Shown in pieces: positions 1 through 64,000 of a DNA stretch of 64,000 nt; position 1 is the first letter of the stretch; each line of letters opens with the position of its first letter. This DNA is from Candidatus Brocadia sp. WS118 (lineage in GTDB: Bacteria; Planctomycetota; Brocadiia; Brocadiales; Brocadiaceae): the NCBI GenBank assembly GCA_007618135.1, contig PHFX01000156.1, positions 1 through 64,000 of the forward strand, written 5' to 3'. The position numbers and the translations under genes were made by a program. The notes under the pieces are model-generated. The model ran no database searches and was not told where the DNA came from. It was given only the letters and a program-made list of their open reading frames with translations.

Positions 1-106
1 GTTAAAATAAAGAAAAAATCAAGGGAAACGGGTAAAAGAACCGTATTTTAGCAAAAACCCAATCTCAAATTTTAAAATGATCTCTTGGTAAGGAAAAAAT
101 CGCCCG

Positions 107-131
107 CGCACTTTTACAAAAAGTGCGTTTT
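107..131. terminator. Rho-independent terminator-like hairpin
   Basis: A perfect 9-bp stem (CGCACTTTT at 107-115 paired with AAAAGTGCG at 119-127) with a 3-nt loop is followed by TTTT. It could end transcription entering from the left edge and so insulate the cassette genes that follow. The sequence before it (1-106) is AT-rich and shows no gene. Confidence 0.6.
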
Positions 132-191
132 CGTTCAGACACTAATTATTAATAGGCCACACCTGTGCAGGGAATGAGGAGGAAATTACCT

Positions 192-644
192 ATGGCAAAC
201 GGATTGACCCCAGAGAAGCGAGAAGCACGGATCAAAGTGGTAGAGGAGCATATGCACGCCGAGAACGCGCACGATATCCACCGTATCATGGCCACCTTTG
301 GACCCCACCCTACCCTCACCTTCAATGATACGACCTTTGACGGCCATGCGAGTATTCGTGCGTTCTACGAGGAGTTGGGCTTTGGGGGTCCCCACGGTGG
401 ATTCCCCGACCTACGGGCGGAGGTGTTGCATCAGCACGTCAGCGAGGACGCCATCACGGTGGAAGTCATGCTGTACGGCACGCATACCCAGACGTGGCAG
501 GGTATTCCTGCGACGGGGCGCGAGATTGCGGTCCCAGCCTGTGCGGTTTTTCTATTTGACGCCACGGGGAAGCTCGCCGGGGAGCGAGTCTATTGTGACG
601 GGGGGCTGCTCCTCAAACAATTGGGAGTCCTGCCGGACACCTAA
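192..644 (+). CDS. SnoaL-like/NTF2-fold polyketide cyclase family protein (cassette 1)
   Basis: A small cone-shaped NTF2-fold protein of 150 residues, in the range usual for SnoaL-like proteins. The N-terminal helices (HMHAENAHDIHRIMATF) and the conserved C-terminal strand block (TWQGIPATGREIAVPACAVF, then GERVYCDGGLLLKQLGV) match the ester cyclase/SnoaL pattern. The substrate cannot be read from sequence. I chose ATG 192 because AGGAGG at 178-183 lies 8 nt upstream; a GTG at 165 is in frame but has no such site. It is clearly richer in GC than the housekeeping genes further on. An attC-like site follows at 762-858, so it is probably cargo of an integron cassette. Confidence 0.8.
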   Translation: MANGLTPEKREARIKVVEEHMHAENAHDIHRIMATFGPHPTLTFNDTTFDGHASIRAFYEELGFGGPHGGFPDLRAEVLHQHVSEDAITVEVMLYGTHTQTWQGIPATGREIAVPACAVFLFDATGKLAGERVYCDGGLLLKQLGVLPDT

Positions 645-761
645 AGCGGCCCAGATACCAGGTACCTAGAGCAGACGGCGCTTTGCCGGGGGCATCCTCA
701 CTGTCCTGGCTGCGTGGGCAGGCAGGTGTGGGGACGGGGCCGTTTGCCATACCGCTCCCTG

Positions 762-858
762 GCCTAACAACCCACTGGAGCGGACGGCCCACAGCGTAGG
801 CTCGGTGCATAGGCGTGGCTCTGTACCCGTGGGCCGTCGCTCACTGGGAGCGTTAGCG
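762..858 (+). other. attC-like recombination site after the SnoaL-like gene
   Basis: The left arm GCCTAAC (762-768) runs into a long arm ending GACGGCCCAC. The right arm, read as its complement, is CGCTAAC then GCTCCCAGTGAGCG then ACGGCCCAC, and ends with GTTAGCG at 852-858. The two arms pair over about 28 positions with one unpaired G, as attC bottom strands do. It fills most of the gap 645-919; the remaining bases 645-761 show nothing I recognise. Confidence 0.75.
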
Positions 859-919
859 TTCTTGTCCACAAGGGCAGAGAGAGAAATCAAGCGATCCATA
901 TCCATGAAAGGAGAGCAGA

Positions 920-1654
920 ATGAATAGAACAGTCTTTATTGCAGGAGCGAGTGGGGTGATCGGGCGCCGGCTTTGCCGGTTGCTCGTTGATGAGAATTAC
1001 TCGGTGATTGGCACGACCCGTTCGCAGGCCAAGGCACCCATGCTGCGCGACTTGGGCGTTGAACCAGTGGTCGTGGACGTATTCGATGCAGCGCGACTGC
1101 TCGACATCGTTTGCAACGAGAAGCCGCAGATTGTTGTTCATCAGCTCACCGACCTTCCGCCTGCGCTCGACCCAGCGAGGATGGCCGAGGCATTGGTCCG
1201 CAATGCACGCCTCCGGGAGATCGGCACGCACAACTTGGTTGCCGCAGCGGTCGCCGCGGGCGTGAAGCGGATGGTGGCGCAAAGCCTCGCCTTCGTCTAT
1301 GCACCTGGCCCGATGCCCTATCGTGAGGACGCACCGTTGATGCTGGATGATCCCGCCTACGGTGAGACCGCACGGGCCGTCTCCAGTCTTGAGAAGCAGG
1401 TGTTAGCTGCCCCATTGACGGGAATCATTTTGCGATACGGCAAACTTTATGGTCCGGGGACGGGTTTTGATCAGCCGCCCAGCGGTAGTCCTCTGCACGT
1501 TGATGACGCTGCGGACGCGGCGCGACGAGCGCTGACTCGTGGACAGGCCGGAATCTACAACATTGCGGAGGAAGATGGGACGGTGTCCATCGAGAAGGCC
1601 GCTGAAATGCTGGGCTGGGTGCCTGGGTTCCGTTTGGATGAACAAAAACGCTAA
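920..1654 (+). CDS. NAD(P)-binding SDR/epimerase-like protein (cassette 2)
   Basis: A 244-residue Rossmann-fold protein with the dinucleotide motif GASGVIGRRL at residues 8-17, the strand VVHQL, a conserved central helix (GTHNLVAAAVAAGVKRMV) and ILRYGKLYGPGTGF. It belongs to the extended/atypical SDR (NAD-dependent epimerase) group. Extended SDRs usually have about 300 residues, so it is somewhat short. The usual Tyr-x-x-x-Lys catalytic pair appears replaced (SSLEKQV), so its activity is uncertain. ATG 920 is preceded by AAAGGAG at 906-912. Its TAA stop lies inside the attC arm at 1649-1655. GC-rich like the SnoaL-like gene and probably acquired as a cassette. Confidence 0.8.
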   Translation: MNRTVFIAGASGVIGRRLCRLLVDENYSVIGTTRSQAKAPMLRDLGVEPVVVDVFDAARLLDIVCNEKPQIVVHQLTDLPPALDPARMAEALVRNARLREIGTHNLVAAAVAAGVKRMVAQSLAFVYAPGPMPYREDAPLMLDDPAYGETARAVSSLEKQVLAAPLTGIILRYGKLYGPGTGFDQPPSGSPLHVDDAADAARRALTRGQAGIYNIAEEDGTVSIEKAAEMLGWVPGFRLDEQKR

Positions 1655-1708
1655 CAACAGCAAGCAACGGACAGCGCTTCGCGCCGCCGCTGATGCTGGG
1701 CGTTAGAG
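1649..1708 (+). other. attC-like recombination site after the SDR-like gene
   Basis: R'' is CGCTAAC (1649-1655) and R' is GTTAGAG (1702-1708). Inner arms CAGCA...CAACGGAC and complement CAGCA...CAGCGGCG pair around a GC-rich loop. The reverse complement of R'' (GTTAGCG) is exactly the sequence at 852-858 where this cassette begins, as expected if the cassette once closed into a circle. The stop codon of the SDR-like gene is inside R''. Confidence 0.8.
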
Positions 1709-1716
1709 GTAAGTGA

Positions 1717-1887
1717 TTGGCCAACGTTTACAACAAGAAGCACTCCCAAATTTCGGTAGCGGTAGCGTCGGCTCTGGGAATGGCGTTAGGGTTCTGGTTG
1801 GGCAAGCGCTCGGCCGAAGCCGGAGTCATTGAGACTATCATTGTTTGGCAACGAATGAATTCCGGGGACACCATACTAATTTATTGA
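1717..1887 (+). CDS. Small membrane protein ORF, truncated cassette 3
   Basis: A 56-codon ORF from TTG 1717, starting 9 nt after the second attC. Its middle reads ISVAVASALGMALGFWLGKR, a plausible single membrane span followed by basic residues, and the GC content matches the two cassette genes before it. From about codon 44 onward the composition becomes AT-rich, close to where the transposase remnant begins, so the C-terminus has probably been replaced. No function is known, and translation from TTG is unproven. Confidence 0.4.
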   Translation: MANVYNKKHSQISVAVASALGMALGFWLGKRSAEAGVIETIIVWQRMNSGDTILIY

Positions 1888-1928
1888 CTTTGTTTTCAAA
1901 ATTGTTAATATGTCCACATGGCTCCATA

Positions 1929-2601
1929 ATTGCTCGTGTGGCCGTACCAGAAGCACCACACCATATTACTCAGCGAGGAAATCGCCGTTTGCAGACATTC
2001 TTCTTCTGCGACGAGGATTATGAGGCATACATAGACTTGATGTCCCCGTGGAGTACGCACTGGAACATTGAAGTATGGGTCTATTGCCTGATGCCAAATC
2101 ATGTACATCTGATTGCAGTTCCGTCTTCTGAAAAGGCGCTTAGTCAGGCGCTTGGCGAAGCGCATCGGCACTACACACGTCGCGTAAACTTCCGTGAAGG
2201 TTGGAGAGGACACCTATGGCAAGGACGTTTTGCCTCTTTCCCAATGGACAAAACTCATCTGTACGTAGCTTACACGCTATGTTGAACTGAATCCTGTAAG
2301 GGCAAATTTGGTTAAGAAACCACAGGAGTACCGATGGAGCAGTGCATCTGCACATATTGATGGGCGAGACGATCTGTTTGTGCATGTAACTCCGTTGCTG
2401 GAGATGTTTGGCGAGTGGAATGATTTCCTCTCAAAAGGTCTATCGGATGAGGAAGTCGAAAAGTTTCGATGTCACGAGCGAACCGGGAGATCACTGGGCA
2501 CTGACAGTTTTTTAGCCAGGCTTGAAAATGTACTAGGAAGAATACTTCATAAGAAGAAACCCGGCCCAAAGGTAACTCAAAAGAAAAATAGGAATCTCTA
2601 G
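1929..2601 (+). pseudogene. REP-associated tyrosine transposase (TnpA_REP/RAYT, Y1 family), frameshifted
   Basis: The first part (from ATT 1929) reads ARVAVPEAPHHITQRGNRR, then CLMPNHVHLIAVP with the paired histidines of the HUH Y1 transposase fold, then GWRGHLWQGRFASFPMD. The frame breaks near 2265, after which the expected continuation RYVELNPVRANLVKKPQEYRWSSA reads in another frame (from about 2272) to 2601. A one-base shift has therefore split the gene, and the usual ATG start is ATT. RAYTs mobilise or maintain REP palindromes. This copy is probably inactive and interrupts the cassette array. Confidence 0.85.
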
Positions 2602-2617
2602 AATTAAGTATGGTGTT

Positions 2618-2646
2618 CCCGAATTTGTCCATCCCCGAATTTGTCC
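2618..2646. repeat. Tandem 13-bp direct repeat downstream of the RAYT remnant
   Basis: CCCGAATTTGTCC occurs at 2618-2630 and again at 2634-2646, separated by 3 nt. It lies just after the transposase remnant and may be part of its repeat end. Confidence 0.6.
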
Positions 2647-2655
2647 TGTTTCTTG

Positions 2656-2796
2656 ATGCAATATTTTTTGTATAACAAACGGCTGAAGAATGGCTGTGGC
2701 GCTTACTGGGGACGGAAGGCCAATGCGAAGAAACAGAGCAATCGCAAAAGGCGTGAGCAAGACAAGATTCTATCACGTAAAGAAAATGGTTCATAA
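2656..2796 (+). CDS. Small basic ORF (46 aa), unknown
   Basis: An ATG-initiated ORF of 46 codons containing NGCGAYWGRKANAKKQSNRK, strongly basic and without hydrophobic stretches. The composition looks coding, but I see no ribosome binding site and recognise no family. It may be the tail of a larger gene lost when the transposase inserted. It sits between the RAYT remnant and hicA. Confidence 0.3.
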   Translation: MQYFLYNKRLKNGCGAYWGRKANAKKQSNRKRREQDKILSRKENGS

Positions 2797-2829
2797 TCAT
2801 CATACCTTATAGTATAATTTAGCAACAGA

Positions 2830-3084
2830 ATGAGCAAACATGACAAGCTTCTAACTCAAATCTTAAGTGGAACCTCTGATGCCAATATTTCTTTTGATGG
2901 ATTATGTGGTTTATTGAAATATTTCGGTTTTAAGGAAAGAATTAAAGGCAGTCATCATATCTTTGCAAAGGATAATGTTGAAGAGATACTTAATTTGCAA
3001 CCTAAAGGCAATAAGTCAAAACCTTATCAGGTAAAACAAGTTAGAAACCTTATACTTAAGTACAAATTAAAGTTGGAGGAATAA
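2830..3084 (+). CDS. hicA: HicA-type toxin (mRNA interferase)
   Basis: An 84-residue protein with the HicA dsRBD-like fold signature: the GLLKYFGF helix, the catalytic-histidine loop KGSHHIFAK, then LNLQPKGNKSKPYQVKQVRN. HicA toxins are small RNases that cleave mRNA when not bound by HicB. The stop TAA (3082-3084) is one base before the hicB start, so the two genes are translationally coupled in toxin-antitoxin order. The pair sits in an attC-ended cassette, a common home for toxin-antitoxin genes in chromosomal integrons. Confidence 0.85.
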   Translation: MSKHDKLLTQILSGTSDANISFDGLCGLLKYFGFKERIKGSHHIFAKDNVEEILNLQPKGNKSKPYQVKQVRNLILKYKLKLEE

Positions 3085-3085
3085 G

Positions 3086-3298
3086 GTGAAAAGTAAATAC
3101 GAGATAATAATTTATTGGAGTGCAGAGGATGAGGCATATATTGCAGAAGTGCCTGAATTACCCGGCTGTATGGCTGATGGAACGACATACCATGAAGCCC
3201 TTTCAAATGTTGAAGTAATTATCCAGGAATGGATTGAGACTGCAAAAGAATTAAAGCGTCCAATTCCACAACCAAAAGGTAAGCTGATGTATGCCTAA
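3086..3298 (+). CDS. hicB: HicB-type antitoxin
   Basis: A 70-residue HicB protein with the typical partial RNase H fold pattern: YWSAEDEAYIAEVPELPGC, then GTTYHEALSNVEVIIQEWI and the proline-rich end PIPQPKGK. It starts at GTG 3086 with GGAGG in the 3' end of hicA. There is no added C-terminal DNA-binding domain, so it is the short form. It would bind and neutralise HicA. Its TAA stop (3296-3298) is inside the R'' arm of the following attC. Confidence 0.88.
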   Translation: MKSKYEIIIYWSAEDEAYIAEVPELPGCMADGTTYHEALSNVEVIIQEWIETAKELKRPIPQPKGKLMYA

Positions 3299-3358
3299 CA
3301 TTTCACTCCACAGGATACGGCATAACTACCGCTGAACCTGTGAGCTCAGGCGTTAGCC
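3293..3358 (+). other. attC-like recombination site ending the hicAB cassette
   Basis: R'' is GCCTAAC (3293-3299) and R' is GTTAGCC (3352-3358). Nine bases inside each arm the sequences match again: left CACAGG, complement of right CACAGG, followed by CGG in both. The spacing between the paired blocks is 9 nt on both sides. The hicB stop codon lies in R''. Confidence 0.65.
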
Positions 3359-3424
3359 TGAATATATCCTTGACGGTTAACCATCCCATGGCTATGCTTC
3401 GTATATACAACAGGAGGTGATTAT

Positions 3425-3673
3425 ATGCTGGCAAAAATCCAAAAATGGGGAAACAACCAGGGCCTTTGTATCACGAAGGCACTTCTCGCAGACGCACAAA
3501 TCAATGTTGGCGATGACGTTAATGTCGCGGCAAAAGATGGCTTTTTAATCGTCACGCCAGCTCAAAGAAGCCGAAGAAAATATAATCTCAAGGATCTTGT
3601 TGCAATAATTCCCAAAGGCTACCAAGTCAAAGAAACCGATTGGGGAAAACCAGTCGGCAATGAGGTCTGGTAG
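3425..3673 (+). CDS. mazE: MazE-like antitoxin (AbrB/SpoVT fold)
   Basis: An 82-residue protein that starts with the swapped-hairpin AbrB pattern AKIQKWGNNQGLCITKALL and continues with NVGDDVNVAAKDGFLIVTP. It would bind operator DNA through the N-terminal half and neutralise MazF through its C-terminal tail (KETDWGKPVGNEVW). AGGAGGTGA at 3412-3420 gives a strong ribosome binding site for ATG 3425. It starts 66 nt after the hicAB attC and is therefore probably the next cassette's cargo. Its TAG stop overlaps the start region of the damaged mazF. Confidence 0.85.
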   Translation: MLAKIQKWGNNQGLCITKALLADAQINVGDDVNVAAKDGFLIVTPAQRSRRKYNLKDLVAIIPKGYQVKETDWGKPVGNEVW

Positions 3674-4010
3674 ATGGCAGCCTACATTCCCAGGCAGGGG
3701 AGATATCATCGCGATTACCTTTGATCCGCAAGCTGGCCATGAACAGAAGGGATGCCGCACGGCATTGGTTGCCAGCAAGGATTTGTTCAATAGCGGCACA
3801 GGCTTGGCTATTGTGTGCCCCATTACAAACAGAGATCGTAGCTTCCCCTTCCACGTGCCCATTCCAAAGACAAGCAAGCTGACTGGTTTCGTCATGGTTG
3901 AACAGGTGAAATCCGTTGATTTCCATGCCCGTCTTGTTAAATGAATTGAATCCCGAAACGACGAGCTATTGTTTGAAGTCTTGTCTCTATTAGACACCTG
4001 TATTTATTAA
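3660..4010 (+). pseudogene. mazF: MazF/PemK-type toxin gene with start-region frameshift and premature stop
   Basis: The core reads GDIIAITFDPQAGHEQKGCR, then LAIVCPITNRDRSFPFHVP and LTGFVMVEQVKSVDFHARLVK, a clear MazF endoribonuclease. A natural start ATG-GCA-GCC-TAC-ATT-CCC at 3674 is out of frame with this core by one base near 3696. An in-frame TGA at 3942-3944 cuts off the last 21 codons, which still read NDELLFEVLSLLDTCIY to the TAA at 4008. A product from ATG 3660 would have 94 residues, an altered N-terminus and no C-terminal helix. Probably inactive while its antitoxin remains intact. Confidence 0.75.
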
Positions 4011-4047
4011 CTAGGTAAAAATAATTGAGTGGTCTGACGAGGATTAA

Positions 4048-4257
4048 TGTTATGTTGGCAGTTGTACTGGCCCGTTTTATGGAGGTTGTCATGGCAACGA
4101 TGAAAAAGAGGTATTCGCAGAACTCTGTGAAATAGTTGAAAAAACAATTGCGCTTTACAAAAAAGATGGGAAATCGCGAAAAAATGAATTCTCGGGCCGT
4201 CTGTTATGGTGTGCTTTTTGCTTTATTTCCATTGACAAAACAGATTTGAAAAAATAG
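4048..4257 (+). pseudogene. HicB-like antitoxin remnant
   Basis: An open frame without a usable start that reads FYGGCHGNDEKEVFAELCEI then VEKTIALYKKDGKSR and NEFSGRL. This matches the middle of long HicB-like antitoxins, where the HicB fold is followed by a ribbon-helix-helix that begins after an F/Y-SG motif. It is truncated on both sides: a stop lies at 4045-4047 and unrelated residues follow FSGR. It lies 10 nt before the PIN-domain gene. Confidence 0.5.
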
Positions 4258-4267
4258 AGTAGCTTAG

Positions 4268-4729
4268 GTGATAAAAGATATCTCAAGGAAAAGACTTTAT
4301 TTAGACGTTTGCATATTGTGCCGTCCTTTTGACGACCAGAACATAATGCGTACACGCCTTGAAACAGACGCATTCTATCTGATTCTTCAGAATATACAGA
4401 ACAAACTCTATGAAATGGTATTTTCCCCTGTCCATCTCAAAGAGATCGAAACGATAGAAGAACTCCGTGAAAGGCTTTGGTTGGTGGGTTTACTAGACAA
4501 ATATGGTATAATGCCACCTTGTGATTTGAGTAAAATAAGAAAAAGAGCAGAACAGCTATTCAACATCAAATTTAGTGCTGCTGATGCTGCTCACGTAGCG
4601 TTTGCAGAAGCAACATCCGATTTTTTTATCACCTGTGATGATAAATTGCTTAGAAAATGTAATAAGTCAAATGTTAAAATACCTGTAGTAAGTCCCGTTG
4701 ATTTTTGTTTTAAGGAAGATTTAAGATGA
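4268..4729 (+). CDS. PIN-domain protein, probable VapC-like toxin
   Basis: A 153-residue protein with PIN features: LYLDVCILCRPFD at the N-terminus (first acidic residue), a conserved glutamate region (VHLKEIETIEEL), SAADAAHVAFAEA (third acidic position) and FFITCDDKLLRK. PIN domains are Mg-dependent RNases, most often toxins. It starts at GTG 4268 and overlaps the next small gene by 4 nt (ATGA), so the two are co-translated. The partner gene follows the toxin, the reverse of typical vapBC order. AT-rich, unlike the first two cassette genes. Confidence 0.7.
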   Translation: MIKDISRKRLYLDVCILCRPFDDQNIMRTRLETDAFYLILQNIQNKLYEMVFSPVHLKEIETIEELRERLWLVGLLDKYGIMPPCDLSKIRKRAEQLFNIKFSAADAAHVAFAEATSDFFITCDDKLLRKCNKSNVKIPVVSPVDFCFKEDLR

Positions 4730-4929
4730 AGCAAGGGCAATTTATAAGCGAAGAAAAACTGCTTAATCAAATTATTCATATTTTGATGGAAAAATTAGGA
4801 CCAGTAGAAACAAACCGATTTCTTTCTTTACCAGCAAGGAAAAGAATTGAATCTGTAAGACGGCATAGAATGTGGCAATCTACCTTGGATAAAGATAAGT
4901 TTTTTAAGGATATTTTTGTTAAAGATTGA
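4726..4929 (+). CDS. Small protein paired with the PIN gene, putative antitoxin
   Basis: A 67-residue basic helical protein (LNQIIHILMEKLGPVETNRF, then ARKRIESVRRHRMWQ) that overlaps the PIN-domain gene by the sequence ATGA. I recognise no named family. Size, overlap and position make an antitoxin role likely by inference only. Confidence 0.55.
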   Translation: MKQGQFISEEKLLNQIIHILMEKLGPVETNRFLSLPARKRIESVRRHRMWQSTLDKDKFFKDIFVKD

Positions 4930-5048
4930 GGCTGTTTCTAGCCCAAGAATTTGTTAGTGTTGTGACTTGATGCACTCTTGGAAAACTTAAGACGCCAGCC
5001 TTTTTATTTGTTTGTTTGAAGTCACAATAAAATTAAAACATTTTTTGA

Positions 5049-5693
5049 ATGATGACAGCGGTCCGTGTGGGAAAAATACTATCACTCCTTGAAAAGGCAT
5101 ACCCGGATGCCGCGCTTGTCTTACATTACAAGAATTCCTTAGAATTACTCATTGCCACCATCCTCGCCGCACAGTGCACCGATGAGCGGGTCAATAAGGT
5201 AACAGAGACACTCTTCAAAAAATATAAGGCAGCGAGGGATTACGCAAGCGCAGAACAAGAGGTCTTTGAGCAAGAAATCCGTTCCACGGGTTTTTATAAA
5301 AACAAGGCAAAGAACATCATCGCATGCGCGAAAGAACTGGTCAAGAGATTTGATGGAAAGGTACCCGACAATATGGAAGACCTCGTTTCATTGCCAGGGG
5401 TGGGCAGAAAGACGGCCAGCGTGCTCCTGGGCAACGCCTTCGGGAAACAGGCCATGGCCGTGGACACCCACGTCTTCCGTGTCTCCCACCGCCTGGAACT
5501 GGCAAAGTCTAATGATCCCGACAAGGTCGAACAGGAACTCTGCAAGATCATTTCTCATGAAAAATGGACACGGTCATGCCTTGTCATGGGTATTCATGGC
5601 CGACGCACCTGCGTTGCCCGAAAACCGCTCTGTAGCGTATGCGTGATTGAAAAGCTCTGTACCTCGCCAGACAAAACTTATCAGAGCAAGTAA
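5049..5693 (+). CDS. nth: Endonuclease III (DNA glycosylase/AP lyase)
   Basis: A 214-residue base excision repair enzyme of the HhH-GPD family, which removes oxidised pyrimidines and nicks at the abasic site. The helix-hairpin-helix reads LPGVGRKTASVLLGNAFG with the catalytic lysine. The essential aspartate is in AVDTHVFRVSHRL. Four cysteines in the pattern C-x6-C-x2-C-x5-C near the C-terminus form the [4Fe-4S] cluster. Full length for the family. It is a single gene after the cassette island, with normal base composition, and marks the return to core genome. Confidence 0.95.
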   Translation: MMTAVRVGKILSLLEKAYPDAALVLHYKNSLELLIATILAAQCTDERVNKVTETLFKKYKAARDYASAEQEVFEQEIRSTGFYKNKAKNIIACAKELVKRFDGKVPDNMEDLVSLPGVGRKTASVLLGNAFGKQAMAVDTHVFRVSHRLELAKSNDPDKVEQELCKIISHEKWTRSCLVMGIHGRRTCVARKPLCSVCVIEKLCTSPDKTYQSK

Positions 5694-6163
5694 TTCCACA
5701 CGCGTTTTCTATATACATTGGCTTTACCGCCGGTTTTACAATTTGGCCTTATTACACGGCAATCATTCATGAACCAGAGGCTCACGAAAGGGTATGTGAA
5801 TACATCCCCCTCCCTTAATCCCTCCCGTCAAGGGAGGAAAAATTCCTTCTCCGTGGGAGAGGCCCTGGGTGAGGGTTATTTTCGTACCAATCCGTAGAGT
5901 TTTTCATCATAAAATAGGTTGCAATCCGAAGAATTTTTGCTTTAATATCCTTCACGTAAAAAGAGAACACAATTTAAATTAGGCCTTCGGCGACCTTCCC
6001 CCCCTGTTTCCCCCCGTAAACGGGGGGATTATGGGGGGTAATTGAAATTCCTTAACATTAAAATTAACCCTGACAGGGTTAACTCACAGATTTCGTGCTT
6101 CGCCTACCTGTCGGGCAGACAGGGATTTTGTCTTTTTTGACACGTTTAGATTTAGGAATTACC
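5694..6163. repeat. Intergenic region with G/C-tract hairpins
   Basis: No gene is seen. It contains TCCCTCCC/GGGAGGA (about 5820-5837) and a 7-bp perfect stem CCCCCCG (6010-6016) / CGGGGGG (6021-6027). The sequence GGGGGGTAATTGAAATTCCT at 6033-6052 recurs in reverse orientation at 18187-18206. These look like dispersed palindromic repeats. Confidence 0.6.
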
Positions 6164-7516
6164 ATGGAAAAATTATTTGGAACGGATGGCATACGGGGTA
6201 TAGCAAATAGATTTCCCATGACGCCTGAAGTAGTATTGACCATTGGAAAAGCTACGGCTCATGTTTTCAGGGAAAAATACGGGAAGAAAAGGCCTCAAGT
6301 CGTTATCGGCAGAGATACCCGACTGAGTGGCTGTATGATAGAAAATGCACTGATATCCGGGATTTTATCCACAGGCGCCGATGCCTTCCTTGTTGGCCAT
6401 ATGCCAACACCTGCTATTGCTCATGTAACAAAATCGTTGAATGTGGATGCAGGTATGGTAATTAGCGCTTCACATAATCCCGCTGCAGATAATGGGATAA
6501 AGATTTTTCGTGGTGATGGCTATAAGTTGTCCGACGATGCCGAAGAAGAAATTGAAAAATATATCTTATCAGAAAAGGTAAAAACAGAGGATATCACCGG
6601 AAGTTTCATAGGAAATGCCTATAGCGTTGCTGATGCAGAAGGAAGGTATATAGAATTTGCAAAGGCTTCGGTTAAAGGTCTGAGTCTGGAGGGATTCAAA
6701 ATTGTCTTAGATTGCGCCAATGGCGCCGCATATAATACAGCGCCACCGGTATTCAGAGAATTAGGCGCAGAAGTTGTTGTGCTCAATGACAAGCCAGATG
6801 GGCTGAATATAAACCTGAATTGCGGGGCGCTGCATCCTGAAAACATGATAGAAGTGGTGAAAAAAGAGCAGGCAGATATTGGGATTGCATTGGACGGCGA
6901 TGCAGACAGGGTCATCGTTTGTGATGAAAAGGGAAATAATGTCGATGGCGATCATATCATTGCCATATGCGCTATTTATCTGAAAGAGAAAGGCGCATTA
7001 GCAAAAAATTGTGTTGTCACCACGATTATGACGAATAAGGGGTTTGACATTGCTATGGATAAAAGGAATATCCGTGTTGTTAAGACAAAGGTGGGGGACA
7101 GGTACGTTATTGATGAGATGAGAAAGAAAGGATATGTTCTGGGCGGGGAACAGTCCGGGCATATCATATTCTCGGATTATACAACAACCGGCGACGGAAT
7201 AATCTCTGCCTTACAATTGTTGAGAATCATGAAGGAAAAAGGCGAAAAATTAAGTAATTTAAAGGCATGTATGAAATCCCTGCCCCAGGTGCTTCTTAAC
7301 GTTAAGGTAAAAGAAAAAAAAGACATCGATACCCTGGAGGTAAAGAAGCTTATCAGGAAAACAGAGGAAAAATTGGGGAAAAAGGGAAGGGTTCTCGTCA
7401 GATATTCGGGAACAGAAAATTTGTGCAGGGTCATGATTGAAGGCGAGCAGAAAAAAGAGATTCAAAAAATGGCAAATGAAATTGCCCGGGAAATAAAAAA
7501 AGAGATCGGGGTTTAA
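6164..7516 (+). CDS. glmM: Phosphoglucosamine mutase
   Basis: Interconverts glucosamine-6-phosphate and glucosamine-1-phosphate for UDP-GlcNAc, peptidoglycan and lipid A synthesis. The 450-residue protein has the alpha-D-phosphohexomutase domains in order: the start MEKLFGTDGIRGIAN, the phosphoserine loop ISASHNPAADNG (Ser near residue 103), the metal loop ALDGDADRVIV, the sugar loop GGEQSGHI and the phosphate loop RYSGTENLCRVM. I chose ATG 6164, since homologues begin with this motif; an upstream in-frame extension from 6095 is unlikely. The next gene starts 3 nt after the stop and encodes the following step of the pathway. Confidence 0.95.
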   Translation: MEKLFGTDGIRGIANRFPMTPEVVLTIGKATAHVFREKYGKKRPQVVIGRDTRLSGCMIENALISGILSTGADAFLVGHMPTPAIAHVTKSLNVDAGMVISASHNPAADNGIKIFRGDGYKLSDDAEEEIEKYILSEKVKTEDITGSFIGNAYSVADAEGRYIEFAKASVKGLSLEGFKIVLDCANGAAYNTAPPVFRELGAEVVVLNDKPDGLNINLNCGALHPENMIEVVKKEQADIGIALDGDADRVIVCDEKGNNVDGDHIIAICAIYLKEKGALAKNCVVTTIMTNKGFDIAMDKRNIRVVKTKVGDRYVIDEMRKKGYVLGGEQSGHIIFSDYTTTGDGIISALQLLRIMKEKGEKLSNLKACMKSLPQVLLNVKVKEKKDIDTLEVKKLIRKTEEKLGKKGRVLVRYSGTENLCRVMIEGEQKKEIQKMANEIAREIKKEIGV

Positions 7517-7519
7517 ATT

Positions 7520-8707
7520 ATGATACAAGCGGTAATATTGGCTGCGGGAAAAAGTACAAGGACATGGCCACTCACATTAACAAAGCCGAAACCATTACTG
7601 AAGGTAATGAATAAAGAGATACTCAGGCATAATTTGGATGCGTTGCAGGGATTGGTTGGCGAGGTTATTATAATCGTAGGATTTAAAAAGGAAATGATCA
7701 TAAACGAGATAGGCCATAAATATGGGAAATTAAGCATCCAGTATGTAGAACAAGAATCACAGTTAGGCACAGGACATGCCCTGAAATATGTTGAAAATTT
7801 GATTCAAAACAAATTTCTCGTTATAGGCGGTGACGATATCTTTTCCCGGAAAGATATACAGGCATCTTTAAGGCATAAATACGCTGTTTTGGGATGTAAA
7901 GTTGAAAACCCCAGCAGATTCGGCGTCTTTGTTTTGGCAGGGAAAGAGGTGAGAAAGGTTGTTGAAAAGCCCCAAACATATGTGTCAGATATAGCGAATA
8001 CGGGACTCTATGTGTTTGATAAAGATGTGTTCAAATTTAAGCTCAAAAAAAGTCCACGGGGAGAATATGAAATCATTGACTATATCAATGAGCTTGTTGC
8101 AGACGAGAAAGTAGTATGTGAAACGGTAAAAGGACATTGGTTGTCGGTAGGGTACCCATGGGATTTAATTCAGGTAAATAATGTTTTGGTCTCCGAAATA
8201 AAGGATGAAATTAAGGGAACAATAGAGAAGAACGTTACTGTAAAAGGGAAGATACACGTAGGAAAAGGGACGGTAATTTTGTCGGGCACGTATATAGACA
8301 GAAATGTTGTTATTGGCGAAAACTGCACCATTGGGCCGAACTGTTTTTTGAGAGGAAATACCTCGATTGGAAACAATTGTCATATCGGACAGGCGGTTGA
8401 GATAAAAAATAGTATCATTATGGATAAAGCAAGAGTCCCTCATCTTTCTTATGTTGGGGATAGCGTTGTTGGAGAAAACAGTAATCTGGGCGCTGGAACG
8501 ATAACGGCCAATTTAAGACATGACAATGAAAATGTAAAATCCGAAGTAAAAGGCGAATTGATTGATACCGGCAGAAGGAAGTTCGGGGCTATAATCGCCG
8601 ACGATGTTCATACAGGAATAAATACCACCATCTATCCTGGAAGAAAGATTTGGCCAGGAATAGGCACAGGGCCGGGCGAGATCGTTGATAAAGACAAGAA
8701 GGCTTAA
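7520..8707 (+). CDS. GlmU-like bifunctional sugar-1-phosphate nucleotidylyltransferase/acetyltransferase
   Basis: A 395-residue two-domain protein. Residues 1-230 are a nucleotidyltransferase (AVILAAGKSTRTWPLT, KPKPLLKVMNKEI, QLGTGHALKYVE, VIGGDDIFS). Residues 240-395 form a left-handed parallel beta-helix of hexapeptide repeats ending in LGAGTITANLRHD. It resembles the archaeal-type GlmU variants that convert GlcN-1-P to UDP-GlcNAc, and directly follows glmM with a 3-nt gap, so a role in UDP-GlcNAc synthesis is likely. The exact sugar is inferred from context. Its C-terminal 149 codons are duplicated at 9952-10399. Confidence 0.85.
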   Translation: MIQAVILAAGKSTRTWPLTLTKPKPLLKVMNKEILRHNLDALQGLVGEVIIIVGFKKEMIINEIGHKYGKLSIQYVEQESQLGTGHALKYVENLIQNKFLVIGGDDIFSRKDIQASLRHKYAVLGCKVENPSRFGVFVLAGKEVRKVVEKPQTYVSDIANTGLYVFDKDVFKFKLKKSPRGEYEIIDYINELVADEKVVCETVKGHWLSVGYPWDLIQVNNVLVSEIKDEIKGTIEKNVTVKGKIHVGKGTVILSGTYIDRNVVIGENCTIGPNCFLRGNTSIGNNCHIGQAVEIKNSIIMDKARVPHLSYVGDSVVGENSNLGAGTITANLRHDNENVKSEVKGELIDTGRRKFGAIIADDVHTGINTTIYPGRKIWPGIGTGPGEIVDKDKKA

Positions 8708-8846
8708 ATAATCGTAACAGTTCAACCTACCGCAGAGAATGCAGAGGTCGCTGAGAATGTAATAAGAGAGGTATAAGCAGAAGTATTATACAAAATCTCT
8801 ATCTTCCCTTTATTCCTCTGCGTTCTCCGCGTCCTCTGCGGTGAAC
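8260..8846 (+). repeat. Segmental duplication, copy A
   Basis: The segment covers the beta-helix half of the GlmU-like gene plus its 3' non-coding inverted repeat. It recurs with high identity, in the same orientation, at 9952-10524. The intervening DNA holds the brnT/antitoxin pair. Confidence 0.85.
8720..8846. repeat. Inverted repeat element, copy 1
   Basis: The left end GTTCAACCTACCGCAGAG and the right end CTCTGCGGTGAAC are inverted copies; internal blocks GCAGAGG and CCTCTGCG also pair. No ORF lies inside. Related elements are at 10412-10524 and 47353-47484. The rest of the gap to 9117 holds a hairpin TGCCGA/TCGGCA (8890-8911) and a GATGAAATTCATAAA repeat at about 8943. Confidence 0.7.
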
Positions 8847-9117
8847 TATTACAAAGTATCGAACCAATTTAACTCTTTAAAAATGGTAGTGCCGATCCCT
8901 TGTGGTCGGCATTTGACTGGGGACAAACCACCCGCAAGAGAAGATGAAATTCATAAAAAATCAGGAGAAATTAAATCACTAATCAAGGTGTGATCTCGCT
9001 TGCCCCTGACCCCACTTGCCCCCATAGTATGGGGCAACAGTTTTGTTCGATCAAATTAATCAACCGGATATCAGAAACATTGAGCATAAATGAAACTCTA
9101 TGCTTTAGAGGAGTTCA

Positions 9118-9402
9118 ATGAAACTGAGATTTGAATGGGATGACGAGAAGGCGAAAGCAAATCTCAAAAAGCACAGAGTCAGTTTTGAGGAGGCTACAAC
9201 AGTCTTCCTCGATTCATTTTCAATGACAATTCCTGACCCTGATCACTCAGGGGAAGAGCAACGGTATATTGATATTGGAAGTTCTGATAAAGGTCGTCTG
9301 CTGGTAGTGGTTTATACTGAACGCGGCTCAAACATCCGTATTATCAGTTGTCGTAAGGCAACGCCGTCGGAGCGAACACTTTATGAAGAAGGAGGTGAGT
9401 AA
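9118..9402 (+). CDS. brnT: BrnT-family toxin
   Basis: A 94-residue protein with the BrnT (DUF497) signature: an FEWDDEKAKANLKKHRVSFE start, an acidic strand (RYIDIGSSDKGRLLVVVYTE) and RIISCRKATPSERTLYEE at the end. BrnT is a RelE-fold ribonuclease that inhibits translation until bound by its antitoxin. A GAGG sequence sits upstream of ATG 9118. The antitoxin gene begins 1 nt after its stop, with GGAGGTGAG (9391-9399) inside the toxin's 3' end. The pair lies between two copies of a segmental duplication. Confidence 0.88.
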   Translation: MKLRFEWDDEKAKANLKKHRVSFEEATTVFLDSFSMTIPDPDHSGEEQRYIDIGSSDKGRLLVVVYTERGSNIRIISCRKATPSERTLYEEGGE

Positions 9403-9403
9403 A

Positions 9404-9685
9404 ATGGCACAGATGAAAAAGGATAGCGATATGCGCACCGAGTATGATTTTAGAGGTGGAGTGCGTGGCAAACATTACAGAGCTATGCAAACTGGATACA
9501 CAATTACTATTCATGAAGCGAATGGCACAACTGTCGTTAAGGATGTGATGCCAAAAGAGGGTACAGTTATCCTGGAGCCAGATGTTAGAGCATATTTTCC
9601 AGATTCGAAATCAGTGAATAGAACTTTGCGCTGTTTAATTCCACTGTTGCCAAAAAAGCTTAAAACAAAAACTAAAAAGGACTAA
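9404..9685 (+). CDS. BrnA-like/BrnT-associated antitoxin
   Basis: A 93-residue protein (from ATG 9404; an in-frame upstream ATG at 9383 lies before the ribosome binding site). It contains YDFRGGVRGKHYRAMQTGY and VILEPDVRAYFPDSKSVNRTLR, a pattern I associate with antitoxins that follow DUF497/BrnT genes. The C-terminal VNRTLRCLIPLLPKK may form the DNA-binding or toxin-wrapping helix. It should neutralise the preceding BrnT; this rests on pairing and sequence pattern. Confidence 0.8.
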   Translation: MAQMKKDSDMRTEYDFRGGVRGKHYRAMQTGYTITIHEANGTTVVKDVMPKEGTVILEPDVRAYFPDSKSVNRTLRCLIPLLPKKLKTKTKKD

Positions 9686-9951
9686 CAAGTCGCCCCACTT
9701 TAACGCTTACATGTCATGCATCTTGCAAAGAACAATAAATACGCACACCAGGAGGGAAAGTAAGCGTCTGTGTGAACGATGGCGAAATCAACAATCTAAA
9801 ACGTTGGGGTCGAGTTACAAACCCAAACCCGCAAGAGAGAAGTCTCTTGTTACCGGCTTTTGCGGGAGATAAGCCACTGCAAGAGGAGATGAAATTTATA
9901 AACGATGAGAACTAATCAAGGTTTGACCCCGTTCTTGCCCGTTCTTGCCGC

Positions 9952-10399
9952 AGGAAAAGGGACGGCAATTTTATCGGGAACGTATATAGACGGGAATGTT
10001 GTTATCGGCGAAAACTGCACCATCGGGCCGAACTGTTTTTTACGAGGCAATACCTCGATCGGAAACAATTGTCATATCGGACAGGCGGTCGAGATAAAAA
10101 ATAGCATCATTATGGATAAGGCGAAAGTCCCGCATCTTTCTTATGTGGGTGACAGCGTTGTTGGAGAAAACAGCAATCTGGGCGCAGGAACGATAACGGC
10201 CAATTTAAGACACGACAATGAAAATGTAAAATCTGAAGTGAAAGGTGAACTCATTGACACCGGTAGGAGGAAGTTTGGGGCTATAATCGCCGACGATGTT
10301 CACACAGGAATAAACACAACCATCTATCCCGGGAGAAAGCTTTGGCCAGGAGTAGGCACAGGGCCTGGTGAGATTATTGATAAAGATAAGAAGGCTTAA
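9952..10399 (+). pseudogene. Partial duplicate of the GlmU-like gene (beta-helix half only)
   Basis: From the junction at 9952 the frame encodes the same 149 C-terminal residues as 8260-8707, with few substitutions (for example R to G, R to K, I to V). The nucleotidyltransferase half is absent. The frame stays open to an ATG at 9905 inside unrelated sequence, but there is no evident ribosome binding site. Most base differences are third-position, so the copy is either recent or was conserved for a time. Most likely a non-functional fragment; a free acyltransferase-like beta-helix cannot be excluded. Confidence 0.75.
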
Positions 10400-10411
10400 A
10401 TAATCGTAACA

Positions 10412-10524
10412 GTTCAACCCACCGCAGAGAACACCGAAGTCGCTGAGAATGTAAACAGAAGTATTATACAGAATCTCTATCTTCCTTTTGTTTCTCTGCG
10501 CTCTCCGCGTCCTCTGCGGTGAAC
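10412..10524. repeat. Inverted repeat element, copy 2
   Basis: Ends GTTCAACCCACCGCAGAG and CTCTGCGGTGAAC are inverted and close to copy 1 at 8720-8846, with a shorter centre. The gap that follows (10525-10847) contains a long pyrimidine-rich tract at about 10530-10617 and otherwise nothing I recognise. Confidence 0.7.
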
Positions 10525-10847
10525 TATTCTATTTGCTATTTGCTTCCCCTATTTGCCTTTCTTTTTGCCTTTTTCTCCCCTTTTTCCCCTCCCATATACT
10601 ATTTTTCTCCGTTTTTTAGGTACCCATACCACATGATACTTGCACTCCCATACGGTATATGATAAACTCTTTTTCATCTTCGTCTCCTTCTGTCATTGTG
10701 CAAATTTCAAGCATTCCCATTTGCATTTTAGAGTACAGGAGGAGACTTCTTTTGCAAATACTACAGCATAGCTTTTGCTATTCTTATCCGCCTAGTGAGT
10801 GGTTTAGCTCAGAAATTAAGCATAACAGAAAGAAAAGATAATTTCGT

Positions 10848-12314
10848 ATGCCGATTGAAAATATTTTATTATGGGTTGCAGTATTAATATTCGTGAGCGT
10901 GGTTTCAAGTAAGCTTTCCGATAAGTTTGGAATCCCTGTCTTGTTGATATTTTTGACAATCGGGATGCTTGCTGGTTCAGAAGGAATTGGTGGCATTTAT
11001 TTTGATGATGCGAAGTTAGCCAAATCCGTTGGCGTTGTGGCCCTCATCTTTATTATTTTTTCCGGAGGGCTTAATACCAACTGGAAAGACACCAAATCAG
11101 TTATTTTACCGGGAGCCATCCTTTCGACGGCAGGGGTTTTAATGACAGCAATCTTTACCGGATTCTTTGCCGTTTATATCCTAAAATTTTCTCTTTTGGA
11201 AGGAATGCTGCTTGGTTCTATAGTTTCTTCAACGGATGCCCCCGCTGTATTCAGCGTTTTAAGGTCTAAACGAATAAGTCTGAAGCAGCCTTTGAAGCCG
11301 CTGCTAGAGTTTGAGTCAGGCAGTAATGACCCAATGGCTATTTTTTTGACTGCTGGATTTATCAGTATCCTGACGGTGAAAGATATGGGTATTGCCGCCT
11401 TGATTCCCAGATTTTTGCTGGATATGAGTGTGGGATCTCTCATAGGTTATCTCATGGCGAAATTTATTGTATTCTTCATTAACCGTCTGAGGCTGGAATA
11501 TGAAGGACTTTATCCGGTAATAATGATCTCGCTCGTGCTGCTGACATACGTAATTGCGGTTTTTCTGAAAGGCAACGGAATCCTTGCGGTATATTTTGCC
11601 GGTTTGATGCTGGGGAAGGCAGAGTTTCCAAATAAAAAGCTGCTCGTGAGATTTCACGATGGTTTGGCCTGGCTTGCACAAATTGTAATGTTTATAACAT
11701 TGGGCTTGCTTGTTTTTCCTTCGAATATTGTTCCACAAATAGGGGCAGGGTTTTTTCTAACGTTTCTTCTTATGGTGGTTGCTCGCCCTGTTAGTGTGTT
11801 GTTATGTCTCTTACCTTTTAAAATGAATTTACGAAAAAAAGTTATGATTGCCTGGGTTGGTCTTCGTGGATCGGTCCCGATTATCCTGGCGACATTTCCC
11901 TTTATGGCAGGCATTCCACAGGCAGATATTATTTTTGATATCGTATTTTTTGTCGTTATTACGTCAGTTTTTATCCAGGGAACTTCTATTCCGATCCTTT
12001 CCAAAATATTGAAGCTGGATGTTCCCCTGGCTAACAAGATGAATTATCCCATTGAATTCGAAAAGACAGCAGCTATCGATGCAGAAATGATAGATGTTAT
12101 TGTTCCATTCGACTCAGAAGTGATAGGTAAGAGGATCGGAGATTTAGACATTCCTGAGAAATGCCTTATTATGCTTATTTGTCGGGGAGGTAAATTTGTT
12201 ATACCATCAGGAGATATGGTTATAGAAAGCGGTGATGTTTTGCTGGTACTGGCAAATACGGCAGATTTTTTGGCTTTTCAAAAGATGCTGGCGCATCTTA
12301 AAAAAGAAGGCTGA
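10848..12314 (+). CDS. nhaP2: K+/H+ antiporter of the CPA1 family (NhaP2/CvrA type)
   Basis: A 488-residue inner membrane antiporter. About 12 membrane segments fill residues 5-390, with the conserved SSTDAPAVFSVLRS and LLEFESGSNDPMAIFLT (the Asp-containing ion site) and VGLRGSVPIILATFP. Residues about 405-485 form a TrkA_C (RCK_C) regulatory domain (MIDVIVPFDSEVIGKRIGDL). Proteins of this architecture exchange cytoplasmic K+ for protons and are gated by ligands on the RCK_C domain. Monocistronic as far as visible; mtfA follows on the same strand after a short gap. Confidence 0.88.
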   Translation: MPIENILLWVAVLIFVSVVSSKLSDKFGIPVLLIFLTIGMLAGSEGIGGIYFDDAKLAKSVGVVALIFIIFSGGLNTNWKDTKSVILPGAILSTAGVLMTAIFTGFFAVYILKFSLLEGMLLGSIVSSTDAPAVFSVLRSKRISLKQPLKPLLEFESGSNDPMAIFLTAGFISILTVKDMGIAALIPRFLLDMSVGSLIGYLMAKFIVFFINRLRLEYEGLYPVIMISLVLLTYVIAVFLKGNGILAVYFAGLMLGKAEFPNKKLLVRFHDGLAWLAQIVMFITLGLLVFPSNIVPQIGAGFFLTFLLMVVARPVSVLLCLLPFKMNLRKKVMIAWVGLRGSVPIILATFPFMAGIPQADIIFDIVFFVVITSVFIQGTSIPILSKILKLDVPLANKMNYPIEFEKTAAIDAEMIDVIVPFDSEVIGKRIGDLDIPEKCLIMLICRGGKFVIPSGDMVIESGDVLLVLANTADFLAFQKMLAHLKKEG

Positions 12315-12481
12315 TAAATTATCAGCAGCCAAATTACCGTGCATGCGTGACATTTAAGATCTATGACTCCTGTGACCCTGCTGGGCATGACGCAAAAACT
12401 GCAAATAATCAACAATCGGAAAGTAATAACGTTCCGATTCAACATTCTGGAAGAAATATGGGGGGATTGAGGAACTTAAGC

Positions 12482-13252
12482 ATGTTTAGTTTTAAACGAC
12501 GACGGCGTGATCGTTTGCGCGCTATTCCATTACCCCAATCATGGCTCAAAATCATCGAGCGTAATGTGCCATTCTATCGTTGCTTGCCTGAAGCTGATCA
12601 GCGGGAGCTTCAAGGCCACGTTCAGGTCTTCCTTGACGAGAAGCATTTTGAAGGCTGCCAGGGTTTGCAAGTGACCGATGAGATCCGGGTTACCATTGCT
12701 GCACAAGCGTGCCTGCTCCTGCTTCACCGTGACACAGACTACTACCCGACAATGAAATCAATATTGGTCTACCCCAGCATATATATTGCACATGTGAGCG
12801 AGTCAATGGGCAATGGAATTGTAATCGAGGGTGATTCGGTTCGGCTTGGCGAATCGTGGCATCACGGAGCAGTTGTGTTATCATGGGACGATGTATTGCG
12901 TGGGGCATCCGATATCCATGACGGCCATAACGTTGTGCTTCACGAGTTTGCCCATCAGTTGGACCAGGAAGGCGGTGAAGCTCACGGATCACCTATTTTA
13001 CCGCGGCGCTCGATGTACGTTGCGTGGGCACGTGTGCTTGGCATGGAGTATGTACACTTACAACAAGATGCCGTACATGGTCGGCGGACGGTATTAGATA
13101 AATATGGCGCCACAAATCCCGCGGAGTTTTTTGCTGTGGCGACGGAATGTTTCTTCGAAAAAGCGGTACAATTTAAGCGAAAGCACCCGGGGCTTTATGA
13201 GGAGCTGAAGCTCTATTATCAGCAGGACCCGGCAGAACTTCCCCGTTGCTAG
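12482..13252 (+). CDS. mtfA: MtfA-like zinc metallopeptidase
   Basis: A 256-residue cytoplasmic peptidase with the gluzincin motif VVLHEFAHQLDQEGGEAHG (HExxH). The third ligand probably lies in the C-terminal NPAEFFAVATECFFEKAV segment (conserved Glu). In E. coli, MtfA binds the Mlc repressor and so affects glucose uptake; whether a partner exists here is unknown. I chose ATG 12482, which gives MFSFKRRRRDR, the usual basic start, with GAGG about 9 nt upstream. An in-frame GTG at 12347 would add 45 residues without conservation. GC is slightly higher than that of its neighbours. Confidence 0.88.
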   Translation: MFSFKRRRRDRLRAIPLPQSWLKIIERNVPFYRCLPEADQRELQGHVQVFLDEKHFEGCQGLQVTDEIRVTIAAQACLLLLHRDTDYYPTMKSILVYPSIYIAHVSESMGNGIVIEGDSVRLGESWHHGAVVLSWDDVLRGASDIHDGHNVVLHEFAHQLDQEGGEAHGSPILPRRSMYVAWARVLGMEYVHLQQDAVHGRRTVLDKYGATNPAEFFAVATECFFEKAVQFKRKHPGLYEELKLYYQQDPAELPRC

Positions 13253-13703
13253 CACGGAAGAAGAAGGGATTAGCGATTCAATTGTTGCTGATTAGAGGTA
13301 GCTGTGCTATCTTGATTGTTATTTATATAACGATGGCGCATAGAATTTGAAGGGGTTTACTATCACATCCCCGTTTTCATGAGGACAAGCCTTAACATGG
13401 GGAAATAAGCGAAGGACTATTTTCAATAACCAAGAAATCGGGAATTTGTTTGGTCTTGGTTATTCTTCCCAAGTCAGCGTGTATCTATTATGCAATCAAC
13501 GATATCAGAAGATGATGAAATTCATAAACAATTAGAAGAAATAAAATCACTAATCAAGGTGACCCCACTTTTCCCTTTTCCACTTTTCACCCCCATAAGG
13601 CGAAAACAGATATACGAAAAAGTAACCCCTTAAGGGGTTGCCAGTAACAATGCCCTTTTAGGGCTAATCAAGCCACCAGCTACGCTGGTGGTTCTGACTT
13701 TAT
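13253..13703. repeat. Intergenic region with dispersed repeat and three hairpins
   Basis: A copy of the GATGAAATTCATAAA...ACTAATCAAGGT sequence lies at 13512-13561 and is followed by GACCCCAC. Then come three palindromes: AACCCCTTAAGGGGTT (13624-13639), GCCCTTTTAGGGC (about 13652-13664) and CCACCAGCTACGCTGGTGG (about 13673-13691). The last lies between convergent genes and could terminate transcription from either side. Confidence 0.6.
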
Positions 13704-16700
13704 TCATATTTTTGCTAACTGCTGTCCTACCATTTCCTTCCTTGAGGGTATTTTAAATAATTTCCGAGCTTTTTCCTGAAAGGTGTCCATGTAGGTATAA
13801 AAAACAGGGGTGAGGTAAAGGGTGACAAGCTGTGAAAAAAGTAAGCCGCCCACCATGACAAGGCCCAAAGGACGACGTGCCTCCGCCCCCGCGCCAAAGC
13901 CAAGGGCTATTGGTAAAGCGCCCATGAGCGCGGCCATGGTGGTCATCATGATGGGACGAAAGCGGATCAGACACCCCTCATATATCGCTTCTAATGGGTT
14001 TTTACCCTCTTTCCTTTGCGCTTCCAGCGCAAAATCGATCTGCATGATGGCGTTCTTCTTGACGATTCCTATTAACATGACGAGACCCACGAAGGCGTAA
14101 ACATCCAAATCAAGATGGAAAATAAGGAGTGTCAGGAGCGCCCCTAAACCAGCAGAAGGAAGTCCCGACAGGATGGTTATCGGGTGGATGAAGCTCTCGT
14201 AGAGTATTCCCAGTACAATATAAATGACCAGGATGGCCATACCTAATAACATTCCCAGACCCTGCATTGACGCTTGAAATTCCTGTGCAGTGCCCTGGAA
14301 GCTGGTATTGATGGCAGGGGGCAAGGTCTTGCGTGCAAGTCCGTTGACCCCGGTAACGGCTTCGCTCAGGGAAACTCCGGGTCTGAGGTTAAATGAAATC
14401 GTGACGGCCGGGAACTGTCCCATGTGGTTAATGGTCTGAGGACCAAGATTCTCAGTCAATGTTGCTACCGCATATAAAGGAACCGGGAGCCCATTCGATG
14501 AGGTTACATAAAGCATGCGCAGGGCATCCGGATTTATCTGATACTTCGGGTCTAATTCCATAATGACCTTATATTGGTCATTAGATGCATAGATTGTTGA
14601 GACCCACCGGTTGCCATAGGCGCTGTAGAGCGCACTTTCAATTTGTCTCGCTGTTACTCCAAGTGTTGAAGCCTTATCCCGGTGAATTACAACGTTTATT
14701 TGCGGATTCCTGACCTGCAGATCACTGGTTACATCCTGCAACAGCGGCAGTTTTTGCATTTCGGCTTCCAGGATTGGGGCATAATGATACAGTTCTTCCA
14801 TATCCGGACTTTGTAAGGTAAATTGATACAGGCTTTTTGTCAGCCGCCCCCCAATACGAATTTCAGGAGGGTCTTGCATGAAAATTCTGATACCCGGAAT
14901 CGCGGCGAGCTTTTGATGCAATTCCTCAATTACCTGTACAGAACTTAGACGGCGCTCTGGTCGGGGTTTTAAATGGATAAACAGGACGCCCTGGTTGGGA
15001 CTGGCAGCAGCGCCGGAACCGCCAACACTCGAATAAAAACTCTTAACATTTGGATATTCGTGGACTATATCTGCCACGGCCTGCTGGAGTTGTACCATCT
15101 TGTCGAAAGAGGTTCCCTCTTGTGCTTCAGTAATGGTGAAGATCGTTCCCTGATCCTCGTTTGGAAGGAATCCCTTGGGGATTGTTGCAAAAAGATATCC
15201 CGTAGCCAAAAGGATGACGCCGGAAGCTGCCATTGTGGTCAGGCGATACTGTAAAGCCATTCTGAGACTCCGGTCGTAAACTTTAAGCAAAGTGTTGAAG
15301 AAATTTTCAATAATCATGTAAAGGCGTCCGTGTTTCTTCTCAGACGGTGGACGTAAGAAACGACTGCAAAGCATTGGGGTGAGGCTGAGAGAGACAAAAC
15401 CCGATATCAGGATTGCCACACAGATGGTAACGGCAAATTCCCGGAATAATCGTCCGACAACGCCTCCCATAAACAGCACGGGAATAAAGACGGCCGCGAG
15501 TGAGAGTGTCATGGATAAAATGGTAAAACTGATTTCCCCGGACCCTTTGAGCGCGGCCTGAAGTGGCTTTTCACCCATCTCCATATGACGGACGATGTTT
15601 TCAAGGACGACAATGGCATCGTCCACCACGAACCCTATTGCAAGAATCAAGGCCATGAGAGAGAGGTTGTCCATGCTGTAATTCATCAGATACATCACGG
15701 CAAAGGTACCCACAATGGATAGTGGAAGCGCCAGACTGGGAATCATCGTGGCGGAAAAATTGCGCAGGAAAAGGAGTATGGTCATAACAACCAGGATCAA
15801 GGTCAGGACCATGGTAACTTTTACTTCATGGATAGATTTCCGGATTGATTCTGAACGGTCATAGAGAATATGCATCTCAGCCGAAGGCGGAAGATGAGAC
15901 TGGAATACAGGCAGGAGTTTTTTGACGGCGCCCGCCACTTCGACTGCATTCGTCCCCGGTTGGCGCCGAACTGCCAGCACGACAGCCCGCTGGCTTCCGT
16001 TTTGATCCACGTACCACGCAGCAGCCTTATCATCTTCAACACTGTCAATGATCCTCCCCAGTTCTGCAAGATGTACTGGAGAACCGTCACGGTAAGTAAC
16101 GATAACGGAACGGTAGTCGCTGGCTTTAAATAATTGTCCGGTAGCAAGGATGGTAAACGCCTCGTGGGTTCCCTGCAGGGTTCCTGTGGGCAGATTTACA
16201 TTTGCATTGTGCAGCGCCTCTTCTACGGTATCGATTCCAATGCCCCTGCTGGCAAGAACATGGGGGTCAAGTTGAACGCGAACGGCGTACTTCTGCGGTC
16301 CGTAAATCTGCACCTGGGAAACCCCGCTGGTCATGGAGATACGCTGCGCCATCATGGTATCTGCATAATCGTGCAGTTCCCAGAGAGGCAGTGTCCGGGA
16401 AGACAGGGCAATATACATGATAGGCTGGTCGGCAGGGTTTACCTTCTTGTACGTTGGAGGTTGGGGCATATCATGAGGAAGAAACGGCGTGGCCTGGGTA
16501 ATGGCAGTCTGTACGTCCTGAGCCGCCGCATCAATATTCCGGCTTAGCTTAAACTGGAGTGTAATCTGTGTGGATCCCAATGCGCTGGTGGAAGTCATGG
16601 AGTCCAAGCCTTCAATAGTTGAAAACTGCCGTTCCAGGGGAGTCGCGACGGACGAAGACATGGTTTCCGGACTGGCGCCAGGAAGGCTGGCGCTTACCAG

Positions 16701-16835
16701 AAGCGTGGGAAAGTCAACGCTGGGAAGGTCGCTTACCGGCAGGAATCTGTACCCTGCAATACCAAAGAGAAGTATCCCGACCATAACGAGGGTTGTCATG
16801 ACAGGGCGGCGGATAAAAGGTGCAGAGATGTTCAC
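13704..16835 (-). CDS. RND multidrug efflux permease (AcrB/MdtB-like, HAE1)
   Basis: A 1043-residue proton-driven inner membrane pump that exports hydrophobic compounds through a tripartite complex. It starts with the standard SAPFIRRPVMTTLVMVGILL membrane helix, has the proton-relay pair in GFVVDDAIVVLENI, and two repeats of large periplasmic loops plus membrane bundles, ending with LVTLYLTPVFYTYMD. Length is normal for the family. It is cotranscribed with the adaptor gene 30 nt upstream. No TolC-like outer membrane factor is in the window, so it must use one encoded elsewhere. The drug range cannot be read from sequence. Confidence 0.93.
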   Translation of the reverse strand: MNISAPFIRRPVMTTLVMVGILLFGIAGYRFLPVSDLPSVDFPTLLVSASLPGASPETMSSSVATPLERQFSTIEGLDSMTSTSALGSTQITLQFKLSRNIDAAAQDVQTAITQATPFLPHDMPQPPTYKKVNPADQPIMYIALSSRTLPLWELHDYADTMMAQRISMTSGVSQVQIYGPQKYAVRVQLDPHVLASRGIGIDTVEEALHNANVNLPTGTLQGTHEAFTILATGQLFKASDYRSVIVTYRDGSPVHLAELGRIIDSVEDDKAAAWYVDQNGSQRAVVLAVRRQPGTNAVEVAGAVKKLLPVFQSHLPPSAEMHILYDRSESIRKSIHEVKVTMVLTLILVVMTILLFLRNFSATMIPSLALPLSIVGTFAVMYLMNYSMDNLSLMALILAIGFVVDDAIVVLENIVRHMEMGEKPLQAALKGSGEISFTILSMTLSLAAVFIPVLFMGGVVGRLFREFAVTICVAILISGFVSLSLTPMLCSRFLRPPSEKKHGRLYMIIENFFNTLLKVYDRSLRMALQYRLTTMAASGVILLATGYLFATIPKGFLPNEDQGTIFTITEAQEGTSFDKMVQLQQAVADIVHEYPNVKSFYSSVGGSGAAASPNQGVLFIHLKPRPERRLSSVQVIEELHQKLAAIPGIRIFMQDPPEIRIGGRLTKSLYQFTLQSPDMEELYHYAPILEAEMQKLPLLQDVTSDLQVRNPQINVVIHRDKASTLGVTARQIESALYSAYGNRWVSTIYASNDQYKVIMELDPKYQINPDALRMLYVTSSNGLPVPLYAVATLTENLGPQTINHMGQFPAVTISFNLRPGVSLSEAVTGVNGLARKTLPPAINTSFQGTAQEFQASMQGLGMLLGMAILVIYIVLGILYESFIHPITILSGLPSAGLGALLTLLIFHLDLDVYAFVGLVMLIGIVKKNAIMQIDFALEAQRKEGKNPLEAIYEGCLIRFRPIMMTTMAALMGALPIALGFGAGAEARRPLGLVMVGGLLFSQLVTLYLTPVFYTYMDTFQEKARKLFKIPSRKEMVGQQLAKI

Positions 16836-16865
16836 TGGTCAATTTCCCCGTTTTGTCTGATAGCT

Positions 16866-18029
16866 TTACTCATAGTTGTCACCTTTTCGATTATAGAAAT
16901 CAGAACTGTTTTGCGCCAGGGGTTCTAAGTTGTTTTTAATTTCCACCTTAATCCCATGGGCAAGCTGAAATTGACCATCAATTACTACTTTTTCTCCTGG
17001 TTGGATCCCTTTTGCGATAACTGTTTCCTGGTTGAAGCTATTTCCCAAAACGACTGGCCGTGATTCCACGGTAAAGTCTGGTCTGACGACAAAGACATAA
17101 TTACCTTCTTGTCCCACTTGGATCGCATGCGAAGGAATTACTACGGCGCCAGATTGTGTCTTGAGTGTTAATATCACGTTAACGAACTGCCGCGGCCAGA
17201 GAGATTCGTCTTCATTGGCAAAGAGCGCTTTCAACAGAATGGTTCCTGTTGATTCATTCACTTCGTTATTTATGAAAGTCAGTTCTCCGGTAGCCGGATT
17301 CATTTCAACGTTGGGAACAATTGCCTCTACTTTCAGGTTTTTCCGGGCCATGTATTGCCTGACCTCCGATAGTCCCTGTTCCGGCAAAAAAAAGGCGACG
17401 TATATCGGTTTCGTTTGATTAATCGTTACTAGTATGGTATCAATGTCTTTGACAATGTTGCCCTGATTAACCTCAAGTCTTCCAATACGCCCGTTTATGG
17501 GGGAACGGATGTAACAGTATCCAAGCTGAAGTTTGGCATTTACTACAGCAGCCTCATCAGCTCTTACCGTTGCACTAAACGCTTCAAAATTGGTACGATA
17601 TTGGTCGTATTCCTGCTTAGAAACCACGCCACTTTTCAACAACTCTTCGTAACGGCGGACATCTGCTTCAGCCTTTTTCATCTGAGCTGTATTTCTTGCC
17701 AGATTGGCTTCAAATTGCCTGAGCAATGCCTTAAAAGGGCGGGGATCAATCATGAACAGGAGATCACCCTTTTTTACCTCTTGCCCCTCCTTGAAATAGA
17801 CGCGCGACAGTTCTCCTTCGACCCGAGTCTTGACCGATACCGTAGAATAAGCCTCGACGTTCCCAATGGTGCGTATCTGAATGGGGATGTCCTTTTGTTC
17901 AGCGATTGCCACGGTAACCGGTACGCTGGCAGGCATCGCCTGTTTCTCCTTTGATCCCGGAGAACAAGAAGTTGTAAGGATAACGATTCCCAGGATAAAA
18001 CTGCGTCTTATATTGAGAAAAAAAGTCAT
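16866..18029 (-). CDS. RND efflux periplasmic adaptor (membrane fusion protein, MdtA-like)
   Basis: A 387-residue adaptor that links the RND pump to an outer membrane channel. The N-terminus has a lipoprotein signal peptide with lipobox LTTSC near residues 19-23, so it is anchored in the inner membrane. Then follow a barrel-sandwich half (VSVKTRVEGELSRVYFKEGQ), an alpha-hairpin (residues about 105-165), the second lipoyl half (YCYIRSPINGRIGRLEVNQG) and beta-barrel and membrane-proximal domains. First gene of the adaptor-permease operon. Confidence 0.92.
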   Translation of the reverse strand: MTFFLNIRRSFILGIVILTTSCSPGSKEKQAMPASVPVTVAIAEQKDIPIQIRTIGNVEAYSTVSVKTRVEGELSRVYFKEGQEVKKGDLLFMIDPRPFKALLRQFEANLARNTAQMKKAEADVRRYEELLKSGVVSKQEYDQYRTNFEAFSATVRADEAAVVNAKLQLGYCYIRSPINGRIGRLEVNQGNIVKDIDTILVTINQTKPIYVAFFLPEQGLSEVRQYMARKNLKVEAIVPNVEMNPATGELTFINNEVNESTGTILLKALFANEDESLWPRQFVNVILTLKTQSGAVVIPSHAIQVGQEGNYVFVVRPDFTVESRPVVLGNSFNQETVIAKGIQPGEKVVIDGQFQLAHGIKVEIKNNLEPLAQNSSDFYNRKGDNYE

Positions 18030-18552
18030 TTCACGGTTCCTTTGATAAAGATTACGACAAATTTTCTGATGATCGCGCCAGTATCAGTACGCCTGTATTT
18101 TTTAGTAATAAGAACATTCCTCTGTTAAAAAACGTACATAAAAAATATCTCAAGTCATTAGTCGAATCTGACATAACTTAATGTACAGGAATTTCAATTA
18201 CCCCCCCTGGGTACCTTTGCAGGACTCAATATCCTGCCCAAAGTTGCAGCCATAACCCAGTACTCATATCGCAATCCTCATCAGGGAGTGGCGACACTCC
18301 TTAAAAATGGAATACCGTGTTCAAGGACACAGGCTATATCGAGGGCGATGCAAAAATTACTATTGCGCCTGATATCGTTCAAGTAAAATTCGGAAAAAAA
18401 CTTTTAGCCCAATGATTTACGAATGGACTTTGTTAACTCATTACCGAAGATTAAAGTCCCTTGGATGAACAACAGGATTATTGAATATGCGTTTTAATAA
18501 ATTGGTTTCTCTGTGCCTTCGTGCCTCTGTAGTTTATTTTGCATGATTTCAC
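18030..18552. other. Intergenic region with dispersed repeat and small gene remnant
   Basis: The sequence AGGAATTTCAATTACCCCCC (18187-18206) is the inverted copy of 6033-6052. A plus-strand open stretch at 18305-18415 reads DTGYIEGDAKITIAPDIVQV then KFGKKLLAQ before a TGA. It looks like the tail of a former gene, but I cannot name the family. Confidence 0.4.
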
Positions 18553-19983
18553 TTATTTTGGTTTCAGGAGCGGGAAGAGGATGACCTCCCTGATGGAGAC
18601 ATTGTTGGTAAGGATCATCATAAGTCTGTCAATGCCGATTCCGAGTCCGCCGGCCGGCGGCATGCCATATTTCAAGGCCGTCAGGAAATCTTCGTCTATC
18701 TTCCCGGTAATATCGGCCTCGGTGCCTAACTGTTCACGGAACCGCTTGTCCTGTTCCGGTGCATCGTTGAGTTCAGAATACGAATTGGCAACTTCCATGG
18801 AGGCAATGTACAGCTCGAACCGCTGGGCAAAACGTAGATCGTACTCACAAGCCTTGGTTAAAGGACAAATCGAGGTGGGATAGTCCACCACAAACGTGGG
18901 GTTAATCAGTGCCGGTTCTACGAGATGCTCAAAGATATTGTTCGCCATATTGTCCCTGTCAATCCCCTGGGTCTCGAGTCCTAATTCCTTTGCCTTTCTC
19001 ATCAGACCGGCCTCGTCGTCAAAACTCACACCACCGCATTCTTTCAACAATTCACAAAAAGTGGCGCGCCGCCAGGGCGGGGTCATATCGATCTTCCGGT
19101 CACCAAAGGGTATCTCGTATCCGCCGTAAAGCTCTTTTACCAGCGATGTCACCAGGCTTTCGGTAAGTTCCATCATGCCATGATAGTCGCTGTAGGCCTG
19201 ATACAACTCCATCATGGTAAATTCCGGGTTGTGCTTTGTGGAGATGCCTTCGTTCCTGAAATTGCGGTTAATCTCATAGACCCGTTCCATTCCCCCAACG
19301 AGCAGCCTCTTGAGATAGAGTTCCGGGGCAATCCGAAGATAGAGATCGATATCGAGGGCATTATGGTGGGTGATGAAAGGTCGTGCTACGGCGCCTCCGG
19401 GCATCGACTGCATCATGGGCGTTTCCACTTCTACAAAGCCACGGTCATCCAGGAATCTTCGGATATGCTTCATGATCCTTATCCGTTTCAGGAAGGTCTC
19501 CATGACCTCCGTATTGGTAAATAAATCGACATAACGCTGCCGGTGCCGTAACTCCACGTCTTTGAGCCCATGCCATTTCTCAGGTGGCGTTAACAGGGAT
19601 TTTGTCAGGATGATAAAATCGTCTGCGTAAATGGTAATCTCACCGGTTCTGGTCTTAAAGAGGACGCCTTCCACGCCAACGATATCGCCCAGGTCGAGCA
19701 GTTTAAATATCTCAAATTTTTCAGGACCGACCTTATCCAGTTTTATATAGACCTGTATCTTCCCCGTCCAGTCTCTTATATCTAAAAATGCGGTCTTTCC
19801 ATGGGGACGCATGGTTGCGATGCGCCCGGCGGTCTTGACCTTTATGTCATCACGGTCTGCGATAAAGCTATCCAAAATCGATTGTATCGATTGTGTATTA
19901 TCGTATCGCCTGCCATAGGGTTCTATCCCTTTTTCACGCAGTTTTTGGAGTTTATCAAGACGTTCGTGTTCGAAATGTTCCAT
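18553..19983 (-). CDS. lysS: Lysyl-tRNA synthetase, class II
   Basis: A 476-residue class II aminoacyl-tRNA synthetase that charges tRNA-Lys. The N-terminal OB-fold anticodon-binding domain (residues about 45-140) contains RIATMRPHGKTAFLDIRDWT. The catalytic domain has motif 1 (RRFLDDRGFVEVETPMM), motif 2 (NRNFRNEGISTKHNPEFTMM) and motif 3 (GLGIGIDRLMMILT). It ends with REVILFPLLKP, the typical C-terminus. Full length. Isolated on the minus strand, with repeats or remnants on both sides. Confidence 0.96.
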   Translation of the reverse strand: MEHFEHERLDKLQKLREKGIEPYGRRYDNTQSIQSILDSFIADRDDIKVKTAGRIATMRPHGKTAFLDIRDWTGKIQVYIKLDKVGPEKFEIFKLLDLGDIVGVEGVLFKTRTGEITIYADDFIILTKSLLTPPEKWHGLKDVELRHRQRYVDLFTNTEVMETFLKRIRIMKHIRRFLDDRGFVEVETPMMQSMPGGAVARPFITHHNALDIDLYLRIAPELYLKRLLVGGMERVYEINRNFRNEGISTKHNPEFTMMELYQAYSDYHGMMELTESLVTSLVKELYGGYEIPFGDRKIDMTPPWRRATFCELLKECGGVSFDDEAGLMRKAKELGLETQGIDRDNMANNIFEHLVEPALINPTFVVDYPTSICPLTKACEYDLRFAQRFELYIASMEVANSYSELNDAPEQDKRFREQLGTEADITGKIDEDFLTALKYGMPPAGGLGIGIDRLMMILTNNVSIREVILFPLLKPK

Positions 19984-20599
19984 ATGTTTTGTGTTCCGGA
20001 AAACGTAAATAAAGATATGATATAAAATACAAGATGCAAAGGATTACCCATTTTATCAGTAATACAAAGACAGTCAAGGGAAATGGTATCATAAAACTTG
20101 TCAGTTCATAGTGGAGAAGGTTTGTTTGTATAAATAGAGAACACCTCTTGTGTGAGTTTATCACAAAAAGGGCGCAGAGAGATGGGGTCGTAAGCCGCAA
20201 CCTGCGGACAGCACAAGGGGTTGGTGGAATTGGGCAAAAACGCTAGCGGTGAATATTTATTCAGCGATAGTTTGAGTAACATAGACAACCAGCATTTTTG
20301 GGATTTGATGGATGCGCTTCCCGTAGAATCCATAAAGGTATGATACCGTTGTTTCACCATACCTTCAACGGCATCATTAGGGAGGGGTATAAGGTTTGAT
20401 GAAGCAATTTATAAAAGGAAAAGATTGGTAATTAGATAGAGGTAGACTATAATAAATTTACAAGAGGCTCGTCATTCTTTATCCTCGATATAAACTCTTA
20501 ATCTTAACCTTTATAATAGAGGGTGCAGCGTTAATGGTAGTTTTATTTCTCACAAGACTTTTCAAGCTTAAACTTTCAATTTAAGAAGGAGCATGTGTC
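19984..20599. other. Intergenic region with a gene remnant
   Basis: On the plus strand, 20221-20343 reads LVELGKNASGEYLFSDSLSN then IDNQHFWDLMDALPVESIKV before a stop. This has coding character and looks like a piece of a transposase or other degraded gene, without a start. The remainder is AT-rich; a promoter for dsbD is expected near its right end but I cannot place it with confidence. Confidence 0.35.
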
Positions 20600-22432
20600 G
20601 TGAATACGGGATTTCTTAACAAAGGGTTATTTATTATATTTTATGTTTTATGTTTATTTCCTCAAATTACCTTTGCAGAAAGTTCTCCATTTGCAGTAAA
20701 AGTGACTTCTTTAAAGGACCGTGTTCCTGCCGGTGACCTTATTCCCGTTGTTGTCGCTCTTGCCATAGCCCCTAACCATCGTGTTTATAAGGATCAGGTC
20801 AAAGTGGAGAGCGGAGATCCTTCCCGATACACGGTAACTTCTACAGAACTTCCTGCTGGAAAGATCAAATACGATCAATTTCTGGAGAAAGAGGTGGAAA
20901 ATTATGAAGGGCCCATAGAGGTAAAGTCGTTTGTTCAGGTACCGCGGGATACACCAACGGGACTTCACGATATAAAGCTTAAAGTGCGTTATCAGGGGTG
21001 TTCGGACAAAATCTGTTTTCTTCCCAAGGTAGAGGAGTTTCTTATACCGGTACAGATTGAATCTGCCGATTGGGGTATGCCGGCATTACAAACAACAGAC
21101 AAGCCGACTCAAACAGTTTCAAAATCTGAGAAAAAAGCTGAGGCAGGTGGTTTTCAGAAGACCATCGAAAGTAAGGGAATTTTTGTAGGCCTTGTTCTCA
21201 TTTTTTTAGCCGGGGTAGGATTGAGCTTTACTCCCTGTGTATACCCGATGATTCCTATTACGGTGGCGGTAATTGGTGGTCAGGCGACTGGTGAACAGGC
21301 TACAGCGAGAAAACCGTTAACGGCATTTTTCCTTTCGCTGATTTATGTCCTGGGCATATCCATCGTATACTCCGCTATGGGTGTGGTTGCTGCTTCTACC
21401 GGGGCATTGTTTGGGGTTGCCTTACAGAGTCCATGGGTCATTGGTTTTGTCGTGACAGTTTTTGTTGCGCTTGCTATGAGTATGTTTGGTGTATACTATC
21501 TGCGGGTACCATCCTTTATCTCCGACCGACTGGGGACAAAGTCTGGGAAAGGTTTTATCGGGGTCTTTGTCATGGGGTTGGTTTCAGGGATCGTAGCCTC
21601 TCCGTGTATTGGTCCCGCACTTGCCAGTTTGTTGGTCTACATTGCCAGTACGGGAAACAAATTCCTGGGGTTTTGGATGCTCTTTGTCTTTGCCTGGGGA
21701 TTGGGTGTACTTCTGATTGTGCTGGGAACCTTCTCCGGCGCTATAAGAGCGCTCCCAAAATCAGGGGGCTGGATGGAGACGGTAGAGAGGATCTTTGGGC
21801 TCTTGTTGATTGGAGCTGCCCTGTATTACTTAAGGTTCATTCTCTCAGAGAGCGCCTTTGTGATCACCCTGGGGATAGTTTTGATTGTTACGGCCATATT
21901 TTCAGGTGGGTTTGACCGGCTGACGCATGAGAGTACTGTCTTCCAGCGTGCAAAAAGGGCTTTCGGGATTATCGTATTTATCTTTGGAGCATACTTTCTG
22001 GTAGGGCATCTCTTGATCAAGGGATTTATTTTACCACCTTTTCTGACCTCAACTGCCGTTTCGTCAGCAGTAGCAAAGGAGAGGATCGATTGGGTGCTAA
22101 ACGAAGAGGAAGGACTCAGGCAGGCAAAGGCTGAAGGTAAGATGGCGGCAATTGACTTTTGGGCAGAATGGTGTGCAGCGTGCAAAGAATTTGAGAAGTA
22201 TACGTATACAGACCCTGACGTTATCAGGGAATCCAGGAGATTTGTCAATATCAAAATCGACGGTACCAATGCCAATGACCCGAAGATTAAACAACTGTGG
22301 GATAAGTATGGGGTTGTGGGGTTGCCTACCATAATATTTATCAACAAGGATGGGACGATAGCACAGGATAAGACGATTACCGGTTTTGTTAATGCCAAAG
22401 AGTTTTTTCAAATTTTAAGAGGCCTGAAGTAA
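20600..22432 (+). CDS. dsbD: Thiol:disulfide interchange protein DsbD
   Basis: A 610-residue inner membrane protein that carries reducing power from cytoplasmic thioredoxin to the periplasm, for cytochrome c maturation and disulfide isomerases. Order: signal peptide (residues 1-26), periplasmic alpha domain with GCSDKICFLP, an eight-helix membrane domain with paired cysteines in FTPCVYPMIP and VASPCIGPALASL, then a C-terminal thioredoxin-like domain with FWAEWCAACKEFEKY. All three redox cysteine pairs are present. It starts at GTG 20600 with AAGGAG at 20586-20591. Confidence 0.95.
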   Translation: MNTGFLNKGLFIIFYVLCLFPQITFAESSPFAVKVTSLKDRVPAGDLIPVVVALAIAPNHRVYKDQVKVESGDPSRYTVTSTELPAGKIKYDQFLEKEVENYEGPIEVKSFVQVPRDTPTGLHDIKLKVRYQGCSDKICFLPKVEEFLIPVQIESADWGMPALQTTDKPTQTVSKSEKKAEAGGFQKTIESKGIFVGLVLIFLAGVGLSFTPCVYPMIPITVAVIGGQATGEQATARKPLTAFFLSLIYVLGISIVYSAMGVVAASTGALFGVALQSPWVIGFVVTVFVALAMSMFGVYYLRVPSFISDRLGTKSGKGFIGVFVMGLVSGIVASPCIGPALASLLVYIASTGNKFLGFWMLFVFAWGLGVLLIVLGTFSGAIRALPKSGGWMETVERIFGLLLIGAALYYLRFILSESAFVITLGIVLIVTAIFSGGFDRLTHESTVFQRAKRAFGIIVFIFGAYFLVGHLLIKGFILPPFLTSTAVSSAVAKERIDWVLNEEEGLRQAKAEGKMAAIDFWAEWCAACKEFEKYTYTDPDVIRESRRFVNIKIDGTNANDPKIKQLWDKYGVVGLPTIIFINKDGTIAQDKTITGFVNAKEFFQILRGLK

Positions 22433-23108
22433 TGATCAATGAAACAATGAGGATCAGGCTGAGGATTTAAAAGGATTTAAGTCACTTTCTCGGAGACTCA
22501 GATATCCGGCGGCAAAGAGGACTTTCGTGGCAGTGATGTGGTGGCTATGTAACCAATTCTTGGCGTGACCATGATAACGTGTTTTTCCATAGTGACACAA
22601 GAATTGTGCTTTTTCCTAAAGGTTATTGGAATTTCTCCGAAAATAGAATGGCATTGCGCACATGGTGAGTATTGAACTGCCATACGGCAATAAAAAACCT
22701 TTCGGATGGATTTAAACAACTTTTTTTCATTTTTGTTGGAAAAATTCTTGATTATTAGTTGGTATCGTTATATGATGTTGCCGTATAAAAATTTATGCAA
22801 AGAATTTCTTTTGGTATTTTTGCTAAAGAACAATGCAGGTGTTGCAAATCAAGGAAAAAATGGACATATTAAGAAAGGATGGTTAGGAACGAAAATTTTT
22901 CTGCACCTTTACGTAACTATCTCCTCTTTATGCAAATTTTTCGCTAAGGTTTCGTTTTACATTTCCATGTCAGCCGCATTGATAAAAAAATAAATAATCA
23001 TTAAGCCATATGAAATTAACGACATAGCTAAAGTTTGTAAATCGTTCATGACTCGTGGTACAATTGTTGTTATGATCATCAACAACTTATTTCAATGGCT
23101 TCCACGTC
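22433..23108. other. Intergenic region before the mla operon
   Basis: I find no convincing gene. The DNA is AT-rich with scattered short open frames on both strands, none of which has a ribosome binding site and a recognisable product. It probably contains the mla promoter near its right end. Confidence 0.4.
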
Positions 23109-23948
23109 TTGATTAATACCGTAGATTTTCTGGGGAGACTGAAATATTTTTGTGAAAATTTATTCATGAGTTGGATATTTATCCCATTTAAAATAATAGG
23201 AAGTTATACCCATAGATTTATCCGCGAATTAGGGAAGATGGGTTGCTTTATTGCCGTATCCTTGTTTTGGATAGTGTTTCCGCCATACCTGATACAGAGG
23301 GTTATTAAACAAATTAATTTTATTGGTGTAAAAACCACCCCTGTCATTGTGCTGACCGGTTCATTTACGGGAATGGTGCTGGCATTGCAAACGTATTACG
23401 CCCTGGCAAAGTTTGGGGCTGAATCAAGCTTGGGTCCTGTAGTAGCTTTGTCATTAATACGGGAGCTGGGGCCGGTTATTTCGGCTTTAATGGTTACCGG
23501 GTGCGCTGGTTCTGCATTAACGGCTGAAATCGGTATCATGAGGATAACCGAACAGATTGATGCCCTTGATGCCATGGCCTTAAATCCTTACAAATATTTG
23601 ATCACTCCTAATATCCTAGCAGGTGTTCTGTCGCTTCCCCTCTTAAATGCCATCTTTGTTGTTTTGGGTGTTTTTGGAGGATATGCTATAAGTGTAGGAC
23701 TCATGGACTTGTCCAGCGGAACCTATTTCCAGGGCATCAGAGATTTTATTAAAACCCAGGACATTCTTGAGGGTTTATACAAATCTTTAAGCTTTGGTTT
23801 TTTAATAACATGGATAAGCTGTTACAAGGGCTATTTTACGGGATACGGGGCTGAAGGTGTGAGCAAGGCAACCATTCAATCAGTAGTGCTTTCCTCAGTT
23901 TTGATCCTGATATGGGATTATTTTATGACTTCTATAATGATACTTTAG
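23109..23948 (+). CDS. mlaE: MlaE-type ABC permease of the phospholipid transport system
   Basis: A 279-residue inner membrane permease of the MlaE/YrbE family, about five membrane helices, with the conserved core FTGMVLALQTYYALAKFGAE, then VALSLIRELGPVISALMVTG and AEIGIMRITEQIDALDAMAL (the interface with the ATPase). It forms the membrane part of the MlaFED complex that moves phospholipids between the membranes. The start is uncertain: TTG 23109 gives a 19-residue extension before ATG 23166, and neither has a clear ribosome binding site. First gene of an mlaEFDC-mlaA run with gaps of 4-55 nt. Confidence 0.9.
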   Translation: MINTVDFLGRLKYFCENLFMSWIFIPFKIIGSYTHRFIRELGKMGCFIAVSLFWIVFPPYLIQRVIKQINFIGVKTTPVIVLTGSFTGMVLALQTYYALAKFGAESSLGPVVALSLIRELGPVISALMVTGCAGSALTAEIGIMRITEQIDALDAMALNPYKYLITPNILAGVLSLPLLNAIFVVLGVFGGYAISVGLMDLSSGTYFQGIRDFIKTQDILEGLYKSLSFGFLITWISCYKGYFTGYGAEGVSKATIQSVVLSSVLILIWDYFMTSIMIL

Positions 23949-23957
23949 TGGTTAGCT

Positions 23958-24704
23958 ATGATTAAGGTTGTAGATTTGTGTAAAAGTTTTAAAGGTCATG
24001 AGGTGCTCAGCGGCGTCAACTTGACGATAGCAGGCGGATATTCCACGGCGTTAATTGGAGGTAGTGGACAAGGAAAATCAATATTATTAAAGCATATTAT
24101 TGGTCTTCTGAGGCCTGACAAGGGCAAGGTCTTGATAGACAATCAGGATATCAGTAAGCTGAGAAGAAGGCCACTGAAACAATTAAAAGAGCGATTTGGC
24201 ATTGTTTTTCAGGGCGGTGCGCTTTTTGATTCACTTACCGTATTTGATAATGTCGCGTTTCCGCTCAGGGAAAAGACCCGGCTGAAAGAGCCGGTAATCA
24301 GGGATAAAGTGCTTCATGAGCTGTCACGGGTAGGCCTCTCAGGTGCGGAGAAGAAATATCCGTCAGAAATAAGCGGGGGTATGAAAAAACGAGTGGCCCT
24401 GGCCCGCTGTCTCATTATGAATCCAGAGATAGTCCTTTTTGATGAACCAACAGCCGGACTGGACCCCTTGATAGGCAAAGCTATCCATAGAATGATCTGG
24501 GAGTGCCAGAAGAGTTGCAAGTTTACTGCCATTATTGTAACCCATGAGATTCCGGCAATTTTCTCTATTGTCGATTCTATTGCTATGCTATACAACGGAA
24601 AAATTATTTTTACGGGGACTCCGGAAGAAATAAAGGTCTCTAAGGATCCTGTGGTTCATCAATTCATTCATGGAGAATTGGAAGGCCCTATTTCTCTAAA
24701 ATAA
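23958..24704 (+). CDS. mlaF: MlaF-type ABC ATPase of the phospholipid transport system
   Basis: A 248-residue ABC ATPase that powers the MlaE permease. It has Walker A ([16 protein letters not shown]), the Q-loop ([20 protein letters not shown]), the signature ([17 protein letters not shown]), Walker B ([14 protein letters not shown]) and the switch histidine (IVTHEI). All catalytic residues are present and the length is normal. It starts 9 nt after mlaE. Confidence 0.95.
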
Positions 24705-24733
24705 CATGTTCCAATATTCGAAAAGGTGACAAA

Positions 24734-25180
24734 ATGAAGAAATTTGATGTGGAAATAGTCGTTGGTATCTTTGTTTTTGTTGGGGTGCTTTGTTTGATTT
24801 TTATTTCGGTAAAACTGGGAAAGATTAACTTGCTCGGGGGGCATTATTACCCGGTAAAGGCCGTCTTTAGCACCGTCAAGGGGCTTAAAAAGAATACCGA
24901 GGTAGAAATAGCAGGAGTCTCCGTGGGTAAGGTCGATACTATTAAACTTATTGATTACGAGGCAGTTGTTAGCTTAAGTATTCTGGATGATGTAATACTC
25001 CAGGAAGATGCGATCGCCTCTATTCGCACCAAGGGGCTTCTAGGGGAAAAGTACGTGGAGATAACGCCGGGTGGGTCGGACAGGCTATTGCAGCCTGGAG
25101 ATACCTTGCATGAAACAGAACCACCAATTGATTTGGAAAAATTAATAGGAAATTTTGTCTTTGGAAAGGTAAAGGAATAA
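24734..25180 (+). CDS. mlaD: MlaD-type MCE-domain protein
   Basis: A 148-residue protein with one N-terminal membrane anchor (EIVVGIFVFVGVLCLIFISV) followed by a single MCE domain (YYPVKAVFSTVKGLKKNTEV, GVSVGKVDTIKL, IRTKGLLGEKYVEITPGGS). MlaD forms a hexameric lipid-binding ring on the periplasmic face of MlaFE. The length matches single-domain MlaD. A gap of 29 nt follows mlaF. Confidence 0.93.
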   Translation: MKKFDVEIVVGIFVFVGVLCLIFISVKLGKINLLGGHYYPVKAVFSTVKGLKKNTEVEIAGVSVGKVDTIKLIDYEAVVSLSILDDVILQEDAIASIRTKGLLGEKYVEITPGGSDRLLQPGDTLHETEPPIDLEKLIGNFVFGKVKE

Positions 25181-25184
25181 GGAA

Positions 25185-25802
25185 ATGAACAAGAGAAAAG
25201 TGATATCTTCAATGTTTTATGGGGTAGTTTTGTTGATAGGTATGTCTCCTTTCCTGTGGGCTGCTGAAACCCCAGGCACCCTTGTCATGGAAACAATAGA
25301 CAGGGGTTTAACGGTTCTGAAAGATCCTTCCCTGAAAGGAGCTGAAAAGGCACAGGAGCGCAGGCAGCGGTTGTGGAAAGAAATCTCTCCCATCTTTGAT
25401 TTTGAAGAAATGTCCAAAAGGGCACTTGGCCAGCACTGGAAAAAACGTTCTCCCGAAGAGAAAAAAGAATTTGTGGAGCTCTTTACGAACATCCTGAAAG
25501 ATGCCTATATTGGTAAAACCGATACCTATTCCGGCGAAAAGATTGTTTTTATTAAGGACAAGCAAGACGGGAAAGACTATGCCAGTGTCCAGACCAAAAT
25601 CATTACGAATACCGGAGCGGTCGTACTGGTGGAATATCGTATGCTCAGCAACGCGGGAAAGTGGCAGATTTATGATGTAATCATTGAAGGGGTAAGTCTG
25701 GTCAATAATTACCGGAGCCAGTTTAACAACATCCTGATGAAATCATCCTATAATGAACTGGTGCAAAAAATAAAAGAGAAGAACGGCAAAGAAGCAACCT
25801 AA
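25185..25802 (+). CDS. mlaC: MlaC-type periplasmic phospholipid-binding protein
   Basis: A 205-residue periplasmic shuttle that carries phospholipid between MlaFED and MlaA. An N-terminal signal peptide (VISSMFYGVVLLIGMSPFLW, cleavage near WAAE) is followed by the ABC transporter auxiliary/Tgt2 fold, with FDFEEMSKRALGQHWKKRSP and EGVSLVNNYRSQFNNIL. It starts 4 nt after mlaD. Confidence 0.93.
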   Translation: MNKRKVISSMFYGVVLLIGMSPFLWAAETPGTLVMETIDRGLTVLKDPSLKGAEKAQERRQRLWKEISPIFDFEEMSKRALGQHWKKRSPEEKKEFVELFTNILKDAYIGKTDTYSGEKIVFIKDKQDGKDYASVQTKIITNTGAVVLVEYRMLSNAGKWQIYDVIIEGVSLVNNYRSQFNNILMKSSYNELVQKIKEKNGKEAT

Positions 25803-25856
25803 AGAGGTTTTGCAATACATGGCAATGCTTGTTATCAATCTACGAAAGGTCAAACA

Positions 25857-26690
25857 ATGAAAAGATGGGGAGTGGTGATGTTGTTTTTCGGTTTGGCAGC
25901 ATTTTTTTCAGGGAAAGAGTTATCTGCGGAAAACCTACCGTTCGCTGCTTCTGAAGAACTGGCTGATGAGAAGTTGAGCGAAAGCGGTATTTCCGACAAG
26001 GATATTGCGGTGTCCGATGACGAAGAGGAACCAGATGAGACAGGGCGAACCGGGACGGAAGCGGAGATGCCTCTCGTGAAAGATACCCTTCAACCCTTTA
26101 ACAGAGCCATGTTTACCTTCAATGATAAGGCTTTCCGCTATTTCTTTAAACCAATATACACCGGGTATAATTCTATGATACCTGTCCAGGCACGGGTAAG
26201 CGTTAGAAATTTTTACACAAATATAAGGATGCCTGTCCGTTTTTTTAATTGTCTCTTCCAGTCTAATTTTAAAGGCGCAGGTACGGAAATGCTGCGTTTT
26301 GTCATTAATAGCACGGTTGGGGTGGCGGGATTTCTCGATCCTGCAAAATCAAAGTTTCACCTGGAGAGACAGGAGAGAGACTTTGGTCAGACCCTTGGTA
26401 AATACAAGATGGAATCCGGCACGTATATCGTATGGCCTTTTATCGGCCCGTCAAATACCCGTGATACCATAGGGCTTGTAGGTGATACCGTGCTGGATCC
26501 AATAACATGGGTTTCCTATTTTTTTCTCAAACCTATTGAAAGTATAGGAAATTATACCTATGAGTCTGTCAACGATCTCTCCGTAGATACCGGTGATACG
26601 TATGAGAGTGTAACAAAACCAGCGATCGATCCCTATATTGCACTTCAGGATGCTTATCTGCAAAACCGGATGAAAAGAATAAAAGAATAA
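25857..26690 (+). CDS. mlaA: MlaA/VacJ-family outer membrane protein
   Basis: A 277-residue protein of the VacJ family, the outer membrane end of the Mla pathway. Conserved blocks: DTLQPFNRAMFTFNDKAFRY, VGVAGFLDPAKS, DFGQTLGKYKMESGTYIVWP and GPSNTRDTIGLVGD. The N-terminal signal (residues 1-24) ends with SGKELSAEN and lacks a cysteine lipobox, whereas E. coli MlaA is a lipoprotein, so it may be processed by signal peptidase I or use another start. An acidic linker (residues about 40-75) precedes the core. Last gene of the mla run. Confidence 0.92.
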   Translation: MKRWGVVMLFFGLAAFFSGKELSAENLPFAASEELADEKLSESGISDKDIAVSDDEEEPDETGRTGTEAEMPLVKDTLQPFNRAMFTFNDKAFRYFFKPIYTGYNSMIPVQARVSVRNFYTNIRMPVRFFNCLFQSNFKGAGTEMLRFVINSTVGVAGFLDPAKSKFHLERQERDFGQTLGKYKMESGTYIVWPFIGPSNTRDTIGLVGDTVLDPITWVSYFFLKPIESIGNYTYESVNDLSVDTGDTYESVTKPAIDPYIALQDAYLQNRMKRIKE

Positions 26691-26711
26691 GCAAGGATGA
26701 TTATAGAACGG

Positions 26712-26737
26712 TTACACAAAAATGAACAGTTGTGTAA
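26712..26737. terminator. Possible bidirectional terminator between mlaA and plsY
   Basis: An 8-bp stem TTACACAA (26712-26719) / TTGTGTAA (26730-26737) with a 10-nt loop lies between convergent genes. The T-rich run after it is poor, so its strength is uncertain. Confidence 0.4.
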
Positions 26738-26771
26738 TTATTCAGTATTTTGTCCCTTCGTAAGGCGGTAA

Positions 26772-27422
26772 TTATAGATTGGAACTCGTAGAAGCGTCGG
26801 CTATAAATTTTTTCCCGATTTTATTTTCTGTGCCGTTTAAAAGCCTTCTTATGTTCGATTTGTGGCGTATAATAAGCAATGCCGAGATGAATATGGAAAA
26901 TATGGTCAAATAAAGCCCTTGTCCAAAAGGGTCCTTGCCAAGCACCAGGATGCATATTACTAATACTATGGAACTCAGGATAGAACCTAGCGATATGTAT
27001 CGGGAAATAGCGACTGTTAATAACCATGCTGCGACAGAAATCATGAGTGGCAATGGAGCTAACCATAAAAACACCCCGCAGCCTGTTGCAACAGCCTTTC
27101 CTCCCTTGAAACTGAGAAAAACAGGGAATGCATGGCCACATATCACACCAACCCCGCATAATATCAACGAGGGAGAGTGTTCATTGCCTGCGAAATAACG
27201 ATTAAAGATGAATACCGGGAGGAACCCTTTCAGCATGTCTAAAATGAATACCAATATGCCATAGGGTTTGCCCATAATTCTGGTAACATTTGTTGCCCCG
27301 GGATTGCCGCTGCCAACCTTCCGGATATCAATACCCTTTACCATCCTGGCGATGAGAAATCCGAAGGGAATGCTGCCAATGAAATATGAAATGATTGGGC
27401 CTAAAATATTTTGTATGAACAC
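26772..27422 (-). CDS. plsY: Glycerol-3-phosphate acyltransferase PlsY
   Basis: A 216-residue integral membrane acyltransferase that moves an acyl group from acyl-phosphate to glycerol-3-phosphate, the first step of phospholipid synthesis. Three family motifs are visible: FIGSIPFGFLIAR with KVGSGNPGATNVTR, CGHAFPVFLSFKGGKAVATG, and the final loop near HKSNIRRLLNGTENKIG. Membrane segments span most of the protein. It lies 21 nt downstream of the Kdo-kinase-like gene and is probably cotranscribed. Confidence 0.95.
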   Translation of the reverse strand: MFIQNILGPIISYFIGSIPFGFLIARMVKGIDIRKVGSGNPGATNVTRIMGKPYGILVFILDMLKGFLPVFIFNRYFAGNEHSPSLILCGVGVICGHAFPVFLSFKGGKAVATGCGVFLWLAPLPLMISVAAWLLTVAISRYISLGSILSSIVLVICILVLGKDPFGQGLYLTIFSIFISALLIIRHKSNIRRLLNGTENKIGKKFIADASTSSNL

Positions 27423-27443
27423 GGGTAAAACCCTTTCTTGTTT

Positions 27444-28394
27444 TTATGAGATTTTGTTAAAAAGACGTGACATATGCCACCAGAGTTTATGGACCGCATG
27501 CCGGGAATGGCGCTGTCGGACGTACTTTTTCCAATCTTTATCGAGTGCATTATCGCAGAGGAGATACGATCGAAGAAACCGAATCTTGTCAGTCCGGGAA
27601 ATGATGGCCACTTTTTGATGCAGAGACGTATTGGTTCTGCTTGACAACCATCGGAGTTTCTCTATGGACCGGTCAAGACGGAGGAGGTTTTCCATGCGCT
27701 TATCAATATCAAGCTTCCCGGTAACCACGGATTTATCCAGGTCTATGATATATGCGCGAAACTCTCCGGTTCCATTGCGTTTCACGAGGATATTTTTCAG
27801 ATGTAAGTCTGCATGAAATATCCCGGCATCGTGCATATTCCTCAAAAGCCTTACCAGCACAAGGATGATAGGCTTCTTAAATCTTTTAATAAACATCAGG
27901 GAAGATTCTGTTATCAATTGGATAAGGTCAACCGCATCGGGGATCTCCCTGGAGATGAAGTCTGCCTTATAAAACAAACCCCATAATCTTCTCTTGATTA
28001 CGGCAACTACCTCCGCAGACGGGACGTCTTTTTGAAGGGCAATTTCGTTGACCGCTACTTCATTGACCGGTCTTTTCTCATTATAATAGATACCGCCCAA
28101 AAGTTTGCCGAATAAACCACCGTGCCGGTAGTTTCGGATAATAAACCTTTCCCTGCTGTTTCCGGGGACAGGAATAGTCAGATACGTCCCTCTTCCGAAT
28201 TTTGCCGTACCGGCCTCTTTCCTGCTGTCTTCAAAAGTTTTCGGATGAAAAACCAGAGTGAGGAGAATTTCTTTATATTGGTCTTTTACCAGTAAAGTTG
28301 TGTTTCCTTCTTTCACCAGGGAAAAAGCAGGTAATGTCATTGATTTCGGTAACATAAGCATTATTATTTCAGGAAAAACGCCATTTATCGGCAT
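27444..28394 (-). CDS. LPS/Kdo kinase-like protein (KdkA/InaA/RfaP family)
   Basis: A 316-residue protein with a protein-kinase-like core. The nucleotide-binding part includes FIIRNYRHGGLFGKLLGG. The catalytic loop is DAGIFHADLHLKNILVKR (His-Ala-Asp-Leu-x-x-x-Asn), and the metal-binding motif is AYIIDLDKS. This is the pattern of kinases that phosphorylate Kdo or heptose in LPS inner core. The heptosyltransferase gene next door on the opposite strand supports an LPS role. The precise acceptor is not readable. The N-terminal 25 residues before the core are poorly conserved, so the start is uncertain. Confidence 0.82.
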   Translation of the reverse strand: MPINGVFPEIIMLMLPKSMTLPAFSLVKEGNTTLLVKDQYKEILLTLVFHPKTFEDSRKEAGTAKFGRGTYLTIPVPGNSRERFIIRNYRHGGLFGKLLGGIYYNEKRPVNEVAVNEIALQKDVPSAEVVAVIKRRLWGLFYKADFISREIPDAVDLIQLITESSLMFIKRFKKPIILVLVRLLRNMHDAGIFHADLHLKNILVKRNGTGEFRAYIIDLDKSVVTGKLDIDKRMENLLRLDRSIEKLRWLSSRTNTSLHQKVAIISRTDKIRFLRSYLLCDNALDKDWKKYVRQRHSRHAVHKLWWHMSRLFNKIS

Positions 28395-28526
28395 GCCGTC
28401 TTTGGAAAACGGCTTTGCATATGATTATATATCAGCACGGAAATGAATACAAACGCAAATTGAATTCTTATTGAAAACCGGCAGTGCAAAGCTTATAGTA
28501 ATTTAAGGTTTAAGGAATTTCAAAGT

Positions 28527-28606
28527 TGAGATTCTTCGGTCGTTTTATTCCCTCAGAATGACAGAATAATGCGAAAGTGTCATTTTGAGCCGAGCGAAGA
28601 ATCTCA
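28527..28606. repeat. Long inverted repeat (GAGATTCTTCG / CGAAGAATCTC type)
   Basis: TGAGATTCTTCG at 28527-28538 and CGAAGAATCTCA at 28595-28606 are inverted, with CAGAATGACA and TGTCATTTTGAG pairing inside. Palindromes of this type are widespread dispersed repeats in many bacteria. It lies in the promoter region between divergent genes. Confidence 0.7.
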
Positions 28607-28627
28607 GCGTCTCTTTTTGTTATAAAG

Positions 28628-29722
28628 ATGAAAAGACAATTCGATAATATCAGGAATATTCTGGTTGTACGGTTGGGTGCCATGGGTGACATTGTTCATG
28701 TTATACCTGCCGTAAAAAACTTGAGAAGGGTATTCCCTGCTGCCTATATTGCATGGCTTGTGGAAGACAAGGTGAAAGACCTGGTTGAAGCGCTTCCGGA
28801 AATAGATGAAGTCATTGTCTTCCCCAGAAAAAAATGGCAAACGGCCATTAGGCATCCATACAAATATTTTAAGATACTCTCTGAAATAGGTACGTTCGTA
28901 CGGAAATTAAGGGAGAGGGAATATGATATTGCTTTCGATTTCCATGGTAATTTTAAAAGTGGTTTATTGACTTATGTGAGCAGCGCAGGGACACGGGTTG
29001 GCTTCTCGAAGGGATACGGTAAGGAATTTAATTTTGTTTTTACGAATGTACGGATTAAACCGCAACAAAGGAAAATGCACAGAATTGACAAATATTTCAG
29101 TCTTTTAGAGGGGATGGGCATAAAGGCATGCTATCAAAGACCCGCATTTTCAATTTCAGATAACGACTGTCATTATGTTGATGATTTTATTTCCCGAAAC
29201 CGTCTTCATGAAAGGCCTATTGCCATAATTCATCCGGGAACCAGCATATTTGGGAAATTCAAGCGCTGGTCGCATGAAAACTACGCTGTTCTTGCGGATA
29301 GATTAATAAAAGAAATGAACTACTCAGTTGTCTTTACCTGGAGTGAACCGGAACACAACCTGGTAAAACATATTCTTTCGTTGATGCAGTATCACGCCAC
29401 AATTGCATGCAGGACTGCATCGGTAAAACAACTGATAGCCTTATTGCAACGTGCACATCTTTTTATTGGTGGGGATACAGGACCCACTCATCTTGCTTCG
29501 TGTATGGGAATTCCTACCATTGCAATTTTTGGCCCTAAGGATCCTGCCATTTATGCTCCGTTCGATAAAAATGCCCTGGTGGTAAGAAAAGAAATCCCCT
29601 GTAGCCCCTGTGAGAAACGAGCCTGTGACCACATTACCTGCATCTCTTCTATTACCCCCGATGATGTTTTTCAAGCCGTTCTTGAGTTAGCGAAATTACC
29701 TTTGGCCTTCGGTGTGAAATAA
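28628..29722 (+). CDS. LPS heptosyltransferase (glycosyltransferase family 9)
   Basis: A 364-residue GT-B enzyme that adds heptose to the LPS inner core from ADP-heptose. The N-terminal domain has NILVVRLGAMGDIVHVIPAV and VDE-KVK-type spacing; the C-terminal donor site has IIHPGTSIFGKFKRWSHENY and FIGGDTGPTHLASCMGIPTI. A late cysteine-rich segment (IPCSPCEKRACDHITC) is common in some GT9 members. It is closer to WaaC/heptosyltransferase I in length and motifs, but acceptor specificity is inferred. Divergent from the Kdo-kinase-like gene. Confidence 0.88.
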   Translation: MKRQFDNIRNILVVRLGAMGDIVHVIPAVKNLRRVFPAAYIAWLVEDKVKDLVEALPEIDEVIVFPRKKWQTAIRHPYKYFKILSEIGTFVRKLREREYDIAFDFHGNFKSGLLTYVSSAGTRVGFSKGYGKEFNFVFTNVRIKPQQRKMHRIDKYFSLLEGMGIKACYQRPAFSISDNDCHYVDDFISRNRLHERPIAIIHPGTSIFGKFKRWSHENYAVLADRLIKEMNYSVVFTWSEPEHNLVKHILSLMQYHATIACRTASVKQLIALLQRAHLFIGGDTGPTHLASCMGIPTIAIFGPKDPAIYAPFDKNALVVRKEIPCSPCEKRACDHITCISSITPDDVFQAVLELAKLPLAFGVK

Positions 29723-29879
29723 CCGGTATCTGACGTTATCATAAGGGCAAAAAACGGAATATTACAAAACAGGTAAGGACTAAAGAATCTGGAGAAAAGA
29801 AGTTTGACTTTTACCATATCGCTTGATATTATAACTTTTCTTTACTAATCGCCAAAATTAAAAAAGGAGCTTGTCAATT

Positions 29880-30851
29880 GTGGAACCTGTGGGTATTTTC
29901 GATTCAATAAAAACCCTCATGGATGAGGTTGAAACACGATTCCATAAAGAATTGCAGCCGAGCAACAATTCTTTAGCCGATCTTATTATTCACATCAGCA
30001 AATATAAAGGGAAACGGTTACGGCCAGCCTTGGTGTTATTGTCAGGGAAATGCGCAGGATCTGTCGTCCCGCAGCATGTAGACATTGCTGTTGTCGTGGA
30101 AATGGTTCATACTGCGACCCTTGTTCATGACGATATAATTGACGAGGCTTCAATGAGGCGGCATGTTGAAAGCATTAATTCCAAGTGGGGGAGAGAAATT
30201 TCTATTCTCTTTGGAGACTACCTGTTTTCCAGAGGATTTACCATACTGTCATCTCTTGATTCTCAAATTGCAACCCTCCTGCTTTCTCAGACGGTAAATG
30301 TTATGTCAGAGGGTGAACTTATCCAGCTGCAAAGGCGGTATGATATTGGGCTGAGCGAAAATGATTATTTTGACATTATCGAACGAAAGACGGCCTCTTT
30401 ATGTGCTGCCAGTTGCCGTTTGGGAGCTGTGTTTGCCGGAGCAAATCGCAAAGTTTCTGATATGTTGTCTACATACGGTTTAAAGATTGGTATGGCATTT
30501 CAAATTGTGGATGATTGCCTTGATGTGATGGGTACGGAGGAAGAAATTGGAAAGTCGTTAAACACAGATATACAGAAAGGTAAACTCACCTTACCGCTCA
30601 TCCGTTTGGTGAACCAGCTTCCCAAGAATAAGCTTGAATCGGCCCGGGAATTGATATTTCAGCATGATGCAAAAGAAACGAAGAGCGCCATTATGGAATT
30701 GTTAACAGAACATGATGCGGTAGAATATGCCTTTGCTACTGCAAAAAATATGGTAAAACAGGCACAAGAGGAAATTGCCCCGCTTCCAGAATCTCCATAC
30801 AAAATGACACTCATGGAACTGGCAGATTACATCGTTACAAGAAGAATCTAA
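29880..30851 (+). CDS. Trans-polyprenyl diphosphate synthase (octaprenyl/heptaprenyl type)
   Basis: A 323-residue isoprenoid chain elongation enzyme. The first aspartate-rich motif is LVHDDIIDEASMRR, the second is FQIVDDCLDVMG, and RLRPALVLLSGK is the conserved basic entry. Long-chain synthases (IspB/HepT) supply tails for quinones. The chain length is not readable. I prefer GTG 29880 since AAGGAG (29864-29869) lies 10 nt upstream; the in-frame TTG at 29871 is too close to it. tatA follows 17 nt later. Confidence 0.92.
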   Translation: MEPVGIFDSIKTLMDEVETRFHKELQPSNNSLADLIIHISKYKGKRLRPALVLLSGKCAGSVVPQHVDIAVVVEMVHTATLVHDDIIDEASMRRHVESINSKWGREISILFGDYLFSRGFTILSSLDSQIATLLLSQTVNVMSEGELIQLQRRYDIGLSENDYFDIIERKTASLCAASCRLGAVFAGANRKVSDMLSTYGLKIGMAFQIVDDCLDVMGTEEEIGKSLNTDIQKGKLTLPLIRLVNQLPKNKLESARELIFQHDAKETKSAIMELLTEHDAVEYAFATAKNMVKQAQEEIAPLPESPYKMTLMELADYIVTRRI

Positions 30852-30868
30852 AAAGAGGAGAATAGGGT

Positions 30869-31078
30869 ATGATTAGTATGCCGGGCGGTTGGGAGTGGAT
30901 CGTGATCGGTATCATTGTTTTTATCGTGTTTGGCAAGAGACTGCCGAATATGATGAAAACGTTGGGAAAAAGTTTTGCAAATTTTCGGCAGGGTTTTAAG
31001 GGTGTCGAGAAAGAAATCAAAGAGGTTAAAGAGATTAAGGACGATATCGATACGGTTACAAAACTAAAAATAGGCTAA
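30869..31078 (+). CDS. tatA: Sec-independent translocase subunit TatA/TatE
   Basis: A 69-residue protein with the TatA layout: a short N-terminal membrane helix (GGWEWIVIGIIVFIVFGKR), the hinge FGKRLPNMMKTLG and an amphipathic helix, then a charged tail rich in Lys and Glu. TatA oligomers form the pore for folded, often cofactor-containing proteins. AAAGAGGAG sits upstream of the start. No tatC is adjacent. Confidence 0.92.
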   Translation: MISMPGGWEWIVIGIIVFIVFGKRLPNMMKTLGKSFANFRQGFKGVEKEIKEVKEIKDDIDTVTKLKIG

Positions 31079-31088
31079 CAACCAGTCT

Positions 31089-31898
31089 CTATTCTTCCTT
31101 TTTCATATCCGCGAAGCTAAATTTCATTCCATCACCAGCAGCGATAATCTTTAGTCCTGTCTCTTGAGATAATCTTTCAGCAACGATACGGGGTTGCGCC
31201 TTGATCATCGTCATACCAAAATGATTCAGTATCGTCACTTTCGGTTTGAGCGTCGTTACAATCTCCTTTACATCTTTTATGCTGAGGTGATACAGCCAAC
31301 TCTTCATGTCCTTATCCACGCTATAACGAACTACGTTGATAATGAGGAACTCCCCCGGATAATGCTTCAATAATTCCGGGAAATAGCGGGTGTCTACAAT
31401 CAATGAAATCGTATAGTCCTGAGTAAAAAAATTTATCCCGTATGTCTCACTTGGATGCTGATGCCTCAGGGGTGTTTCGAAAGATACCGTATCGGAGAGC
31501 TTATAGTTACCTCCCTCTCTGATAATTTCTATCTGAGGGATATAACTTCTTACATATTGAAAAACCACGGGGTCTTCTGTTAAGGCATCTTCAGGGGTAT
31601 AAAGGGTTCCGCGCTTCTTGAACCCGCCCTCGGTCATTGCTTCGATCATGACATTCACATCAGCGGCATGATCAAGATGCCGGTGGGTAAGAATAATGGC
31701 ATCCAGTTTCATAGGGTCCATCTTGGGCCTGCTTGAAATACATCGTACCAAACATCCCGGTCCTGGATCGACCAATACGTTACAACCCTGAAGGGAATAC
31801 CACATTCCACCTGATGCACGCAGTTGCTTGGATACGACAATCCTGGCGCCAGCCGTACCAAGAAATTTCACAAAATCCGTTTCGGGAGTATTTTCCAT
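31089..31898 (-). CDS. Metallo-beta-lactamase-fold hydrolase
   Basis: A 269-residue protein (ATG 31898; a TTG three codons earlier is also in frame) with the MBL zinc motif LTHRHLDHAADVNVM (HxHxDH), an early NVLVDPGPGCLVR strand, an aspartate strand SLIVDTRYFPELL and a late histidine in ILNHFGMTM. It resembles PhnP/RNase Z-type phosphodiesterases in layout, but the substrate is unknown. It converges with tatA with a 10-nt gap. Confidence 0.85.
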   Translation of the reverse strand: MENTPETDFVKFLGTAGARIVVSKQLRASGGMWYSLQGCNVLVDPGPGCLVRCISSRPKMDPMKLDAIILTHRHLDHAADVNVMIEAMTEGGFKKRGTLYTPEDALTEDPVVFQYVRSYIPQIEIIREGGNYKLSDTVSFETPLRHQHPSETYGINFFTQDYTISLIVDTRYFPELLKHYPGEFLIINVVRYSVDKDMKSWLYHLSIKDVKEIVTTLKPKVTILNHFGMTMIKAQPRIVAERLSQETGLKIIAAGDGMKFSFADMKKEE

Positions 31899-32092
31899 GT
31901 TTGACAATAATACTATGAATTTGTTTGAATGGTATGGGTATAAATATTGGTCGTACGTACATCGCTATGGTCAGGAAGTGCCTGGATGGTTCAGATGTCA
32001 TAATTGGTTTGCGGGAGATGGGTGGCAAAGTTCTGAAGTAAGGTATGGGAAGATACCCGCTTCCTGAAAAGCTTCCTTTTGCAATTAGATTG

Positions 32093-32722
32093 TCACCACT
32101 GTCCAAATAACCGTGTTACTGCCTTTTTTATATGCCACGCCACTGTTAATATGCTATCTATAATATTTACGTACACAGGAGAAGCCTCTGGTGGACATAA
32201 ACCCGTAACCATTCGCTCCTCATGTTTTTCTGCATAGTGTGCGGCAAGTTTTTCAAGACTTATGCATTTATCCACAACACATTTCATAAATTTTTCATTT
32301 CTGTTTGCTATAGTATCTCCCGCAGTTTTCAAAATATCAAGTGTTGTATTAAAGAGATAGCGGATCTCATCCAACCCCTTGTCACTAAATATGATTTTCT
32401 CAGATATCTTAAATCCTACATGCCGTGAAATTGAATCCAATCCGTTTAAGGCCAATCCTATGCTGCTCAATGTTGCAAGCAGACATTTAATCAGGTCATT
32501 ATTAATAGTACGCTCCGCGGCTTTATTACTCAGCAACTTTCGCAACTGATTTCCTTCTTCATTCATAGCCGCAGTCTGTTCCTGAGCCCTCTCGATAAGA
32601 TCAATCTTATGTTTCATAAAACCGTCTATACAAAGGCCCAAAATAGACTCTGCTTTAAAGCACATACCACCGATACGCTCTAATGCAACTTTTAAATTTT
32701 CACTGTTATTGGTAAATGACAT
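32093..32722 (-). CDS. PhoU-like helical protein
   Basis: A 209-residue, almost wholly alpha-helical protein with PhoU-like spacing of helices (RIGGMCFKAESILGLCIDGF, then DGLDSISRHVGFKISEKIIF-like repeats with LFNTTLDILKTAGDTIANR). PhoU-like domains also occur at the C-terminus of Na/Pi cotransporters. I chose ATG 32722 because GGAGG precedes it; an upstream in-frame ATG (32764) adds 14 residues. The PhoU assignment rests on helix pattern only and is tentative. No phosphate transporter is adjacent. Confidence 0.5.
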   Translation of the reverse strand: MSFTNNSENLKVALERIGGMCFKAESILGLCIDGFMKHKIDLIERAQEQTAAMNEEGNQLRKLLSNKAAERTINNDLIKCLLATLSSIGLALNGLDSISRHVGFKISEKIIFSDKGLDEIRYLFNTTLDILKTAGDTIANRNEKFMKCVVDKCISLEKLAAHYAEKHEERMVTGLCPPEASPVYVNIIDSILTVAWHIKKAVTRLFGQW

Positions 32723-32899
32723 ATTTGCATGCCTCCAAAGGACCAGAGCTAAGCCAAGTAGCATAAGGTATCTTTACAAGGAAAAGCCTACTATTTAATA
32801 AATCTTAAAAGTTCTATCATTGCATTTGATGATAGGGAACTGCTTTTCCTCTTCGATTATTATTGAAACAGAATTTAAGAAAATTGCAAGTTTTTAAAT

Positions 32900-33003
32900 T
32901 ATTTGCCCATAATCTGCAAATATCGTGCAGCGCCGTTTCTTGTAATTAAACCGCCAACTTTAGCGTTTCCATGACGATAACCCTGACTTGGTCCTCTTTT
33001 ATC
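32900..33003 (-). pseudogene. Duplicated 3' end fragment of the site-2 protease gene
   Basis: About 100 bp here match 34140-34246, the last part of the CBS domain of the site-2 protease gene, in the same orientation with scattered mismatches (for example GTAAATATCGCGCAATGCC versus GCAAATATCGTGCAGCGCC). It is a non-coding fragment downstream of the CorC-like gene. Confidence 0.7.
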
Positions 33004-33031
33004 ACGATAAAGATAAGATTAGTTTTTTTGC

Positions 33032-34078
33032 CTAATACCTTCTCGAACTGCTTCGCTGACTCCATATCTTTTTTACGATTCCATCATCGTCTTCATCGTA
33101 AATTTCACCTACAACTTCTTCTAAAATATCTTCCAAGGTTATGATACCGAGCGACTGGGTAGCTTGACGTACGATTGCCATGTGAATTCGATTTCCTTGA
33201 AAACTTTTGAGTATCCTGACGATGGATTCATTCACATCGACAAAATATGGTTTTCGGAGTAAACTGGTTATAGAAAATTCTGTTTTGGTGTCCATCATGG
33301 CGACAAATTCTTTTGTGTGAAGGATACCAACAATGTGTGGTTTGGCTTCATCGGATATGACAGGAATCCTCGTATGTCCGCAGGCAATAATGGTTTTTAG
33401 TATTTCTTCTTTACCCATAGAGCTGCGGATGGTAACAACCTTGTGAAAGGGGAGCATAACTTCAGAAGCCCTCTTAAAATGCAGGGCAAATAAATTTACC
33501 AGGTAATCCCGGTGAAAAGGATGCAATGATTTCAGGGACAGTTCCGAAACCGTTTCTTCAGAAGAAGGAGTGAGACGAATCCCTATAAGGAAGAGGAGTT
33601 TTATCGTTAATTTCTCAAGGACATGAACGAGGGGTGATGCAAACTTTGTCATAAGAATTAACAAGCGACTGGAGAACAAAGACACCTCTTCGGGATAACG
33701 GATTGCAATAGCTTTGGGTACAAGTTCTCCAATAACCACGGTGAAAAAGGTAAATGGAATGACGAAAAGCGCGATCGCAAGAATTTCAGCCGATGTACCA
33801 GAGATGTGGAGCAATTTCCTCAGATAGGGAAGAAGGGATGCCTCAACTTCGGTGCCACCCAATGCAGCAGATGATATCCCAACCAGAGTGATTCCTATCT
33901 GAATAACGGCAAATGTCCTTTCAGGGCGTTCCTTTAGGAGAATAAATATTTTTGCAGAGGTATTACCTTTAGAGGCCATATCTCGTAAAAGGGGCACATT
34001 GGCAGAAGCAAATGCCATCTCCATACATGAAAATATGCCATTAAAAAGGACCAATATGATTACTATTATCCATTCCAT
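33032..34078 (-). CDS. CNNM/CorC-HlyC family membrane protein (DUF21 plus CBS)
   Basis: A 348-residue protein. An N-terminal DUF21/CNNM transmembrane domain (MEWIIVIILVLFNGIFSCME, IGITLVGISSAALGGTEVEA, VVIGELVPKAIAIRYPE) is followed by a tandem CBS pair (HTRIPVISDEAKPHIVGILH, RIHMAIVRQATQSLGIITLE) and an acidic end (EEVVGEIYDEDDDG). The family is linked to Mg2+/Co2+ efflux and envelope stress. The C-terminal CorC_HlyC transporter-associated domain is missing, so this is the short form. It lies 61 nt downstream of the site-2 protease gene on the same strand. Confidence 0.9.
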   Translation of the reverse strand: MEWIIVIILVLFNGIFSCMEMAFASANVPLLRDMASKGNTSAKIFILLKERPERTFAVIQIGITLVGISSAALGGTEVEASLLPYLRKLLHISGTSAEILAIALFVIPFTFFTVVIGELVPKAIAIRYPEEVSLFSSRLLILMTKFASPLVHVLEKLTIKLLFLIGIRLTPSSEETVSELSLKSLHPFHRDYLVNLFALHFKRASEVMLPFHKVVTIRSSMGKEEILKTIIACGHTRIPVISDEAKPHIVGILHTKEFVAMMDTKTEFSITSLLRKPYFVDVNESIVRILKSFQGNRIHMAIVRQATQSLGIITLEDILEEVVGEIYDEDDDGIVKKIWSQRSSSRRY

Positions 34079-34139
34079 GGTGTGATTACGGAAAGACTAT
34101 TTTACTTTTGTTTGTATTTTTGCGGAAAAACATGGTTAG

Positions 34140-35252
34140 TTATTTGCTTCTCATCTGTAAATATCGCGCAATGCCGTTTCTTGTAATTAAACCGACAACC
34201 TTGTCATTTCCCATAACGATAATCCTGCCTTTGTCCTCTTTTATCATCAATTCAAGGGCTCCCATGGCATCGGAATCAGGCGAGACCTCCCATTTTTTGT
34301 CATGGGAGATAAAAACATCGGACACCTTCACTTTATTCCAGTCCTCTCTGGGGATTTCTTTGATCTCCTTAAGGGTTATAATGCCCAGAAATTGTCCTTC
34401 ATCCATGACAGGAAATCCACCGTATCCATATCTCAGAAAATATTTATCTACGGCCTCTGAAATAAAAATTGATGGACTAACGGTTACGATATTCCTTGCC
34501 ATAGCATTTTTGACCCTGATCGTTGAGAGCGCCTCCTGAAGGGTTGCCTGTTGTTGGCTTGACTGAGCCGCCATGTAAAGGAACCACCCGATAAGCAGCA
34601 GCCACAATCCGCCGGAAGAACCTGTAAAAATCAAAAACAGACCAAAAAGGAGGAAAAACAGGGCGATCCGTTGCCCGAAGACAGACGCCTTTTGGGTAGC
34701 ATAAAAAAAATCCTTTGTCCTGCTCCATAGCGCTGCCCTGAGTATCCTTCCGCCATCCATGGGAAAGCCCGGAATGAGGTTAAAAGCGCCGAGGATAAAA
34801 TTAATTCGCGCAAGGTAAGAAAAAAGCGCAACGAGTCCACCCGTGACATTTATTGCCACCAGGAAAAAAACTGCAGATAGGAGGAAACTCGAAATAGGCC
34901 CAGCGATGGCGATCCTGAATTCCGCCTTTGGATGGGGAGGCTCACCTTTCATCTGCGCAACGCCTCCAAAGATGAACAGGGTAATGCCGGTAATAGAAAC
35001 ATGGTATTTTCTGGCGATACACGAATGGGAAAGCTCATGGAATGCGACGGAAGCAAAAAGCAGCAAAGACGCCAGTGTGCCTTTAATCCAATAAGCGGCT
35101 ACCGGAAGGTCTGGCGCTGCCTTCGGGAAATACTGTGTAGACAAAGACCACGTTATCAAACCAAAGACGATAAACCACGAGAAATGTACCCGCATGGGTA
35201 TTCCCATGACCGTTGCAATTTTCCATGTCCCTTGAGTCAAAGTATTGTTCAT
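34140..35252 (-). CDS. Site-2 protease family zinc metalloprotease with CBS domains
   Basis: A 370-residue intramembrane metalloprotease of the M50 SpoIVFB/Rip3 group. Zinc ligands are in SVAFHELSHSCIARKY (HExxH) and the third ligand in FNLIPGFPMDGGRILRAALW. Six membrane segments fill residues about 15-230; two CBS domains follow (AMARNIVTVSPSIFISEAVD; KVSDVFISHDKKWEVSPDSD), which may sense adenylates. Such enzymes cut membrane-bound regulators; the target is unknown. A fragment of its 3' end is duplicated at 32900-33003. Confidence 0.92.
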   Translation of the reverse strand: MNNTLTQGTWKIATVMGIPMRVHFSWFIVFGLITWSLSTQYFPKAAPDLPVAAYWIKGTLASLLLFASVAFHELSHSCIARKYHVSITGITLFIFGGVAQMKGEPPHPKAEFRIAIAGPISSFLLSAVFFLVAINVTGGLVALFSYLARINFILGAFNLIPGFPMDGGRILRAALWSRTKDFFYATQKASVFGQRIALFFLLFGLFLIFTGSSGGLWLLLIGWFLYMAAQSSQQQATLQEALSTIRVKNAMARNIVTVSPSIFISEAVDKYFLRYGYGGFPVMDEGQFLGIITLKEIKEIPREDWNKVKVSDVFISHDKKWEVSPDSDAMGALELMIKEDKGRIIVMGNDKVVGLITRNGIARYLQMRSK

Positions 35253-35511
35253 CTTACATCCTCCTTATCTCGTTTTGTATGACATTCCTCGCCGTCGCAG
35301 AGAGAGAAGCATACAGAGAGTTTCATTCCGTTGCGGAAAACCTATCCACAGTAACAATTACATTGCCGGTAAACACCAGCAAATACATGAAAAGAAAATA
35401 CAACGAATCGTAAAGGCAACCAGATAAAAATCATACTTTTCTCTCCTGTGAAATAAAACGATGGATGTTTTATCCATATCGTTGCAAGGTACTTCATTTT
35501 TACTGCCATTC

Positions 35512-36756
35512 TTAATCCTGCGGCGCCTGTAAGACTTTCTTAATTCGCTTTATCGCCCAGTCAATCTCCCCCTTCTTGATAATCAGGGGTGGAGCAAGGC
35601 GAATATTCGTAAAATGAGTTTCCTTGCAAAGCAAGCCCTCTTTCCACAATTTATCGCAGAAGAATCTGGCGTCACCATGTTCTGGTTTGATTTCCAGAGC
35701 GATAAAGAGTCCTTTGCCTCGAATTTCTTTAACAAAAGGAGTTTCTATTTCCTGCAATTTTGCCATAAAATAATTTCCCAGTTCATAGGAATTCTCGACC
35801 AGTCCTTCTTCAACCAAAACCTTCAGCCCCTCCCTGGCTACGGCACAAGAAAGCGGAGAGCCGGAAAACGTGCTGCCATCCTCTCCCGGTTTTAAGATAT
35901 CGCCGACTTTCTCTCCACCGAGAACGGCTGAAATAATGCAAGGCCCCGCACCCAACGCTTTTCCTAAAGTCAAAATATCGGGTTTGGCATCTTCATATTC
36001 GTAGACAAAACGCTTGCCGCATCTGCCAAGACCGGTCTGAATTTCGTCGAGCATAAAAAGAACGTTATTCTTCTGGCAGATTTCTTTGGCGCCCTTCAAA
36101 TAGCCTTCGGGTGGAATTATCACCCCACCTTCTCCTTGAATAGGTTCGACCAAAAAACCAACGGTATTTTCATCAATGGCATTCTTTAGTGCTTTCAAAT
36201 CACCGTAGGGAATAATTTCAAATCCGGGCGTATGCGGTCCGAAATTTTCTTTATACAGAGGTTCGGAAGAAAAACTGATAACGGTGATTGTCCGTCCATG
36301 AAAATTATTTTCACAAGTAATAATTTTGGACCGGTTTCTGGCTATACCTTTGACGGTATAACCCCATTTCCTGACAATTTTAATTGCTTTTTCAACTGCC
36401 TCGGCGCCGGTATTCATCGGCAAAACTTTAGGGAAACCGGCGAATTCGGCCAACTCTTTGCAGAAAAGTCCCATCTGGTCATTGTAAAAAGCCCTGGAAA
36501 TATTGGCCAGGGTCTTTGCCTGCTGAATCAAAACTTTTAGAATCCTGGGATGGCAGTGGCCGTGAGAAAGAGCCGAATAACAGCTGAGCATGTCAAGATA
36601 CTTTCTGCCTTCGATGTCCCAAACCCAGGGTCCTTTGCCCCGAACCAGAACAACCGGTAAAGGGCTATAGGTTTCCATGATATATTTTTCCGTTAACTCA
36701 ATCAGTTTCGCGGCAGTTAGCTGGACCCCAGAAGCCTCATTAGGTACCTCATTCAT
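35512..36756 (-). CDS. rocD: Ornithine aminotransferase-like class III aminotransferase
   Basis: A 414-residue PLP enzyme that converts ornithine and 2-oxoglutarate to glutamate semialdehyde and glutamate. Motifs: YSALSHGHCHPRILKVL, MNTGAEAVEKAIKIVRKWGY, NNFHGRTITVISFS, PIQGEGGVIIPPEGYL, LDEIQTGLGRCGKRF and the PLP lysine in LTLGKALGAG. The tyrosine and aromatic pattern near the N-terminus fits ornithine aminotransferase over acetylornithine aminotransferase. Monocistronic. Confidence 0.88.
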   Translation of the reverse strand: MNEVPNEASGVQLTAAKLIELTEKYIMETYSPLPVVLVRGKGPWVWDIEGRKYLDMLSCYSALSHGHCHPRILKVLIQQAKTLANISRAFYNDQMGLFCKELAEFAGFPKVLPMNTGAEAVEKAIKIVRKWGYTVKGIARNRSKIITCENNFHGRTITVISFSSEPLYKENFGPHTPGFEIIPYGDLKALKNAIDENTVGFLVEPIQGEGGVIIPPEGYLKGAKEICQKNNVLFMLDEIQTGLGRCGKRFVYEYEDAKPDILTLGKALGAGPCIISAVLGGEKVGDILKPGEDGSTFSGSPLSCAVAREGLKVLVEEGLVENSYELGNYFMAKLQEIETPFVKEIRGKGLFIALEIKPEHGDARFFCDKLWKEGLLCKETHFTNIRLAPPLIIKKGEIDWAIKRIKKVLQAPQD

Positions 36757-37283
36757 TATTTTTTAATCCTCTCTGGAAAGCTTTTTCGTTTATTCCGGGG
36801 TATTCGTTCAATTGCAGTGTTAAAGTTGATAGAGAGTCAAACCCAATACTTCGGACGGCAGTAATACTCATACAATGCAATTTTATACTCTCTGCTCACA
36901 GGGCTTGAAAGGTTGAATTTCGGGCTGTTTTTTATCTGTTCTTGGGTGAGCATAACGGGAAAATATCGCGACTCCCACTCTTGTTGACCAAAAACTGACG
37001 GAGATATGAGTAATTTTCAATTCAGGATCTACGTCTCGACATCTGCTACGAGATATCGTACTGCCCATGTCCCGTAGTCAAAAAAGAAATTATATACCTC
37101 CCAATAGTGCCATCCCTGGCGTGAAATCTATGTCCAAAGAGATTTTTTATATTTATCAGCATGGATTGTTCCTTATTTCAAAGAAATAAATACCTTAATT
37201 TTCACGTTTTTTACTATAATAAAATTTACCATAAGATGCACGTTTTAAATTTTCAAAGGCCACCACTTCTTAAAATGTTTATG
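36757..37283. other. Intergenic region between rocD and treY
   Basis: No gene seen. Partial internal palindromes lie near 37030-37075 (ATCTGCTACGAGATATCGTA), and the rest is AT-rich. The rocD promoter should lie at its left end. Confidence 0.4.
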
Positions 37284-40259
37284 TCAGACTACTCTTTCCA
37301 TCAAAGCCACAGGGAAATGGGTGAATATCTCTGACAAATACAAGACGATTGCTTCTTTATGACGTATCGTCGTAGCAATTTCTCCGGAGAAAATGTTTTG
37401 ATATTTCTTTTCAGTTTCCTCATGTGACAGAATAATATATGAGTCTTTCCATACGTCTTTGCCTAAAGGCAGGACATCGGGTTGCTGTATAAGTCTTGTA
37501 AAAAATCTGGGAACAACAATCAGCAGCCTCGAATTCCCTAATTTCCTCACAAACGAGCAAACATTCATAGCCTTTTCTCCCATTGCCTCAAGGGGAGCAT
37601 ATTCTCCGCGTTCAAATATTTCTCTGTTTGCTTTTCGGTAATTGAGGGCTTTATATATCAGGTAGAGCTTTGTCTTCCCATTATCTTTATTGAGTGCTAA
37701 TTCCCTGCAAAGTTCAGGTAATGCCATTTCTGACTCATTTCTTTTCAATTCATCCAGCATCTTGATTCTCATGTCATAATCAACGGGTCGACGATTGTCA
37801 GGGTCGACAAGACTGAAATCCCACAACTCAGTCCCCTGATAGAACTCTGGAATGCCGGGAGAGGTTATCTTAAGCAATGTTTGTGAAAGGGAATTGTACA
37901 TACCGTAATGTGATATCTTCTTTTGAAATGTAAGAAAATCTTTCAGAAATTTATTTCTCCGTGTATTATTCAGGATGGCTTCAATAAAGTGCATCAGGAG
38001 ATTCTCGTAATTTGTATTTGGATTTATCCAGCTTGAGTTGACCTTTGCCTCCCTTAATGCCTTTACCAGGTAATCTTTAATCCGTTTCTTAAATATTTCA
38101 GGTTCAGTCATTGGTTCGATGGGCCATATACCGATAAGAGTTTGGTAAAGAAGGTATTCTTCATTTGGGTCCGGCACTGTCTGACCTTCAACAACTACGA
38201 CATGTTTCTTATTTAACCTTCTCCATCGTGTTACAAGTTCTCTCCATTCATGAGGAATTTCCGAAAGGACATTAATTCTTGCCCTCACATCTTCACTGCG
38301 TTTTGAGTCGTGGGTAGAAGTAGCACTAAGGGTGTGAGGCCAGAACTTGATTCTTTCTATATTCTGCCCGTGAAAGGTTTCCATGGGTGTACCAAATCTT
38401 TCCGGGCTTCCTCCCACTTCATTGAGGGAAATGAGACGGTTGTAAATATAAAAGGTCGTATCCTCAATTCCTTTTGCCGTAATGGGTCCGGTAACCTGCT
38501 GAAATTTCATAACAAAATCAAGCCATTCTCTCTGATCGGTATCTTTAAAATTTTCAGGATACTTGAGAACAAGGACGTATTTGAGAAAGTCAAAGACAGA
38601 TTCGCTCATGGCAGGGTTTTTCCTCTTTGCCTTTGATACCGCAATCTCAATATACTTTCGATCCCTTTCCGTTACCTCTGATGGTTTTATATAGGTTCTG
38701 TATACCGGAAAAAAGGCAATGACTTCCTTTATTGCGTTTGTAAGGCTGTTCAAGGTGAAATCTCTTGTATGCCGGTTTTTCTCCGATAGCTGGTTCAGGT
38801 AGTGTCCCAGAGTATTGACTTCGCCGGACATAATCACTTCCATAATTAATTTTTTCTGTTCATACACAACGTTCTGGAAATTGAGCTTTGACTTGATGAA
38901 TCTGGAGTATATATCGTCAAATATTTTTGCATATGTTGTTTCAACAAAGATGCCGTTCAGTGAGTTCAGGAAGACATATCCTGTCGTGCCGAAGATTGGC
39001 CAGTCTTCTGGCATCTTTTCTCCTTTGATAAAGATTTTTTCGCCGATAATATAAAAAGCCTTCATCTGGGGTTCTGTTGATAACAGTTCATTGTATTGTT
39101 TCAATATTTCAGGTTCTTTATTTGTAGTTTCCGTTACAGTTCCAGCAAGATCAAGCCTTTGATAAAGAAAACAGTTTTTCTGCAACCTCTGGAAGTATTC
39201 CGAAGGGTTATAGAGACCATCGGGATGATCAACCCTCAACCCAGTAACCTTGCCTTCTCTGATAAGTTTAAAAATCAATGTATGAGTTTCCTTGAAGACA
39301 AACGGGTTTTCCATACGGATTGCTGCAAGATCGTTAATGTCGAAGAATCTCCGGTAGTTTATCTCCTCGGTAGCCACACTCCATTGTGAGAGCCTGTAGA
39401 TCTGTTGATTCAAAAGATTATCAAGCAGATTAAAGCTTTCGTGCGTGCCTTTTATTCCGTTAAATATCGTTACATTTTCATTAATGAAATCCTCAATCTT
39501 AGGATTCTCATGGCAAAGACTCCGGAGTCGTTTCTTGATAATTTCTTTCTCGCGGTATCGCTCGGTAATCTTTCCCGTGTCCTTTTCTGTAGGTGAGGGT
39601 AAATGGTTTAATGCCGTGATAATACTTAAAAGTTCACTTAAATGTGGGTCTTCAGGAGGAAGACGACTTTTTAACTCATATCCACGATGCTCTAATATAT
39701 CGATATATGTCTTTGGTCTGATAGGAAATTTATGCTGATAATAAGAAAGAAAAAAATCTCCATTTTTAAAAACAAGCTGCAAATCCTGTCTTTCCAGAAT
39801 ATTTCCATACTGATCGCCTAAAACAGGGATAAGCACTTTATTCTTCAACTCTCTTTTAACCGGTTCCCAGTTTATGTCAAAGTAGTCTGCATAGACAGAA
39901 CTTGGCCCATTCTCTAGGACATCCATCCACCAGACATTTTCTTTACTGGTAATGCACATATGGTTTGGCACAATGTCAAGAATTTGCCCCATCCCATATT
40001 TCCAAAGTTCCTGGATCATTTCGTTATATTCTTCGTCCGTGCCGATTTCCGGATTTATCGCATCATGGGCGACAATATCGTAACCATGGAGGCTACCTTC
40101 TTTTGCTTTAAAATAAGGGGAAGCATAGATATCCGAGATGCCGAGTTGATTAAGGTAGGGAATAACTCCACTTGCATCGGTAAATTTAAAACGTCCGTTG
40201 AATTGGAGTCTGTATGTGGATACGGGTATCCGTGGCCTGCAAGATTCTTCCAAAGTCAT
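37284..40259 (-). CDS. treY: Maltooligosyltrehalose synthase
   Basis: A 991-residue GH13 enzyme that turns the reducing-end glucose of maltodextrins into a trehalose unit. The start PVSTYRLQFNGRFKF, LNQLGISDIYASPYFKAKEG, SLHGYDIVAH and ILDIVPNHMC are diagnostic of TreY, as are GLRVDHPDGLYNP (catalytic Asp region) and SATSTHDSKRSEDVRARI. It acts with TreZ, encoded 81 nt upstream. Large but within the family's range. Last gene of the transporter-treZ-treY string. Confidence 0.95.
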   Translation of the reverse strand: MTLEESCRPRIPVSTYRLQFNGRFKFTDASGVIPYLNQLGISDIYASPYFKAKEGSLHGYDIVAHDAINPEIGTDEEYNEMIQELWKYGMGQILDIVPNHMCITSKENVWWMDVLENGPSSVYADYFDINWEPVKRELKNKVLIPVLGDQYGNILERQDLQLVFKNGDFFLSYYQHKFPIRPKTYIDILEHRGYELKSRLPPEDPHLSELLSIITALNHLPSPTEKDTGKITERYREKEIIKKRLRSLCHENPKIEDFINENVTIFNGIKGTHESFNLLDNLLNQQIYRLSQWSVATEEINYRRFFDINDLAAIRMENPFVFKETHTLIFKLIREGKVTGLRVDHPDGLYNPSEYFQRLQKNCFLYQRLDLAGTVTETTNKEPEILKQYNELLSTEPQMKAFYIIGEKIFIKGEKMPEDWPIFGTTGYVFLNSLNGIFVETTYAKIFDDIYSRFIKSKLNFQNVVYEQKKLIMEVIMSGEVNTLGHYLNQLSEKNRHTRDFTLNSLTNAIKEVIAFFPVYRTYIKPSEVTERDRKYIEIAVSKAKRKNPAMSESVFDFLKYVLVLKYPENFKDTDQREWLDFVMKFQQVTGPITAKGIEDTTFYIYNRLISLNEVGGSPERFGTPMETFHGQNIERIKFWPHTLSATSTHDSKRSEDVRARINVLSEIPHEWRELVTRWRRLNKKHVVVVEGQTVPDPNEEYLLYQTLIGIWPIEPMTEPEIFKKRIKDYLVKALREAKVNSSWINPNTNYENLLMHFIEAILNNTRRNKFLKDFLTFQKKISHYGMYNSLSQTLLKITSPGIPEFYQGTELWDFSLVDPDNRRPVDYDMRIKMLDELKRNESEMALPELCRELALNKDNGKTKLYLIYKALNYRKANREIFERGEYAPLEAMGEKAMNVCSFVRKLGNSRLLIVVPRFFTRLIQQPDVLPLGKDVWKDSYIILSHEETEKKYQNIFSGEIATTIRHKEAIVLYLSEIFTHFPVALMERVV

Positions 40260-40340
40260 TCGTAATCCTCCGGATTTCCTTTCTGTGCAATGAAGTTGAC
40301 TTCATTTTTAGCATAACATGAGCACAAATACCAGCTAACT

Positions 40341-42182
40341 TTATAAAACACTTACATGAGATTTTCTGATATAGAGGGCAATACTCCTTCCCCTCATAGT
40401 TATTTCAGTCCCGGGAACAAGCTCAGAGGCAAGTACAGAACCAGGACCAGACCATATTTGCTCTGAAGAGTCAATTGCCTTATTCCATACCTCCCCGGAC
40501 AGGGGCGGGATACAGGTAACATCTGTGTAATTGAAATTTATGACAATCATTATCTGACTCGAATCCTTCCAGCGTATGACAAACAGCATTCTCTGTCCTT
40601 CGATAGCCTCTACAAAAAGATTCCTCTTGTCAAGATTTGATAGCGCCGGAATAGTTTTTCTTAGTCTCATCAGGTGTTTGTAAAAATCCAGCAAAACCTT
40701 GTAATGTCCCTGCTTTCTTTTTTTCCAGTGTATTTTTGATTTCAAAAATGTTTCTGTACTTTGTGGGTCTGGCGGTTCGCCCAGCCATTCGAACTCAGCG
40801 AACTCTCTCTTCCTTCCCTGACGTACAGCTTCGACAAGGTCAGGATCAGAATGGTTTGTAAAGTAAAGAAATGGGGCATCTTCCCCATACTCTTCTCCCA
40901 TGAAGAGCAGGGGAATGTACGGGGAGAGAAGAACGGTCCCTGCCGCAAGTTTCAGCGCTTCAAACGATACAAGTGCGCTGAGCCTTTCACCCAGCATCCT
41001 GTTACCTATTTGATCATGGTTTTGTGAAAAGACTACCATTTGTTTTGCAGGTATATCCTTTGAAGAATTGCCATGACTCTTTTTTCTAAACTCGGAATAC
41101 TCTCCTGAATAGACAAAACCCTCTTTCGTAGACTTTGCCATATGCGAAACCTTACCGAAGTCAAGATAATATCCACGATTTTCACCCGTAAGAAGAGTAT
41201 GAAGCGAGTGATGAAAGTCATCGCACCATACTCCGTCAATGCCATACCCGCCGGATTCCCGCGATATGACAACACGGGAATCGTTTAAATCACTTTCAGC
41301 GATCAGGTCGTATTTCCTGCCCATTTTTTGGGAAAATGCTTCAACCCGTTCTGAAAGCTCAGAGAGAAAGTGTTTCTCACCTATGTCGAATATAGCATGA
41401 ATAGCATCAATGCGAAGGGCATCTACGTGATAATGACTGAACCAGTGAATGGCATTATCTATAAAATAATTCCTCACCTCTCTGCTGTATGCGGAGTCAA
41501 AATTTATCGCTTCACCCCATGGAGTATGGCACGTATTCGTAAAGTAAGGTCCGAAGTCTCTCAAATAATTCCCTTCTGGCCCAAGGTGGTTATATACGAC
41601 GTCAAGAATGACAGCTATTTCTTTTCTGTGGCACTCGTTTACCAGATGTTTAAGTCCCTCTGGCCCTCCATAGGAATTTTGAACTGCATACGGATAGACA
41701 CCGTCATAGCCCCAATTCCTTTCCCCGGGAAATTGAGAAACCGGCATTAATTCCAGGGTATTTATCCCGGTATCCCGTAATTCATCGAGTCTGGGAATTA
41801 TAGCATGAAACGTTCCATCAGGCGTAAATGTGCCGACATGAAGTTCGTACATGATCATCTCATTTAATGGAATACCCTGCCAGTTTACATCTGACCAGAC
41901 AAATGCGCTATGGTCGACGACTTGTGATGCTCCATGCACCCCTTGTGGCTGGTATTGTGAAGCGGGGTCGGGTCTATCCTTTTCATTATTGAGACGATAA
42001 AAATATTTTGTAGCGGAGGTTACACCCTCAATGGTCGTTCTCCAATATCCTTCCTTATCCTTTTCCATAGGGACAAGTTTCTCTCCGGGCGAAATGATCT
42101 TTACCGCTACCTTGCTGAGAAAAGGAGCCCAGACAGCGAACTCGCACCTGGCAGTGCTGATATAGTTTGTCCCATGTTTCAC
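40341..42182 (-). CDS. treZ: Maltooligosyltrehalose trehalohydrolase
   Basis: A 613-residue GH13 enzyme that releases trehalose from the product of TreY. An N-terminal CBM48-like beta-sandwich (CEFAVWAPFLSKVAVKII) is followed by the barrel with VILDVVYNHLGPEGNYLRDF, VDALRIDAIHAIFD (nucleophile Asp), DLIAESDLND (acid/base Glu) and FSQNHDQIGNRMLGERL. The start at GTG 42182 fits homologues. It lies 32 nt after the ABC permease gene, suggesting one transcript. Confidence 0.95.
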   Translation of the reverse strand: MKHGTNYISTARCEFAVWAPFLSKVAVKIISPGEKLVPMEKDKEGYWRTTIEGVTSATKYFYRLNNEKDRPDPASQYQPQGVHGASQVVDHSAFVWSDVNWQGIPLNEMIMYELHVGTFTPDGTFHAIIPRLDELRDTGINTLELMPVSQFPGERNWGYDGVYPYAVQNSYGGPEGLKHLVNECHRKEIAVILDVVYNHLGPEGNYLRDFGPYFTNTCHTPWGEAINFDSAYSREVRNYFIDNAIHWFSHYHVDALRIDAIHAIFDIGEKHFLSELSERVEAFSQKMGRKYDLIAESDLNDSRVVISRESGGYGIDGVWCDDFHHSLHTLLTGENRGYYLDFGKVSHMAKSTKEGFVYSGEYSEFRKKSHGNSSKDIPAKQMVVFSQNHDQIGNRMLGERLSALVSFEALKLAAGTVLLSPYIPLLFMGEEYGEDAPFLYFTNHSDPDLVEAVRQGRKREFAEFEWLGEPPDPQSTETFLKSKIHWKKRKQGHYKVLLDFYKHLMRLRKTIPALSNLDKRNLFVEAIEGQRMLFVIRWKDSSQIMIVINFNYTDVTCIPPLSGEVWNKAIDSSEQIWSGPGSVLASELVPGTEITMRGRSIALYIRKSHVSVL

Positions 42183-42214
42183 GGAAAATTCCCTTCGTGG
42201 ATCGCTTTAACGAT

Positions 42215-43075
42215 TCACCTTCCAAATGATCTTTTTGTGTAGAAATAACCGAACCCTGCCACCAGAAGCAAGATGATTACGGATGTGGCAGTGCCTTGTC
42301 CAAAGTCTCCCTGATAAAAAAAGAGTTTATAGGCATATACCGACACGTTTTCTGTTGAGCCTCCCGGTCCTCCGCCGGTGAGGACATACACGAGGTCAAA
42401 TATCCTCATGGCATTAATCGCCCTGAAAAGGATGGCGACACCCAATACCGGCAACAGCAATGGCAGGAAGATGAAACGAAGCCGTTGCCAACTGCTTGCT
42501 CCATCAATAACAGATGCCTTGTACATTTCCTGAGGAATGGCAGAGAGGCCTGCCAAGACAATAATGGCTACAAACGGCGTTGTCTTCCACACATCCGCAA
42601 CAACAAGTGAAAAAAAGGCCAACCACGGCTTCTCAAGCCAGCTTATCTGATCTATTCCTATGCCCTGTAAGAGATAGTTTACGACACCCAGATTATAGTC
42701 AAAGATCCACTGCCACATCCTGGCGGTGACCACCGTTGGAATTGTCCATGGAACAAGGATAAGGATTCTCAAAAGGTTATTAACGGGCGATAGCCGGTTC
42801 ATCATGAGCCCCAGACATAAGCCCAGAATCGCTTCCAGGGATATCGAAACAAAGGTAAATGAAAGGGTAAGAAAAAGTGAGTACCAAAAACGGGAGTGCG
42901 CCAGAATTGCCTGATAAATATCAAGTCCTGCAAATCTTTCCTCCGTCAGGATGAGTTTCGCATTCTTGAACGATGGGATGAGGGTGTCTATAAATGGGAT
43001 AAAATTAAATGCCAGTACCAGCATTATACCGGGCAGTAAAAACAGATAGGACAGTTTAGTTTTTCGTAAAATCAC
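42215..43075 (-). CDS. Sugar ABC transporter permease (MalF/UgpA type)
   Basis: A 286-residue inner membrane permease with six predicted helices (the first in YLFLLPGIMLVLAFNFIPFI) and the EAA loop LSAIPQEMYKASVIDGASSW that docks to the ATPase. It is intact and begins at GTG 43075, overlapping the remains of the binding-protein gene. Its partner permease and ATPase exist in this window only as fragments (47497-48370), so it may no longer work unless partners are encoded elsewhere. Confidence 0.88.
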   Translation of the reverse strand: MILRKTKLSYLFLLPGIMLVLAFNFIPFIDTLIPSFKNAKLILTEERFAGLDIYQAILAHSRFWYSLFLTLSFTFVSISLEAILGLCLGLMMNRLSPVNNLLRILILVPWTIPTVVTARMWQWIFDYNLGVVNYLLQGIGIDQISWLEKPWLAFFSLVVADVWKTTPFVAIIVLAGLSAIPQEMYKASVIDGASSWQRLRFIFLPLLLPVLGVAILFRAINAMRIFDLVYVLTGGGPGGSTENVSVYAYKLFFYQGDFGQGTATSVIILLLVAGFGYFYTKRSFGR

Positions 43076-44333
43076 GTTTTATCCCTTCGAGTTTTACTTT
43101 CATGGTCATTAATGCCGCCTTGCTATTTGTCTGATTTGACAGTACCTTGTTAATGTGCTTCTGCAAAATATCGCTTATCCACTGGTAATAGGGAACGTTC
43201 GGTTGTATCTGAACATCGTGTAACGCCGATTCAGCGACGGGCAGGAAAGGCAATTTTTCACCTTACTGGTCTTTATACAATGCTGTTCTGGAGGGCATCC
43301 ATGACGCATGCATGGCCAATTCCTTTTGTGCTTCATGTGAAGTTAAAAAATGAATCAACTGCCATGCCTGTTCCTTGTTCCCTGAATACGCATTGATAGC
43401 GAGATGCCAGCCGCCATACACCGATGCCGGTTTTCCGTCAGAAAACCGGGGGAGCCGTGACACACCCACCTTACCCTTCATTGAGGGATCTTCCTGGCAT
43501 AATCCCCACACATAGGTCCAGTTTCTCAAAAACAGGCCTTTCCCCTGTTGAAAGAGATGCCGGGAAGACTCTTCCTCAAGTTCACTGCAAGTGTTTTGCG
43601 GAGATACACGGTATTTCCATATCAAATCGTGCATCAGATCAAGCGCGATGGTATTGTGCTCAGAATCGACGATGATATTTCCTGTACTGTCAATGATCCC
43701 GCCGTTTTTGCTGCCAATGAATTCGATAAAATTGCAGATCAGCCCTTCATATTGCTTCCCCTGCCAGAGATACCCGTAAACAGATTCAGACGCTGAGATT
43801 TGTGTGCAGAGCTCAATAAGGTCATTCCACGTGTCGGGCGGATGCATATTATACTTTTCCAACAGGTCTTTTCTGTAATATAAAAGGCCGACGTTGGCAT
43901 TCCAGGGTATGGCGTATAAGGTGCCCTGAAAGACGTTTGTTTCTTCCATCACCGGAAGAAAGGACGCCCGGTCATTTTTATCCATACGATTTTCAAGAGA
44001 TTCCAGCCATCCGGCAGATGCAAATTCAGCTATCCAGATGGTATCTATCCTCATGACATCAAAATCCTTGTTTTTCGCTCCCAGGGTGGTAAGGTAGTAA
44101 TGATGTTGTTGGTCTGTGGAAGCCGGCAGGACGTTTAAGGAAACTTTTATTGCTGGATTTTCAGCTTCAAATTGATCTACAAGGATTTTTATAAACCGGA
44201 TTTCTTCTGTACCGGCGCCGATGCTGAACACTAACTCGTCCGTTTTTTTCGTCCTTAAGAAAGTAGAGGCAATCCATACCCCAACCAGGGCATAAACAAA
44301 TACGATAATTGTTTTTTTGGGATTAAATTCCAC
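43056..44333 (-). pseudogene. Sugar ABC transporter solute-binding protein gene with a nonsense codon
   Basis: The first 356 codons encode an extracellular solute-binding protein (MalE/UgpB-like): an N-terminal signal anchor (TIIVFVYALVGVWIASTFLR), then EIRFIKILVDQFEAENPAIK and YAIPWNANVGLLYYRKDLLEKY. A TAA at 43263-43265 ends it after MPSRTALYKDQ. The same frame then continues for another 68 codons (KLPFLPVAESALHDVQIQPN...) to 43056, overlapping the permease start as normal. A single base change in one codon explains this. The product would lack its C-terminal helices. Confidence 0.8.
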
Positions 44334-44435
44334 GGTGGACTTTCATAGGAAACCATAATAGTAAAAGGCGGGTGACGTAGTAAGTCTATGTTAAGTATTC
44401 CTCTAATAGGTCAGACTGCTATGCCTCTCTTCGCC

Positions 44436-44492
44436 GCACAACGATTAAGTTCAGTCGCCGCTCTTGCAGTCGGCTGCAACGACTTGTTATGC
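44436..44492 (-). other. attC-like recombination site after the adenylate cyclase gene
   Basis: Read on the minus strand, R'' is GCATAAC (44492-44486) and the far end is GTTGTGC (44442-44436). Inner arms AAGTCGTTGCAG...CCGAC and complement AAGTTCAG...TCGCC pair with small bulges. The cyclase stop TAA lies inside R''. Weaker than the others but the same layout. Confidence 0.55.
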
Positions 44493-45794
44493 TGTATGCG
44501 AATTGCGTCTTTTGGCTATTACATGCCATACTTGCATCTCACCCTTTCCTTTAATTTTGATCCTGCTACCTGGTTCGCAGATGAACTCATTATTAATGAG
44601 TTCATAAGTCGAGTTGGTAATCTGGATTTTACCAGATTCCCCATGAGACTCCATACGACTAGCCGTATTGACCGTATCTCCCCATAGATCATAAATAAAT
44701 TTTTTAAGTCCAATCACACCAGCGACTACAGGTCCCGAAGCGATTCCAATACGAAAAGCTAATTGCGTACCGTCTTGCGATGGATGATTTGCGGCATATT
44801 CGCGTATATCCAGGGCCAAATTTACTATAGCTTGGGCGTGATGGAAATGACTCGTAGGTATACCAGCAGCTACCATGTAACAATCTCCAATGGTCTTAAT
44901 CTTCTCCAATCCGTATTTTTCAACCAGGGTATCCAGGTGAGAAAAGATTTTATTGAGTAATTGAACTAGCGCTTTGGGTTCCAACTTTTCTGATAAGGGC
45001 GTAAAGTTCACTATATCAGCAAATAATACGCTCACATTTTCAAAATGATCGGCGATGATTTGCGGGTTATTCTTGAGTCTCCCGGCAATTTCTTCAGGTA
45101 AGATATTGAGCAACAATTGTTCAGCCTGGCGTTGTTCAAATTCAATAATGAGCCGTTGTAAGAAATCTCTGCGGGAGTAAACCTCCATAAAGTAACAGGC
45201 TACCATTCCAATAATCACCGTCGACAGAAAGAAAAAATTATTGTTGATAAACATATGGATACCTTCTGTGGATGTCCAGAACTGTTGTAACACAATAGCG
45301 ACAATCTCATATCCACAAATAATGATCAAACTGTAAGCGGTTGCATATTTAAAGCGGAGTCGTACAAAGGTAAATCCATACAGCATTACTAACATCAATC
45401 CAGCATAGTACGATGTGTACCCAGGTTCTTGCTTATGAGAGATGGCAATCATAGCAATAATACCAAGCCCGCCTAAGACAATGGGTATAGCATGAAAAAT
45501 TTGCATCAATCTTTCGAAAAATGAGAAAAAGGAGGCCAGTAGCGCCATACCTATCGCCGGGCAAACAATGACATATCGGATGAACCAAATGTCATTCTTA
45601 GAAATAGGCATAGCCCAGATATCTAATAATCCGAATCCCCCATATAGAATCATCGCTACAAAAAGGGCGACCCTGGAGAGGACTAAGTAATGACGCGAAT
45701 AATCAGTCAAAAATTGCGCTTCGAATTCTCCGGGGAAACGGAGTCGATAGGCATAACGAATGGAATCTACTGTGATGAAATTTTGTTCTATCAT
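44487..45794 (-). CDS. Class III adenylate cyclase with N-terminal membrane domain
   Basis: A 435-residue cyclase. Residues about 30-200 form six membrane helices. A short linker (EQRQAEQLLLNILPEEIAGR) leads to the catalytic domain: VSVLFADIVNFTPLSEKL (metal Asp), EKIKTIGDCYMVAAGIP (second metal Asp, purine-specifying Lys), RIGIASGPVVAGVIG and YDLWGDTVNTASRMES (purine-specifying Asp, transition-state Asn and Arg). Lys and Asp at the specificity positions indicate ATP, giving cAMP. It begins 15 nt after the previous gene without a clear ribosome binding site, so it is probably coupled to it. The stop codon is in an attC arm. Confidence 0.9.
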   Translation of the reverse strand: MIEQNFITVDSIRYAYRLRFPGEFEAQFLTDYSRHYLVLSRVALFVAMILYGGFGLLDIWAMPISKNDIWFIRYVIVCPAIGMALLASFFSFFERLMQIFHAIPIVLGGLGIIAMIAISHKQEPGYTSYYAGLMLVMLYGFTFVRLRFKYATAYSLIIICGYEIVAIVLQQFWTSTEGIHMFINNNFFFLSTVIIGMVACYFMEVYSRRDFLQRLIIEFEQRQAEQLLLNILPEEIAGRLKNNPQIIADHFENVSVLFADIVNFTPLSEKLEPKALVQLLNKIFSHLDTLVEKYGLEKIKTIGDCYMVAAGIPTSHFHHAQAIVNLALDIREYAANHPSQDGTQLAFRIGIASGPVVAGVIGLKKFIYDLWGDTVNTASRMESHGESGKIQITNSTYELINNEFICEPGSRIKIKGKGEMQVWHVIAKRRNSHTA

Positions 45795-45809
45795 TTATAA
45801 ATCTGTTGT

Positions 45810-46142
45810 CTATTCTTTTCCTGTTTTTAATATTTTCTCAAAAGTCTTTTCGGCCTCTCTTATGTCTTTTTTGCTTGGTATTTCTTCGTCTTCAATTATG
45901 CTTCTTATCCACAGGTGAATAAAAAGGTCTTTTCCATGGTGAATTAATTCTTCTTTAACTTTAGTACTGTTGTCAATACTGATGCCGTTTGCTATCAAAT
46001 ATCGATAAGCCGTATCGGCAATTCTTTTGATCGCCGGGATATGCTCCAAATTATCGACAGACTCTTCTAAGAAATATTTATGTTGGCTCTCTACCAGAAC
46101 CATTCCATATGCAGTCACTATTTTAATTATGTCTTGATTCAT
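45810..46142 (-). CDS. Unknown protein preceding the adenylate cyclase
   Basis: A 110-residue, helix-rich, charged cytoplasmic protein (ESVDNLEHIPAIKRIADTAY, then GKDLFIHLWIRSIIEDEEIP). No family recognised. Its ATG lies 14 nt from the preceding attC boundary and only 15 nt separate its stop from the cyclase start, with no attC between. The two therefore share one cassette and probably one transcript. A regulatory role toward the cyclase is possible but unsupported. Confidence 0.65.
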   Translation of the reverse strand: MNQDIIKIVTAYGMVLVESQHKYFLEESVDNLEHIPAIKRIADTAYRYLIANGISIDNSTKVKEELIHHGKDLFIHLWIRSIIEDEEIPSKKDIREAEKTFEKILKTGKE

Positions 46143-46153
46143 TTGTCTTTATA

Positions 46154-46229
46154 TAGATAACGCTCCGCTTAACCCGCTGGCAACGGAACGTAGCTGAGTA
46201 GCCGGCCAGGTCAAGTGGTTGTTAGATGC
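46154..46229 (-). other. attC-like recombination site after the mrr remnant
   Basis: On the minus strand R'' is GCATCTAAC (46229-46221). The arms ACTTGACC...TGGCCGGC and complement GCTTAACC...CGCTGGC pair, and the far end is GCGTTATCT. The complement of R'' (GTTAGATGC) matches the start of this cassette, GCTAGATGC at 46619-46611, with one mismatch. The mrr stop TAA is inside R''. Confidence 0.7.
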
Positions 46230-46592
46230 TCTCTTCAAAATAATCGCTATCAACCTTTTTGACTGGATACAATGAAACCGTGGATACACCTACATCATGC
46301 TCAATCATCAAACTGGTAAGTTGCTCACCGTCAATTAAAACGATTTTACTGCCGATCTGAGAGACATAACTCCGAGCAATCCAGCCTTTTTCATGTACGT
46401 TGATGCCCAACCGACTCGATTAGAAAATGTTGACTGAATACCGCTTGGGAGCATTTCCTTTAGTTCTTCATCGGTAAGGCTCAATTCCTTTGACAGAACT
46501 TCCACTGCCTCACTGGTTGATGTCTCCCCGCTCTTTCTTGCCGTAAATTGGAGAAGCGGCAGCATCAAACTCTGATAATCTGGAACGGCCAT
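46222..46592 (-). pseudogene. mrr: Mrr-type restriction endonuclease gene with internal deletion
   Basis: The 5' part from ATG 46592 encodes an Mrr N-terminal winged-helix domain: MAVPDYQSLMLPLLQFTARK, LTDEELKEMLPSGIQSTFSN and RVGWASTYMKKAGLL. Immediately after, in another frame, comes the Mrr C-terminal end: YVSQIGSKIVLIDGEQL, MIEHDVGVSTVSLYPVKKVD and SDYFEES. Intact Mrr proteins have about 300 residues; the PD-(D/E)xK nuclease core between these parts is missing, deleted near 46385. Mrr proteins cut methylated DNA, so this is a dead defence gene held in an attC cassette. Confidence 0.8.
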
Positions 46593-46610
46593 TTATTTAT
46601 CTCCTTTGTG

Positions 46611-46670
46611 CATCTAGCGTTTCCGCCCAGCCGCGCCGCTTTGCGACGACGGCTGAGTGGATTGTTGTAT
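46611..46670 (-). other. attC-like recombination site before the mrr cassette
   Basis: Minus-strand arms AATCCACTCAGCCGTCGTCGC and, as complement, GTTTCCGCCCAGCCGCGCCGC pair across a short AAA-containing loop. The boundary bases are ATACAAC (R'') and GCTAGATG (R', degenerate by one base from GTTAGATG). It lies 3 nt after the stop of the 160-residue gene. Confidence 0.7.
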
Positions 46671-46673
46671 TTC

Positions 46674-47156
46674 TTAATCCTTGTCATCATCAGGCAATTC
46701 GTCGCGCAAGCAATCCTTCAACTCTTTTAGAGCCTCACTCAATCCGGTGGCGGACGCCAAGCTTCCCAAGAAATTATTGATAATGTCTACCCATTTCTTA
46801 AACGGTTTTTTCCAGAGCTTACGTACTCCTTCTGCTAACCGCTCGCGTAACGTAGCGTTGGCTTTTGATACTTGGCGTTCTTTGATATTTAGTTGGGCGC
46901 CATAAAATCCAGCACGCTGAAAGTTCTGTCGTGGCGTTTGGAAAATCAATGTCTCCGGATGTTTCTCGCCGGATGCAGCTGTATTCTGTAGGAAATCATT
47001 AAGATATTCATTGATTGCTGCTCGCACTTCCGATGATCTATCCCCATAAATGTTATCTGCGTTTTTTTCAATCATTTCGAATGTCGCAATCGTATCCATG
47101 AACATCTGCATCACACGCCTTTGGACATCCCTAAGATCGTTGTCTGATAGCGGCAT
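46674..47156 (-). CDS. Unknown helical protein in a cassette
   Basis: A 160-residue protein, mostly helical, with RRVMQMFMDTIATFEMIEKN at the start, a basic middle (EGVRKLWKKPFKKWVDIINN) and an acidic tail (DELPDDDKD). No family recognised. I chose ATG 47156 because AGGAG lies 7 nt upstream; an in-frame start at 47183 is less likely. attC site 46611-46670 follows its stop. First visible gene of array 2. Confidence 0.6.
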   Translation of the reverse strand: MPLSDNDLRDVQRRVMQMFMDTIATFEMIEKNADNIYGDRSSEVRAAINEYLNDFLQNTAASGEKHPETLIFQTPRQNFQRAGFYGAQLNIKERQVSKANATLRERLAEGVRKLWKKPFKKWVDIINNFLGSLASATGLSEALKELKDCLRDELPDDDKD

Positions 47157-47352
47157 CTCTTTTCTCCTGTAAGAATACAGCAATAATTATACAGTCTGTA
47201 CAATCCTGCCAACAACCCGGCTTTGGACGGGCGAGCTCCTTTGTTCAAGCATGAGTGTATATCGTCGTTTTTATATCGTGTTAGCTAGGTAATTCCTGGA
47301 TGGTTAGAATATAATATCTCACTTTATTTTAGTCAATACAAAAAGGGTAGCA

Positions 47353-47484
47353 GTTCACCACAGAGGACGCCCTCGATAGCTGCATTCGGGGACAAGCTCC
47401 AAAGGCAGAGAAATAAAGGGAATTGATGGAATCTGCATACTTAGTTCGTTTGTCCTCTATCATACTCTCTGCGGTGGGCTGAAC
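47353..47484. repeat. Inverted repeat element, copy 3
   Basis: Ends GTTCACCACAGAGGACG and CTCTGCGGTGGGCTGAAC are inverted and related to 8720-8846 and 10412-10524; the centre is different. It lies at the border between array 2 and the broken transporter ATPase gene. The neighbouring 47184-47352 holds no gene that I can support. Confidence 0.6.
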
Positions 47485-47496
47485 CGTTACGTTGCA

Positions 47497-48059
47497 TCAA
47501 AATTCTATCCTTACACCGATTACAGTGTCAAACCAAAGAGTATCTTCGGGGGAAAACTGCAAACCTACCATATCCCCTGTTTTTGTTTCTTCTGCCGCAT
47601 TCCCTTTCACATACCACAGGATGTTTTTCGTAATTTCAACATGGCTTATTGATTCGCTTCCAAGGTATTCTCTATGCACGATTTTCCCGGTAATTACATG
47701 AGGAGAATGCGGGGGTACAAGGGTGAGTCTTTCAGGCCGTATGTCGAGAATGACGTCTTTTGTGCCGGGCAAGAGAGCAGGAAATTCAATCACAACTCCA
47801 CCAATATTGAATGAGCGTGGATTACCAATGCAACGTCTCTCTTTCCGGGCGGGACATGATTGACCATACGTTCATGAAAGAAGATGTATCCGGAGGTAGG
47901 CGCTTCCAAACCTGCAAGCATATTTAATGTCGTGGACTTTCCACTCCCGCTGGACCCAAGAATCACAAGAAATTTTCCATCGTGTATGTCCAGATTCAGA
48001 TTACGAAGCGCGGTGGTATTTCCGTATTGCTTTGTCAGGTCTTGTAATCGTATCTTCAT
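47497..48059 (-). pseudogene. Sugar ABC transporter ATPase gene (MsmX/UgpC type) with central deletion
   Basis: From ATG 48059 the frame encodes the N-terminal part: IRLQDLTKQYGNTTALRNLN, Walker A FLVILGSSGSGKSTTLNMLA and NHVPPGKRDVALV. It then stops after SILVEL. A second frame resumes with NIGGVVIEFPALLPGTKDVI and the C-terminal TOBE domain (DIRPERLTL...) to 47497. The Q-loop, LSGGQ signature and Walker B region, about 150 residues, are missing; the junction is near 47832. Not functional as an ATPase. Confidence 0.85.
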
Positions 48060-48370
48060 TCTTTCGCCGCGCCTGATGTTAATCCTTGTACAACGTATTT
48101 CTGGAAAAACAGTAAAATAATAAGGAGGGGAACCGTGACCACAACAGAGGCGGCGGCAATATAGACCCAGGGAATCTCATAGGTACCCTGAAACAGGGCA
48201 ATCCCCACAGACGCCATCCTTGTTGATTCATCAGGAGCAAAAGTAAGGGCAAAAAGAAATTCATTCCAGCAAAAGATAAAGACGAGAATTGCAGCAGAGA
48301 TGATACCGGGGGCAGCTAAAGGGGTGATAATATAACGAAAGGTTTGAAAATGCGTAAAAGACGAGTTTTC
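48056..48370 (-). pseudogene. Sugar ABC transporter permease fragment (MalG type)
   Basis: An open frame without its 5' half encodes the last 90 or so residues of a MalG-type permease: TFRYIITPLAAPGIISAAIL, FIFCWNEFLFALTF, then VYIAAASVVVTVPLLIILLF and FQKYVVQGLTSGAAKE. It ends by overlapping the ATPase ATG (ATGA), as in intact operons. The first three or four helices are gone. About 150 nt with no recognisable gene lie between it and the TPR gene. Confidence 0.8.
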
Positions 48371-48522
48371 TAAAAATCTTTTATTCCCTCTAAACTCCCA
48401 TGTCCGAAGGGGACACCACGAAGCATGAAAATATAATCTATTTTCGTGTTAAAGAAAATACAATGCTATGCATATTTTTTCAATAATTATGCAAGTTATT
48501 CAGAGGTATGGTGGTACGGTTT

Positions 48523-49287
48523 TTATGATTTCCCGCCGGGTATTATTGCCTTCCGTTTACTTTGATAGATTACACCTAAGGCGAAATGCGATTTGTCGTC
48601 GTTGGGGTTGAGTTCCAAGGCCTTTTGTAAAGATTTGATAGCCTCGTCAAGTTGCTCCTTCTTTGCATAGGCGACGCCCATGTTATAGTAAGCATCCGAA
48701 TATTGTGGGTTAATTGCCACGGTTTTTTTAAAGGCGGCAAGAGACTCATCCAGAGAGCCCATAGAAGCATAGGTAACACCTAAATTATAATATCCCTTTT
48801 CAAATTTTGGGTTAAGTTCTACGGTCTTTTTAAAGGCTGTCAGGGCATCTGAATATTGCTCCTTTCCATGATAAACGATCCCTAAATTATAAAATGCCTC
48901 AGTATACTGTGGAGATGCTGCAATAGCCTTTTTTAGGTTTTCAACAGCATCATCCAACCGACCCGCCTCATAATAAATTACACCGAGATTGTTAAGCGCT
49001 TTTGCCAAATTGGGTTCAATCTCTAATGTTTTTTTGTATGCGGTGATGGCATCTTCTACCATCCCTTTTTCATTATACACAATCCCGAGGTTATAATACG
49101 CTTCGGCATAATTGGGATTTTTTTCAACAGCCTGTTGAAATTCCCTAAGGGCGGCATCCAAAGATTCATCTCTCCCCTGACCCTGGCAATAACTCACATT
49201 TATTAATGATAATAGCAAAAGCGCTACAACGATGCACATGTTCATAACAAGGTTCCTCCTTAAATACATGGTATAGGAAATTTTCAT
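48523..49287 (-). CDS. Secreted TPR-repeat protein
   Basis: A 254-residue protein: an N-terminal signal peptide (MNMCIVVALLLLSLINVSYC, with a possible lipobox or simple cleavage), then about six tandem 34-residue TPR units, each with the pattern AYYNLG...A...YKKxLEIxPN (YAEAYYNLGIVYNEKGMVED; YTEAFYNLGIVYHGKEQYSD; YSDAYYNMGVAYAKKEQLDE). TPRs bind peptides or other proteins; the partner is not identifiable. It lies 21 nt downstream of the next gene on the same strand. Confidence 0.88.
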   Translation of the reverse strand: MKISYTMYLRRNLVMNMCIVVALLLLSLINVSYCQGQGRDESLDAALREFQQAVEKNPNYAEAYYNLGIVYNEKGMVEDAITAYKKTLEIEPNLAKALNNLGVIYYEAGRLDDAVENLKKAIAASPQYTEAFYNLGIVYHGKEQYSDALTAFKKTVELNPKFEKGYYNLGVTYASMGSLDESLAAFKKTVAINPQYSDAYYNMGVAYAKKEQLDEAIKSLQKALELNPNDDKSHFALGVIYQSKRKAIIPGGKS

Positions 49288-49308
49288 TTTATTTAAACGG
49301 GTTTGCGG

Positions 49309-50169
49309 TTAATGAATCGGCATGCGGCCTTCATTCAAAGGTTCACACAAATTTATCATATGAATCGATGCCGGTATCTCCAATATAGGCGATTGAATCT
49401 TATGGTCTTTTAATGTCATGATCGGAGCGTCTTGAATGATTCCAAGAAGAGATGTTGTCGTAAGGTCTTTTCTTTCTGTTATATACTGGACTATAGGTTC
49501 ATGTTTTTCCGTTGTAAACGGCAACCGAGATATTTCTTCAGTCATATTGCCTGCATATGACTCCATCGTGTGTTTTTCTGGCATAAACGCTGTCCCTGTT
49601 TTCATCGTCGGTGCGGGTGGTGTAACCCGTAATAATTCTAAGTCTATGCCCGATGTAACAGGCTCTGCAATTATTGTTTTCAGTTGATCAAGAGTCACTG
49701 CTGATGACGGTCGTTCATGTTTTTCTTCAGCAACTATTTCAGAAATTTCCTTTTTGTTTACTGCAGTAACAGGCTCTTCCTTGATGGTTTTTAAAATCTT
49801 ATGAACGAACAGATCTCCTACCAGGAGTTGTTTCAGCGTAGCGTCTGTTTTAACAACTTTTAAATAATGATAATTTACGAAGATTAATGCAATCCCAAAG
49901 CCGATTGCAATTACTGAGGTAATGATCTTAGAAACAAAAGGGAAAAATTTCATGACGAGATGAAACAGAGCAACAAAGGTGAAGGCAGACACACCAACCT
50001 CCAGGAGCCCGGCTTGGGGCGAGCCTGTTGAGGTAAAATAAACCATGACCAGTACAATGACTAAAAACCATATGCATACATGCGCAACCATATGCTTCCA
50101 GGTATTCATCGGTTTCTGCGGAGCCGGCGTCATTGCCGGTTCTGTGATTTTGTTGTTTTTTTCTGTCAT
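49309..50169 (-). CDS. Unknown membrane protein with long soluble tail
   Basis: A 286-residue protein. A polar, proline-rich N-terminus is followed by three to four membrane helices (HVCIWFLVIVLVMVYFTS, SAFTFVALFHLVMKFFPFVS, ITSVIAIGFGIALIFVNY), then about 160 mostly hydrophilic residues. No family recognised. Probably transcribed with the TPR gene (21-nt gap). Confidence 0.7.
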   Translation of the reverse strand: MTEKNNKITEPAMTPAPQKPMNTWKHMVAHVCIWFLVIVLVMVYFTSTGSPQAGLLEVGVSAFTFVALFHLVMKFFPFVSKIITSVIAIGFGIALIFVNYHYLKVVKTDATLKQLLVGDLFVHKILKTIKEEPVTAVNKKEISEIVAEEKHERPSSAVTLDQLKTIIAEPVTSGIDLELLRVTPPAPTMKTGTAFMPEKHTMESYAGNMTEEISRLPFTTEKHEPIVQYITERKDLTTTSLLGIIQDAPIMTLKDHKIQSPILEIPASIHMINLCEPLNEGRMPIH

Positions 50170-50270
50170 GGATATAGGTATTAAATTGGTATGCGAATAT
50201 TTGTAAACGCTTATTTAGTTCCCTCCAAGGAACACCATGTAGGGAGAATAAGTAATATCTGAATCATAGA

Positions 50271-50516
50271 TTAAGGCATTTTTAAATTTGGTCGAGTAAA
50301 AATTGAGTACCAGTATTCCGACAGTTTAAAGGATGACATGATGATATAATATCTCAACCAAACATAAATAGTCAATATGATAATTGTCCCGATGGTAACG
50401 GGTACAGCAGAAACAATAAATTTTTTGAACGATATAGGGTATCTTGCCTTTTCCGCCAGACCCGGAGAAGACCGGGAGATGTATCCATAATGTCGTTTTC
50501 TTTCATAATTCGGCAT
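50271..50516 (-). CDS. Small single-pass membrane protein, unknown
   Basis: An 81-residue protein from ATG 50516 (MPNYERKRHYGYISRSSPGL), with one strong membrane helix (FIVSAVPVTIGTIIILTIYV). A longer reading from 50576 overlaps the end of treT and is unlikely. Function unknown. It follows treT by 23 nt and may belong to its transcript. Confidence 0.55.
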   Translation of the reverse strand: MPNYERKRHYGYISRSSPGLAEKARYPISFKKFIVSAVPVTIGTIIILTIYVWLRYYIIMSSFKLSEYWYSIFTRPNLKMP

Positions 50517-50539
50517 TACCTTTATAAACATCAGAGAAG

Positions 50540-51763
50540 TTACAAATAAATTATATCCTCCGGATGATACATGCACAGGAACAAGAGCATATAGTCCTTT
50601 AAATGACGGGTAAGGAGGAAGTTCTGCCTGACGTGTTCATGTCCGTTTTCACCAAGCCTTTTGGCATATTCCGGGCTGCTTAACAACTGCTTGATGGCGA
50701 AGGCCGCACCGGAAACACTATGACATAAAAGGCCACTGTATTTGTGTTTGACCTGCAGCGGAATTCCCCCCGTGCTGGACGCAACAACCGGTTTCGCCTT
50801 CCACAGCGCCTCGGTTACGGTAAGACCGAATCCCTCACGCAATGATTTTTGCACAATAACCGTGGACGCCCTCTGGATCGCATTAATTTCCAGATCGCTG
50901 CCGGACGGAATGGGGAGGATATGGATATCCGGGTCATTCCCGGCTGCCTCTCTTGTCTCGGCATAAACCCTGGTTGATTCGGGGTCGTCGGTTGCTGTTC
51001 CGCCGGCGATAATGAGCTGGCAGTTATTACGCTTCTTTACCAGGCGGTATGCCTCAATAACCCCAACCGGGTCTTTTAAATAGTCAAACCGTGATATTTG
51101 GGTAATGATGGGCTTGTCGCTGGGGATGTGATATTTTTCTAACACCGCATCGATCGTTTCCTGGGGCAAATCTTTATTCTTGTCACTTAAAGGGTCGATA
51201 GAAGGCGAAATTAAAAATTGTCGTATAGGTAAGGGTTGTGAAAAACCCGGGGCAGAAAAAACAGCGCCATCGTAGTGATTAATAAAAGGCATCAAAAAGT
51301 CCCACACTTGTTTGTTGGGTGTTGAGACATCAATATGACACCGCCAAATCCACTTACTGTTGGGCATGGAATCTTTCTTCTTAATCAGCGCAATGGGCTG
51401 AGGATCATGGATAAGCATAACGTCTCCATACAGTTTTACCTCATCAATATTCCTCTGGCTGGTTTCCGTAAAGGCCTCAAACATCTGTGGGGTAATTTCC
51501 TCCGCCTTTCCATGCAGTGCATTATGAAACTTCTTCGTGGCGTTGAAGAAACTCTCACCGCCTTTAATAAAATCCCATCGGGCATCCATCCCTAATTCCT
51601 GTAATAAAGGTACCATGCGATTAAGGATTTCCGCCACGCCGCCTCCCACGGCGGTGGAATTAATGTTCTGAATCACCTTTCCCTGAAGTTTACCTGCCAG
51701 TAAACGTAATTCTTCAATGGTATTTGGGCCTACGATAGGTTCATATTCGGTAATCTTTGGCAT
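50540..51763 (-). CDS. treT: Trehalose synthase TreT (GT4 family)
   Basis: A 407-residue GT-B glycosyltransferase. It opens with the TreT/TreP pattern GKVIQNINSTAVGGGVAEIL, continues with VMLIHDPQPIALI and WRCHIDVSTPN, and carries a GT4 donor site (ITQISRFDYLKDPVGVIEAY; LREGFGLTVTEALWKAKPVV). TreT makes trehalose reversibly from an NDP-glucose and glucose. A trehalose phosphorylase role in the same family cannot be excluded. The preceding gene on the strand ends 13 nt upstream. Confidence 0.88.
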   Translation of the reverse strand: MPKITEYEPIVGPNTIEELRLLAGKLQGKVIQNINSTAVGGGVAEILNRMVPLLQELGMDARWDFIKGGESFFNATKKFHNALHGKAEEITPQMFEAFTETSQRNIDEVKLYGDVMLIHDPQPIALIKKKDSMPNSKWIWRCHIDVSTPNKQVWDFLMPFINHYDGAVFSAPGFSQPLPIRQFLISPSIDPLSDKNKDLPQETIDAVLEKYHIPSDKPIITQISRFDYLKDPVGVIEAYRLVKKRNNCQLIIAGGTATDDPESTRVYAETREAAGNDPDIHILPIPSGSDLEINAIQRASTVIVQKSLREGFGLTVTEALWKAKPVVASSTGGIPLQVKHKYSGLLCHSVSGAAFAIKQLLSSPEYAKRLGENGHEHVRQNFLLTRHLKDYMLLFLCMYHPEDIIYL

Positions 51764-51776
51764 TATTCTTTATCCT

Positions 51777-52460
51777 TCATTTTTCCATCGACGAGACAAT
51801 CTGTTTTTCTATGAGTTTTACCAGCGTAAACCGGAGATTTTCCATCGTATGGGTATACGGATCAAGGGAGGCTATTTTATTTGCCAATTTGTTCTCTGAT
51901 AGGCTGCCTTCAAGCCAGTTCGAGAAATCATTGATTCCTTTCCCTATCCGAAGCCTGGCCTCAAACATGTGGAAATAGATAGACTCAAGCGTTACTCTCT
52001 GCAGCGCAGCCTGAAACTCATTGAGGTCTGATGCAGTATACGGTGTTTGGCAAACGAAGCTGACCGATTTTATAAAATGGAACTCTTCTCCGGGCATCGT
52101 AAATCTCTGAAGCGCTCTGGGATGTTTTTCTATGTAGTTCTCTATTGTGCGAATAATCTCATCCCGAAGCTCACGGATGGTTGTATATTGAATGGTATCG
52201 ATACTATACAATGCCTCTCCAAGCTCTGCTTCGCCTATAATGCCCGTAATCCAGTAGGCAAAGTCATTGGGAGGCTCTGGTGAAAGATATTGGTGTTGCT
52301 GGAGAAAACGGTGGGTATGATAGTAAATCACTGAGCCGGGGACAGTTTTTATGAGGCCGAGCAATTCCTGCAGATTGCTTGCCCTGAGCCCGGTAAGTTC
52401 AGGGATATGGATTTGCGTATAGAATTTAAATGGCTCTTTTGCCTTCGGTAAGGAGGTCAT
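51777..52460 (-). CDS. DUF5752-like protein next to treT
   Basis: A 227-residue soluble protein with FKFYTQIHIPELTGLRASNL, SVIYYHTHRFLQQHQYLSPE and NDFAYWITGIIGEAELGEAL, followed by a second similar half (LESIYFHMFEARLRIGKGIN DFSNWLEGSL). I associate this with DUF5752, which is found beside trehalose and glycogen genes; its biochemical role is unknown. The internal duplication (two halves with H-F/R-L...N-DF-W) is seen directly. It lies 13 nt upstream of treT and is probably cotranscribed. Confidence 0.65.
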   Translation of the reverse strand: MTSLPKAKEPFKFYTQIHIPELTGLRASNLQELLGLIKTVPGSVIYYHTHRFLQQHQYLSPEPPNDFAYWITGIIGEAELGEALYSIDTIQYTTIRELRDEIIRTIENYIEKHPRALQRFTMPGEEFHFIKSVSFVCQTPYTASDLNEFQAALQRVTLESIYFHMFEARLRIGKGINDFSNWLEGSLSENKLANKIASLDPYTHTMENLRFTLVKLIEKQIVSSMEK

Positions 52461-53003
52461 CGTTGCCTTCTTCCTTTTGTTTATACAGGAGTTCCAAAAA
52501 CGCCTCTTTTGTATAAATCATGTTTGTTTACATGTCTGAATGGTTTTCTGTTTAGGTTTGTTCTTTGTTACAAAAAGCAGTTGAGATATCTCTTTGTTAA
52601 TGCCGCGCTTCTTTGGTACTTCCTGGTGCAGCGGAGCCAGAATAAAAAAGCTTACTGGGAAAAAAGATTTTACAAGGCAACACTAACGACATATATATGA
52701 TGATTGGCTTCTTCTGAGGTATGTTACCTATTGTACACTTGTTATTAAAAAATTATAATTTGGAGTATGCAATTTACGCAAGTAAATTATCTTGCCGCGC
52801 ATTTAAGGAGATCTCATGCAAATTAGAAGGACACACGAAGATTAGAAGGCAGCAGATTATAGATATCATTCGATACATCATTTATTATCATCATGGGGGC
52901 TATGCAGTTCAGTGATTCGTTTATTCGCAAAAAGATTTCTCTGCGTATTCAAAGATGTTTGCAAAAGATAGAAAAGATTCATGCGTTTACTGTAAATTTG
53001 CAT
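52461..53003. other. Intergenic region between malQ and the treT group
   Basis: AT-rich DNA with no supported gene. It probably carries the promoter of the DUF5752-like/treT transcript at its left end. Confidence 0.4.
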
Positions 53004-54500
53004 TTATCCTCTGCCGTATATGACAGTTGCTTCCGTTAGCTCTTGTATGAGAGCGGGGGTAATTTGTTCCGGTAAGAGTCTCCATCTCCAGTTATTTTCG
53101 GAAGTTGCCGGCAAATTCATCCTCGATGCTTCTCCCATGCCAAGCACATCCTGCATGGGTATCACTACCATATTTGCAATAGACATCATCGCCAGCCGGA
53201 TCATTTCGCGGTGAATCGTGTCTTCCGTAACTTCTCTGCCCAGGTATTTGTGGATTCTTTTTTTGTCTTCGGTGCTCGCCTCTTTTTTAAACCAGCCTTT
53301 CACGGTGTTGTTGTCATGGGTTCCCGTGTATACAATGCAATGGTGGATATAGTTATGCGGGATGTATGGATTCTTGGGCAAATCATCTCCAAAGGCAAAG
53401 AGGATCACTTTCATACCGGGGATTCCAAACGTAGTTATAATTTCTCTTACGTCCGGGGTTATTGTTCCCAGGTCTTCGGCAATAATGGGCAGGCTTGGGA
53501 AATGCCGGTACAGGATGTTAAAGAAATCTTTTACCGGCGCATCTACCCATTTCCCATGGATGGCTGTTTTTTCACTGGCCGGAATTTCCCAGTATGAAAC
53601 AAAACCCCTGAAGTGGTCGAGCCTGACAATATCGTAGAGTTTCAGGTTATACTCAATACGCTTCAGCCACCACGAATAACCCGTAGCTTTGAGAATATCC
53701 CAGTTATAAACCGGGTTTCCCCACCGTTGTCCTGTTGTACTGAAATAATCAGGCGGAACTCCAGCGACGAACAGTGGTTTGCCGGCATCATCCAGCTTAA
53801 ATATTTCGGGTTTCGCCCACACCTCGGCGCTATCATCTGTTACATAGATAGGAACATCGCCGATGATCTGTATGTTTTTTGCATTACAATATTTTTTCAG
53901 AGAAAACCACTGCCTGAAAAAAAGGAATTGAAAAAACTTTTCCATCAGTATCCGATCCTTCCGTGTTTTTCTCCACTCCCTCATAACGTCCTCTTTTCTG
54001 TGCCGTAAACCTTCAGGCCATTCGTGCCAGGCAGCTCCATGAAAGCTCTCCTTCAGGGTTATAAAGAGGGTATAATCCTCAAGCCAATGTGCATTTTCGT
54101 TACAAAACTCTTCAAATTCCAGGTTTTTTCTCAGCGTAGGGCGGGTGTTTTTATATGCTACACGAAGGGCATTTTCTTTAAAGGAAGTAACCATATGATA
54201 GTCAACCATACCGGCAGGAAAGGTTGTATAACCTTTCAAGTCAGATTCTGTGAGGATACCGTCCTGGATAAGGAGATCAAGGCTTATCATATTGGGATTT
54301 CCCGCATAGGCTGAATTACTGCTGTAAGGGCTATTTCCGTATACGGTAGAGGTGGGATTTAAAGGGAGGATTTGCCACAGAGACTGCCTGGTTTCGGCAA
54401 GAAAATCCACAAACTGGTAAGCTGCTTCACCAAAATCTCCCACACCATGAGGAGAGGGGAGGGATGTAATATGAAGTAAGATGCCGCATCTTCTGTTCAT
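53004..54500 (-). CDS. malQ: 4-alpha-glucanotransferase (amylomaltase, GH77)
   Basis: A 498-residue GH77 enzyme that transfers maltodextrin segments. The start RRCGILLHITSLPSPHGVGD, WQILPLNPTSTVYGNSPYSS, IIGDVPIYVTDDSAEVWAKP, VRLDHFRGFVSYWEIPA (nucleophile Asp), PIIAEDLGTITPDVREI (acid/base Glu) and VYTGTHDNNTVKGWF are all typical. Full length. It lies 29 nt downstream of the GH57 gene, within the glycogen group. Confidence 0.96.
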   Translation of the reverse strand: MNRRCGILLHITSLPSPHGVGDFGEAAYQFVDFLAETRQSLWQILPLNPTSTVYGNSPYSSNSAYAGNPNMISLDLLIQDGILTESDLKGYTTFPAGMVDYHMVTSFKENALRVAYKNTRPTLRKNLEFEEFCNENAHWLEDYTLFITLKESFHGAAWHEWPEGLRHRKEDVMREWRKTRKDRILMEKFFQFLFFRQWFSLKKYCNAKNIQIIGDVPIYVTDDSAEVWAKPEIFKLDDAGKPLFVAGVPPDYFSTTGQRWGNPVYNWDILKATGYSWWLKRIEYNLKLYDIVRLDHFRGFVSYWEIPASEKTAIHGKWVDAPVKDFFNILYRHFPSLPIIAEDLGTITPDVREIITTFGIPGMKVILFAFGDDLPKNPYIPHNYIHHCIVYTGTHDNNTVKGWFKKEASTEDKKRIHKYLGREVTEDTIHREMIRLAMMSIANMVVIPMQDVLGMGEASRMNLPATSENNWRWRLLPEQITPALIQELTEATVIYGRG

Positions 54501-54529
54501 TCAGTTCCTCGTGCATGAAAATGATGATC

Positions 54530-56971
54530 TTAAGCATCAGGCAGCGCTGCTGCTATATTAAAAGACAATCTGTGTCCAATTTGTCTGAACGTTTCTATCC
54601 AATGAGCTGCATCGGTATCACCAGCTTTCGCCTTGATCAGAAATTCCTTATACGTTGTTTTTGCCATATCGTAATAAACATTTTGTACATGCCAGAGATT
54701 GATCTCGAAAGGTAACGCAGAAAAGAGCTGCAGTTTTCTCTCTATTCTTTGAAGCAGGGAAAGACCAGCGGGATTTTTCCGCAATTCGTCCATTAACGTT
54801 TCGATTCGGTGACGAATTGCGAATTCGTGATCTGAAGCATCAACGGGGATATTCCATTTTTTTATATCAAGCAGGATGCTTTGTATCCTGCTTGAATCTT
54901 TTTCTTCTTCACATGCCTTTTTTAAATCCTGGTTTAAGGTAAACTCGGCAGCGGTGTGAAAAACCCGTGGTATGGGCATACCCGTTTCCTGCAAAAAACC
55001 CATCAAAATACGATTATTTTCATACATATGGCGATAGGTTTCTTCGAATTCCTCAACGGTTGAACTGATGACCTGATTCACGATCTTTCGCTGTTCGTCT
55101 TTGAAAAGATGTTTGAGTGAATAGTTGTGCATACCAAAGTGTTTATCCATCAACCTTACCATAGCTAAAAAAGCGCCCTTTTCAAACAATGTCATAATCT
55201 CATCTTTCATTAATTTATACGTATCGTCTCTGAGAAAGGTATGCACTCCACCGTTAAAATCATGATTGCCGAGATATAACACACAGAAGCACAAACGTTC
55301 GGTTTCTCTGATTATTTCAGACCTGATAGAAGCCCGCCCTACAGCGATTTTTATTTTTCCTGCCTCTTCCCGATGATAATCTTCTCTGGTAACCGTATAG
55401 CAATAAATTCCGGTGTTTTCCGGGTAATCCTCGAAAATCGAACTCACGGCATAGTGTACTCCGACCTTTTTGGCGTCGATCATGGCTGGCTTAATAAATT
55501 TCTCGTAAATGTGCGCCCCGTCTTTTTGTTCAGTGATATTACTTTTTGCCTGAACAAGTTTGTCTAAAAAGACATTTTCTATACTGTAACCAAATACTTT
55601 TTCCGACAGCTGTATTGCCCTTCCGGCGTATTGCATGATCTGTATGGTTTCAATTCCTGAAAGCTCATCAAAAAACCAGCCGCAGCTTGTGTACATCAAG
55701 AGGGTGTTTCTTTGGATTTCGAGTAATTCAAGTATGAAGATGATTTCTTCGGCACTGAGTGTTTTCGCGACGTGCCGTTCAAAAAACTTGTTTACATGCT
55801 CTCCTGAGCGGTTAAGGAAAAGGGTTATATATTCGTCTCTTGCCTGCCAGGGATCTTTCAGATATTTCTTTGCCTTTTGTTCGTATTTTATTATCAGCTG
55901 GTCTCTCAGCCAGTCAAAAGCATCACGGAGTGGAGCACGCCATTCCTGGTTCCATTCAGGATGCCCACCAGAGTTACATCCACAGTTACTTTTCCATCGT
56001 TCTATACCATGCATACAACTCCAGGATGAATTAGGAAATAGTACCACTTCATGCGTTGGTGGATGTTTCTCCAGATATTCACCATAATTTGTTAGCCTTG
56101 CAAGCCCCCGGGATTCTATATCATTAAGGGCAAAGGCAAGAGACATGTCTCCGAACCGGTGATGATGTCCATATGACTCCCCATCAGTTGCAATATGGAG
56201 AAGCTGAGGCCATTTCCTTTTATCAGAAAAGCCGCTTAACAGTCGACTGGCAAAATCTTCTCCCCGGGTCAGTAATTTTTCAAATGCCACTGCCCGGGAT
56301 ATTGGCCCGTCGTAAAAAAAGATATTGAGTGTTTTCCCGGAGGGTAATTTGCATACGTAAGCCCTTGTGGGATCAATTTGCCCTCCACTGACGTCTTTCC
56401 ACTTTTCTGTGCCAACCTTCCTTACCCTGGATGCCTGATGTGGGGCAAGGATGGTAAATTTTATGCCATGCTCCGCCAGAATATCCAATGATTCAATGTC
56501 AGCTGCTGTTTCTGAAAGCCACATACCCTCCGGAAAACGCTGAAATCTATGCTCAAAGTCTCTTATACCCCAGAGGATTTGAGTGCGCTTGTCACGGGTA
56601 TTTGCCAGCGGCATGATCACGTGATTATATACCTGCGCAATGGCGTTTCCATGACCGGAGCGCCATTCCATACTTTTTCTGTCTGCATCAAGTATGGCCC
56701 GGTATATGGCAGGAGCATATTTCTCCATCCATGAAAGGAGGGTAGGGCCAAAATTAAAACTTATTCGTGCGTAATTACTGACGATCTCTCTGATACGTCC
56801 TTCTCCGTCCAGAATCCTGGATGCCGTGTTGCGGGAGTAGCATTCAGCAGTAATCCTTTCGTTCCAATCATGGTATGGCACGGCAGAATCCTGTAGTTCG
56901 ATGGCCTCCAGCCAGGGGTTTTCCCGCGGCGGTTGGTAGAAATGCCCATGAATGCAGATATATCTATCCAT
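54530..56971 (-). CDS. Glycoside hydrolase family 57 protein with DUF3536 domain
   Basis: An 813-residue protein. The N-terminal GH57 barrel starts [20 protein letters not shown], with a His-x-His strand, FPEGMWLSETAADIESLDIL (Glu nucleophile region) and HIATDGESYGHHHRFGDMSL (Asp acid/base region). The remaining part (residues about 400-810) is helical and matches the DUF3536 extension. GH57 enzymes are amylases, amylopullulanases or branching enzymes; substrate here is inferred to be alpha-glucan from its glgB and malQ neighbours. Its ATG shares one base with the glgB stop. Confidence 0.88.
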   Translation of the reverse strand: MDRYICIHGHFYQPPRENPWLEAIELQDSAVPYHDWNERITAECYSRNTASRILDGEGRIREIVSNYARISFNFGPTLLSWMEKYAPAIYRAILDADRKSMEWRSGHGNAIAQVYNHVIMPLANTRDKRTQILWGIRDFEHRFQRFPEGMWLSETAADIESLDILAEHGIKFTILAPHQASRVRKVGTEKWKDVSGGQIDPTRAYVCKLPSGKTLNIFFYDGPISRAVAFEKLLTRGEDFASRLLSGFSDKRKWPQLLHIATDGESYGHHHRFGDMSLAFALNDIESRGLARLTNYGEYLEKHPPTHEVVLFPNSSWSCMHGIERWKSNCGCNSGGHPEWNQEWRAPLRDAFDWLRDQLIIKYEQKAKKYLKDPWQARDEYITLFLNRSGEHVNKFFERHVAKTLSAEEIIFILELLEIQRNTLLMYTSCGWFFDELSGIETIQIMQYAGRAIQLSEKVFGYSIENVFLDKLVQAKSNITEQKDGAHIYEKFIKPAMIDAKKVGVHYAVSSIFEDYPENTGIYCYTVTREDYHREEAGKIKIAVGRASIRSEIIRETERLCFCVLYLGNHDFNGGVHTFLRDDTYKLMKDEIMTLFEKGAFLAMVRLMDKHFGMHNYSLKHLFKDEQRKIVNQVISSTVEEFEETYRHMYENNRILMGFLQETGMPIPRVFHTAAEFTLNQDLKKACEEEKDSSRIQSILLDIKKWNIPVDASDHEFAIRHRIETLMDELRKNPAGLSLLQRIERKLQLFSALPFEINLWHVQNVYYDMAKTTYKEFLIKAKAGDTDAAHWIETFRQIGHRLSFNIAAALPDA

Positions 56972-58884
56972 CAGCGAATGCCACCTTCATGCTTCAGGAT
57001 AAGGATTCCTAGGGGAGGCAAGGTAAGAGAAAGGGAATATGCCCTTCCGTGAATGGGTACTGGTGAGGCGTCCACGCCGCCAAAATTTCCCTGTCCACTG
57101 CCCCCATAGACAGTTGCATCGCTGTTGAGCGCTTCTTTCCAAAAACCGCCCAGAGGAATACCCACCCGGTAATTATGCCGCGGTACGGGGGTAAAGTTCC
57201 CTACTACAAGAATGACATCATCCTTTGACTTTCCCTTCCTGATAAAGCTGATAACGTTGCATTCCCAATCGTGAAAGTCGATCCACTCAAACCCGTCGAT
57301 AGAAAAATCCCGTTCGTACAATGCAGGCTCGCTTCTATACAGATGATTTAAATCCTTGACCCATCTTTGGACGCCCAGGTGAAAAGGGTATTGCAAGACA
57401 TGCCATTCCAGGCTCTCTTCATGGTGCCATTCCTTCACCTGAGCAAATTCGTCTCCCATAAAAAGAAGTTTTTTCCCGGGATGTCCGTACATATACCCAA
57501 AGAGAAGCCTGAGATTTGCACATCGCTGCCACTCGTCACCCGGCATTTTTCCCACTAAAGATCCTTTCCCATGAACAACCTCATCATGGGAAAAGGGCAG
57601 GACAAAATTTTCGGAGAATGCGTACATAATGCTAAAGGTAAGTTGGTTGTTATAGTATTTTCGATAAAGCGGGTCTTTGGTAAAATATGCCAGGGTATCG
57701 TTCATCCATCCCATATTCCATTTCATGCCAAATCCGAGACCTCCGACATAGATTGGTTTGGACACCATAGGCCATGCGGTTGATTCTTCAGCTATCGTTT
57801 GAACACTGGGGTAGGCCTCATAAACCGCCTCGTTAAATCTTTTTATAAACGCAATCGCCTCTAAATTTTCCCTGCCGCCATATTGGTTGGGTATCCATTC
57901 TCCCTCTTTTCTTGAATAGTCGAGATAGAGCATCGACGCTACGGCATCTACCCTGAGCCCGTCGATATGGTATTTATCAAGCCAGAAGAAGGAGCTGCTG
58001 ATAAGAAAATTCCTTACTTCGTTTCTGCCATAATTAAAAATGTAGCTCTTCCAGTCCGGATGAAAGCCCTTCTTTGGGTCTGCATGTTCATAGAGGTGTG
58101 TGCCGTCAAAATAGACAAGACCATGCTCATCCGTGGGAAAATGGGAAGGCACCCAGTCAAGAATAACCCCGATTCCATGTTGATGCAGATAATCAACGAA
58201 ATACATAAAATCCTGAGGAGTTCCGTACCTGCTGGTGGGCGCAAAGTATCCCACCGTCTGATATCCCCATGAACCATAAAAGGGATGTTCGGTAATCGGT
58301 AACAGTTCAACATGGGTAAATCCCATCTCTTTCAGATAATCGGCAAGATAGTGAGCCATTTCTTTATAGGTAAGAAACCGGTTCCCCTCTTCAGGAACCC
58401 GTTTCCAGGAACCAAGATGGATTTCGTAAATGGCAAATGGCACCTCCAATGAATTAGCTTTGTGACGGGTATTCATCCATGCATGGTCATTCCATTCATA
58501 ATTCAGATCCCACACCAGAGAAGCAGTTTTGGGAGGGGTTTCCCAGCGCAGAGCAAACGGATCACCTTTGTCCGCCATATAGTTTTGGTGTCGGGAAATG
58601 ATGTGATATTTATAAACAGTTCCGTTTTCAATGCCTTCAATAAATCGTTCCCAGATACCAGACTCGTCTTTTCGCGGTGTTAAAGGATGAGATGCTTTAT
58701 TCCATTGGTTAAAATCACCCACGACCGAGACACTCTCCGCATTCGGCGCCCACACGGCAAAATAGACACCGGTGATTCCCCCTGTTGCTATCCTATGGGA
58801 GCCAAGTTTGTTGTAAAGCCGAAAATGGTTCCCTTCTTTGAACAGATAGATATCATGATCCGTAAAGAGGCTTATGGTATTCAT
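56971..58884 (-). CDS. glgB: 1,4-alpha-glucan branching enzyme (GH13_9)
   Basis: A 637-residue branching enzyme that makes alpha-1,6 branches in glycogen. A CBM48 domain ([20 protein letters not shown]) precedes the GH13 barrel: [40 protein letters not shown] (nucleophile Asp), [12 protein letters not shown] (acid/base Glu) and [20 protein letters not shown], with [20 protein letters not shown]. Full length for the short form that lacks the extra N1 domain. It starts 13 nt after the treS-kinase gene. Confidence 0.96.
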
Positions 58885-58897
58885 ATTATTTCTCTTT

Positions 58898-61800
58898 TTA
58901 TCTCAAGATTTGCTTGGTTTCAAGCAGGTGTTTAATCCCCTTGAATGGTATCGTAATCCATTCCGGACGATGGTTTATTTCATGTCCAATCTCATAAACT
59001 GCTTTTTCCAGGAGATATGCCCTGAGCATAATATCAAGCTCTTCCCTGTCCTTTGGGACAAAAGGTGCATTTCCTGCCGTTTCGAGGTATGACCGTAAAA
59101 AGATACCTCCCACGTATCGGCACCATAAATCTAGCCAGGGTTCCAGCATCGGGATGTCTTCTGATTTCGTGCGGGTATCGTTTAAAAGGACAGCATGGGT
59201 GGCGTAATGAAAGGAACGTATCATGCCTGCCACATCTCTTAAAGGAGACCTCTTTAATCTTCTTTCGCTTAAGTTTCTTGCAAGTTCTCCTTCAAAGTCA
59301 ATAATAACAAAATCATTTCCCGTGAAGAGAACCTGTCCCAGGTGATAATCTCCGTGGATTCTTATCTTCATTGCTGATATCTTCCTTGTGAAAAGGGCTT
59401 TGAAACGACCCGTGATTTCCTTTTCAAGATTAAGGATATCGTTCGTAAATCCTTTCAGATGGTCAGGGATATTTTTCATGTTTTTTCTGAGGAGTGCAAA
59501 AATCCTTTTTGTATGGGACTGCATGGCTTGATAGAGTGACCGTTGATAGGATGCGGTAAAAGGTTCGGGTACAAAAGGTGTGTCCTCCGTTTCAGATGCG
59601 AGCGCTAAATGAAGTTCGGCAGTCCTTTTCCCCAGGAGGGACACCATCTCAAGATAGATGCCACCTATCAATTCCTGAATTAGTATGGGTATCTCTTGTA
59701 TAGCAGGATCAAAAAGAGAAGGGGGGAGAGGGGGTATTCCCGGGATTTCATTTTTTCTGGCAAGGATTCTGCCTGTGTATCTTCCTATCCAATCAAGGGT
59801 GTAGGTCCACGCATCGCCTTCATTTGGAACAAAGCCCTGAAGCATACCGAGAGTTACGGATTCACCTCCGTGCCTCCGGTATTCAATTGCCCCCAGAAGA
59901 GGGGGAACGTGACGAAAAGAAATCTTATCGGTAAGGAACTTGCAAATTTCCAATTCGGGATTTATCCCTTCATCAAGGCGCCGGTAAAGTTTACAAATGA
60001 GTTCTTTGCCATAAAGGATGGATGAGTTATTTTGTTCTCCCTTAAGAATGTGGGATTTCAACGAAAAGAGTTCATCACCTTTGCGTTTCTTTATCGTCTT
60101 TCCCACAAGGGTAATAAGTTCTCCGTGAAATCCATGGAACGTATGCCGCCTAATAAACATCCCCAGGAGATCTTTCCGGAATGCTTCGTCATAGATACTG
60201 TCATACATGATTCCTTCAGTATTGTCATACCTGATGTGTGCAACAACTGCATGGGGATTTTCTATGACGATACTTTCCGCCTTATCACCGGATGAAAGAG
60301 AAAGGGGAAGCATGCAGGTGTCTGATAATCCTGTAGTATATTTTATTTCCAGAAAAAGAAGCTGTACATCGCATACGTTTTCTTTGATTTTAATATTTTC
60401 GGTAATTTTTACCTCCCGTATTTCCCGCATATTACCGCCAAAGTATCTGCTTATTTTTATATAAGGCGGCAAGATTTCCCTTTCCATCAGTTCTTTCGTT
60501 TTTCCTGTAAAGATTGTTTTCCAGTTTCCACTGATATGAGGAATGTGCCGTATTTTGCGAAATGGTGCGGTTTTCTCTTCTTTTTTCAGGACAAACCAGA
60601 AATAATCATAATGACCAAGGGTAAGGAGATAGGGGCTGTCTTTTATGGGAGGGAATTTATTTCCGCTAAAGATATCTTCTGGCTGAAATCCGGCGAATTT
60701 TGAGAGATCGAGTTCAACTGCCTGTGAAAAACGCGAGAGGTTAATAACGGCAAGGATGACCTCATCCTGATACTGCCGGATAAATGCGAGCACTTTTGGG
60801 TTGTCGGGAAATAAAAATTCAATAGTTCCCCTTCCAAATGCCTTAAAACGTTTCCTCATGGCAATGACTCTTCGCATCCACCAGAGCAGGGAGGCCTGAT
60901 TCTTTTCCTGATTTTCAACGTTAACGGCTTCGTAATGATATTCCGGGTCGATAATAAGCGGGAGATAGAGTTTTTGTGGATTTGCGCGGGAAAAACCAGC
61001 GTTTCTGTCGACACTCCATTGCATGGGTGTTCTCACGCCGTTCCTGTCGCCAAGATGGTAATTATCTCCCATTCCAATTTCATCTCCGTAATAAACAATA
61101 GGAGTGCCCGGGAGGGAGAAAAGCAGGATGTTCATGATTTCCACCTTTCTCCGGTTATTTCCGAGAAGGGGGGCAAGGCGTCTCCGTATGCCGAGATTGA
61201 TCCTTGCCACAGGGTCTTTCGCATAGACCCGGTACATATAATCTTTTTCTTCGTCACTTACCATCTCAAGGGTAAGTTCATCATGGTTTCTTAAGAAAAA
61301 TGCCCAATGGCACGTATCAGGGATTGACGGGGTTTGTTCAAGGATATCAACTATGGGAAATCGGTCCTCGGTCCAGATTGCCATGAACAATCTGGGCATG
61401 AGGGGGAAATGGAACGCCATGTGACATTCGTCTCCGTTTCCAAAGTAAGTTACCGCATCCTCCGGCCATTGGTTTGCCTCCGCAAGAAGCATCCTGTGTT
61501 TAACCTTACCATCAATGTATGCCCGGATTTTTTTCAAGAAGGTGTGGGTCTCTGGTAAACTTTCACAATTTGTGCCCTCCCTTTCAAAGAGATAGGGTAC
61601 GGCATCTAAACGGAAACCATCAACGCCCATATCCAGCCAATAATTAATTACCCTCAGGATTTTCTTCTGCACCAGCGGATTATCGTAATTCAAGTCGGGC
61701 TGATGGGTAAAAAATCGATGCCAGTAATAAGTCTTTGCCTCAGGATCCCACGTCCAGTTGGATAATTCGAAGTCTTTGAAAATGACCCGTGCTTCTTTAT

Positions 61801-62233
61801 ATTTTTCAGGTGTGTCACTCCAGACATAAAAATTTCGCAATGCAGAACCGGGTTTTGCCTTCCTTGCCATCTGAAACCAGGGATGCCGCTCTGAGGTATG
61901 ATTCAAGACCAGTTCGGTAATAATCCGTATGCCCCTTCTGTGCGCTTCCCTGATAAACTCCTTAAAGTTTCGCAATAATCCATAGTCAGGGTGGATGCCA
62001 AAATAATTTGCGATATCATATCCATCATCTTTAAGCGGGGACGGATAAAAGGGGAGAAGCCATATGGCGGTTATGCCAAGATTCTCCAGATAATCCAGCT
62101 TCTCTATAAGTCCCTCAAAATCTCCAATCCCATCCGCATTGCTATCGTAGAATGCCCGTACATGAAGCTCATATATGACGACGTCTTTATACCAGAGAGG
62201 GTCATCCGGGAGACAACCTTCATCAAGAGGCAT
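58898..62233 (-). CDS. treS: Trehalose synthase/maltokinase fusion (TreS-Mak)
   Basis: An 1111-residue two-enzyme protein. Residues 1-545 are TreS (GH13_16): [60 protein letters not shown] and [18 protein letters not shown]. It interconverts maltose and trehalose. Residues about 640-1110 are a maltokinase (Pep2-like): [20 protein letters not shown] and [20 protein letters not shown] are the kinase catalytic and metal motifs. Together they can turn trehalose into maltose-1-phosphate, the GlgE donor. The fusion is known in other bacteria. First gene of the glgB-GH57-malQ string. Confidence 0.95.
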
Positions 62234-62342
62234 TCATAAGGCTCCTTATCGATACCATTCCTTAAGGCAGTATGGTCACAATCAAAACAAAAAAACACGA
62301 TACTGATTACAAGGTGTACGTTTTTAATATATAACGATATAA

Positions 62343-62439
62343 TGGCGGGAGCGTGTGGGAATCGAACCCACCTATCCCGCTAAAAGCGGGACAGACCGGA
62401 TTTGAAGTCCGTCGCCGACACCAGCCGACATGCACTCCC
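62343..62439 (-). tRNA. selC: tRNA-Sec (anticodon UCA)
   Basis: A 97-nt tRNA with encoded GCCA 3' end. On the minus strand the acceptor begins GGGAGTGC. The anticodon arm is CGGACTTCAAATCCG, giving anticodon TCA (UCA). A long variable arm (GTCCCGCTTTTAGCGGGAT) and a T arm GTGGGTTCGATTCCCAC follow. The length, long extra arm and UCA anticodon identify selenocysteine tRNA, which reads UGA with SelA, SelB and SelD. None of those genes is in the window. Confidence 0.95.
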
Positions 62440-62499
62440 ACAAAATTTCACGTCAAATTTGCCTCAAAGCATAACACGATACTATTCATAATGCTAATG

Positions 62500-63186
62500 T
62501 TAATCGGAGGTCCGAGTGTCTTTTGATTTGAATGATGCAGCTATATTATCAGGTATCAGCACACCTGCAGAAAATAGCGCTTTGAATGCCTCTTCTACCG
62601 TAAGATTAGTATCGGTGATTTCACTTTCTGTGGTGAATATTAAAAATCCGGTTGTTGGATTTGGTATGGTTGGAATAAATATACATAACTTTTTTTCATT
62701 ATTATACTGTGAGACTCCGGTAACAAATCCAATAGATTTTGCACCTTCTTTTGGGAAATCTATAAGAACCACACGTTTAAAGGACTGCTTGCCAGGCATA
62801 CTTACTGCATGAATGATTTGTTTTACGGATGAATAGATATTTCTAACGATGGGGGTTTTTGTTAAGAGGTTTTCAAAATAATTGATGATAGCCTTCCCTA
62901 CGAAATTAGCAGCAAAGATACCAATAAAGTATAATGCGATAAAGGTGAGAATAAGTCCAAAAAAGGTGATAAAAAATTCATCAAGGGTCGTTTTCGGCAA
63001 AGCAACACCGTAAAATTGTAGTACTTTTTTGATAACAGGGGCAAGCGTGCCTCCAACAAAGCCAAAGAGAAATTTTACGACGAAGAAGGTTACGTAGACG
63101 GGCAAGATTAATAATAAACCCGTCAGCATTCTTTTTCTTACATCTTTTTTAAATTGCAGAAACACGCTGCTCTTTTTTTGGTCCAT
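62500..63186 (-). CDS. DUF502 family membrane protein
   Basis: A 228-residue protein from ATG 63186 (an in-frame start at 63222 would overlap the next gene by 22 nt). Two membrane helices (MLTGLLLILPVYVTFFVVKF; FFITFFGLILTFIALYFIGI) are followed by the conserved TPIVRNIYSSVKQIIHAVSM, FKRVVLIDFPKEGAKSIGFV and VFIPTIPNPTTGFLIFTTES-like stretch. This is the DUF502 pattern, of unknown function, found in many Gram-negatives and plants. It follows the UbiA-family gene by 14 nt. Confidence 0.88.
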   Translation of the reverse strand: MDQKKSSVFLQFKKDVRKRMLTGLLLILPVYVTFFVVKFLFGFVGGTLAPVIKKVLQFYGVALPKTTLDEFFITFFGLILTFIALYFIGIFAANFVGKAIINYFENLLTKTPIVRNIYSSVKQIIHAVSMPGKQSFKRVVLIDFPKEGAKSIGFVTGVSQYNNEKKLCIFIPTIPNPTTGFLIFTTESEITDTNLTVEEAFKALFSAGVLIPDNIAASFKSKDTRTSD

Positions 63187-63200
63187 GATGTATCGATCAT

Positions 63201-64000
63201 TTAAAAATGGTTTGATTTCCATATAAAGGCCATAATGCCAGCCAGGATAAAGTTAAAATCGGCAATTGATTCGGATAATAGCCCTTCAGATACAATCCGT
63301 TTCTGAAACAGATATTGATATCCAGAGGCATAGGCCACACAGGGGAGTAAATAATATCCCAGGGTAGTTACCCATCCAAGCCATGGGCTCACTGACATTA
63401 AAACCGCTACAAGTGCCGTAATGATAATGAGAATAGTCTTTGTGCGTTCCTTTCCAATTGCGATAGGAATTGTTTCCTTGCCTAAAATACGGTCACCCTG
63501 GATGTCCCGTATATCAAGGACTACTGCCCTGACAAACGGAAGGCTGAATGCAAAAGCAGAGGCGATGACAAGCGACGGCATAAAACTTTTATTTACTCCA
63601 AGAAAAGGTATTAACGCGGTGCTGACTACCCACGCAATACTGTAAAAGATTTCTTTTGAGCCAGGGATTTGTTCGAGGCTTCTATACCGGATAATTTTAG
63701 ACAAACTCTTTGGTATTATTTCTAATCGATAAAAAATACCAAAAAGACCGGCAAGAAAAATACAGAAAAAGATGGATTTGCTGAGCAAAAATCCAAGGAT
63801 GAAAGATACCACCACTCCTGTGATACCAAGACTAATAAAAAGAGTTTGTTTCCTTTCGTAGAATGTCGCACTTGCAGGTTCGTTAAGCGCGACAGAATCC
63901 ATATTGGAAAAACGATTCAGTACTTGTATCGAGAAAATGAATAGTGCAGCGATCAAACAAAAACTAAAGCGAGGTTGAATCCCAAGGAGTACAGCACTTG
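63201..64000 (-). CDS. UbiA-family prenyltransferase (5' end beyond the window)
   Basis: The open frame runs to the right edge of the window, so the N-terminus is missing. About eight membrane helices are visible. The first aspartate motif region (FIFSIQVLNRFSNMD) deviates from the standard NDxxD, while the second (LDIRDIQGDRILGKETIPIA) is canonical. UbiA enzymes attach prenyl chains to aromatic rings, glycerol phosphate or haem. The substrate is not readable here. Confidence 0.8.
   Translation of the reverse strand, partial: SAVLLGIQPRFSFCLIAALFIFSIQVLNRFSNMDSVALNEPASATFYERKQTLFISLGITGVVVSFILGFLLSKSIFFCIFLAGLFGIFYRLEIIPKSLSKIIRYRSLEQIPGSKEIFYSIAWVVSTALIPFLGVNKSFMPSLVIASAFAFSLPFVRAVVLDIRDIQGDRILGKETIPIAIGKERTKTILIIITALVAVLMSVSPWLGWVTTLGYYLLPCVAYASGYQYLFQKRIVSEGLLSESIADFNFILAGIMAFIWKSNHF

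Follow-up and report, generated by a model that had tools for sequence, protein, structure and literature searches.

The array of gene cassettes on the minus strand of the window (the whole 64-kb stretch of Candidatus Brocadia sp. WS118 DNA analyzed here) is very probably what remains of a resident chromosomal integron that has lost its integrase; in this type of integron, the integrase gene (intI) and the cassettes point the same way. The integron platform is of a known kind and its history is unusually legible, while an adenylate cyclase as cassette cargo is uncommon. The array lies on one (G000:C69) of the 299 contigs of a 5.04-Mb assembly that is 96% complete. We read the minus strand of positions 44436-46670 and listed the open reading frames there; the array reaches beyond this interval, since the gene of cassette 1 lies outside it, as do the intI stub and the attI-like site (up to about 47336). 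The three cassettes carry, in turn, a 160-aa gene, a core-deleted mrr gene, and a two-gene unit consisting of a 110-aa ORF and a class III adenylate cyclase. The features, from the intI side onward, are as follows.

47308..47336 (-), promoter-like sequence TTGACT-N17-TATATT, a 10/12 match with a putative promoter role
47205..47316 (-), decayed 3' stub of an integron integrase gene, identified by blastn with the intI 3' end and attI of G007
47177..47203 (-), attI-like palindromic site, TTGTACAGACTGTATAATTATTG/CTGT, a motif found in related genomes that follows the intact IntI in G007
46618..47180 (-), cassette 1, with a 160-aa gene at 46674-47156 (from its ATG); cassette start GCTGTATT versus R'' AATACAAC
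46612-46670 (-), attC site A, degenerate, recognized by comparison with relative G002 only
46161..46617 (-), cassette 2, an mrr remnant with an N-terminal piece at 46335-46592 and a C-terminal piece within ORF 46222-46410
46155-46227 (-), attC site B, 19.4 bits and E 0.015 with the covariance model, the mrr stop codon lying in R''
44442..46160 (-), cassette 3, two genes: a 110-aa orphan ORF (45810-46142) and an adenylate cyclase gene (44487-45794)
44487..45794 (-), membrane class III adenylate cyclase of 435 aa, 208 bits with Pfam PF00211 (Guanylate_cyc)
44436-44492 (-), attC site C, 34.0 bits and E 1.5e-6 with the covariance model, the cyclase stop codon lying in R''
44401..44441 (-), remnant after the last full attC, at whose end a degenerate R' (ATTAGAG) meets the chromosomal flank GAATACTTAA, from alignment with the flanks of G001, G002 (two copies), and G031

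The initial annotation had proposed that three minus-strand attC-like sites separate a gene of unknown function, a deleted mrr, and a two-gene cassette, and this layout holds: attC arms (R''/R' and L''/L') lie between the genes, at two of the three sites according to an independent covariance model run on the minus strand (sites B and C) and at the third by comparison with G002. The model has 52 positions and was built from 11 attC sites, none of them among the three tested; they come from the window's other array, from the C36 integron, from the decayed integron at C213, and from relatives. On the 64-kb window, it recovers its three plus-strand training sites and then sites C and B, the next match having an E value of 0.89. 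Those training sites belong to a first array, with attC sites at window 762-858, 1649-1708, and 3293-3358 (+) and cassettes between them. No match to the model falls between 44493 and 46154, inside cassette 3. Site A was not found by the model in the window, where it falls below threshold because the GTT of its R' is changed to GCT; the orthologous site in G002 (L052:8501-8562) keeps R' GTTAGGG, its score being just 14.6 bits (E about 1). With a weakly scoring ortholog and a missed window copy, site A therefore rests on the comparison. The same GTT to GCT change is found at the start of cassette 1, which reads GCTGTATT in the window versus GTTGTATT in G002.

The genes sit against these sites as had been noted earlier, with TAA stop codons at 44487-44489 and 46222-46224 inside the R'' arms of two of them, and with the start of the mrr cassette, GCTAGATG, complementary to its R'', CATCTAAC, except at one base, the GTT to GCT position. 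Folding energy is not decisive, since only site A clearly beats its shuffles when the sites are folded as single-stranded DNA (z -3.05, versus -0.13 and -1.34 for the other two). A search of the window with Rfam at curated thresholds returned no attC family, the sole match being a selenocysteine tRNA gene (tRNA-Sec) at 62343-62439 (-). Because scanning for a simple attC pattern returned many false matches, the trained covariance model was used instead. Matches to this model at E 0.05 or better are present in all 11 same-genus genomes (4 to 13 each), and cassettes are therefore common in the group.

At the other end of cassette 1, a blastn comparison of the G007 intI 3' end and attI with the window aligns 143 bp at 67% identity (E 1e-6, window 47316-47187), and the array therefore starts at an attI whose intI has shrunk to a stub. 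Anchored as it is on attI and a decayed intI stub, this genuine cassette array is what is left of a resident integron, not merely a free cluster of cassettes. It is no longer a complete integron, as only the 3' stub is kept beside attI and the attC cluster has no intact intI nearby. In G007 (L174), an intact integron integrase (471 bits) is followed by the palindromic attI motif and then by attC, all in the same orientation, and the stub, attI, and cassettes of the window share this order and strand, that of a reverse-oriented integrase. The 27-base attI-like motif ends in G/TT (TTATACAGACTGTATAATCATTG/TT and variants) and has 15 matches in seven of the 10 related genomes searched, versus one for a reversed control; it also follows integrase 3' ends at five loci in three other genomes (L157, L163, L167, L168/L170, and L171). 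In the window, the attI crossover would fall between 47181 and 47180. The palindrome follows both intact and truncated intI 3' ends at several related-genome loci, and at G031 L171 an intI 3' stub with the attI motif is joined to a stretch that resembles the sequence preceding intI.

The TTGACTAAAAnAAAGT stretch upstream of the window array resembles one that precedes the intact intI in G008, and the promoter-like sequence at 47308..47336 is possibly the old intI promoter; a scan found eight such sites compared with 8.4 expected in shuffles, so there is no excess. The host genome contains an intact intI elsewhere, at C36, in a canonical integron with two cassettes. At that locus (G000:C36:55745-58610, L012), intI has 459 codons and an N-terminal extension and is divergent from the two cassettes, the second of which is a two-gene toxin-antitoxin-like pair. 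At window 31916-32083 (-) there is a tyrosine recombinase fragment that is decayed and contains an in-frame stop.

The array lies within a sugar ABC operon, where it separates the ATPase gene from the gene for the substrate-binding protein, and whole cassettes are present or absent at attC junctions in this slot when G002, G001, and G031 are compared with the window. In G007 (L057), the ATPase and binding-protein genes are directly adjacent. In G002, the attC of cassette 1 runs directly into the leader of the binding-protein gene, G/TTAGGGGGATACTT, and this junction is the empty site with respect to cassettes 2 and 3. Beyond it in the G002 slot come a duplicated flank, an IS200-like transposase, and an internally deleted integron integrase, as well as genes for a Na/Ca exchanger (319 aa), RidA, and DUF3786 with attC sites between them. 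This integrase remnant is about 90% identical to G007 IntI over residues 1-129 and scores 213 bits as an integron integrase. The G001 slot contains DUF4160 and DUF2442 genes and a Shedu gene (395-aa protein); this Shedu (SduA) defence gene, at L053:10595-11782, ends in an attC site. The downstream junction, G/TTRGRGGAATACTTAA, is common with small changes to G001, G002 (two copies), and G031. In the window this junction is degenerate and comes after about 34 extra bases, and the difference from G002 is therefore not one clean event. That the G002 slot is itself rearranged, with its duplicated flank and transposase, counts against our preferred explanation, as do the weak score of site B and the failure of site A under the model.

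The ABC operon around the array (window 47497-48264 (-) and 43056-44333 (-)) looks decayed relative to G002: the ATPase gene lacks about 483 bp, and the binding-protein gene stops prematurely after ALYKDQ. Elsewhere in the window, the C-terminal part of a sugar nucleotidyltransferase-like gene (7520-8707 (+)) is repeated at 9905-10399 (+) as a second, partial copy about 1.7 kb downstream.

The gene of cassette 1 has an ortholog in G002 (93% identical), and its 160-aa product is absent from the plasmid collection and belongs to no family in Pfam, NCBIfam, PADLOC, or PHROGs, the NCBIfam match being marginal. In cassette 2, the mrr pieces align with a type IV restriction enzyme profile of 317 positions, one at 1-78 and the other at 268-315; as only the two ends of the profile are matched, the catalytic core has been deleted, and the combination of N-terminal and catalytic domains that defines the type IV enzyme Mrr is broken by the loss of profile positions 79-267. 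The C-terminal piece also matches annotated restriction endonucleases.

Class III adenylate cyclases carry a signature of two metal-binding Asp residues, an adenine-selecting Lys/Asp, and a transition-state Asn/Arg. Alignment to solved cyclases, by which the catalytic residues were assigned, reveals this full set in the 435-aa protein of cassette 3: D260 and D304 (metal), K300, D369, N376, and R380. The protein aligns over residues 32-429 with full-length Cya (7yzi), and its N-terminal half contains five to six hydrophobic segments. It is absent from the other same-genus genomes, in which the next-best match is 36% identical over part of the protein, and no near-full-length match was found in 392 genomes of the phylum, the longest covering residues 93-429 at 41% identity. 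The best full-length relatives, about 50% identical, come from Deltaproteobacteria, Nitrospiraceae, and cyanobacteria, and the attC model found nothing around seven of these full-length relatives; the plasmid collection covers the cyclase only in part. The exact cyclase cassette is seen in a single, many-contig assembly. With the gene absent from same-genus genomes and the same operon slot holding different cassettes or none, the cyclase region is neither syntenic nor vertically inherited across relatives, which agrees with the earlier reading of it as cassette cargo. That reading had also called the cargo unusual, on the view that most cassettes carry short single genes; a cyclase is indeed uncommon, and the argument from size is weaker than it was put, as relatives carry the 395-aa Shedu protein and the 319-aa exchanger in the same slot. 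Among six papers that mention integron, gene cassette, adenylate cyclase, and attC together, none appears from its title and the opening of its abstract to concern a cyclase cassette.

The 110-aa protein encoded ahead of the cyclase is an orphan with no relative in the 392 genomes and no family in Pfam, NCBIfam, PADLOC, or PHROGs, and its structure model is poor (pLDDT 48), too low for a structure search. The host genome encodes two other cyclase-domain proteins and has five matches to cNMP-binding domains that could respond to cAMP. Most likely, the cassette 3 cyclase would make cAMP for the host's own cAMP-binding proteins.

Two other accounts of the array concern its origin. Cassettes might have been inserted by an integrase encoded elsewhere, such as that at C36, into a chance secondary site that was never a resident integron. 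An intact IntI does exist elsewhere in the genome, each of the 11 same-genus genomes has scattered attC matches, and off-target insertion is one published route to CALINs (PMC8618304). Cassette 1 is, however, directly preceded by the intI 3' stub and the attI-like motif, and G002 holds an integrase remnant at the same slot; the stub largely refutes this account, and we consider off-target insertion very improbable. It is barely credible that the hairpins are chance or unrelated repeats and that the genes are ordinary, vertically inherited intergenic insertions. The weakness of sites A and B under the model and the folding of sites B and C, no better than shuffles as DNA, would fit such a view; set against it are the E value of site C (1.5e-6), the stop codons inside R'' arms, the complementarity of a cassette start to its R'', and the turnover of slot contents between relatives, while attI and the intI stub already refute it.

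A further alternative concerns cassette 3, which might be a Pycsar-like anti-phage module in which a cyclic nucleotide is made on infection and the 110-aa protein is an effector or regulator. PADLOC PycC models do match the catalytic domain, the same slot in G001 carries the Shedu defence gene, the neighboring cassette is a restriction gene remnant, and defence genes are often found in cassette arrays. However, the best PycC score is 45 bits, far below the 208 bits of the general cyclase model, the protein resembles a membrane Cya-type adenylate cyclase along its whole length, and the 110-aa partner is an orphan that matches no effector family and has a structure model with a pLDDT of 48. A PycC-family cyclase beside a Pycsar effector gene is thus not what this cassette contains, and we regard a Pycsar-like role as highly improbable. 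There is a small but real chance that a broader proposal is right, namely that cAMP signalling is mobile cassette cargo, with the 110-aa protein and the cyclase forming a self-contained two-gene module for sensing or defence that is passed between phyla by integrons, and that intI-deleted attI platforms, consisting of a promoter, a 3' stub, and a palindromic attI, recur in the genus as a non-autonomous form on which a few intact integrases act in trans.

If the array is the remnant of a resident integron, as we prefer, most of intI would have been deleted, leaving a 3' stub and attI ahead of three cassettes. Two of these, cassettes 2 and 3, would have been gained here, or lost in relatives, by IntI-mediated recombination of folded attC with attI or attC. 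This past recombination was probably carried out by a local G007-type integrase, and the intact C36 integrase could act in trans, possibly now. Cassette 3 may be transcribed from the attI side or by read-through, and its membrane adenylate cyclase would add predicted cAMP synthesis to the host. A decay series can be read across the group, with an intact integron in one same-genus genome, a broken intI at the same slot in another, and a stub only in the window. Through these stages the integron would have decayed into an integrase-less cassette cluster. At one fixed slot within a metabolic operon, cassettes appear to have been exchanged, and one of them brought a complete second-messenger enzyme as its cargo.

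Integrons, integrase-less cassette clusters, and reverse-oriented integrases are all established (PMC8618304, PMC9668308), and a reverse orientation has been noted for the typical IntIs of Spirochaetota (PMC9668308). Like the reverse-integrase chromosomal integrons of Spirochaetota, the platform described here has intI and cassettes on one strand and attI directly after the intI stop (intact in G007), but the intI of the window is only a stub. It shares with CALINs an attC array that has no intact intI beside it, and loss of intI is one published route to CALINs (PMC8618304); it differs from them in that attI and the intI stub are still recognizable, so that this route can be read directly. 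The Pycsar system (PycC plus effector) and cassette 3 both place a class III cyclase catalytic fold beside a small gene on a mobile unit, whereas the window cyclase has a weak PycC score and no known effector. Finally, the cyclase resembles the membrane class III adenylate cyclases of the Cya/Rv1625c type (PDB 7yzi) in its alignment over residues 32-429, its membrane N-terminal half, and its retained catalytic residues, and differs in its setting, within an integron cassette behind a 110-aa orphan ORF.
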